Below are positions 1 through 34,062 of a stretch of DNA of 34,062 bases, piece after piece. The position numbers and the translations under genes were made by a program. This stretch comes from an uncultured Fretibacterium sp. (GTDB taxonomy: Bacteria > Synergistota > Synergistia > Synergistales > Aminobacteriaceae). Every line of letters starts with the position of its first letter. Position 1 is the stretch's first letter. Under the pieces are notes generated by a model. The model had not been told where the DNA came from. It saw only the letters and a program-made list of their open reading frames with translations, and made no database searches. The stretch is from contig CAMVMK010000022.1 in NCBI GenBank assembly GCA_947168585.1, forward strand, positions 1-34,062, given 5' to 3'.

Positions 1-1
1 A

Positions 2-67
2 TATCGGAAAGGCTCAACGATTTATTGCGCTAATTGCAAATATAAAACTGAAGTTGAGTCAGAATAA
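2..67 (+). CDS. C-terminal end of an unidentified upstream gene (zinc-ribbon-like tail)
   Basis: The frame starting at base 2 is open from the window edge for 21 codons and ends at TAA 65-67. It overlaps the methyltransferase start by 14 bases, as in translationally coupled genes. The fragment contains a CANC (C-x2-C) pair in a basic context, which resembles half of a zinc ribbon. No family can be assigned from so few residues. It could be a third gene of the restriction-modification locus, such as a nicking enzyme or regulator, or chance open frame. Confidence 0.3.
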   Translation, partial: YRKGSTIYCANCKYKTEVESE

Positions 68-992
68 TTTAACCTGCGTTGAAATTTGCGCAGGAGCAGG
101 AGGTCAGGCTCTCGGCCTTGAAAAAGCAGGATTTAACCATATTGCCTTGATAGAATATGAACCTGAATACTGTGAAATTTTGAAAAAAAATAGACCAAGC
201 TGGAATGTTATATGCGAAGATGTCAGAAATTTTGACGGGAAATCTTATAGAGGGGCGGACTTATTGGCCGGCGGTGTACCTTGTCCGCCTTTTTCTGTCG
301 CAGGTAAACAGTTAGGGCAGAATGATGAACGAGATTTATTCCCCGAAGCCTTGAGATTAATCGGCGAAATAAAACCTAAAGCCGTTATGCTTGAAAATGT
401 ACGGGGATTTTTAAGTGCTTCATTCAAAGATTACAGAGAAAAAATTTTAGGCAATATAGAAACGCAGGGTTATACGGTTTATATTAAACTTTTGAACTCT
501 TCGCATTTCGGTGTCCCGCAGTCAAGACAGCGAACAATAATTATTGCTATAAGAAACGATCAAAATATTTTTTTCTCATATCCAGAAGGTAAGAATGAAA
601 ATATTATTACTGTTGGAGAAGCTCTTTATGATTTAGTGTCTTCTAACGGCTGGCATGGAGCAAAAGACTGGGCATTAAAAGCAAATAAACCTGCGCCGGT
701 TATAGTAGGCGGCTCAAAAAAACACGGCGGCCCGGATTTAGGACCTGTACGAGCCCGGAAGGCTTGGGAAGCAATGGGAGTAAACGGCAGCGGAATTGCT
801 GATAATGCGCCTGCGCCTGAACATAAAGGTTTAATTAAATTAACTCCGCGAATGTTAGCAAAACTTCAGGGATTTCCTGATTCATGGATATTCAGCGAGA
901 AAAAAACTATAGCCTGCCGAATGATAGGAAATGCCTTTCCTCCTCCTGCAGCAGAAGCTGTAGGCAAAAAAATAAAGGAGTGTTTAATTTAA
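54..992 (+). CDS. DNA (cytosine-5) methyltransferase of a type II R-M system
   Basis: This 312-residue protein transfers a methyl group from SAM to C5 of cytosine and should protect the host from the restriction enzyme encoded next door. The C5-methylase motifs occur in order: the SAM-binding motif I (ICAGAGG, residues 11-17), motif IV PCPPFS with the catalytic Cys77, motif VI ENV at 114-116, motif VIII QSRQR at 156-160, and the C-terminal LQGFPDSW and GNAFPPP motifs IX-X. The short region between VIII and IX is the target recognition domain. The start is TTG at 54, just ahead of motif I, with only a weak GAAG in front. Its stop overlaps the endonuclease ATG by one base. By pairing with an NgoMIV-like enzyme the target is inferred to be GCCGGC. 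One such site lies inside this gene at 267-272, next to the motif IV codons. Confidence 0.95.
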   Translation: MSQNNLTCVEICAGAGGQALGLEKAGFNHIALIEYEPEYCEILKKNRPSWNVICEDVRNFDGKSYRGADLLAGGVPCPPFSVAGKQLGQNDERDLFPEALRLIGEIKPKAVMLENVRGFLSASFKDYREKILGNIETQGYTVYIKLLNSSHFGVPQSRQRTIIIAIRNDQNIFFSYPEGKNENIITVGEALYDLVSSNGWHGAKDWALKANKPAPVIVGGSKKHGGPDLGPVRARKAWEAMGVNGSGIADNAPAPEHKGLIKLTPRMLAKLQGFPDSWIFSEKKTIACRMIGNAFPPPAAEAVGKKIKECLI

Positions 993-1864
993 TGTCTGAT
1001 GCTTTGATTTCTAAATCAAGAAAAATATTTCACATGCAAATAATTGAAACAAATACCTTGACGATTTCTAAAGAAAATATAGCTTCAAATGCAGATTCTT
1101 CAAGTTCATCATCAAGAGCAATAGCGTTAAAGACGGCGGAATTTATTTCAAAAAAATGCAGAAGGAAAATTAATATAATGAATAAAATTTCAGGACAAAC
1201 TTTAGGCAGGCAGTTTGAAATTTTAGTAACAGAATTTTTACAAAATACTTTTTTGAGGCTCGATAAAATACGTCCTGGAAAGTGGGTTATACAACGTTCA
1301 AGCGCGGGCTTTCAAACAAGCGATTTTGCTCAATATGAACATCTCGCAGTCTTGAACAGTCTGATGAATGAAAACAAGCAGCTTGCTGCAGTATTAGGCA
1401 ATGAATATATAATTGCGCCTGACATAGTTATATATCGGGAACTTTATGAAGATAACGAAATTAATTTTGATGAAAAAATTATTAATAATGCCACTGCTCT
1501 TGCCGCTGACTTAAGAAAAAGTGAAAGTAAACGACCGATACTTCACGCGAGTATTTCCGCAAAATTTACGATTAGAAGCGATAGAGCCCAGAACAGCCGT
1601 ACAGAAGCCTTAAATCTTATACGAAACAGGAAAGGACATCTTCCGCATATAGTTGTTGTTACAGCTGAACCTATGCCAGGACGGCTTGCCTCGCTCGCGT
1701 TTGGAACCGGCGATATAGACTGCGTATATCATTTTGCTTTATATGAACTTCTTGAAGCTGTAAAAGAATGCGGCTCTGATGATGCTATAGAATTATTAAA
1801 CACTCTTATTAACGGAAGGCGGTTGAAGGATATTTCGGATTTGCCTTTAGATTTGGCAGTCTGA
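992..1864 (+). CDS. NgoMIV-like type II restriction endonuclease, predicted to cut GCCGGC
   Basis: This 290-residue protein belongs to the NgoMIV family of tetrameric type IIF endonucleases. ATG 992 is chosen because it overlaps the methylase stop (TAATG) and follows AAAGGAG at 974-980. The PD..SxK..E active site is visible as Asp144, Ser189-x-Lys191 and Glu205, plus an upstream acidic Glu76. The spacings from Asp to Lys (47) and Lys to Glu (14) equal those I recall for NgoMIV (D140, K187, E201). The RSDR motif at 195-198 corresponds to NgoMIV residues that read the GCC half-site. The C-terminus (RLKDISDLPLDLAV) also matches the NgoMIV end as I remember it. One difference is SAK in place of SCK. 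A Ser-rich stretch lies near residues 36-42. The gene appears intact. Family assignment is strong; the recognition sequence is inferred. Confidence 0.93.
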   Translation: MSDALISKSRKIFHMQIIETNTLTISKENIASNADSSSSSSRAIALKTAEFISKKCRRKINIMNKISGQTLGRQFEILVTEFLQNTFLRLDKIRPGKWVIQRSSAGFQTSDFAQYEHLAVLNSLMNENKQLAAVLGNEYIIAPDIVIYRELYEDNEINFDEKIINNATALAADLRKSESKRPILHASISAKFTIRSDRAQNSRTEALNLIRNRKGHLPHIVVVTAEPMPGRLASLAFGTGDIDCVYHFALYELLEAVKECGSDDAIELLNTLINGRRLKDISDLPLDLAV

Positions 1865-1873
1865 TTAACGAAC

Positions 1874-3208
1874 ATGAACAAAATTAAAATCATCGGTGCA
1901 GGCTTGGCAGGCTGTGAAGCTGCGTGGCAGATTGCTTGTCGCGGCCTGCCGGTCGAGCTTTACGAAATGAGGCCTGCTCTCTTAACTCCTGCTCATAAAA
2001 CAGGAATGTTAGCTGAAATAGTCTGCTCTAATTCGTTAGGCTCTGAAAATAAAAACGACAGAATTTCAGCCGCCGGAATTTTGAAAGAAGAGTTAGAAAT
2101 TTTTAACTCCTTAATTCTTTCATGCGCTAAAAAATCTCAAGTCCCAGCCGGAGGAGCTCTTGCTGTAGACCGCGAAAAATTTTCAAGCCTCGTAACTGAA
2201 AAAATAATTTCTCACCCTAATATAAAATTAATCCGCGAAGAAGTTAAATCAATTCCCGATGATTTAGCTATAATTTCTTCAGGGCCTTTAACTTCGAACG
2301 CGCTTGCAAACGAATTAAAAAATATCGCAGGTGAAAGAATTTATTTTTATGATGCCGTTGCTCCTGTCTTAATGAAAGAAAGCATAAATTTTGAAAAAGT
2401 TTTCGTTTCGGGACGTTACGGACGCGGAGATGATTATATAAATTGCCCGCTCTCGAAAGAAGAATATTTGAATTTCTATGACGCTTTAATAAACGCAGAA
2501 AGAAATTTGCCTCACGATTTTGAGAAAAATAAATATTTTGAGGGCTGTATGCCTGTTGAAGCCTTAGCCGATAGAGGCATTGACACTTTAAGATTCGGCC
2601 CTATGAAGCCGCGCGGATTAATTGAACCTCGAACAGGCCGCGAACCTTATGCCGCCGTTCAGCTCAGGCAGGATAACGCTGACGGAACTTTATTTAACAT
2701 TGTAGGTTTTCAGACGGGATTAAAATGGGGCGAACAAAAAAGAGTTTTTGCTATGATACCCGGTCTTGAAAATGCCGAATTTGTAAGATTGGGCGTAATG
2801 CACAGAAATACGAGCGTAAATGCTCCTGCTGTTTTAGATAAATTTTTGAGATTAAAATCCCGCGAAAATATTTTTCTTGCCGGGCAGATAACGGGCGTTG
2901 AAGGTTACATGGAAAGCACAGCTATGGGACTTGCCGCAGGAATTAACGCAGCAATGTTAATGAGCGGTAAAAATTTTCCCGTTTGGCCTCGTGAAAGCGC
3001 GATAGGTTCTTTAATAAATTATTTAATGACTACAGAGCCTAAACATTTTCAGCCTATGAATATGAATTTAGGAATTTTTCCGCCGCCTTCTCAAAAAATT
3101 AAAGGCAAGCAGGACCGCGCAAAATTTTTTAGAGATAACGCCTTAAAAGCAATGAGGAATGAATTTCAAGAAAACTCCTCACTCCTAACCTCTAACCCCT
3201 CACTATAA
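1874..3208 (+). CDS. trmFO: TrmFO, folate/FAD-dependent tRNA (uracil-54-C5)-methyltransferase
   Basis: TrmFO makes ribothymidine at position 54 of tRNA, using 5,10-methylenetetrahydrofolate and reduced flavin. The 444-residue length is normal. The N-terminal FAD-binding Rossmann motif GAGLAGCEAA (residues 8-17), the ELYEMRP segment and the CSNSLGS motif are diagnostic. The two functional cysteines of the family are present as Cys51 and Cys225. ATG 1874 lies 9 bases after the endonuclease stop, with no clear Shine-Dalgarno sequence. The last codons are unusual: the final 11 residues and the stop codon are encoded by an array of heptanucleotide repeats at 3174-3208, so the natural C-terminus has probably been replaced or extended. 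Confidence 0.95.
   Translation: MNKIKIIGAGLAGCEAAWQIACRGLPVELYEMRPALLTPAHKTGMLAEIVCSNSLGSENKNDRISAAGILKEELEIFNSLILSCAKKSQVPAGGALAVDREKFSSLVTEKIISHPNIKLIREEVKSIPDDLAIISSGPLTSNALANELKNIAGERIYFYDAVAPVLMKESINFEKVFVSGRYGRGDDYINCPLSKEEYLNFYDALINAERNLPHDFEKNKYFEGCMPVEALADRGIDTLRFGPMKPRGLIEPRTGREPYAAVQLRQDNADGTLFNIVGFQTGLKWGEQKRVFAMIPGLENAEFVRLGVMHRNTSVNAPAVLDKFLRLKSRENIFLAGQITGVEGYMESTAMGLAAGINAAMLMSGKNFPVWPRESAIGSLINYLMTTEPKHFQPMNMNLGIFPPPSQKIKGKQDRAKFFRDNALKAMRNEFQENSSLLTSNPSL
3174..3208. repeat. Heptanucleotide repeat array inside the 3' end of trmFO
   Basis: Five consecutive 7-base units run through the trmFO tail. The first four follow the pattern AC(T/C)(C/T)CT(A/C), and the last unit supplies the TAA stop. 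The array occupies the place where a ribosome binding site for cobJ (ATG 3211) would be expected, and none is visible there. It is the complement-orientation member of a family seen at six other gene boundaries in this window. Confidence 0.75.
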
Positions 3209-3210
3209 AA

Positions 3211-3933
3211 ATGATTTACGTTATAGGCATCGGGCCGGGCGATATTAAAGGCATTACTATTGAAGCTCTCGAGGCTCTTAAAAGTTGCGACATAATTTCC
3301 GGCTATAAAGTTTATGTTGATTTAGTAAAAGATTTTTTGCCCCCAAAAAATTTTGAAGTTTACCCTATGAAAAGCGAAATTAAACGCTGTCAGGACGCTT
3401 TGAAATTTTCGCTCGCTGGTAAAGACATAGCTTTAATTTCAAGCGGCGACGGGGGCGTGTATGGAATGGCCGGGCTTATGCTCGAAATAGCTGAAGGAAC
3501 AGGCCAAGAAATTAAAATTATTCCCGGCGTTACTGCGGCAAATTCAGCCGGAGCAATTTTAGGCGCGCCCTTAATGAATGATTACGTAACTATAAGCCTA
3601 AGCGATTTAATGACATCTTGGGAAATTATCGAAAAAAGACTCTCAGCCGCCTGCGAGGGAGATTTTGTAATTTGTCTTTATAATCCTGCAAGTCATCACA
3701 GACCTGAAAATTTTAAGAAAGCCTGCGAAATTTTGTTGAAATACAAATCTCCTGAAACTCCTTGCGGTTATGTCAGAAATATTAAACGCTCTGAAGAAAC
3801 TCACGAAATTATGACGCTCGAAAAAATTAAAACCTGCGGAAAAATTGACATGCTCACAACAGTTATAATCGGAAACTCGCAGACTTATATTTCAAACGGA
3901 AAATTAATCACCCCGAGAGGCTATAAAATTTGA
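3211..3933 (+). CDS. cobJ: Precorrin-3B / cobalt-precorrin-3B C17-methyltransferase
   Basis: This 240-residue SAM-dependent enzyme methylates C17 and drives ring contraction in corrin synthesis. In an anaerobe it would be the cobalt-precorrin (CbiH) form. Family landmarks are the N-terminal YVIGIGPGD loop (residues 3-11), the SSGDGGVYGMAG segment, GVTAANSAGAILGAPLMND, and the YNPASHHRPE motif typical of CobJ/CbiH. No C-terminal extension is present, so this is the simple single-domain form. The start is 2 bases after the trmFO stop, with a heptamer array instead of a ribosome binding site. The other cobalamin genes are not in this window, so the gene is either isolated from its pathway or part of a dispersed set. 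Aerobic CobJ versus anaerobic CbiH cannot be decided from sequence alone. Confidence 0.92.
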   Translation: MIYVIGIGPGDIKGITIEALEALKSCDIISGYKVYVDLVKDFLPPKNFEVYPMKSEIKRCQDALKFSLAGKDIALISSGDGGVYGMAGLMLEIAEGTGQEIKIIPGVTAANSAGAILGAPLMNDYVTISLSDLMTSWEIIEKRLSAACEGDFVICLYNPASHHRPENFKKACEILLKYKSPETPCGYVRNIKRSEETHEIMTLEKIKTCGKIDMLTTVIIGNSQTYISNGKLITPRGYKI

Positions 3934-3968
3934 AAGTCATGTTACACATTTTTATTTTCAAAAAATTA

Positions 3969-3977
3969 TGGTAATAT
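3969..3977 (+). promoter_or_regulatory. Extended -10 promoter for the TerD gene pair
   Basis: TGG followed by TAATAT (3972-3977) forms an extended -10 element about 70 bases ahead of the first TerD ATG. No good -35 hexamer is seen at the right distance, as is usual for extended -10 promoters. The TATGG context also occurs at the promoter of the hydrogenase cluster. Confidence 0.45.
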
Positions 3978-4050
3978 CTTCTCCCAAAAACTGAAAAGAA
4001 ATAAATAGAACACGCTGAAGCAGTGCAAAAATTTGAAAGGAGACTTTTCA

Positions 4051-5127
4051 ATGAATTTTATAGCTTTTTTATTTGCCGTTGCCGGTGCTGCGCTCAATTT
4101 GTTTCAGCCTGTAATTACTACTGCTGTCGAAGGTTCAAATTTTACAGGTTCAATGTATAACGGTGCTGTGATGATGGTTAATAACATTGCGGAAAACGGT
4201 ATGCCTGGCGGAGACGGTTCTTCGATTGCTGCTATTTTATTTTTTGCGGTACTTTGTTTATTCCCGATTATAGCAGCTTTTCAGGGATTGCTCGCTTTAA
4301 TTCGCAAGGGTTATCATGTTAAGAGGAATCTTTTTTTATGTGCTCTTGTAACGGGCTTAACAGCTGCGGGAATTTATTATGCTCCTTCGATAAATACGGC
4401 TTTACCGGAATTTTTGACGGTTTATATTATGCCTTTTGCTAAGAGCATTTCGTTTATTATTCCTGCTGTGTGGGCAGTGTGCTATCTTATCGCTTCTATT
4501 TTTGCTCAAAACGCTCAAAAAACTCAGTTAGTTCAATATGCTGTATCAAATTCCGGCACTGTGAATTTAAGAAAAGGCCAGAAAGTCGACCTCTCGAAAA
4601 ATAATCCGGGATTATCAAATTTGCTTGTAGGTTTAGGCTGGAAAATTAATAGTTCCGGTGCTGATTTTGATTTAGATGCTTCGGCTTTCATGCTTGGTGC
4701 GGGTGATAAAGTTTTGGACGGCGGCGATTTTATTTTCTATAATAATCTCGAACATAGTTCCGGCTCCGTCAGGTCAATGGGGGACAACCGTACCGGCGGA
4801 AGCGGCGGCGATGATGAGCAAATTAAAGTTGATTTATCGAGAGTTCCGGCTGAAATAAAGAAAATAGTGTTTACCGTAACGATCAGTAACGCAGAACAGC
4901 GCGGACAAAATTTCGGTCAGGTTTCAAACGCGTTTATTCGTGTTGTCAATGAGGCAAACGGCAAGGAACTTATCCGTTACAATTTAACTGAGAAATTTTC
5001 AAATGAAACGGCTGTGATTGTTGCGGAACTTTTCAGAACTTCAAGCGGCTGGAATTTCAGTGCAGCGGGAGAAGGTATGACCGGCGGTCTTGAAAGACTT
5101 TGCAGAAAATTCGGTGTGAATATCTAA
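4051..5127 (+). CDS. Membrane-anchored TerD-family (tellurium resistance / stress) protein
   Basis: The N-terminal half (about residues 1-155) has four hydrophobic segments, at roughly 3-22, 60-82, 93-112 and 130-152. The C-terminal half, from about residue 165 onward, is a TerD domain. TerD domains bind calcium, and the acidic signatures DFDLDASAF and SMGDNRTGG...DDEQIKVDLS are intact. Known TerD/TerE proteins are soluble proteins of about 190 residues, so the attached membrane domain is unusual. ATG 4051 (358 aa) is preferred over an in-frame upstream TTG because AAAGGAGA lies at 4036-4043. A canonical soluble TerD follows 25 bases downstream, so the pair is probably co-transcribed. The function is likely envelope stress or metal related, but no substrate can be read from sequence. 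The rest of the ter operon (terB, terC, terZ) is absent here. Confidence 0.85.
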   Translation: MNFIAFLFAVAGAALNLFQPVITTAVEGSNFTGSMYNGAVMMVNNIAENGMPGGDGSSIAAILFFAVLCLFPIIAAFQGLLALIRKGYHVKRNLFLCALVTGLTAAGIYYAPSINTALPEFLTVYIMPFAKSISFIIPAVWAVCYLIASIFAQNAQKTQLVQYAVSNSGTVNLRKGQKVDLSKNNPGLSNLLVGLGWKINSSGADFDLDASAFMLGAGDKVLDGGDFIFYNNLEHSSGSVRSMGDNRTGGSGGDDEQIKVDLSRVPAEIKKIVFTVTISNAEQRGQNFGQVSNAFIRVVNEANGKELIRYNLTEKFSNETAVIVAELFRTSSGWNFSAAGEGMTGGLERLCRKFGVNI

Positions 5128-5152
5128 GTTTTAAGAAAGGGGAGCTTCAAAA

Positions 5153-5728
5153 TTGTCTATCAATTTAGTTAAGGGTCAGAAAATCGACTTAACGAAACAT
5201 GATCCCGGACTTACTAAAGTTCTTATCGGTCTCGGCTGGGATGTAAATTCTTCCGGCAAAGGATATGATTATGATTTAGATGCTTCAGCATTTTTGCTCG
5301 GTGCTGGCGGCAGAGTTTTAAGCAATAACGATATCGTCTTTTTCAATAATCTTGAGCATATTTCCGGCTCTGTCATGTCAATGGGCGATAACAGAACGGG
5401 CGCAGGTGAAGGCGATGATGAACAGATTAAAGTCGACCTCTCGAAAGTCCCGGCTAACATTGCAAAAATCGTTTTCACCGTAACTATTTACGAAGCAGGA
5501 AAACGGAAACAAAATTTCGGACAGGTTTCAAACGCTTATATCCGTGTCATCAATGAAAAAGATAATAAAGAACTTTTGCGTTACAACCTCAATGAAAAGT
5601 TTTCTACTGAAATGTCAGTAATCGCGGCTGAACTTTACAGAGTCGGCGGTGGCTGGACTTTTAACGCTCTCGGCGAAGGCTTCAACGGTGAAATCGGCGA
5701 ACTTTGCCAAAAATACGGAATAAAATAA
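5153..5728 (+). CDS. terD: TerD-family protein, soluble form
   Basis: This 191-residue protein has the usual length and layout of TerD/TerE: an N-terminal KGQKIDLTKHDPGL segment, the calcium-site sequence DYDLDASAFLL, and the second acidic loop MGDNRTGAGEGDDEQIKVDLSKVP. It is clearly paralogous to the C-terminal domain of the preceding gene, diverging most in loops. The start is TTG 5153, preceded by AAAGGGGAG at 5136-5144. Family members are linked to tellurite, phage and colicin resistance and general stress, but the biochemical role is not settled. With the membrane-anchored paralogue directly upstream, the two may form a membrane-tethered and soluble pair; that is inference. Confidence 0.92.
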   Translation: MSINLVKGQKIDLTKHDPGLTKVLIGLGWDVNSSGKGYDYDLDASAFLLGAGGRVLSNNDIVFFNNLEHISGSVMSMGDNRTGAGEGDDEQIKVDLSKVPANIAKIVFTVTIYEAGKRKQNFGQVSNAYIRVINEKDNKELLRYNLNEKFSTEMSVIAAELYRVGGGWTFNALGEGFNGEIGELCQKYGIK

Positions 5729-5813
5729 TAATTTACGGCAGTAACAACTGCTAATACAATATTGAAAAATATCGGCGGAATTTCTGCGCAATTATAAATA
5801 AATAACGGCTTCG

Positions 5814-5840
5814 TGTAAAAGCGGGGTCTGTTTTTTTAAT
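5814..5840 (+). repeat. 27-bp direct repeat, left copy (degraded terminator)
   Basis: These 27 bases are identical to 6432-6458. Just upstream both copies also share TAAATAAATAAC. The right copy completes a terminator hairpin. Here the 5' arm is altered to CGGCTTCG, so the C-run needed to pair with GGGG is missing. The two copies bracket the toxin-antitoxin genes. Confidence 0.85.
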
Positions 5841-5847
5841 AAAAGTA

Positions 5848-5874
5848 TTGAAATTTTTCGATCGTGGTTATAAT
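5848..5874 (+). promoter_or_regulatory. Promoter for the toxin gene
   Basis: TTGAAA at 5848-5853 and TATAAT at 5869-5874 are separated by 15 bases, slightly short of ideal. They lie 33 bases ahead of the toxin start, which is preceded by AAGGAG at 5891-5896. Confidence 0.5.
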
Positions 5875-5906
5875 TTATAAAAAAATTTTTAAGGAGTGAA
5901 CTTATT

Positions 5907-6266
5907 TTGATTAGAATATTTGTAGAAGTTCCTTTATTTACAAAACGATGGAATGATTTAGGATTTGATGATAATGATTTAGCAGACTTACAGAATTTAC
6001 TTTTAGAAAATCCTCAAACAGGTGCAATAATAGAGGGAACAGGAGGTATTCGTAAAATGCGTTTCGCCTTTCCTAATCGCGGAAAAAGCGGGAGTGTAAG
6101 AGTTTGTTATGTAGATTTTGGAGAATACGAAATTATATATTTAGTAACAATTTTTTCTAAGGATAAGCAGGCAAATCTTACGCAAGGCGAGAAAAACATA
6201 TTAAAAAATCTTGTGAAACAATTAAAAATTGAAACAGCACGGAGGTTCAAAAATGAAAGACTTTGA
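5907..6266 (+). CDS. RelE/HigB-like toxin (type II toxin-antitoxin)
   Basis: This 119-residue protein resembles the RelE-fold family in which the toxin precedes its antitoxin. The recognisable part is GIRKMRFAFPNRGKSGSVRVCYVD followed by a hydrophobic strand and FSKDKQANLTQGEKNILKNLV, the standard RelE/HigB end. Members cleave mRNA on or off the ribosome, and the basic residues in the central strands are those expected to contact RNA. The start is TTG 5907 behind AAGGAG. The 3' end overlaps the following small gene by 14 bases, so the two are translationally coupled. No nonsense or frameshift is visible, so the toxin appears intact. Confidence 0.85.
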   Translation: MIRIFVEVPLFTKRWNDLGFDDNDLADLQNLLLENPQTGAIIEGTGGIRKMRFAFPNRGKSGSVRVCYVDFGEYEIIYLVTIFSKDKQANLTQGEKNILKNLVKQLKIETARRFKNERL

Positions 6267-6417
6267 AAATGAAAATACTTCATTATTTGATGAACTTTAT
6301 ACAGGATTAAATCAGGCCTTAGAATTTGCTCAGGGTACAGGTGAAGCTAAAATAACGTTCTACGGCGAAGAAAATTATCAGATTCCGCAATTTGAAATAG
6401 CTCAATACACTAAATAA
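6253..6417 (+). CDS. Truncated antitoxin (N-terminal part only)
   Basis: The ATG at 6253 follows GGAGG at 6241-6245 and overlaps the toxin end. The 54-residue product begins like antitoxins paired with this toxin class (FDELYTGLNQALEF, then a short beta segment). Those proteins normally continue into a helix-turn-helix domain of about 50 residues. Here TAA comes right after the beta segment and is followed 4 bases later by a terminator hairpin. The DNA-binding half is therefore missing. It may still bind the toxin, or may be a remnant; the sequence does not decide this. Confidence 0.65.
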   Translation: MKDFENENTSLFDELYTGLNQALEFAQGTGEAKITFYGEENYQIPQFEIAQYTK

Positions 6418-6421
6418 ATAA

Positions 6422-6458
6422 CAGATCCCCATGTAAAAGCGGGGTCTGTTTTTTTAAT
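6422..6458 (+). terminator. Rho-independent terminator after the toxin-antitoxin genes (right 27-bp repeat copy)
   Basis: CAGA-T-CCCC (6422-6430) pairs with GGGGTCTG (6441-6448), giving an 8-bp stem with one bulged T and a 10-base loop. Seven T residues follow at 6449-6455. The loop, 3' arm and T-run form the 27-bp sequence duplicated at 5814-5840. Confidence 0.85.
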
Positions 6459-6459
6459 G

Positions 6460-6465
6460 TATAAT
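6460..6465 (+). promoter_or_regulatory. Possible -10 element for the TPR gene
   Basis: TATAAT occurs right after the terminator T-run, 70 bases ahead of the TPR gene start. No convincing -35 element is visible, because the required position falls in the terminator stem. Confidence 0.35.
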
Positions 6466-6534
6466 TATCGCAATTAAATTAAATATAAATTCATGATTTC
6501 AGCAAAAAAATTTTTGAAGGAGGAATTTTCTTTC

Positions 6535-8409
6535 ATGTATATAAAAATTTTTCGCACGGCTTTAATTTTAACGATAATTTCCTTAGCGTCGGCATCGTTC
6601 CTGTCTGTCCGGCAGGCAGAGGCAGACTCGTCTATTATTCTTAACGATGAAGCTCATGTCGGCGAGCAGGTTATCTTATCTGTAGAAACTTCTCAAATTC
6701 CTTCCGGAGGTTCTGTAGAATGGTCAGTCAGTCCTACAACAGGCAAAACTCCCGATAGAATTTCACTCCGTGCCGGAGGTCTTGAGTGCGCCTTTATGCC
6801 CCTCGATACTGAGCCCATAAAAGTCGTTGCGTCTTTTATAGACAGATCCGGCAATATTGTTTCAAGTTCAGAAACTTTAATCGACCCTAAAGAATTTCAA
6901 ATTAATGTAGCTGTTGTAGTAGATAAACCTTTAACTCTTTGGGACTCTGAAAAACGCTCAAATAATGTTTTAAGCCCCGAGTCTTTACTCGCAAATTCTC
7001 CCATTAAAATCAGCGCAACTCTCTCGCCTGCTTTTGACGGTAAACCGGTTTTCAAATGGACAGCCGACGCCGCTACTGCAATTCTTGAAGATAACGGCAA
7101 TGAAATTACAATCAAACGCGGCTCAATCGGTGAGAGTGAGCTTTCAGTCGTTGCTTTTAATTCGTCCGGAATAAAATTAGGAAGCGGCTCAGGCGTTGTG
7201 AATATTAATGTTCCCGTCTCGACTTTCGAGGAAAGTTCCAACGAGCGTGAAGCTTGGAATAATTGGCAAAAAGCCCAAGAACTTTGGAGCGGTAAAAATT
7301 ATTCTGAAGCAGTCGACCTCGCAGCGAAAGCCGTATCTCTTGCTCCGAGAGACACTGAAATTGTTGACGGTTTAAGAGCAATGAATATTAATTATTCAAA
7401 ATTCTCAAAGGCTCAAAAACTCCGCGATGATGCTGAAAAATTAGACGAAGAAGGAAAATTCGATGACGCTTTAAGAAATCTCCGCGCTGCTTGGGTCGTT
7501 TGGCCTCTTGATGACGATGACGAAAAAATAAAAGCCGAAGAAAATAAAGTTGACGAGTTAAGAGTTCTCCAGCAAAAAGCAAATTGGCTCCGCGATACAG
7601 CCTCTGCCTACGACAATGAAAGCATGTACGAGGAAGCCCTCGAATATTATGAAAAAAGCATGGCCGTTTTATCGTCAGACGCTATAGCTGACAGAATTGA
7701 AAAAATTAAAAACAGGCTTGAATTAATCGAAGATGCTGATAGATATGCAAACGAGGGAAATACTCTCGAACGTGAGGGAAAATTGCAGGAAGCCCACGAC
7801 CATTACGTTGCAAGCGTCATGAGCAACCCCGACCCGACTTTAAGGCAGCATATCGAGGAACTTCAAAGCGTTATCTCGCGCCGCGAACGTCAGTCTAATG
7901 CTCTTTACCGCGAAGGCCAAGAACTTCAGCGCAGAAATAAACTTCAAGAGGCTTTAACACGTTTTCATGAGAGCGTAAAACTTTGGGACAATGAAAACGC
8001 CCGTCAAAGAATACAAAATCTCAGCCGCAACAGAGGTCTCGCACCCGACGAATATTTAAGAGGCCCTGAAGATTTCGGAATAGGAACAAAAGCCGATGCC
8101 CAAAAAATTATTAAATCAGCTGACGAACTTTTAGCGGACGGCAAAGCTGAACAGGCTCTCGAACTTTACAGAAAAGCCCTGAAAATTTCTCCGAACCCCG
8201 ATCTTCAAAAATGGGCGGCGCGTCTCTTTGAGGTCTTAAAGGAAAATAACGCCGTTGAAGCTGCTAATAAACAAATTAAAGAAGCTAACGCGCTTTATAA
8301 AGCCGGAAAAATTAAAGAAGCTATTGAACTTTATAACCAAAGTTTGAAAACTCATAAAAATGCTGAAATCGAGGAATTTCTTAAAAAACAAGAGCAGGTG
8401 AAAAATTAA
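6535..8409 (+). CDS. Secreted tetratricopeptide-repeat protein with N-terminal Ig-like region
   Basis: ATG 6535 (624 aa) is preferred over an in-frame ATG at 6493 because GAAGGAGG lies at 6516-6523 and because it begins directly with a signal peptide: a basic start, then a hydrophobic core LILTIISLASASFL and a small-residue cleavage region near ADS. Residues about 32-230 are beta-rich and contain two Ig-like stretches, each with a W-x-V/A core. From about residue 235 to the end at least seven TPR-type helical hairpins follow at roughly 35-45 residue spacing, with recognisable pattern A...G...EA...Y..A. The protein is therefore an exported protein-protein interaction scaffold. The stop abuts the GTG of the ParA gene, so the two are translationally coupled. 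No enzyme motif is seen. A GC-rich palindrome (6601-6619) lies in the signal-peptide coding region. Confidence 0.85.
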   Translation: MYIKIFRTALILTIISLASASFLSVRQAEADSSIILNDEAHVGEQVILSVETSQIPSGGSVEWSVSPTTGKTPDRISLRAGGLECAFMPLDTEPIKVVASFIDRSGNIVSSSETLIDPKEFQINVAVVVDKPLTLWDSEKRSNNVLSPESLLANSPIKISATLSPAFDGKPVFKWTADAATAILEDNGNEITIKRGSIGESELSVVAFNSSGIKLGSGSGVVNINVPVSTFEESSNEREAWNNWQKAQELWSGKNYSEAVDLAAKAVSLAPRDTEIVDGLRAMNINYSKFSKAQKLRDDAEKLDEEGKFDDALRNLRAAWVVWPLDDDDEKIKAEENKVDELRVLQQKANWLRDTASAYDNESMYEEALEYYEKSMAVLSSDAIADRIEKIKNRLELIEDADRYANEGNTLEREGKLQEAHDHYVASVMSNPDPTLRQHIEELQSVISRRERQSNALYREGQELQRRNKLQEALTRFHESVKLWDNENARQRIQNLSRNRGLAPDEYLRGPEDFGIGTKADAQKIIKSADELLADGKAEQALELYRKALKISPNPDLQKWAARLFEVLKENNAVEAANKQIKEANALYKAGKIKEAIELYNQSLKTHKNAEIEEFLKKQEQVKN

Positions 8410-9750
8410 GTGATTATAATAGGTTTTTGCAATCTCAAAGGCGGCGTAGGGAAAACTACAGCGTGTCAAAATATCGCTGTTGCCTTAGCTAAGACAGGCC
8501 GCCGTGTCGCAGTTATCGACATGGACCCTCAAAGCAACTTAAGCGCGGGCTTCGGAGTTACTCCGGGCTCGACTGATCCGCAGGTTTTTGATTTACTCAC
8601 GGGCGAAGCAAAATGGGACGATATTGTCAGGCAAAAAGAGGGCGTTGATGTTATTCCGAGTTCGTTAAATTTGACTATGGCGGAATTAAACAACTCCGGA
8701 ATTTTAGAAAATGATTTGCTTCTGCGTGAGGCTGTGCAGGCAATTTCGCCGGATAGATACGATTATGTATTTATCGACAGCCCTCCTCAGCTTGGAATTT
8801 TTACGCGGAACGTTTTAGCGGCCTGCGACAAAATAATTGTACCGATGGACGGAGGTTATTACAGTCTTTTCGGATTTAAGCTGCTTGAAGAAGCTCTGCC
8901 GGTTTTGTGTGAAAGAATCGGGCATAATTTGGAAATTTTAGGAATTTTGATGACAAATCATAATCCCCGCTTTTCTATAGCGCAGACAATTTTCAGCGAA
9001 ATTAAAAAAAGTTACGCCGATATTTTATTTGAAAGTTATATTTCTCAGAGTGTCGGCTTAATCGAAGCGTCAAGTATGGGAATGTCGATTTTTGAATATT
9101 CTCCGACTTCAAAGGCCGCTCAATGTTATAAAGATGTCGCAAAAGAATTAATTAAGCGTGTCGAGGGAAAAGAAGATATCGAAATTCCGAAATCTAAACG
9201 TAAACCGGGACGGCCTAAAAAAAATTCTACGAAAAAAGAAGAAATTGAAAAAGAAATTCCCGAGCCGCAAGTAACAGAGCCTGAGACGAAAGAGCAAAAA
9301 ATAATTTCAGAGCCTGCTCCCGTTGTTACAACTGAGCCTGAGCCGATTGTCAAGCCGGGTGATGATGTTTTAGAAATTTTAACGCCGCCGACTGAAATTC
9401 CTGTTACTCCGCCCGAGCCGGAGCCGCTAACGCCGCTGCAACCTTCGAAGCCTGATTCTGATAATTACGTAGATAAAATCAAGCAGGATTTAATAGACTT
9501 ACTGCCGGAACGCCAGCAGCAAATTTGGAGTCAGATTTTAGCACCGATTGAAGATGTTTCGCGCGGTGAAATTAATATTGAAGAACTCCGCGAAGATTTT
9601 TCAAACAGCGATAATTACCGTTACACTTTTTATGTTCTTACTGACGAAAATAACAGGCTTGAAGCTGTTTCATTCCCGGATCAAATTGCAGATCCTTTAC
9701 GCGCTGTCGTTAAACTTGATGAGCACGGCGCAGCAGAAATATTTTTTTAG
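8410..9750 (+). CDS. ParA/Soj-family ATPase with AT-hook-like linker and novel C-terminal domain
   Basis: The first 250 residues are a ParA/MinD-type ATPase. The deviant Walker A is KGGVGKTT (residues 9-17, with the signature lysine), Walker A' is VIDMDPQSNLS and Walker B is VFIDSPPQ. Such proteins form ATP-dependent dimers on DNA or a surface and position cargo. Residues 261-272 (KSKRKPGRPKKN) contain the GRP core of an AT-hook flanked by lysines. A Pro/Glu-rich linker of about 80 residues follows. The last 90 residues form an acidic folded-looking domain I do not recognise. The start is GTG 8410, immediately after the TPR gene stop. There is no parB neighbour, so a chromosome or plasmid partition role is not supported. 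Positioning of a protein complex, perhaps involving the exported TPR protein, is possible but inferred. Confidence 0.85.
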   Translation: MIIIGFCNLKGGVGKTTACQNIAVALAKTGRRVAVIDMDPQSNLSAGFGVTPGSTDPQVFDLLTGEAKWDDIVRQKEGVDVIPSSLNLTMAELNNSGILENDLLLREAVQAISPDRYDYVFIDSPPQLGIFTRNVLAACDKIIVPMDGGYYSLFGFKLLEEALPVLCERIGHNLEILGILMTNHNPRFSIAQTIFSEIKKSYADILFESYISQSVGLIEASSMGMSIFEYSPTSKAAQCYKDVAKELIKRVEGKEDIEIPKSKRKPGRPKKNSTKKEEIEKEIPEPQVTEPETKEQKIISEPAPVVTTEPEPIVKPGDDVLEILTPPTEIPVTPPEPEPLTPLQPSKPDSDNYVDKIKQDLIDLLPERQQQIWSQILAPIEDVSRGEINIEELREDFSNSDNYRYTFYVLTDENNRLEAVSFPDQIADPLRAVVKLDEHGAAEIFF

Positions 9751-9807
9751 TGAGGAGTTAGGGGTTAGGAGTGATTTTGCTTTTCATTCCTAACTTTTTA
9801 TTTTTTT
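9750..9807 (+). terminator. Heptamer-repeat array forming a terminator-like hairpin after the ParA gene
   Basis: Heptamers GTGAGGA, GTTAGGG, GTTAGGA lie at 9750-9770. An inverted arm lies at 9784-9794. GTTAGGAGTGA (9764-9774) pairs with TCATTCCTAAC (9784-9794), 11 pairs including one G-T, with a 9-base loop. A T-rich tract (T5 A T7) follows at 9795-9807. This has the form of an intrinsic terminator built from the repeat family. It lies just ahead of the ribosome binding site AAGGAGA of the next gene. Confidence 0.7.
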
Positions 9808-9822
9808 AAGGAGAATTTAATT

Positions 9823-12585
9823 TTGAAAAAAATTTTTTCAGCTGTATTAATTTTTGCGCTTTTATTTATTCCCGAAATTTTATTCGCAGGCGTTAAAGAT
9901 ACTCTGAATTCAATGACGCTCGAACAAAAAATCGGTCAGCTTTTTATAATCCGTCCTGACGCTTTAGACACTAATTTAACTCTCGAAGAAATTGATAAAT
10001 CAAATGCTGAAGGTGTCGGCAAGATTAATAAAACAATGCTCGAAACTTTGAAAAAATATCCTGCCGGAGGTTTTGCTCTTTTCAGAAAAAATATTAAAAC
10101 TCCCAAGCAGTTAAAAACTTTCACTCAGGCATTAAAAAATTCTTGCAAAATATTTCCCTTTATGGCCGTTGACGAAGAGGGCGGACAAATTTCACGCATA
10201 GCGAACGCAAAAAATTTTAACGTCAAAAAATTCGAGAGCGTTCAAAAAATAGCGGAGTCAAAAAAATCTCTTGAGGCCGGAAAAATTATCGGGGCTTATG
10301 TCAAAGAATACGGCTTTAATTTCGATTTTGCTCCCGTTGCTGATGTCAATACTAATCCCGAAAATATCGTAATCGGAGACAGGGCTTTCGGAGATAATCC
10401 CGAATTTGTATCGAAAAATGTCAGCGAATTTCTTGAAGGTTTGCACTCTCAGGGCATTGCAGGTTGCATTAAACATTTTCCAGGACACGGCGACACTAAA
10501 GGCGACACCCACAAAGGCGTGGTTAATGTTTATAAAACTTGGAAAGATTTATTAAAAGCCGAGATTATTCCTTTCAAAGAAAATTTGAAAAAAACTGACG
10601 CTATTATGACCGCTCATATTACTATGAAAAATATTGACGGTTTGCCCGCGACTTTTTCACGCGAATTAATCACAAATAAATTACGAAAAGAATTAGCTTA
10701 TGACGGCGTGATTATTTCTGACGCTATGAACATGGACGCGATAAAAAATAATTATAAATCTTCACAGGCCGCTATTTTAGCTCTTGAGGCCGGCAATGAT
10801 ATAGTCTTAATGCCTTATGATTATATTGAAGCGTTCGAGGGAGTTTTGAACGCCGTTAAATCCGGGCGGATTTCAGAAGAAAGGATTAATGAAAGCGTCA
10901 TGAGAATTTTAGAATTAAAAGAAAAATTAAAATTAAAATGGTGGCAGAAAAAGCCCGTCTATCAAATTTACCCGAAAAGTTTTTTAGATACTAACGGCTC
11001 AGGTACGGGCGATATTAGAGGCATAATTAACAAACTCGATTATTTGAAGTCTCTTGATGTCGGAGCGTTATGGCTGACTCCGATTTATCCGTCCCCTATG
11101 ATAGATAACGGCTATGATATTTCGGATTATACGGGAATAAATGAAAATTTCGGGAGCATGAAAGATTTTGACGAATTAATTTCAGAAGCTGATAAACGCG
11201 GAATTAAAATCGTCATGGATTTAGTTTTTAATCATACTTCAGATAAACATTCATGGTTTTTAGAGTCAAAGAAAAATAAAACTAATCCCAAAGCCGACTG
11301 GTATATTTGGCGCGATGCTAAAGACGGACACGAGCCTACGAACTGGCGCGGAATTTTCGGCGGAAGCGCATGGACATGGTGCGAAGAAAGAAAACAATAT
11401 TATCTTCACACATTTGCTGAGCAGCAGCCGGACTTAAATTGGGAAAATCCCGAAGTCAGACGGGCTTTATATGACGCTGCAAATTTTTGGCTTTCAAAAG
11501 GTGTCGGAGGTTTCAGGATTGACGCTATAACTTACATAAAAAAGCCTGCGGAATTTTTAGACGGTGAGCCCGACAGCAAAGAAGGCACGATTAATATTCA
11601 TTTAATGACGGCAAACAGGCCGGGAATTTTAGATTTTTTAAGAGAATTTAAGCGTGAAGTTTTCGAGGGCAAAGATATTTTTACTGTCGGAGAAGCTAAC
11701 GGAGTTAAGCCCGAAGACTTAAAAGACTGGGTCGGTGAGCACGGAGTTTTTGATATGCTCTTTGAATTTAGTCATGTCAGCCTGCCTTTCGATGATTTTG
11801 AAATTTGGTGTCATAAACGCGACTGGAAATTAACGGAACTTAAAAAAGCTCTCACAGCAAGTCAGAACGCTACGAAAAATAACGGCTGGTATCCTATATT
11901 TTTTGAAAATCATGATCAGCCGAGAAGCGTAAATCATTTTTTGCCTGACGGAGCAGACCCGAAAAAAGCAGCGAAAGCTATAGCCGCAGTTTTAATGACG
12001 TTGCGCGGAACTCCTTTTATTTATCAAGGCCAAGAACTTGGAATGACGAACGTATCATGGAACGATATAAATAATTACGATGATATTTCTTCTCACGGTC
12101 AATATAAAATAGCTTTGAGCGAGGGTTTTAAGCCGGACGAAGCTATGAAATTTGTAAAATATTTCAGCCGCGATAATGCCCGTACGCCCATGCAGTGGAA
12201 TAACAAAGCTAACGCGGGATTTTCGCCCGAAAATGTTAAAACGTGGCTGCCGGTGAACGAAAATTATAAAACTATAAATGCCGAAGCAGAAGAAAAAGAC
12301 CCGGACTCTGTGCTTAAGTTTTATAGAAAATTAAGCGCGCTTAGAAAAAATCATGAAGCATTAATCGCAGGAGATTATAAAGAAATTTTTGCGGACAGTG
12401 AAGAAATTTTCGCGTTTGAACGTTCATTGAATGACGAAAAAATTATTACAATCGTGAATTTTACGTTAAAGCCCGTGAAAGTTCCTGACAAAATCGCAAA
12501 GAAAAATTTAATTTTGTCGAGCGAAAAAATTTTTGAAGAGTCCGAATTAAAACCTCTTGAAGCAAGAATTTATAAGGGCAAGTAG
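9823..12585 (+). CDS. Exported GH3 (NagZ-like) - GH13 (alpha-glucosidase) fusion protein
   Basis: One uninterrupted 920-residue frame encodes two complete glycosidases. TTG 9823 follows AAGGAGA at 9808-9814, and a signal peptide (KKIFSAVLIFALLFIPEILFA) leads. Residues about 25-365 form a GH3 beta-N-acetylhexosaminidase domain: the KHFPGHGDT motif at 217-225, the Asp228/His230 dyad loop, and nucleophile Asp300 in ISDAMNMD. This type removes GlcNAc in peptidoglycan turnover. From Lys372 a GH13 oligo-1,6-glucosidase-type domain starts at its normal N-terminus (KWWQKKPVYQIYPKSF). It has the QPDLN signature, nucleophile Asp567 (GFRIDAI), acid/base Glu624 and transition-state Asp698 (ENHDQ). Ala568 after the nucleophile usually favours alpha-1,4 over alpha-1,6 bonds. 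The fusion would carry a normally cytoplasmic enzyme across the membrane. The stop codon lies in a repeat heptamer. Confidence 0.9.
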   Translation: MKKIFSAVLIFALLFIPEILFAGVKDTLNSMTLEQKIGQLFIIRPDALDTNLTLEEIDKSNAEGVGKINKTMLETLKKYPAGGFALFRKNIKTPKQLKTFTQALKNSCKIFPFMAVDEEGGQISRIANAKNFNVKKFESVQKIAESKKSLEAGKIIGAYVKEYGFNFDFAPVADVNTNPENIVIGDRAFGDNPEFVSKNVSEFLEGLHSQGIAGCIKHFPGHGDTKGDTHKGVVNVYKTWKDLLKAEIIPFKENLKKTDAIMTAHITMKNIDGLPATFSRELITNKLRKELAYDGVIISDAMNMDAIKNNYKSSQAAILALEAGNDIVLMPYDYIEAFEGVLNAVKSGRISEERINESVMRILELKEKLKLKWWQKKPVYQIYPKSFLDTNGSGTGDIRGIINKLDYLKSLDVGALWLTPIYPSPMIDNGYDISDYTGINENFGSMKDFDELISEADKRGIKIVMDLVFNHTSDKHSWFLESKKNKTNPKADWYIWRDAKDGHEPTNWRGIFGGSAWTWCEERKQYYLHTFAEQQPDLNWENPEVRRALYDAANFWLSKGVGGFRIDAITYIKKPAEFLDGEPDSKEGTINIHLMTANRPGILDFLREFKREVFEGKDIFTVGEANGVKPEDLKDWVGEHGVFDMLFEFSHVSLPFDDFEIWCHKRDWKLTELKKALTASQNATKNNGWYPIFFENHDQPRSVNHFLPDGADPKKAAKAIAAVLMTLRGTPFIYQGQELGMTNVSWNDINNYDDISSHGQYKIALSEGFKPDEAMKFVKYFSRDNARTPMQWNNKANAGFSPENVKTWLPVNENYKTINAEAEEKDPDSVLKFYRKLSALRKNHEALIAGDYKEIFADSEEIFAFERSLNDEKIITIVNFTLKPVKVPDKIAKKNLILSSEKIFEESELKPLEARIYKGK

Positions 12586-12711
12586 GAAGTAGGAGGTAGG
12601 AAGTAAGAAAATTTCTAACCCCTCACCATAAAAAGCATTTGCGCGTGCCTAAAATTTTTTCTTATTAAAAAAGCTAAGTGCGCGAGAATTTTCTAACCCC
12701 TAACTCCTAAC
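12582..12711. repeat. Heptamer repeats between convergent genes
   Basis: Four units of GTAGGAA type occupy 12582-12609, and the first contains the TAG stop of the fusion gene. Opposite-orientation units lie at 12613-12626 and three more (CTAAC-ending) at 12691-12711, just before the AEC transporter stop on the other strand. Between them is a T6-CTTATT-A6 palindrome that could serve as a weak bidirectional terminator. Confidence 0.7.
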
Positions 12712-12718
12712 TATTTCT

Positions 12719-13657
12719 TTACATTAGTCCTAAAGTTTTTAATAAAAGCGTCCATAAGAAAATCGTAAAAACTGAGATTAAAGTCGTTACGCAGACTAAC
12801 TGCCCCGCTAATTTCCCGTCCGCTCCCATTGCTACGGCCATAGGATAAGAAGCTACAGCTGACGGAGCCGCAAAAACTATCATTAAAGCGCACATACTTT
12901 GATCTTTGAAGCCCGTTAAAATAGCAAGCGGCATGAAAATAATAGGAACGACTATCATTCTTAAAAATACTCCCCAAGCTAATAATTTTTTGTCGCCGCC
13001 TTCAGGCATCTCAAGGCCAACACCGAGCGAAATAAAACTTACTGTTGTTGTTGAGTTTGCCACGCTCCGAATTGCTGACCATACGGGAGCAGGAATTGAA
13101 AGCCCTAAAATCTTAAAAGCAAATGCACAAATTGCTCCGATTATCATGGGATTTTTAAGAACAGCTATAAATAATTTTCCTAATTTTGCTTGGCCTGAAC
13201 GGTTTAACTCAAGAATTACAGCCGCAAAAATATTTATCGCCGGAATTACAAGCACACCTAACATTACAACAGCACCTACATTGCCCTCACCGAAAAGAGC
13301 TTCACTGACCGCAACACCGTATAAAATATAATTTCCGCGCCCTACAGCCTGCCCGATTGCAGCGGATTTATTGCCGTCTTTAGTTAAAAGTCTCGGGACA
13401 TAAATCGCAAATATAAAAATAGCAAGCAAAGAAATTCCCGTGAAAATCATTTCTTTGATTAAAAATCCCTGCGAGAAATCCATTTCGTAAATATTTTTGA
13501 ATAAAAGCAAAGGCATAAAAAATTTGAAAATTAATCTGTCAAATTCTTTCATAGCCGGACGTGTAATTAAATTTTCAACCCGCGAAATCCAGCCTAAACT
13601 CATTAAAATTATCATCGGAATTACAACTCTTAAAGCCGCGAAAAAACTTTCTGTCAT
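12719..13657 (-). CDS. AEC-family transporter (auxin efflux carrier / malate permease type)
   Basis: This is a 312-residue integral membrane protein of the auxin efflux carrier (AEC) family, which in bacteria moves dicarboxylates or other organic anions. About ten hydrophobic segments are visible in two halves. The KEFDRLIFKFFMPLLLFKNI sequence in the first half and the conserved small-residue crossover regions (AVGRGNYILYGVAV, FAAPSAVASYPMAVAMG) are typical. ATG 13657 follows AAGGAG. The gene is the last of the long minus-strand operon, 22 bases after mreD. Membership in a cell-shape operon is not known to reflect function and may be simple co-transcription. The substrate cannot be predicted. 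Confidence 0.88.
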   Translation of the reverse strand: MTESFFAALRVVIPMIILMSLGWISRVENLITRPAMKEFDRLIFKFFMPLLLFKNIYEMDFSQGFLIKEMIFTGISLLAIFIFAIYVPRLLTKDGNKSAAIGQAVGRGNYILYGVAVSEALFGEGNVGAVVMLGVLVIPAINIFAAVILELNRSGQAKLGKLFIAVLKNPMIIGAICAFAFKILGLSIPAPVWSAIRSVANSTTTVSFISLGVGLEMPEGGDKKLLAWGVFLRMIVVPIIFMPLAILTGFKDQSMCALMIVFAAPSAVASYPMAVAMGADGKLAGQLVCVTTLISVFTIFLWTLLLKTLGLM

Positions 13658-13679
13658 AAAAATTTATCTCCTTAAAAAA

Positions 13680-14147
13680 TTATTTTGCAGAATTTCTGAG
13701 ACGTTTTGAATATAAATACATCGAAAATCCTATAGCAGGCAGCGAATAAAACTGTTGAAGCAAAAAGAAACTCCAGCCCGTATTACCGCCCAAAATTAAT
13801 ACAGGCAGCATCGGAGGAATTAACTGCGAAATTTCCATTAAAATAAAAACTAATAAAAACATTCCTCCCGTCCTGCCCTGCGGAGGTATTGAGCCCCAAA
13901 CCTGAACTAAAATTAAAACTACAATAACATTCCCGAGAGTAAAAAATCCAGGTATACCGATCCAGCGCAAGTCCCATAAAATTCCTCCGGCAAAAGCACT
14001 CCAAATTGCCCAGAGATTTACATCGCTGTCATCGTTAAATAAAAGTCTGTAAACAATTCCAAGCATAAATAAACCCGGTATCTGCATACCGCCGCCGGAT
14101 AAAACCGTTAAAAAATCCTGAATAAGCCATAAAATTACTAAAATCAT
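13680..14147 (-). CDS. mreD: MreD, rod-shape-determining membrane protein
   Basis: This 155-residue hydrophobic protein has about five membrane segments. Its position immediately after mreC (6 bases) identifies it as MreD, the small membrane subunit that links MreC to the elongation machinery. Primary sequence conservation of MreD is low, so context carries much of the assignment. Visible sequences such as the AIWSAFAGGILWDLRWIGIPGFFTLGN stretch, followed by a hydrophobic strand, fit the family (which has a G-x-x-x-D in this helix). MrdA (PBP2) and RodA, often next in line, are absent here. Confidence 0.85.
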   Translation of the reverse strand: MILVILWLIQDFLTVLSGGGMQIPGLFMLGIVYRLLFNDDSDVNLWAIWSAFAGGILWDLRWIGIPGFFTLGNVIVVLILVQVWGSIPPQGRTGGMFLLVFILMEISQLIPPMLPVLILGGNTGWSFFLLQQFYSLPAIGFSMYLYSKRLRNSAK

Positions 14148-14153
14148 TTTCGT

Positions 14154-14924
14154 TTAATAATTAACTGTGTAAAATTTAGAAAGTTCCGCGCCCGGGTCAA
14201 TTTTATAAGTTGCGTAACCGTCAGAGCCTGAAGAAATTTCGCCCGCGATTTTCCCGATAGGAAGTCCCGGTGGAAGCTGTTCGCCTATCATTGCGGTGCT
14301 GACTTTCATTCCGGATTTAATGCCGCGTCCAGCAGGAATATATCTCAAAGCTACAGAGCCGCTCCCGTCGCCGACAATTAGACCGAGTTCGCGTGTTTCT
14401 TCGATAACGGCAGGGATCATGAAAGAAGCTGACGTTATTAACTCGACCCATGATGACATTGTTGAAACAGAACTTACCCGCCCTAATAAATATCCGTTAT
14501 AGAAAATCGGCATACCCTGAGTTATTTTATCTATTTCGCCTTTATCGATTTTAATTTCGTTCCACCACGACATCGGAGCACGGAGAGCAACACGGGCGGT
14601 TTTTAATTTCGGGTTAATGTCTTCGGAATAAATTTTTTCGCCGGTTAATTTAGCTAAATCAATTCTAAGCTGAGCATTTTCTTCGCGGAGTTTTATTACT
14701 TCTGAGTTTAGAGAATTTTTATCACGCGACCATGAACGCCAGTCGAGATAAATATCGCGCATAACTACAGCAGGATATTCAGGGACAAAGAGTAAAGCCC
14801 CCCAAATATCTATAATATTTTTCACTATTCCGAGCCCTGAACTTACGCCTAACAAAAATAAAGCTAAGATTAAAGCCGTCAGACCGTGCACCCATTCGCG
14901 CGTAGTGTTTTGAGTGTTATCCAT
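14154..14924 (-). CDS. mreC: MreC, rod-shape-determining protein
   Basis: MreC is a bitopic membrane protein that scaffolds PBP2/RodA during elongation. The 256-residue product has one N-terminal membrane helix (residues about 13-35), then a coiled coil (NSLNSEVIKLREENAQLRIDL, about 75-97) and a beta-rich periplasmic domain. The family sequences GMPIFYNGYLLGRV, LITSASFMIPAVIEE and the closing TYKIDPGAELSKFYTV are recognisable. The stop is followed 6 bases later by the mreD ATG. Upstream, 78 bases containing paired heptamer arrays separate it from mreB, so this gap may change the mreB to mreC transcript ratio. Confidence 0.93.
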   Translation of the reverse strand: MDNTQNTTREWVHGLTALILALFLLGVSSGLGIVKNIIDIWGALLFVPEYPAVVMRDIYLDWRSWSRDKNSLNSEVIKLREENAQLRIDLAKLTGEKIYSEDINPKLKTARVALRAPMSWWNEIKIDKGEIDKITQGMPIFYNGYLLGRVSSVSTMSSWVELITSASFMIPAVIEETRELGLIVGDGSGSVALRYIPAGRGIKSGMKVSTAMIGEQLPPGLPIGKIAGEISSGSDGYATYKIDPGAELSKFYTVNY

Positions 14925-14930
14925 ATTGAA

Positions 14931-15000
14931 TTAGGGGTTAGGGGTGAGGGGTTAGGGATTATTTTTTCATACCTCATTCCTAATTCCTCACTCCTAATTG
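14931..15000. repeat. Facing heptamer arrays between mreB and mreC
   Basis: Four TTAGGGG-type units at 14931-14958 face four CTCATTC/CTAATTC-type units at 14973-15000 across a 14-base AT spacer. The outer heptamers pair exactly (AATTAGG with CCTAATT) and inner ones pair with mismatches and G-T pairs, so the transcript can fold into a long imperfect hairpin. The array fills nearly the whole mreB-mreC gap. Confidence 0.8.
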
Positions 15001-15002
15001 TT

Positions 15003-16058
15003 TTAACGGGAGCCGCGTTCAACAGAAGATAAAACTCTGCGCATTTGTCCTAAATTATCAAGAACTTTTCCGACACCGAGTGCGACAGAATATAAAGGTT
15101 CTTCCGCAACAATTACGGGAGTATTTATAGCGCGTGAAAGTCTTTCAGCAAACCCGGGCAGCAAAGCAACTCCGCCGGTTAAAATTACGCCTCTGTCCAC
15201 GACATCTTTAGCGAGTTCGGGCGGCATTTTTTCGAGAGCTACTTTCACCATGTCTTCAATGTTTGTAAAAATCGGTTCCATAGCTTCACGGACTTCGATT
15301 GAAGAAATTACATCGCTTTTAGGAAGACCGCCGGATAAATCGCGCCCCTTTACGTTCATTTCTAATTCCGGATCCATAGGCAGAGCCGAGCCGATAGTAT
15401 TTTTAACTTCTTCCGCAGTGTTATCGCCGATTAAGAGAGTGTAACGCTGTCTGACCATGTTAATAATAGCGTTGTCCATTGACCTGCCTGCAGTTCTGAC
15501 AGAACTTGTTACGACTATACCGCCTAAAGATATAACGCTGACTTCACTTGTTCCGCCGCCGATGTCAATAATCATACAGCCGTTAGGTTTATCAATCGGA
15601 AGTCCGACACCGAGTGCCGCGCTTATAGGTTCTGATACTACATAAGCCTCTGCTGCTCCTGCCCCGAGTGTAGCGTCAATTACGGCTTTTCTTTCAACGC
15701 CTGTAACTTCAGCCGGAATTGAGATAACGACACGCGGGTGAACAACAAAAGAATTATTTGAACTTACACGTTTAAGACAATAGCGTATTAATTCCTGAGT
15801 CATATCGAAATTTGAAATTACTCCGCCCTCAAGAGGCCGGATAGCTTCGATACCGCCGGGAACTTTTCCTGACATTGCTTTTGCTGCGTGGCCTACAGCG
15901 ATAATTTCATAGCCTTCGCCTCTTGGAAGTTTTTTTGCGGCTATTGCTGAAGGTTCGCTGAAAACTATTCCTTTATCTTTTACATAAACAACTATATTTG
16001 AAGAGCCTAAGTCGATACCGACATCAAGCCCTAACATTCCTGAAAACATTTTTAACAT
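15003..16058 (-). CDS. mreB: MreB, actin-like cell-shape protein
   Basis: This 351-residue bacterial actin polymerises under the inner membrane and guides lateral wall synthesis. The actin-superfamily nucleotide motifs are present: phosphate-1 GIDLGSSNIVVYVKDKGIV near residues 15-33, phosphate-2 MIIDIGGGTSEVSVISLGGIV, and the adenosine motif GVILTGGVALLPGF. The EPISAALGVGLPI segment is typical of MreB rather than FtsA or DnaK. The start at 16058 is used; an alternative ATG lies three codons in at 16049. The gene follows the MBL hydrolase by 22 bases. A rod-shaped or curved cell form is the simple expectation. Confidence 0.97.
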   Translation of the reverse strand: MLKMFSGMLGLDVGIDLGSSNIVVYVKDKGIVFSEPSAIAAKKLPRGEGYEIIAVGHAAKAMSGKVPGGIEAIRPLEGGVISNFDMTQELIRYCLKRVSSNNSFVVHPRVVISIPAEVTGVERKAVIDATLGAGAAEAYVVSEPISAALGVGLPIDKPNGCMIIDIGGGTSEVSVISLGGIVVTSSVRTAGRSMDNAIINMVRQRYTLLIGDNTAEEVKNTIGSALPMDPELEMNVKGRDLSGGLPKSDVISSIEVREAMEPIFTNIEDMVKVALEKMPPELAKDVVDRGVILTGGVALLPGFAERLSRAINTPVIVAEEPLYSVALGVGKVLDNLGQMRRVLSSVERGSR

Positions 16059-16080
16059 TTTTATTTTTTACCTGCTTCCT

Positions 16081-16719
16081 TTATCTTGGCCAATAAGGAT
16101 TTAATTCACGTTCTTCACCGATACTTGTATCCGGGCCGTGTCCGGGTAAAACGCGGAGACCGTCATGAAATTCCGCAAGTCTTTTCAAAGAATTTTCAAG
16201 TTTAAGACTGTCGCCGCCCTCTAAGTCTGTACGCCCTACACTTTGAGCAAATAAAGTATCGCCCGAGATTAAAATTTCGTGTTTATTATTATCCGTGATT
16301 AAAAAACAGACACTTCCTTCAGTGTGGCCGGGAGTTTCGAGAATTTTAATTTTATAGCCGGGAAAATCAAGCACATTTCCTTCTTCGACAGTTTTGAAAT
16401 TTTCGAGGCCGTCGCAGTTGACTTCGAGGAGTGCTTGAAGTTCGCGCGAGGGATTTTTTAGCATGTGAGCGTCATTTTTCCCGATATAAATATTATCGCC
16501 GACTAAAGGCACAAGCTCATGAACTCCGGCAATATGATCAATATGACCGTGAGTGAGCAAAATCATTTTTAAGTTCAAATTATTTTTCTCAAGAAAATTT
16601 TTAACGTCTTTAGTTTTTCCGCCCGGGTCAATAAAAAAAGCGTCGTGAGTTTCTTCGTCCCAAAATAAATAACCGTTAGTCCATAATGCCCCTAAGGGGA
16701 ATCTTTTATATTGCAGCAT
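16081..16719 (-). CDS. MBL-fold metallo-hydrolase (glyoxalase II-like)
   Basis: This 212-residue protein is a zinc-dependent hydrolase of the metallo-beta-lactamase fold, nearest to the hydroxyacylglutathione hydrolase / YcbL group. The metal ligands are visible in the THGHIDHIAG motif (HxHxDH), in TPGHTEGS, in SGDTLFAQSVGRTD and in the final LPGHGPDT. A gene of this type directly follows dtd in many bacteria, so the three coiled-coil genes now between them look like an insertion. The ATG at 16719 overlaps the third coiled-coil gene by 14 bases. Its first codons (MLQYKR) are echoed at the starts of two of those paralogues. The substrate is unknown; thiol esters are typical for the group. Confidence 0.92.
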   Translation of the reverse strand: MLQYKRFPLGALWTNGYLFWDEETHDAFFIDPGGKTKDVKNFLEKNNLNLKMILLTHGHIDHIAGVHELVPLVGDNIYIGKNDAHMLKNPSRELQALLEVNCDGLENFKTVEEGNVLDFPGYKIKILETPGHTEGSVCFLITDNNKHEILISGDTLFAQSVGRTDLEGGDSLKLENSLKRLAEFHDGLRVLPGHGPDTSIGEERELNPYWPR

Positions 16720-17263
16720 TGCTTAAATTTCCTTTCATTTTCATTTCTGTAAGTTTAGCTTCAAACATTCGCTCGAAAATCTTTTCAATATCTTCTATAC
16801 GTTTAGTATCTTTACGCTGCTCCCATAATCTTTGTACAACAGGAAGACCGAAGATAACTCCGATTAAGCCGATAAAGGCAATCACTACATACAACAATAC
16901 ATCAAAACGTTTTTCAAGTCCATTGAAATTATTAGAAAGTGCTACAGATATTCCCTCAATGCGGTTAGATAAAGCGACAAATACTCCTTCAACACGAGCT
17001 TCAAGTTTTGTTAAACGTGTATCAATATTTTTTTGTTCTTCCCGCATACTTTTTTGTTCTTCCCGCATAAGAGACTGTTCTTTCAAAATCGTATCGAGTT
17101 TTGAATCAATATTTTTCATATATGCTTCAAATAAATCTTTGCGGACATAAACATCATCATTTTCAGCAGCGAAAGCCCCGCCTGCCGTCAGGCAAGATCC
17201 TGAACTTAACGCTATTAAAATCATAGACGCAAGAAAAATTTTTATTTTTTTATAGTGCAGCAT
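16706..17263 (-). CDS. Coiled-coil membrane protein, paralogue 3 of 3
   Basis: This 185-residue protein is the last of three tandem paralogues. It has an N-terminal signal peptide (hydrophobic core IFLASMILIALSSG), a conserved DDVYVRKDLFEAYMKNIDSKLDTIL segment, a charged coiled coil with MREEQK heptads, two 11-residue units (VALSNRIEG pattern), then one membrane helix (about 130-150) and a basic tail ending in KGNLSNAAI. The first six residues MLHYKK match the start of the MBL gene, not of paralogue 1. A 21-base in-frame insertion at 17178-17198 adds seven residues inside the signal peptide, including a palindrome GCCTG...CAGGC. The tail diverges from the other two before the shared last residues. 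Family and function are unknown. Confidence 0.8.
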   Translation of the reverse strand: MLHYKKIKIFLASMILIALSSGSCLTAGGAFAAENDDVYVRKDLFEAYMKNIDSKLDTILKEQSLMREEQKSMREEQKNIDTRLTKLEARVEGVFVALSNRIEGISVALSNNFNGLEKRFDVLLYVVIAFIGLIGVIFGLPVVQRLWEQRKDTKRIEDIEKIFERMFEAKLTEMKMKGNLSNAAI

Positions 17264-17726
17264 TGCTTAAATTTCCTTTCATTGCAGCTTCAATTTTACT
17301 TGTAATTAATTTTTCAATATCTTCCATTGTAAAAGACTGCTGTTTAACTTCTTTACGTTTTTCCCATAATTTTTGAATAACAGGCAGGCCGAAAAGTATC
17401 CCGATAAAACTCAATAATCCTATACCGAGATAAATATCGTAACGCCAATCATCAAAACGTTTTTCTAAACCGTCTATACGAGTTTCAACCTTAGTAACAC
17501 GTTCACTTAATGCAATTACAGATTGCGTCAAATTCTTAATATCTTCGCGCATAAGAGACTGCTCTTTCAAAATAGTGTCAAGTTTTGAATCAAGATTTTT
17601 CATGTATGCTTCAAATAAATCCTTGCGGACATAAACATCATCATTTTCAGCAGCAAAAGCCCCTGAACTTAACGCTATTAAAATCATAGACGCAAGAAAA
17701 ATTTTTATTTTTTTATAGCGCAGCAT
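17250..17726 (-). CDS. Coiled-coil membrane protein, paralogue 2 of 3
   Basis: At 158 residues this is the shortest paralogue. It keeps the signal peptide (cleavage expected after AFA-AEN), the DDVYVRKDLFEAYMKN block, a shortened coiled coil with no 11-residue VALSNR units, the membrane helix with GLPVIQKLWEKRKE at its exit, and the EDIEKLITSKIEAAMKGNLSNAAL tail. It begins MLRYKKIKIF, where MLRYKK corresponds to the downstream MBL start. The gene overlaps both neighbours by 14 bases, giving the same junction each time. The predicted topology is an exported coiled coil anchored by a C-terminal helix with a short cytoplasmic tail. It is intact, so the family is under some selection despite the copy number. 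Confidence 0.8.
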   Translation of the reverse strand: MLRYKKIKIFLASMILIALSSGAFAAENDDVYVRKDLFEAYMKNLDSKLDTILKEQSLMREDIKNLTQSVIALSERVTKVETRIDGLEKRFDDWRYDIYLGIGLLSFIGILFGLPVIQKLWEKRKEVKQQSFTMEDIEKLITSKIEAAMKGNLSNAAL

Positions 17727-18294
17727 TGCTTAAATTTCCTTTCATTGCAGCTTCAATTTTACTTATAATTAATTTTTCGATTTCTTCCGGCTTGAGATAT
17801 TGCTGCTTGGCTTCTTTACGTTTTTCCCATAATCTTTGGATAACAGGCAGGCCTAAGAAAATAGCAACTAATCCGATAAGAGCAATTCCTATATTTATAT
17901 CACCGCGCAAATCATCAAAACGTTTTTCTACTCCTTCAATGCGGTTAGATAGAGCAACAAATACTCCCTCAATACGGTTAGATAATGCGACAGATACTCC
18001 GTCAATACGGTTAGACAACGCGACAGATATTCCTTCGACTTGAGTTTCAAGTTTTGTTAAGCGAGTGTCAATATTCTTAATATCTTCGCGCATACTTTTT
18101 TGTTCATCTCTCAAATTTTTTTGTTCTTCGCGCATAAGAGACTGTTCTCTCAAAATAGTATCGAGTTTTGAATCAATATTTTTCATATACGCTTCAAACA
18201 AATCTTTGCGGACATAAGTATCATCATTTTCAGCCGCAAAAGCCCCTGAACTTAACGCTATTAAAATCATGAACGCAAGAAAAAATTTTTTCAT
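17713..18294 (-). CDS. Coiled-coil membrane protein, paralogue 1 of 3 (likely ancestral copy)
   Basis: This 193-residue protein is the first of the trio in transcript order. It starts MKKFFLAF, a normal signal-peptide start, and lacks the MLxYK leader of the other two, so it is the best candidate for the original gene. After AFA-AENDD come the conserved block, an extended heptad region (MREEQKN, LRDEQKS, MREDIKN), three 11-residue repeats of VALSNRI(D/E)G type, a membrane helix (about 133-153) and the conserved KGNLSNAAL tail. Hendecads are a coiled-coil period, so the rod length changes with repeat number. Its ribosome binding site is supplied by a heptamer repeat (18301-18306). No enzymatic motif is visible. 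The role is unknown; envelope or cell-shape association is suggested only by the mre neighbours. Confidence 0.8.
   Translation of the reverse strand: MKKFFLAFMILIALSSGAFAAENDDTYVRKDLFEAYMKNIDSKLDTILREQSLMREEQKNLRDEQKSMREDIKNIDTRLTKLETQVEGISVALSNRIDGVSVALSNRIEGVFVALSNRIEGVEKRFDDLRGDINIGIALIGLVAIFLGLPVIQRLWEKRKEAKQQYLKPEEIEKLIISKIEAAMKGNLSNAAL
17943..18041 (-). repeat. Three 33-bp tandem repeats encoding hendecads
   Basis: Units start at 17943, 17976 and 18009 on the plus strand, each beginning GGTTAGA, at exactly 33-base spacing. They encode three 11-residue VALSNRI units of paralogue 1. Paralogue 3 has two related units near 16929-16995 and paralogue 2 has none, so unit number has changed since duplication. 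Confidence 0.85.
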
Positions 18295-18313
18295 TCCTAA
18301 CTCCTCACTCCTA
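18293..18313 (-). promoter_or_regulatory. Heptamer array supplying the ribosome binding site of paralogue 1
   Basis: Three heptamers lie between dtd and the first coiled-coil gene. Read on the minus strand they contain GAGGAG (complement of 18301-18306), 6 bases ahead of the ATG at 18294. This is a good Shine-Dalgarno site made by the repeat. Confidence 0.65.
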
Positions 18314-18320
18314 ATTATTT

Positions 18321-18773
18321 TTAATCGGGCGAGTCTATTATAAAAGTTAAAGGCCCGTCGTTAATAATTTCGACTTCCATATCTGCACCGAACTCTCCGC
18401 AGGAAATTTTTTTAAGTCCGAGAGTTTTTACTTTTTCAACGAAATAATTATAAAGCCGTTCAGCTTCGTCAGGTGCGGCAGCGTCAGAAAATCCCGGTCT
18501 GCGTCCCTTAGCGCATGAGGCATAAAGAGAAAACTGCGACACTAATAAAACTTCTCCGTCAATATCTTTTAATGAAAGATTTATTTTTCCGTCAGCGTCA
18601 TTAAAAATTCTAAGTCCTGTCATTTTATCGGCGAGCCAGTCAGCTTTTTTCTCGTCATCGCCGTGTGTTACGCCTATAAAAACGCACATGCCCTGATTAA
18701 TTTCGCGTTTATCTTTCAAATTTCCGTTAATAATTACGCTTGCTCTTTTTACTCGCTGAATTAATAATCTCAA
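18321..18773 (-). CDS. dtd: D-aminoacyl-tRNA deacylase
   Basis: Dtd hydrolyses D-amino acids from mischarged tRNAs. The 150-residue length is standard. The two family motifs are present: SQFSLYA (SQxTL type) near residues 79-85 and the C-terminal GPLTFIID (GPVT type) that forms the chirality-sensing pocket across the dimer. The start is TTG 18773, 3 bases after the relA stop, with its ribosome binding site inside the last relA codons (AGGAG). The recJ-relA-dtd order is widely conserved. Downstream the coiled-coil trio separates it from the usual MBL neighbour. Confidence 0.95.
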   Translation of the reverse strand: MRLLIQRVKRASVIINGNLKDKREINQGMCVFIGVTHGDDEKKADWLADKMTGLRIFNDADGKINLSLKDIDGEVLLVSQFSLYASCAKGRRPGFSDAAAPDEAERLYNYFVEKVKTLGLKKISCGEFGADMEVEIINDGPLTFIIDSPD

Positions 18774-18776
18774 AAT

Positions 18777-21200
18777 TTAATCGCTCCTTACTACTTCGAT
18801 AATGCCGCGCACTTCATTTAATCTTGCCATAACTGAATATAAATGTTCAAGATCTTTTACGCGGACTTCTATTTTCATTCGCATTAAACTGTTTCCGACC
18901 ATAACGGCCTTAAATCCTACGAGGCTGCTGCTTGCGAATGCTATAGCTTTATTAACATCGCTGATTAATTCTTCACGTTCTTCACCTTCAGCGTTAAGTT
19001 TAGCAATATAAAGATTAGTTTTCTTGGCCGGATTATTTTCTTTTTCGCGCGGCGACCATTCGACTTGAATTTTTCGTTCGTTCAATTTATTTTTTATGGC
19101 TTTGCAGTCTACTCTGTGAATAGTAATTCCGCGTCTTGTTGAAGAATATCCGATAATTTCATCGCCCGGAACAGGAGCGCAGCAATTCGCAAGAGTTACG
19201 CTGACTCCGCCCTCGCCTTCAACTAAAATATCGGACTTAGTGTCTTTAGTGTGTTTATTTTTTTCAGGTTCTAAATTTACGGGAGTGTTTGTTTTAGGCT
19301 GTTCTGTCGTGTGATGCTGAAGATAAGCAAGAGATAATTTTTGAGCAGCTTCAGCCGGTCCGATTGAGCCTGATCCGACTGCGATTAATTGATCGTCAAT
19401 GTTGCTGAAATTTTCTCGTTTAACGTCGGAAAGTCCGCGCCGTTTTAATTCGCGTTCGACTAATTTCCAGCCGCGTTCTAATTTTTCATCACGTTCAATT
19501 TTTTCAGCCTGCCTGAAATAAGCGCGTATTTTGCTCCGTGTTTTAGCAGAACTTACGATTTTAAGCCAATCTTTAGACGGCGAACTTTGAGGAGAAGTCA
19601 AAATTTTTACAATATCGCCGTTATGAAGCTGAGTGTTAAGCTGAACTATATAGCCGTTAATAGTTGCTCCGGCGCAGTGATTTCCGATTTCAGTGTGGAC
19701 GGCGTAAGCAAAATCTAAAATCGTTGAACCGTTCGGCAAAATCATAGGCTTACCGTCGGGCGTGAAAACATATAACTCGCTAGTCAATAAAATATCGCTC
19801 TTCAAAACGTCCATAAATTCCTGAGAATTTCCGTTTTGACCGGCCTCTAATGCCTGACTGACCCAATTTAATTTCGCGTCCATTTCTTTATTGAGTTTTT
19901 TGCTTCCGCCGGACTTATAAACCCAATGAGCCGCGATACCGTATTCAGCGTAGTGATTCATTTCGTAAGTTCTAATCTGAATCTCAACAGGAACTCCGAA
20001 AGCCATTACAGTAGTGTGCAAAGATTGATACATATTGCTTTTAGGATTGGCGATATAATCATCAAACTGTCCGGGAATGGGCACCCAAATAGCGTGAACG
20101 ACTCCGAGTACTGCGTAACATGTCGAAACGTCCGAAACTAAAACTCTGACGGCTAAAATATCATAAAGTTCATCAAACGAAATTTTTTTACGCTGCATTT
20201 TTTCGTAAATGCTGTAATAATGTTTCGAGCGTCCTTTAATTCTGCATGGAATATGCTCTTCTTCAAGACGTGTCTCAAGAGTTGCGCGGGTTTTTTCGAT
20301 AACTTCACCCATTTTAGGCATACGGATTTTAACGCGGCGTTCGACTTCGTGATAAATATCCGGCTGTAAATACATGAAAGATAAATCTTCAAGTTCGCGC
20401 TTAATCTGATAAATTCCTAAACGGTGAGCAAGAGGCGCGTAAATTTCCATAGTTTCGCGGGCTATTCTTTCGCGTTTGTCCGGCCTCATAACTTCAAGAG
20501 TTCTCATGTTGTGAAGTCTGTCGGCTAATTTTATTAAAACTACGCGAATATCCTGCGCCATAACGATAAACATTCTGCGCAGATTTTCACTCGTTAAATC
20601 TTCACGCGACATAAATTCTTTAATTTCTTCTCCGGCTAATTTCGTTACACCTTTTACTAAAGTCTCGACATCAGGGCCGAATTTTTCTATTAACTGCTCC
20701 GAAGTTACGTCAGTGTCTTCAAGAGTATCATGCAGCAAAGCCGCTTCAAGAGTAGCCATATCCAAGTGCATACCTGCAAGAATTAAAGCCGCGCTCAAAG
20801 TGTGAATTATATAAGGATCGCCGGATTTTCTTAATTGATGTTCGTGAGCTTGGGCCGCAAATACAAAAGCCTCTCCGAGCCTCTGCATTTGTTCGGGAGT
20901 TAGAGAAAGCATAGCTTTTCCCCAAAGTTCCTGCCAAACTGTGCGGACACATTCCTGCTTAGAATTTTCCGGGATTTTTTCAAAAAATTCATCGCGTAAA
21001 GCATACATATCGTGAAGAAAATTTGACGAATTATCAATAGAGGGTATGCTGTTCATTATCGAAGAAAACGACTGTCCGCCGATCTCTAAAGTTTCGTTTT
21101 CTTTTTCTTCAGCATTTACAATTTGAGGCTTAATTTCGTTTTTTACATTTACATTTAATTTTTTAACGTCTGACTCTTTGCTCTTAACTCCCTTTGCCAT
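18777..21200 (-). CDS. relA: Bifunctional (p)ppGpp synthetase/hydrolase
   Basis: This RelA/SpoT homologue controls the stringent response by making and degrading (p)ppGpp. ATG 21200 (807 aa) is chosen because GAAAGGAGTG lies just ahead; a longer frame would begin at a TTG overlapping that site. Residues 1-60 are a Lys/Glu-rich leader. An HD hydrolase domain follows with HTLSAALIL, the catalytic LLHDTLEDT and KLADRLHNMRTL. The synthetase domain has KHYYSIYEKMQRK, YQSLHTTV and EIQIRTYEMNHYAEYGIAAHW. Then come a TGS domain (ELYVFTPDG...LDFAYAVHTEIG), a zinc-finger-like segment with NCCAPVPGDEIIGY and a C-terminal ACT domain. Both catalytic motifs are intact, so both activities are expected. It is 27 bases after recJ. 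Confidence 0.96.
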   Translation of the reverse strand: MAKGVKSKESDVKKLNVNVKNEIKPQIVNAEEKENETLEIGGQSFSSIMNSIPSIDNSSNFLHDMYALRDEFFEKIPENSKQECVRTVWQELWGKAMLSLTPEQMQRLGEAFVFAAQAHEHQLRKSGDPYIIHTLSAALILAGMHLDMATLEAALLHDTLEDTDVTSEQLIEKFGPDVETLVKGVTKLAGEEIKEFMSREDLTSENLRRMFIVMAQDIRVVLIKLADRLHNMRTLEVMRPDKRERIARETMEIYAPLAHRLGIYQIKRELEDLSFMYLQPDIYHEVERRVKIRMPKMGEVIEKTRATLETRLEEEHIPCRIKGRSKHYYSIYEKMQRKKISFDELYDILAVRVLVSDVSTCYAVLGVVHAIWVPIPGQFDDYIANPKSNMYQSLHTTVMAFGVPVEIQIRTYEMNHYAEYGIAAHWVYKSGGSKKLNKEMDAKLNWVSQALEAGQNGNSQEFMDVLKSDILLTSELYVFTPDGKPMILPNGSTILDFAYAVHTEIGNHCAGATINGYIVQLNTQLHNGDIVKILTSPQSSPSKDWLKIVSSAKTRSKIRAYFRQAEKIERDEKLERGWKLVERELKRRGLSDVKRENFSNIDDQLIAVGSGSIGPAEAAQKLSLAYLQHHTTEQPKTNTPVNLEPEKNKHTKDTKSDILVEGEGGVSVTLANCCAPVPGDEIIGYSSTRRGITIHRVDCKAIKNKLNERKIQVEWSPREKENNPAKKTNLYIAKLNAEGEEREELISDVNKAIAFASSSLVGFKAVMVGNSLMRMKIEVRVKDLEHLYSVMARLNEVRGIIEVVRSD

Positions 21201-21227
21201 TCGCTTCACTCCTTTCAAAAATTGTAA

Positions 21228-22913
21228 TTAATCTTTAATTACTGCGCAGTCAAAAATAAATTGAAGCTGCTCTTCGTGGTGCCAGTAATCTAATCTCGGA
21301 TGATAAATAAAACCTTGAATTTTTCCGGATAATTCTAAAATTTCTTTCGGTGAAATATTAAATGCTAATAATTTTGCATTTTTTATTTTTATGTAGCTGT
21401 GTTTATTATCTTTTCCCAAAGGACTTATTTCAATTTCGCCGGGTTTATTCAGCGTAAATAATTTAGGAGCGGGATTATTATTCCCGAAAGGTCCAAGCTC
21501 GCAGACCATACGCCAGTCTAAAATCGAAATTTCTGACGGAGAAATATTAATCGCCGGAGTCTGTTTATCGTCTACAATTTTAATATCCGTCAAAACTTTT
21601 TCAAGTTCTTTGTTTACTTCCGGCCAATTTTCCATTAAAACCGAAAAACCTGCAGCGTATTTATGGCCGCCCCAAGCGTCTAATTTCTCTGAAATCTCTC
21701 TTAAAACTCCTACAGCGTCGCCGCCCTCAGGAACTCTCAAAGTTCCGCGTATAACTTTCCCTTCATTAGTCGGAGCAGCTAAAGCTATCGGCCTGTTGTA
21801 TTCAGCGCAGACTCGGCTCGCAACTCCGCTCAAAACTCCGATAGGCCAAGCCTCATTATATAAAACTTTTTGATTAATTTCGCCGCTCGTTATGCCGTTG
21901 TCAATTTTTCTTGCTATTTCTTCGGTTAAAGACTGGCGTTTTTTATTTATTCTTGTCAACTCATTAACGCATGAATAAACTGAATCATTGCTGCCGACAC
22001 CAAGCAAAGCCCGGACGCTGACATCAGCCGCAGCTATTCTTCCCGGAGCGTTAAGGCACGGAATAACTCTCATAGATAAATGTTCTTCTGAAAGCTGCTC
22101 TTTATTAATTCCTAAACAGTCAAATAAAGCACTTAGGCCGCGTCTCGGATTAGTTCTCATTAATTTTATTCCGTAACGGACGAGTAATCTATTCAAATTA
22201 TGAAGCGGCATACAGTCGGCTATCGTTGCAAGGGCAGCTAAATCAACGGAATATTTTAAGAAATTCTGCGAGATTATTTTTTCTTTGCAGGCCCAGCACC
22301 ACAGAACGGCAGTAGCGCAAATTTTTTGCTGTTCGCCCGCGTCCATGTTAATCGAGGGATTTACGATAGTTTTTATAGTTACGGGAAGCGAGACGGCGTG
22401 ATGATCGAAGACGAAAATATTAATACCTGCGTCTTTTAATTTTTCGAGCATTTCAGAGTCATTCGTTCCGCAGTCGACAACAACGAGAGTGTTACAACCC
22501 CAAGAAACGACTTTATCTAAAATTTCGGAATTTAATCCGTAGCCGTGAACGTCTCTTCTTGGAATAAAATAACGGACTTGAGCGGCTTTATTTCTGAAAA
22601 TTTCCATAGCTAAAACAGTCGAGGAAATTCCGTCAGTATCATAGTCGCCGTAAACTAAAACATTTCCGAATGAACTTTTAGACTCCCATAAATCTTTAGC
22701 GGCCTTTGCTCCTTCGCCTAAATCGAGGCTTTCAAGTTCTTTTCTAAAGTCCGGGCGTATCCATTCACGAAGAGTTTTAATGTCGCTGTCCTCGTGAAGC
22801 ATTTTTAGAACTCCTGCGGCAAGTTCAGGGCATGAAATTTCTTTAGCTAACTGCCTCGTGCCGTCATCGGGTTCAAAAATTTTTAAGTTTGAAATTGAAC
22901 ACGTTTGAATCAT
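21228..22913 (-). CDS. recJ: Single-stranded-DNA-specific exonuclease RecJ
   Basis: RecJ degrades single-stranded DNA 5' to 3' in recombination and mismatch repair. ATG 22913 (561 aa) is preferred because it forms an ATGA overlap with the tadA stop and has AGGAGG 8 bases upstream; a 16-residue longer frame inside tadA is less likely. The DHH phosphoesterase motifs are present: VYGDYDTDGISS (about residues 85-96), VVDCGTND, and FDHHAV with its metal-binding histidines. The DHHA1 motif GGHKYAAGFS and a C-terminal OB-like domain follow. The length matches the family. Confidence 0.95.
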   Translation of the reverse strand: MIQTCSISNLKIFEPDDGTRQLAKEISCPELAAGVLKMLHEDSDIKTLREWIRPDFRKELESLDLGEGAKAAKDLWESKSSFGNVLVYGDYDTDGISSTVLAMEIFRNKAAQVRYFIPRRDVHGYGLNSEILDKVVSWGCNTLVVVDCGTNDSEMLEKLKDAGINIFVFDHHAVSLPVTIKTIVNPSINMDAGEQQKICATAVLWCWACKEKIISQNFLKYSVDLAALATIADCMPLHNLNRLLVRYGIKLMRTNPRRGLSALFDCLGINKEQLSEEHLSMRVIPCLNAPGRIAAADVSVRALLGVGSNDSVYSCVNELTRINKKRQSLTEEIARKIDNGITSGEINQKVLYNEAWPIGVLSGVASRVCAEYNRPIALAAPTNEGKVIRGTLRVPEGGDAVGVLREISEKLDAWGGHKYAAGFSVLMENWPEVNKELEKVLTDIKIVDDKQTPAINISPSEISILDWRMVCELGPFGNNNPAPKLFTLNKPGEIEISPLGKDNKHSYIKIKNAKLLAFNISPKEILELSGKIQGFIYHPRLDYWHHEEQLQFIFDCAVIKD

Positions 22914-23365
22914 TGACGCTGCCTCCTGATAAAAAAATAATTTTGAAGTAAATTCAAACATTCTGATTTCATAACGCCGGATTTAACTTCGCAAGTATGA
23001 TTTAATCTCGAATCATTCAAAATATTGTAAAGAGTTCCGGCCGCTCCGGACTTGAAATTTTTTGCGCCGTAAACGACTCTCGAAATTCTTGCATTAACGC
23101 AGGCTCCTGCACACATCGGACAAGGCTCAAGAGTTACATATAAAACACAGCCGGATAAATTCCAGCGTTTTAATTTTTCCGCTCCGGATCTGATCGCGAT
23201 AATTTCAGCGTGTTCAGTAGGGTCAGAAATTTTTTTGTCGCTGCCGTAACTTAAAATTTTATTTTCGTAAACAATTAACGCCCCGACAGGAACGTCGCCG
23301 CGCGAAAATGCTTTTTTAGCTTCGTCAATAGCCGCGCTCATGAAAAAATTATCATCAGGACTCAT
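22910..23365 (-). CDS. tadA: tRNA-specific adenosine deaminase
   Basis: TadA converts A34 to inosine in the anticodon of tRNA-Arg(ACG). The 151-residue length is normal. The zinc site is given by HAEIIAIR (His and catalytic Glu, about residues 52-59) and PCPMCAGA (two Cys, about 81-88). The NARISRVVYGAKNFKSGA stretch is typical of TadA rather than cytidine deaminases. Both ends are coupled: its ATG overlaps the stop of the YhcH-like gene and its stop overlaps the recJ ATG. Confidence 0.95.
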   Translation of the reverse strand: MSPDDNFFMSAAIDEAKKAFSRGDVPVGALIVYENKILSYGSDKKISDPTEHAEIIAIRSGAEKLKRWNLSGCVLYVTLEPCPMCAGACVNARISRVVYGAKNFKSGAAGTLYNILNDSRLNHTCEVKSGVMKSECLNLLQNYFFIRRQRQ

Positions 23366-23826
23366 ATTTTTACTTTCATTACGATTTTTTTAACCGGGCC
23401 CTGTTCATCCATAGTAAACGCAGCTTTGTGAGCGTCTTCGGGCATGAAAATTAAAAAATGTCCCGGAATTGCCCTAAAAAATAAAGCGTCTTCAGGTTTG
23501 TCATAAAAATGGCGGTTATCTTTTTCGACGCTGTGATCTTTTTCATTTTTCATTTTTTCGGCCGGAGCATAGCCGTACCATTCAGAGCCTTTTAACGTTA
23601 CATGAATATCAATATGTTCGTCATGGGTCTCAAAAAATTTTTCTTCAGGTTTAGCGGCTTGAAATTCCGAGACGCTGAAATTAACATTATCGCCGTCAAT
23701 TTCATATTTACCGGCTGAAAGATTTTCGAGTTCGTTTTCATGTCCGGCCAAGTATTTAAGAGCGAGTTTAACGCCCTCGCCTAAATAATAATAGCGTGAA
23801 GAGTTATGAATAGTTCCGATTATCAT
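23362..23826 (-). CDS. YhcH/YjgK/YiaL-family protein (sugar anomerase type)
   Basis: This 154-residue cupin-like protein belongs to the YhcH/YjgK/YiaL (EbgC-like) family, whose studied members include a sialic acid anomerase and a beta-galactosidase subunit. Landmarks are the KYEIDGDNVNFSVSEF strand, the metal-site EHIDIHVTLKGSEWYGYAP segment (His and Glu ligands) and the FLIFMPEDAHKA motif near residues 123-136. It is the first gene of the long minus-strand operon. Its ATG follows GGAG by 13 bases. No sialic acid or galactoside genes are nearby, so the sugar cannot be named. Confidence 0.88.
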   Translation of the reverse strand: MIIGTIHNSSRYYYLGEGVKLALKYLAGHENELENLSAGKYEIDGDNVNFSVSEFQAAKPEEKFFETHDEHIDIHVTLKGSEWYGYAPAEKMKNEKDHSVEKDNRHFYDKPEDALFFRAIPGHFLIFMPEDAHKAAFTMDEQGPVKKIVMKVKI

Positions 23827-24177
23827 AAATTTTTCATCTCCGTTTTTATAAAATTAAATTAATTTTTAATTATACACGCGGGGCAATCCAAAATATTAAA
23901 ATAATGAAACAAAATTTTATTTTTTGTGTTATAATTTCTCAAAGAAAGTTTCCCGGTATGAGTCGGGAAATTATTTTTTATTATTACATTTATTATTACA
24001 AAAATCTTAATTTTAATTTCTTCCTGCAAAGTTTCACAGAAAAATTTTTGAAAAAAAAACGCACGAAATTTTTTGAGGCTCTTCCTCTTAAGATTACGAA
24101 ATAAAAATTTATTTTTATAAAAAAAAATCCCCCGAAAAAATTTCAGGGGAAAAACATTCGAGTTTTAATTTTAATTT
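23827..24177. other. Intergenic region with promoter of the long operon, a hairpin and a terminator
   Basis: On the minus strand TATAAT (complement of 23869-23874) lies about 43 bases ahead of the YhcH-like gene and is the best promoter candidate for the operon; the -35 is weak. On the plus strand TATAAT at 23930-23935 is followed at 23949-23970 by a 7-bp TTTCCCG/CGGGAAA hairpin and a T-rich run, which would give a very short transcript. The hydrogenase terminator is at 24119-24149. A 66-codon open frame here is extremely AT-rich and not credible as a gene. Confidence 0.5.
24119..24149 (-). terminator. Intrinsic terminator of the hydrogenase cluster
   Basis: On the minus strand, CCCC-T-GAAA pairs with TTTCGGGG around a 3-base loop (plus-strand 24130-24149, one bulge), followed by A and a run of T residues (complement of 24119-24127). 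It lies about 30 bases after the hydA stop codon. Confidence 0.9.
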
Positions 24178-25869
24178 TTATTTTTCGCGATGGCTGTGAA
24201 GAAGTTCATGCTCGCGTCCTTTTATTAACGTGTCATAAATCGCGAGAGCCGTCGGGTTTTCGTTGGACTTTTTAATTTGCGTATTAATGTCGGAGTCGTA
24301 AAGTCCTGATTTACGGGCTTCTTTTGTGCGTTTACCAGCGTGAGCAGGCTGTCCGCCTCCCATGATACAGCCGCGTCTGCAGGCCATGACTTCAACAAAA
24401 TGGAAGAATTTTTCGCCGCTCTTAATCTGCTTTAATAATTCGTTGGCTTCGGCAAGTCCGCTGACAACTGCCGCTTTAATTTCGTTGCCTTTGTAATTGA
24501 ACGTAAATTCGCGTAACGGGCCGGGACCTCTTACACCGCTTTGACGCAATGCCTCAATAGCAGGACGGTCGGGACCTTCGCAAAGAGTTCTCAAAGCAGC
24601 TTCCATAACACCGCCTGAATTTCCGAAAATAACTCCGCCGCCTGAGCCCATTCCGAAAGGCATATCGGCAGCTTCGCTCTCTAATTTATCGAACTGAATA
24701 CCGGCGCGCTTAATCATAGTGATTAATTCTTCGGTCGTGAGGACGTAATCAATATTTTGTTTTCCGTCGCGTTTCAAATCGTCGCGTAAAATTTCAGCTT
24801 TTTTCGCTGTGCACGGCATGATACCGACTGAAAGAATTTTCTTGCCCTCGTTCTTGGCCGGGTCTGCAAAATATTCACGCGCAACTGAGCCTAACATTTG
24901 AATAGGCGAGTAACTTGTTGAAATATTTTTAGAAAATTCAGGCCAGCGGGTCTCACAGAATTTTACCCAAGCCGGGCAGCATGACGTAAACAACGGGAAA
25001 GGCCCGCCTTTCTCGAAAATTTCAAGAAATTCTTTGCTTTCCTCTAAAATCGTCAAGTCTGCTCCGAAAGTCGTATCATAAACTTCATCGAAGCCGAGAC
25101 GATGCAAAGCCGCAACGATTTTACCCATGACGTTCTCGCCGCGTTCGCCTCCGAATGCCTGACTGACTGCAACACGGACAGCCGGAGCAACCTGCGCAAA
25201 AACTTTTACATCGGGGTCTGATAATGCTTCCCAAACGGGGCGGATATTAGTGTTAATACTTATAGCACCCGTCGGGCAGACTACACGGCATTGACCGCAA
25301 TTAACGCAGTCTGTTTTAGCGAGTTCCTTATTAAATGCCGGAGCTACTGTCGCGTAAGTTCCGCGATTAGTAAAGTCAATAGCGTTAACCCCCTGAATAC
25401 CCTCGCAGACTCTGACGCAGTCGCCGCAAAGAATACATTTATTCGGGTTTCTAACGATTGAAGGCGAGCTGAAATCTATCGGGTGATGACCCTTGTGAGC
25501 AGGATATGAGACACTCGCAACGCCGAGCCTGTGAGCTAATCTCTGTAAATCGCAGTCGCCGCTCTTAACGCAAGAAGTGCAATCGCGGTCGTGTGAAGCG
25601 AGCAATAACTCAATAATCATTCGTCTGTAACGAACGAGTCTGGGCGTGTTAGTCTTAATGCTCATGCCGTCGCGCGGACGTTCTGAACATGACGCGAAAA
25701 TTCTGCCTCTATCGTCTTCAACGTTGCAAAGTCTGCAGGCTCCGTAAATTGAAAGCTCCGAATGATAACATAAAGTCGGTAAATCTATTCCGGCTTTTCT
25801 TATAACTGAAAGAACGTTAGGTTCGTCTGTAAATTCAACGGGAAAACCGTCAATTTTCATAAATCCCAT
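24178..25869 (-). CDS. hydA: [FeFe]-hydrogenase catalytic subunit of a HydABC-type complex
   Basis: This 563-residue enzyme makes or consumes H2. In order it has an N-terminal plant-ferredoxin [2Fe-2S] domain (Cys34, 45, 48, 61), the HxxxC..C segment HDRDCTSCVKSGDC, two [4Fe-4S] motifs (CILCGDCVRVC and CVNCGQCRVVCPTGA) and the H-cluster domain. The H-cluster signatures are complete: TSCCPAW with proton-transfer Cys297 and ligand Cys298, MPCTAKK with Cys353, and ACRRGC with Cys497 and Cys501. The last motif has RR where CpI has PG. ATG 25869 follows AGGAGG. With HydB and HydC encoded upstream it should form an NADH- and ferredoxin-coupled complex, as in Thermotoga, though it lacks the C-terminal [2Fe-2S] extension of that HydA. 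Confidence 0.93.
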   Translation of the reverse strand: MGFMKIDGFPVEFTDEPNVLSVIRKAGIDLPTLCYHSELSIYGACRLCNVEDDRGRIFASCSERPRDGMSIKTNTPRLVRYRRMIIELLLASHDRDCTSCVKSGDCDLQRLAHRLGVASVSYPAHKGHHPIDFSSPSIVRNPNKCILCGDCVRVCEGIQGVNAIDFTNRGTYATVAPAFNKELAKTDCVNCGQCRVVCPTGAISINTNIRPVWEALSDPDVKVFAQVAPAVRVAVSQAFGGERGENVMGKIVAALHRLGFDEVYDTTFGADLTILEESKEFLEIFEKGGPFPLFTSCCPAWVKFCETRWPEFSKNISTSYSPIQMLGSVAREYFADPAKNEGKKILSVGIMPCTAKKAEILRDDLKRDGKQNIDYVLTTEELITMIKRAGIQFDKLESEAADMPFGMGSGGGVIFGNSGGVMEAALRTLCEGPDRPAIEALRQSGVRGPGPLREFTFNYKGNEIKAAVVSGLAEANELLKQIKSGEKFFHFVEVMACRRGCIMGGGQPAHAGKRTKEARKSGLYDSDINTQIKKSNENPTALAIYDTLIKGREHELLHSHREK

Positions 25870-25880
25870 TTCAACACCTC

Positions 25881-27758
25881 CTAAGCGACATAGATAGCTT
25901 TGAACGGACAAGCAGCAATACACGCACCGCACTTGATACACTTGCTCTGGTCAATTTCGTACGGAGTTTTAGGCGCGCCGTGAATAGCTTGGACAGGGCA
26001 GCCTCTTGCGCATTTTGAACAGGCTTTGCATTTTTCTTTGTCGATAATGTACTGCTTGAGTTTTTGACAGACATGAGCCGGGCATTTTTTGTCTTTGATG
26101 TGAGCTTCATATTCGTCAAGGAAATTATCGAGAGTGCTGACGACAGGCAGCGGAGCAGATTTCCCGAGTCCGCAGAGAGCAGTGTTGATAATTAAATCCG
26201 AGAGCGTTCTAAGTTTTTCGATGTCCTCCATTTCGCCCTGACCCGCGACAATTCTCTCTAAAATTTCTAACATTCTTAGAGTTCCTTCGCGGCACGGGAC
26301 ACATTTTCCGCAGCTTTCACGGTGAGTAAATTCCATGAAGAATCTCGCAACTTCGACCATGCAGGTATCTTCGTCCATTACGACGAGGCCGCCTGAGCCG
26401 ACAATTACGCCTAATTTTTTGACGTTATCGAAATCAAGAGGTTCATCAAGCTGGCTTTCTGTCAAACAGCCGCCTGAAGGTCCGCCGATCTGAACGGCTT
26501 TGAATTTTTTATCGTTGCGAATGCCTCCGCCTATTTTGAAAATAATTTCGCGCGGAGTAATTCCGAACGGGACTTCAATTAAGCCGGTATTTTTGACGCT
26601 TCCGGTGAGAGCAAAGGCTTTTGTTCCGGGACTTTTTTCAGTGCCGAAACCTTTGAACCAGTCTGCTCCGTTAGTGATAATCATCGGAACGTTCGCAAAA
26701 GTTTCAACGTTATTTAATACTGTAGGCTTTTCAAATAATCCCTGCTCGACTGTTCGCGGCGGTTTAACTCTGGGCATTCCTCGCTTGCCTTCGATTGAAG
26801 CAGTTAAAGCACTTCCCTCGCCGCAGACGAAAGCTCCTGCACCGCGATTAATGTGAAGCTGAAAATCAAAGCCCGAACCTAAAATATTTTCGCCGAGCAA
26901 TCCTGCTTCTGTGGCCTGTTTTATAGCAATCTGCAATCTTTTAACGGCTAAAGGATACTCAGCGCGGACATAAATATACCCCTCGTGAGCTCCGACAGCG
27001 TAAGCAGCTATAATCATGCCTTCGATCATTTTATGAGGATCGCCTTCCATTATTGAACGGTCCATAAAAGCGCCGGGGTCGCCTTCATCGCCGTTGCATA
27101 CGACATAACGGACCGTTTCAGCTTGACGGGCAACCTGCTGCCATTTTTTACCGGCCGGGAAACCTCCGCCGCCGCGTCCTCTTAAATTCGAGTCTAAAAT
27201 TTTCTCTATAACTTCATCGGGCGTTAAATCAAAAAGCGAATGAGCCAATGCCTGATAAGCTCCGCTCGCGATAGCTTCTTCAATGTGTTCTGCGTCAATA
27301 TGTCCGCAATTTTTAAGAACGACACGGGTCTGACCGGCATAAAACGGAATTTCTTCCTGCTTGACGTATTCTTTGCCGTCCATTTTATAAATCAGTCTGT
27401 CAATAATTTCGCCGTTCTTTATTGTCTTTTCAAAAATTTCATCGCAGTCTTCGGGCTTGACTTTAGTGTATAAAATTCCCTGCGGTTCAATACGAACTAA
27501 CGGCCCCATTTCGCAAAATCCGTGACAACCTGTGCGTCTTACTCCTACAGGATGCCCGGCAGCTTCGGGAGCAAACTCTACGGAAATATTTGCGTCAGTT
27601 CCTGCAAGTTCGTTGAAACGTTCAGCGATTTTTGCACTTCCTCCGGCCTGACAGCCAGTGCCTGCGCAAATTAATACACGGCAGGGAGAGTTTTTAATTT
27701 TAGCTTCAAAAAGTTCATGAAATTTTTTTAATTCTTCAAAGTTTTCGATTCTGTTCAT
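25881..27758 (-). CDS. hydB: HydB, NADH-binding flavoprotein subunit (NuoF-like)
   Basis: This 625-residue subunit carries FMN and binds NAD(H). It has an N-terminal thioredoxin-like [2Fe-2S] domain (CAGTGC...TGCHGFC), then the NuoF core with GRGGGGFPAGKKW, CNGDEGDPGAFMDRS and INRGAGAFVCGEGSAL, the [4Fe-4S] motif SCGKCVPCREG, and a C-terminal pair of [4Fe-4S] motifs (CKACSKCARGC and CIKCGACIAAC, about residues 576-620). That layout is the one seen in HydB and HndC rather than in respiratory NuoF. ATG 27758 overlaps the hydC stop (ATGA) and follows GAGGAGG. The hydA start is 11 bases after its stop. Confidence 0.95.
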   Translation of the reverse strand: MNRIENFEELKKFHELFEAKIKNSPCRVLICAGTGCQAGGSAKIAERFNELAGTDANISVEFAPEAAGHPVGVRRTGCHGFCEMGPLVRIEPQGILYTKVKPEDCDEIFEKTIKNGEIIDRLIYKMDGKEYVKQEEIPFYAGQTRVVLKNCGHIDAEHIEEAIASGAYQALAHSLFDLTPDEVIEKILDSNLRGRGGGGFPAGKKWQQVARQAETVRYVVCNGDEGDPGAFMDRSIMEGDPHKMIEGMIIAAYAVGAHEGYIYVRAEYPLAVKRLQIAIKQATEAGLLGENILGSGFDFQLHINRGAGAFVCGEGSALTASIEGKRGMPRVKPPRTVEQGLFEKPTVLNNVETFANVPMIITNGADWFKGFGTEKSPGTKAFALTGSVKNTGLIEVPFGITPREIIFKIGGGIRNDKKFKAVQIGGPSGGCLTESQLDEPLDFDNVKKLGVIVGSGGLVVMDEDTCMVEVARFFMEFTHRESCGKCVPCREGTLRMLEILERIVAGQGEMEDIEKLRTLSDLIINTALCGLGKSAPLPVVSTLDNFLDEYEAHIKDKKCPAHVCQKLKQYIIDKEKCKACSKCARGCPVQAIHGAPKTPYEIDQSKCIKCGACIAACPFKAIYVA

Positions 27759-28240
27759 TCTTTCGCGGCCTCCTCTTTTAACTCTTTAATGAGAGCCGTA
27801 GCTTTATCCGGTGTCATAGCCGGGTGAACTTTATCATTTACCATCATGGCCGGAGCAAGTCCGCAAGCCCCTAAACACGATACAGTTTCGACCGTGAATA
27901 ACATATCGTCAGTAGTATGTTTTTTCTCTGAAAGTCCGAGTTCTTCACGCAGACGGTTAAGAACAGGCACAGACTGTCTGACATGGCAGGCAGTACCGTC
28001 GCAGACTCTGATAATATATTTTCCTTTAGCCTCGAATGAAAATCTTTCATAGAAGCTCGCAACGCTGTAAGCCTTTGTCTCAGTTATGCCGATTTTGCCG
28101 GCGATATAAGACAATAATTCGACAGGAATATAATTCCAAGTTTCTTGAATTTCGTGAATAATAGGAATTAATGAACGTTCCTGCGCCGGATATTTGCTTA
28201 AAATTTCGTCTGTTTTTTCGTAAAAAGAATTATCAAGCAC
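27755..28240 (-). CDS. hydC: HydC, [2Fe-2S] subunit (NuoE-like)
   Basis: This 161-residue thioredoxin-like ferredoxin passes electrons within the HydABC complex. The NuoE ligand set C-x4-C ... C-x3-C is visible as CDGTAC and CLGAC (about residues 86-91 and 127-131). A helical N-terminal region with LIPIIHEIQETWNYIP matches the family. The start is GTG 28240. Its Shine-Dalgarno GAGGA (complement of 28248-28252) is part of a GTGAGGA heptamer. It is separated from the upstream hydrogenase gene by 95 bases filled mainly with repeats, so its expression could be partly independent. Confidence 0.94.
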   Translation of the reverse strand: MLDNSFYEKTDEILSKYPAQERSLIPIIHEIQETWNYIPVELLSYIAGKIGITETKAYSVASFYERFSFEAKGKYIIRVCDGTACHVRQSVPVLNRLREELGLSEKKHTTDDMLFTVETVSCLGACGLAPAMMVNDKVHPAMTPDKATALIKELKEEAAKE

Positions 28241-28247
28241 AAAAAAT

Positions 28248-28341
28248 TCCTCACTTTCTTAACAAATTTTATAAATTTAGGAGCGGGGAAGTAAAAAATT
28301 TTTTCAGTTCCTACTTCCTAACTCCTCATTCCTCACTACTT
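28248..28341. repeat. Heptamer array between the two hydrogenase transcription blocks
   Basis: Five units of (G/C/A)TTCCTA or ACTCCTC type lie at 28307-28341, and the last one holds the stop codon of the upstream hydrogenase gene. An inverted GGAAGTA near 28287 can pair with TACTTCC in the array across an A6T6-like spacer. A single GTGAGGA at the other edge serves as the hydC ribosome binding site. Confidence 0.7.
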
Positions 28342-30060
28342 CCATAACTCCCAGCGGACTTGATCCGTGTGAAGCAAATGATGTGATTTTTCGCCCAAAG
28401 GTTTCCCTAAAAATTCTCTGTAACACTGAATAATTGAGGGATTTTCGTGGGAAAATCTCAAGTTGGATTTCTTATCGAGAGCTAAAAGCAAGCGGCCTCT
28501 GTCTGCTCCAAGTTCTTCACCTTCAAAAATAGGCTGACCGCCGCCTCCTGCACAACCTGTCGGGCAAGCCATGCACTCAACGAAGTCATATTGAACTTCT
28601 TTATTTTTTATGGCCTCGCAAAGTTTTCGGATATTTCCTAAGCCGTGAGCAACTGCAATTCTTAATTTAGTGCCGTTAATCTCAAATTCTGCTTCTTTCC
28701 AGCCTTTATAGCCGCGAACATTTTTGAAAGCGTCAGGATCGGGATTTTTGCCCGTTACTAAGTTATAAGCCGTTCTCAAGGCTGCTTCCATAACGCCGCC
28801 TGTAGTTCCGAAAATATGTCCCGCTCCGGAAGCTACGCCCAAAGGCATATCAAAACCGCTCTCGGCCAAGTCCTTGACGTTAATTCCTTCCGAACGGATT
28901 AATCTGTCAAGTTCGCGGACTGTCAAAACTGCGTCAACATCACGCGCTCCGGAACTGTTCATGCACTCAACATCACATTCATATTTTTTAGCCGTGCAGG
29001 GCATGAAAGAAACGTGATAAATATCTTCAGCCTTAACGCCTAAAATTTGAGCGTACCAAGTTTTTATAATTGCTCCGAACATCTGCTGAGGAGATTTCGC
29101 GCTCGAAAGATTTCCAACTAATTCTGGATATTCCATTTTTACAAATCTCACCCAGCCCGGACAACATGACGTGAACATCGGATATTCTTTTAATTCGCCG
29201 TCTGTGAGCCTCTTCAAAAATTCGCTGCCCTCTTCCATTATCGTTAAATCCGCTGAAAAATCTGTGTCGAAAACATAATGGAAACCGACTTCACGCAATG
29301 CGCTTACAAGTCTTTCTGAAGTTGCTTCTTCGTGAGTCAAACCTAACTGTTCGCCCCATGAAGTTCTGACAGCAGGAGCAACGGAAGCAATTACTATTTT
29401 TGTCGGGTCAGCTAAGGCATCGCGGACTTTTTGAGTATCATCGCGTTCAGTTAAAGCACCGACAGGGCAGTGAGTTATACACTGTCCGCAAATAGTACAG
29501 TTAATTTCGGTAATATCTTTACCGCCGCGGCAGTCAACGACAGTTTGAGAGCCTGATTTAGCTACGTCCCAAACGTTCATTTGCTGGACTTTCTCGCAGA
29601 CCTGTATGCAACGCATACATTTTATACATTTTTTATCATTGCGGATTAAAGGAAAATCTTGGTTCCATTCAATTCCTTTAATATCTTCATGATAAGGAAA
29701 TTCTAAAATCCCTAAATCATTAGAAATTCTTTGAAGTTCACAGTTACCCGAACGCGCACATTCAGGACATCTTGCGCTGTGCTGTGAAAGTAAAAGTTCG
29801 ACGTTAATTTTTCTTGCCTGACGGACTTTCGGGGAATTTGTACGAATTTCCATGCCTTCAAGGGCGATCGTGTTGCATGACGCTACGAGCCTGTCAAGCC
29901 CGACAATTTCAGCAACGCAGACTCTGCACGCTCCGATTTCATTCAAACCTTTTAAGTAACAAAGGTGGGGAATGTTGATATTATTAAGCCTCGCGGCCTC
30001 AAGAATTGTAGTGTTTTCCGGCACTTGCAAATCTGTACCGTTGATTTTAATGTTTACCAT
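28336..30060 (-). CDS. Second [FeFe]-hydrogenase (CpI-like domain layout)
   Basis: This 574-residue protein has the same length and numbering as clostridial CpI. It has an N-terminal [2Fe-2S] domain (CYLKGLNEIGACRVC), the HSARCPECARSGNC segment, two [4Fe-4S] motifs (CIKCMRCIQVC and CTICGQCITHC) and a full H-cluster set: TSCCPGW with Cys299/Cys300, MPCTAKKYE, and ACPTGC with Cys499/Cys503. It is therefore expected to be catalytic. ATG 30060 overlaps the stop of the GltD-like gene by 7 bases, so these two are translationally coupled. That pairing suggests a group A4-like or Stn/Nfn-like module with NADP(H) as a partner; this is inference from context. Confidence 0.92.
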   Translation of the reverse strand: MVNIKINGTDLQVPENTTILEAARLNNINIPHLCYLKGLNEIGACRVCVAEIVGLDRLVASCNTIALEGMEIRTNSPKVRQARKINVELLLSQHSARCPECARSGNCELQRISNDLGILEFPYHEDIKGIEWNQDFPLIRNDKKCIKCMRCIQVCEKVQQMNVWDVAKSGSQTVVDCRGGKDITEINCTICGQCITHCPVGALTERDDTQKVRDALADPTKIVIASVAPAVRTSWGEQLGLTHEEATSERLVSALREVGFHYVFDTDFSADLTIMEEGSEFLKRLTDGELKEYPMFTSCCPGWVRFVKMEYPELVGNLSSAKSPQQMFGAIIKTWYAQILGVKAEDIYHVSFMPCTAKKYECDVECMNSSGARDVDAVLTVRELDRLIRSEGINVKDLAESGFDMPLGVASGAGHIFGTTGGVMEAALRTAYNLVTGKNPDPDAFKNVRGYKGWKEAEFEINGTKLRIAVAHGLGNIRKLCEAIKNKEVQYDFVECMACPTGCAGGGGQPIFEGEELGADRGRLLLALDKKSNLRFSHENPSIIQCYREFLGKPLGEKSHHLLHTDQVRWELWK

Positions 30061-31904
30061 TTATTTTCACGTCCTCCCCTGAATGTTCCAAAGCCGAATT
30101 TATCGCAGCGCAAACATCTTTCCGTTTCCTGAATCATTTCTTCGGCGGTCATGCTCTCTTCAACTAAACTGAAATCTTTTATGCGCTCATCAACTGAACG
30201 CTCACGGAGTTTAACTCTTCCGCAGGCCGGTCTGTTATGAGGCACAGGAGCAGGAATATCGACAGGAATATGAATAGGGTGATTAAATCCTAAATATTCA
30301 TCAATGTTAGCCGCCGCGATTTTTCCCGCGCCGATAGCACTGATAACGGTTGCAGGTCCTGTAACGCAGTCGCCCCCGGAAAATACTCCGTCCATGTCGG
30401 GAATTTGCTCGCTGTCAAGAATATTAATAGTTCCGCGTCTGGGATTCATTGAGACATTTTCAAGGTTGTAGCTTTCAATGCCCTGACCGATAGCAACGAT
30501 AATAATATCGGCTTCGAGTCTCACAGGCTCATGGCTCGCCGCTTTCGGGGTCGGTCTGCCGTCTTTAATGAAACTTATCATCTGATTTTGAACCCAAAGG
30601 GCTTTTGCTTTTCCGTCATCACCGACTTCAACTTTCAAAGGCGCAACAAGTTCAAAAAGTTCACAGCCTTCAGCTTCAGCCGCGCGGATTTCCTCATCAA
30701 GAGCCGTCATTTCTTCGAGTCTTCTTCTATAAGCGATAATAACTCTTTCTGCTCCGAGCCTTACTGAAGAGCGTGCGCAGTCCATAGCAACGTTACCGCC
30801 GCCGACTACGACAACTTTTTTACCTTTGAAGTCCGGATAATTATCATCGCCGATCCGTCTTAATAAACTTACAGCTGACATAACGCCTTCAGCATCTTCG
30901 CCGGGAATTTTCAAAGATTTGTCAGTGTGAGCACCGATAGCGATATAAACCGCATCAAATTCGCTGCGTAATTTTGAGAGCGGATAACTGTCGCCGCCGA
31001 TTGAAACTTCTGTGTGAACTTTAATATCGCCTGATGTTAAGAGCGTGTTAATTTCCTCGTCTAAAATTTCTCTTGGAAGTCTATACGCCGGAATACCGTA
31101 ACGCAACATTCCGCCTAATTTTTTGCGCTGTTCAAAAATTTCTACGCTGTGTCCCATCATGCCTAAATAATAAGCCGCGCTAATTCCGCTCGGGCCGCCG
31201 CCTACGATAGCAATTTTCTTGCCTGTAGCTTCTGCAGCGTGTTCGCCCTCTCTATAAACGGGAACATGGCCGGAATTTTTAACGGCATATAATTTCAAGC
31301 CTCGAATGTTCAAAGCGTCATCGATTAAATTTCTGCGGCATTTATTTTCGCAAGGGTGTTCGCAAACCATAGCGCAGACTGACGGGAAAGGATTGTCTTT
31401 TCTTATTAGTCTCACTGCATCGGCATAACGTCCCGCATTAATCAAAGCTATATAACCAGGAACGTCAACATGAGCCGGGCAAAGGTGAACGCAAGGAACA
31501 GCCTGAAAACCTTCGGCGACACAATGGCCTTTTGTGGCGTGGGCAATGTAATCTTCTCTGAAGCCTTTTAGGCCTTTCAAGACCATGTTAGCAGCCTCGT
31601 AACCGATAGCGCAGTCAGCTGAAGCGTAAATAGTTTCTGCCGTGCGTTCAATTAGGTCAACGGTCTTCATATCGCCGCGCCCCTCGATTAAATCATCGAT
31701 TAATTTTTCGAGCTGCTTTAAGCCTACGCGGCAAGGAACACACTTTCCGCAGGTCTGAGACGAATAAACTTTCAAATAACTGCTCGCTAAATCTAAAGGA
31801 CAAAGGCCGGGAGGTGCTCCCGTAACTCTACGCTCCAAATCAAAGTGAAGCGAATTTGCTGTTGCTTGAATTTCTGTTTCAGGTCTAACGACAAGACGAC
31901 TCAA
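30054..31904 (-). CDS. NuoF-type [4Fe-4S] head fused to GltD/NfnB-like NADPH flavoprotein
   Basis: This 616-residue protein joins two modules. Residues about 40-115 match only the C-terminal iron-sulfur part of NuoF (Cys52, 55, 58 in CGKCVPC and Cys98), with no FMN/NADH domain. Residues about 130-600 form a GltD-like unit: cysteine-rich N-terminal FeS region (CVHLCPAHVDVP, CEHPCENKC), an FAD Rossmann motif VGGGPSGISAAYYLG, an NAD(P) motif VVGGGNVAMDCARSS and the closing GGDCVTGPATVISAIGAGKIAA. Such proteins oxidise NADPH and pass electrons through FeS centres. Coupled to a [FeFe]-hydrogenase gene, it probably links H2 and ferredoxin to NADP(H). The start is TTG 31904 with AGGGGG upstream. It is the first gene of the cluster. 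Confidence 0.88.
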   Translation of the reverse strand: MSRLVVRPETEIQATANSLHFDLERRVTGAPPGLCPLDLASSYLKVYSSQTCGKCVPCRVGLKQLEKLIDDLIEGRGDMKTVDLIERTAETIYASADCAIGYEAANMVLKGLKGFREDYIAHATKGHCVAEGFQAVPCVHLCPAHVDVPGYIALINAGRYADAVRLIRKDNPFPSVCAMVCEHPCENKCRRNLIDDALNIRGLKLYAVKNSGHVPVYREGEHAAEATGKKIAIVGGGPSGISAAYYLGMMGHSVEIFEQRKKLGGMLRYGIPAYRLPREILDEEINTLLTSGDIKVHTEVSIGGDSYPLSKLRSEFDAVYIAIGAHTDKSLKIPGEDAEGVMSAVSLLRRIGDDNYPDFKGKKVVVVGGGNVAMDCARSSVRLGAERVIIAYRRRLEEMTALDEEIRAAEAEGCELFELVAPLKVEVGDDGKAKALWVQNQMISFIKDGRPTPKAASHEPVRLEADIIIVAIGQGIESYNLENVSMNPRRGTINILDSEQIPDMDGVFSGGDCVTGPATVISAIGAGKIAAANIDEYLGFNHPIHIPVDIPAPVPHNRPACGRVKLRERSVDERIKDFSLVEESMTAEEMIQETERCLRCDKFGFGTFRGGRENKW

Positions 31905-31984
31905 TATAAATTCCCCCTCAAATATAAAAATTTATGAAATCTCTAAATGTCGAAAGTTGCCTTTATATAAATTTAGTATGGAAA

Positions 31985-31993
31985 ATTATACCA
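31985..31993 (-). promoter_or_regulatory. Extended -10 promoter of the hydrogenase cluster
   Basis: On the minus strand TGGTATAAT (complement of 31985-31993) is a near-perfect extended -10 element, about 80 bases ahead of the first gene. The -35 region is poor, as allowed with TGn. The same TATGG(T/-)A context precedes the TerD genes. The untranslated leader is AT-rich; no clear Rex operator was found in it. Confidence 0.65.
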
Positions 31994-32182
31994 TAGGGAA
32001 AGGCGTAATGCCTTGAAATTTGCGAGTTTGTAAAATCTTACTGTTAAAAAATTTTTTCGGTTAGGTGGGAAAAGCAATTAGGAATGAAGAATTTAATGAT
32101 AATCTGTAGATTTTTCACAGCCATTCTTGAACCGTATTTTCGTGTCGCGGCATTAAGATTTTCACAAACTTTCTCTAATGTT
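31994..32182. other. AT-rich spacer between the hydrogenase promoter and the insertion element
   Basis: On the minus strand there is an open stretch of roughly 48 codons between about 32190 and 32045, without a start codon, reading into the element's left end. It resembles decayed coding sequence but matches nothing I recognise. One weak heptamer-like ATTAGGA lies near 32090. No other feature is seen. Confidence 0.35.
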
Positions 32183-32239
32183 TTAGAGGCTGTCGTCTTA
32201 AATGATAAAATAGAAAAAATAATGGAGAAAGTAAATTAA

Positions 32240-32633
32240 ATGAAAGAAGATTATAGACGACACGATATTTCAGACAGGGCTTGAAAATTACTTGAGCCTT
32301 ATCTTCCTGAAAGACGCGGTGCGCGGGGACGTGTAGCTAAAGATAATAATTATGGGGATTGAAAAAATACGCACCGCATGCGGTAGGAGCAGTTGGCGGT
32401 AACCAAGCAATGGGGCCGCACAAAGGGGGGCAACACGAAGATACACCTTGCAGTAGATTCGTTTGGAATGCCTGTTCGCGTTATTGTTACAGATGGAACT
32501 GTTGCAGACTGTTCAATAGCTGGTGAACTTATTGAAGGAATTGAGGCTGATTATCTTTTGGCAGACATGAGGATATGATACTAACAATGTTATTGAGCAA
32601 GCCGACAGCGCGAAAATGGAAGCGGTAAGAATT
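32240..32633 (+). pseudogene. Broken IS5-family transposase (IS427-like), fragment
   Basis: From ATG 32240 the pieces MKEDYRRHDISDRA-x-KLLEP, YGD-x-KNTH, PHAVGAVGGNQAMG, GRTKGGNTKIHLAVDSFGMPV and GYDTNNVIEQADSA match in order the IS427-type DDE transposase. The gene has two internal deletions (after VAKDNN and after KNTH), at least two frameshifts and two TGA codons. Both TGA codons (x) fall where the family has tryptophan. The catalytic core is incomplete and the C-terminal part is lost at the junction with the second element. Confidence 0.85.
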
Positions 32634-32661
32634 TGTTTTCACAATGATATAATAATTAATT

Positions 32662-33388
32662 ATGAAAAAGATAGAAGACAAAAAACGACAAGCGTATCCG
32701 AGCGATCTCACAGATACTCAGTGGGAAGTTATAAAGCCTCTTTACTCGAATATGAGGGTATATAAGTAGAGTAAAAGAGAATTAACTGATGCTGTAATGT
32801 ATGTTGTAAAAACTTCTTGTCAATGGAGGCGGCTTCCGCATGATTTTTCTTCTTTTCAGACCGTTTATAGTTTCTATAGGAGAGCGAAAAATAAAAATTT
32901 ATAGGACAAAATGCTCGAACTATTAGTTGAAAAAACTCGGCAACAAGCTGAAAAAGATACTGATCCAAGTTATGCAATAATTGACAGTCAAAGCGTAAAA
33001 ACCGTATATAAAGGCGGGGAAAGAGGCTTCGACGGAAATAAAAAAAAATAAAGTGGCGTAAGAGTTATATAGTTGTGGATACTATGGGAAATCTCCTTTC
33101 AGTATTTATTCATGCGGCAAATACTCATGATACGAAGTCAGGAATAGTTCCAGCGCATTCAGCGTGCTTAAAATGTCCTGTAATTCAAAGATTTTGTGCA
33201 GATGCCGGATACAAGAGAAAATCAAGCCTCATGAGTGGGAAAAATTAAAATGGCACTGGGTAGTAGGACGAACTTTTAGCTGGTTCAATGGCTACAGACG
33301 ATTAAGCAAAGATTATGAAATAACTGAAGTTTCATCTGCTTCAATGGTGAAGTTATCTCAAATTCGTACATTATTATTACGGTTGTGA
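32662..33388 (+). pseudogene. Broken IS5-family transposase (IS1031-like)
   Basis: From ATG 32662 the frame reads KKIEDKKRQAYPSDLTDTQW, then ELTDAVMYVVKTSCQWRRLPHDF, IIDSQSVKT, GFDGNK, IVVDTMGNLLSVFIHAANTHDTKSGI, CADAGYKRK and finally WHWVVGRTFSWFNGYRRLSKDYE. These are the standard blocks of an IS5-family DDE transposase, including the first two catalytic aspartates (DSQS and VVDTMG region). Two in-frame TAG codons (at about 32767 and 32902) sit at probable tryptophan positions, and at least two frameshifts separate the blocks (near 33045 and 33230). Confidence 0.85.
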
Positions 33389-33453
33389 AAACAGCCTCTA
33401 AGAATTAAAGTACGTTTGAATTCAATAAGTCGCAAAACCTTTTACCTAGTTTC

Positions 33454-33482
33454 AAATCCATGAAAGTGGGGATTTTTTTTAT
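33454..33482 (+). terminator. Terminator-like hairpin downstream of the insertion element
   Basis: AAATCC (33454-33459) pairs with GGATTT (33470-33475) across a 10-base loop, continuing into a T-run to about 33480. No intact plus-strand gene precedes it, so it may have belonged to the gene disrupted by the element, or insulate pepF. Confidence 0.55.
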
Positions 33483-33535
33483 TTTTATGAAAAAGATGCT
33501 GTAAAATTAAAACTTGAAAGAGGAATATAATAATT

Positions 33536-33735
33536 TTGCTGAGCGATTGCGTTATTCTCTATATGAGCAAAAAAGTTCTTGAAAAAATCGTTGTCATGGA
33601 CGGGCACGTTTTAGAACACGAGGCAAAACTATCCTGAATTTAGGGAATAGCGGGCAGAAAATTGTATAATCGAGAGTAATAGAGCTAAGCGCTGATGATA
33701 TTCCCAAGTCTGCATTTTTGCCGATTGTCGATTAA
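33536..33735 (+). pseudogene. Decayed small open reading frame of unknown family
   Basis: A TTG at 33536 with GAAAGAGGA upstream opens a 33-residue frame containing MSKKVLEKIVVMDGHVLEHEAKLS, ending in TGA at 33635. A second frame continues past it with ILNLGNSGQKIV, one in-frame TAA, then SRVIELSADDIPKSAFLPIVD to TAA at 33733-33735. The amino acid composition is coding-like in both parts. It looks like one short gene broken by a frameshift and a nonsense codon, but I cannot name it. The rest of 33402-33788 holds only the terminator-like hairpin and a TATAAT at 33665-33670 that may serve pepF. Confidence 0.35.
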
Positions 33736-33788
33736 AGAAATAAAGCTGCTTTCTAAATAAAATAACTCGAAAGGAGAAAATTTTTAAC

Positions 33789-34062
33789 GTGAATAAATTA
33801 AATGAAGTTCCTGAACGTTCTGAAATTCCGGACGAATCTAAATGGGATCTTGAAGCTGTTTATGAAAATTTTGAGGCTTGGCATAAAGCCTTTAATGAAA
33901 CTCAAAACAAAATCGAAAATTTAAGAAATTATACGGGTAAATTAGACGAAGGCTCAGCAACTCTCTTGGCCTTTATTAAAGATGACGAAGCCGTATCTCT
34001 TGAACTTAATAAACTCTATGTTTACGCTAACATGAAAAGCCACGAAGATTTACGAGAGTCTA
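33789..34062 (+). CDS. pepF: Oligoendopeptidase F, N-terminal part (cut by window end)
   Basis: GTG 33789 follows AAAGGAG and opens a frame that runs without a stop to the last base. The 91 residues seen (EVPERSEIPDESKWDLEAVYENFEAWHKAF, then ENLRNYTGKLDEG, LELNKLYVYANMKSHED) match the N-terminal helical domain of M3-family oligoendopeptidase F, a cytoplasmic zinc peptidase of about 600 residues. The HExxH zinc site lies beyond the window. It appears to be the first gene of a new plus-strand unit. Confidence 0.88.
   Translation, partial: MNKLNEVPERSEIPDESKWDLEAVYENFEAWHKAFNETQNKIENLRNYTGKLDEGSATLLAFIKDDEAVSLELNKLYVYANMKSHEDLRES

Follow-up and report, generated by a model that had tools for sequence, protein, structure and literature searches.

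The closest described relatives of the protein presented here belong to two glycoside hydrolase families, GH3 and GH13. In GH13 enzymes, the residue that follows the catalytic nucleophile is a guide to the preference for alpha-1,4 or alpha-1,6 linkages. NagZ-type enzymes of family GH3 have an Asp-His dyad as their hallmark, and NagZ-type enzymes that work outside the cytoplasm are known, including LpqI and the extracellular NagZ of some Gram-positives (both points from PMC6572805). On the GH13 side, BspAG13_31A is described in PMC10096246 as a member of GH13_31, an alpha-glucosidase with specificity for alpha-1,4 links. Among the literature matches listed, no published description was found of a GH3-GH13 join, or of two unrelated complete exo-glycosidases in one chain with almost no linker; the one match to "GH3-GH13/GH13-GH3" is a prefix match to GH3-GH130 and GH13-GH31.

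The window is the whole stretch of DNA that was analysed, 34,062 nucleotides long, and is contig 22 of a Synergistaceae MAG (2.35 Mb, 110 contigs, 93.87% complete). One of its genes joins a GH3 and a GH13 enzyme in a single chain. The features of this gene and its upstream neighbours are as follows:

6493..9750, + strand: TPR protein and ParA-like ATPase, upstream of the fused gene
9808..9813, + strand: ribosome-binding site AAGGAG, 9 nt before the TTG start (from the sequence)
9823..12585, + strand: whole fused GH3-GH13 gene (open frame, translation)
9823..9888, + strand: putative Sec signal peptide, residues 1-22 (cleavage site by eye; hydropathy only)
9916..10917, + strand: GH3 catalytic domain, residues 32-365 (Pfam PF00933; nearest solved structure B. 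subtilis YbbD, 3bmx)
10504..10512, + strand: Asp228-x-His230 dyad of the GH3 half (alignment; kept in 25/25 fused chains)
10720..10722, + strand: Asp300, GH3 nucleophile (alignment)
10921..10938, + strand: junction EKLKLK, six residues, 367-372 (from the sequence)
10939..12582, + strand: GH13_31-type alpha-glucosidase half, residues 373-920 (Pfam PF00128; nearest structures 2ze0, 5zcb)
11521..11523, + strand: Asp567, GH13 nucleophile, with Ala568 next (alignment)
11692..11694, + strand: Glu624, GH13 acid/base (alignment)
11914..11916, + strand: Asp698, third GH13 catalytic residue (alignment)

The single-chain fusion proposed in a preliminary description of this DNA is borne out: a TTG start opens a plus-strand frame of 920 codons (920 aa plus stop), and both Pfam domains lie within it. 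Glyco_hydro_3 (PF00933) matches residues 32-365 with 232.8 bits (cut-off 27), and Alpha-amylase (PF00128) matches residues 381-850 over the full profile with 501.7 bits (cut-off 22). The distance from RILELK, the last helix motif of GH3, to the WW of GH13 is six residues. All of the catalytic residues listed in the preliminary description (D228/H230, D300, D567, E624, and D698) are found where it put them, and a single signal-like N-terminus, MKKIFSAVLIFALLFIPEILFA (judged by eye and by hydropathy), stands before both halves, as it had also claimed. An AlphaFold model has a pLDDT of 71.3 and a pTM of 0.70, with 9 of 28 rows spanning both halves; the placement of the domains is not taken from the model.

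Several other features of the window can be described. Tandem heptads, (TTAGGRG)n, are located at 3177-3195, 9751-9769, 12692-12710, 14931-14956, 18296-18314, and elsewhere, and flank the fused gene on both sides. The pattern TTAGGRGTTAGG has 13 matches in the window with up to one mismatch (0.22 expected), and TTAGGRGTTAGGRG has 69 exact matches in the genome compared to 0 for the reversed pattern. A C5-cytosine methylase gene (3-992) overlaps an NgoMIV-type restriction enzyme gene (884-1864), and the two are probably a restriction-modification pair. Two TerD-domain genes lie in a row (4033-5127 and 5153-5728). On the minus strand, a NuoF-like gene is flanked by two genes for [FeFe]-hydrogenase large subunits (24178-30060); the three are perhaps an electron-bifurcating hydrogenase cluster.

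The closest PDB match of the GH3 half is B. subtilis YbbD/NagZ (3bmx, 202 bits). Seven positions (D117, R187, K217, H218, D228, H230, and D300) have identical letters in the aligned 3bmx sequence; these are active-site residues of YbbD, an exported enzyme. The same seven positions are identical in all 25 fused, all 3 adjacent, and all 19 separate GH3 rows. Because the score against the NCBIfam beta-N-acetylhexosaminidase model PRK05337 is 189.9 bits, below the cut-off of 207, the GH3 half is named NagZ-like and is not assigned to that equivalog. With its NagZ-type Asp-His dyad, this half would most likely release terminal beta-linked GlcNAc from small fragments (e.g., muropeptides or chitin-type oligosaccharides). 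NagA is present in the same genome; at 93.87% completeness, this genome has neither a MurQ match above cut-off nor a second GH3 that matches the window protein. The use of MurNAc through MurQ was accordingly rejected for this genome.

The best PDB sequence match of the GH13 half is GSJ alpha-glucosidase (2ze0, 567.7 bits). Foldseek places BspAG13_31A at ranks 1 and 2 (5zcc and 5zcb, 44-46% identity), and none of the 50 Foldseek chains listed covers both halves. The characterised neighbours of this half are 2ze0, 5zcb, and 1uok, which assign it to GH13_31, a label taken from PMC10096246 and from the title of 8ibk and known here by relatives rather than by a subfamily model. The nucleophile is followed by Ala568, as in 2ze0 and 5zcb in the alignment, and the Asp-Ala and GEANG motifs are held in common with GSJ and BspAG13_31A. 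All rows with letters at the GH13 triad and at Ala568 (24 fused, 3 adjacent, and 14 separate) agree at these positions. Most likely, a GH13_31-type half would act on short alpha-1,4-glucosides (e.g., maltose) and free glucose from their non-reducing end. TreC (alpha,alpha-phosphotrehalase) was also considered for this half and rejected, the TIGR02403 score of 583.2 bits being under the cut-off of 799.05. The same genome includes two further GH13-domain genes, on contigs 55 and 61; the first matches the window protein distantly (31% over 178 residues), and the second has no match to it.

The distribution of the fusion is known from 43 genomes of the genus, including that of the window, which were searched and their loci read (genomes are labelled G and loci L). 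An open frame runs through the junction in 25 of the 43 (G000, G002-G008, G010, G011, G014-G021, G024, G026, G027, G031, G036, G041, and G042; the G014 chain is cut by a contig end inside GH13). GH3 and GH13 genes are directly adjacent in three genomes (G022, G023, and G030), and a related GH13 lies apart from GH3 in ten (G001, G009, G013, G025, G033, G035, and G037-G040). A close GH13 is absent from four (G012, G028, G032, and G034), and G029, whose pieces end at contig ends, is left unclassed. Other chains with GH3 followed by GH13, for which the preliminary description had advised a search, are thus present in 24 further genomes of the genus. It had also allowed that relatives might keep separate genes and the fusion be confined to this assembly; relatives with separate genes do exist, but the fusion is not limited to this assembly. 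With 24 related genomes fused and others having the parts separate, the fusion is a real gene that has been repeatedly rearranged, and no sequencing accident.

Beyond the genus, a survey of 180 genomes of the class, searched at E up to 1e-60, covers 137 that belong to other genera. None of these 137 yielded a chain that spans both halves, and seven of them (G062-G065, G112, G163, and G164) have single-half matches. A contig scan, which reaches close relatives only, found 254 relatives; among the 80 that were kept, 8 are fused, and all of these are titled Synergistaceae or Synergistales. Fused kin in named records are Synergistaceae/Synergistales MAGs from goat stomach compartments and sheep, and one case with adjacent genes (L036) comes from red deer. 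The eight fused loci of named records probably duplicate assemblies already present among the G genomes and are therefore not added to the 25. The architecture may also exist elsewhere, beyond close relatives of the window protein.

The N-terminus of the window protein resembles a Sec signal by eye, with a best 11-residue hydropathy of 3.00, and a hydrophobic N-terminal core is found in 25 of 25 fused chains (2.31-3.41). Signals in relatives were scored by twin-arginine motif or hydropathy rules, or by eye. GH13-only genes with a signal-like N-terminus of their own are present in the genus (G001, G009, G013, G025, G033, G035, G037, and G040) and in its sister genus (G063, G064, and G065). In the adjacent-gene species G022, G023, and G030, GH13 starts 3-9 residues before its domain and lacks a signal; this GH13 would stay cytoplasmic, which suggests that export is not universally needed. 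Simple rules divide 65 GH13-only loci outside Synergistaceae into 32 with a twin-arginine-like signal, 14 with a hydrophobic core, and 19 with neither. Export-like signals in 46 of these 65 relatives indicate that fusion is not the sole route to export, and because such signals are common on the GH13 of mostly rumen bacteria, the compartment puzzle becomes smaller. The preliminary description had called the coupling of the two enzymes outside the cytoplasm unexpected. This is half right: exported NagZ-type enzymes are known, and GH13 relatives in this family and in rumen Selenomonadaceae often have export-like signals of their own.

Both halves are under purifying selection. In nine fused pairs (Nei-Gojobori), dN/dS is 0.097-0.156 for the GH3 half and 0.071-0.174 for the GH13 half, at dS values of 0.45-1.47 that are partly saturated, yet the ratios are far from 1. 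Every one of the 25 fused GH3 halves retains its catalytic residues, as do all 24 fused GH13 halves with letters there. The earlier suggestion of a recent gene fusion under neutral drift is not supported, as the fusion occurs in 25 of 43 genus genomes and dN/dS is 0.07-0.17 in both halves; drift of the enzymes themselves is rejected, given the kept catalytic residues and these low ratios. This test covers the halves and not the join, and purifying selection alone is no proof of a selected join.

The GH13 half has a history of changing arrangements. In a GH13 tree of 65 rows made by a quick method, fused, adjacent, and several separate rows fall into one 35-row group (SH-aLRT 95). A topology that unites the 28 fused and adjacent rows in a single clade is rejected (p-AU 1.36e-7). 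The tree calls for four or more changes of state, a count that leaves their individual directions unfixed. Nested in the 35-row group as separate cases are G009/G040, G001/G038/G039, and G033, plus the unclassed G029. In G033, the halves are separate genes, and each stands beside the same 12-row group in its own tree; these matching positions fit the split of a fused gene. The TPR and ParA pair precedes the fused gene in G000, G036, and G007, and the GH13-only gene of G009 and G040, with its own signal-like start, is located at that same TPR and ParA locus. Deletion of GH3 in G009/G040 with the old signal peptide kept was considered and rejected: although these genes share the locus, the signal DNA that aligns is so short and AT-rich that it does not prove a common origin.

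A different partner is found in G038 and G039, where a signal-like start (by eye) is followed by a C39-peptidase-like domain and then by GH13. The domain assignment comes from the G039 protein, which matches PF13529 with 32.1 bits (cut-off 24). A separate gene 60-68% identical to this domain adjoins the fused gene upstream in G005 and G031. The C39-like gene also lies upstream of the fused gene in G015, with one small ORF between, and in G022 it lies upstream, next to the adjacent GH3/GH13 pair. The genes further upstream in G039 are those that precede several fused copies. Since a separate C39-like gene stands upstream of GH3-GH13 in these genomes, loss of GH3 would yield the G038/G039 form, and the simplest account would be the loss of a GH3 that had stood between the C39-like gene and GH13, which brought the two ends together. 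The same first residues of GH13 around WW are found in each arrangement. Among the L loci, a C39-like domain and the same GH13 occur in one chain at L112:5867-8320 and L158:7894-10338; the domain is its own gene upstream of GH3-GH13 in L137, L144, and L159, and upstream of the pair in L145.

The junction itself varies. Linkers in the 25 fused rows are 6-20 residues long (median 9), and the linker of G007 is seven residues longer than that of its close relative G036. The GH3 frame of G030 and G022 closes with TAA; immediately after it, and in frame with it, comes the GH13 ATG, which has AAGGAG nine bases upstream. The fused genes of G003, G010, G019, and G021 have this AAGGAG-9 nt-ATG layout too, with a sense codon in place of TAA. 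G022 and G030 are weakly placed in the trees, so either TAA or the sense codon may have come first. The G023 boundary has a shorter run of A than that of fused G024, and the frame is shifted (L117 near 2107-2120); this split may be genuine, or it may reflect slippage or an error of sequencing.

The best explanation, to which we give a probability of roughly 0.68, is that this gene of a rumen Synergistaceae genus encodes two independent exo-glycosidases on one export signal ("piggyback export"), and that it was formed by stop loss, with later re-partnering of the GH13 half. The anatomy, the conservation, the selection acting on each half, and the range of arrangements are direct results; export, the two activities, and the order and direction of events are inferred. 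The one N-terminal signal would export the whole chain from the cytoplasm, with the periplasm as its probable destination, and the two active sites would work independently. That the halves are separate in some relatives, that the partner has been swapped, and that the linker is loose all argue for this independence. The role of the fusion would be to provide an export signal and co-expression for the alpha-glucosidase. As the most likely origin, a signal-less GH13 would have stood directly behind a GH3 gene, and the stop between them would have been lost; GH13 would then have changed partners several times, and the join would have fallen at its own first residues on each occasion. A point against this explanation is that the fusion has lasted in 25 genomes, more than might be expected of a mere convenience.

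It is unlikely that the fusion is kept by sequential action of both sites on one mixed glycan with beta-GlcNAc and alpha-glucose (LPS, wall, or glycoprotein), although the fusion is retained with both sites intact in 25 of 43 genomes. The neighbourhoods also speak for such a glycan: in the fetched stretch of 42 loci, where clusters are named from one member each, LpxK-type genes are near 6 loci, MsbA-like ABC genes near 14, and GlmS-type genes near 18. GH13 is nevertheless apart from GH3 in 10 genomes, the C39-like domain is in the place of GH3 in G038/G039, linkers vary in length (6-20 residues), and the window copy lies behind TPR/ParA genes rather than lipid A genes. A mixed cell-wall or storage glycan as common substrate, which the preliminary description had raised, is possible but unsupported, and the repeated coming apart of the halves in relatives argues against an obligatory common substrate. 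Long persistence and the lipid A-type and GlmS-type neighbours keep an envelope glycan common to both halves possible. Reading a substrate from the gene neighbourhood was rejected, as the neighbours differ between species and give no firm lead.

A bolder view, which we hold to be about as improbable as the mixed glycan, is that of a modular export chassis: the GH13 boundary would be a repeated re-joining point where a single codon sets the compartment, and some species would obtain both compartments via a kept internal start. If this were true, a sense codon would give an exported bifunctional chain and TAA a cytoplasmic alpha-glucosidase, and the partners in front of GH13 would be GH3, a C39-like domain, or a bare signal.

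Somewhat less probable still is a dual product, in which an internal start also yields a free, signal-less GH13, so that one gene serves two compartments. AAGGAG lies 9 nt before an in-frame ATG ahead of GH13 in the four of 25 fused genes listed above, AAGGA lies 9 nt before ATG in G020, and in G022 and G030 this layout apparently marks the real start. However, the window gene lacks such a start near the junction: the 20 codons before WW include a single in-frame start codon without a ribosome-binding motif. AAGGAG also encodes Lys-Glu in common codons (21 of 54 such pairs in the loci of G003, G010, G019, and G021), which weakens these four related cases. Motifs located further upstream, ahead of helix codons, in G006, G008, and G031 (AGGAG/AAGGAG, 10 nt), as well as weaker ones in G004, G011, and G026, look like chance. 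An internal start as a general feature of fused genes is rejected for the window gene and may apply in 4-5 of 25.

Quite improbable is that the halves are functional and the join alone is kept by drift, with no function of its own, even though the partner has been split off and replaced repeatedly, the linker is variable, and the selection test bears on the halves. One stop codon would be enough to break the join, yet 25 of 43 genomes keep it, and the separate G033 halves, with their matching tree positions, both have signal-like starts. An assembly join or missed stop near the junction, raised in the preliminary description and conceivable in a MAG of 110 contigs, is ruled out for practical purposes by the 24 further genomes of the genus in which both halves lie in one open chain.

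The fused, adjacent, separated, and partner-swapped states among relatives make the genus a natural series for testing the selected benefit of the fusion; candidate benefits are export, co-expression, and nearness on substrate. The group that includes this genus is often regarded as one of amino-acid fermenters. Two independent enzymes on one export signal, the reading preferred here, point to predicted exported alpha-glucosidases in rumen bacteria of this group.

Each half can be compared with known systems. B. subtilis NagZ (YbbD; PDB 3bmx/4gyj) is like the window GH3 half in its Asp-His dyad, nucleophile, and aligned active-site residues, but the match stops at residue 395 of 642 of YbbD; the C-terminal part of YbbD is thus absent from the window protein, in which a GH13 enzyme comes next. 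Mycobacterial LpqI is a single-barrel NagZ-type enzyme outside the cytoplasm, as the window GH3 half would be, and is described in PMC6572805 as a lipoprotein without a second enzyme, whereas the window copy is without an evident cysteine lipobox (by eye). BspAG13_31A (PDB 5zcb/5zcc) has the Asp-Ala after the nucleophile and the GEANG motif, with an equivalent of its Asn258 also in the window GH13 half; its His203 aligns with Tyr571 of the window protein, and its deposited chain lacks a GH3 partner. The deposited chain of GSJ (PDB 2ze0) is likewise the GH13 enzyme alone. The GH13 relatives of rumen Selenomonadaceae (among L045-L111) are about 60-69% identical to the window GH13 half and have no GH3 in the chain, but often have a Tat- or Sec-like signal of their own.
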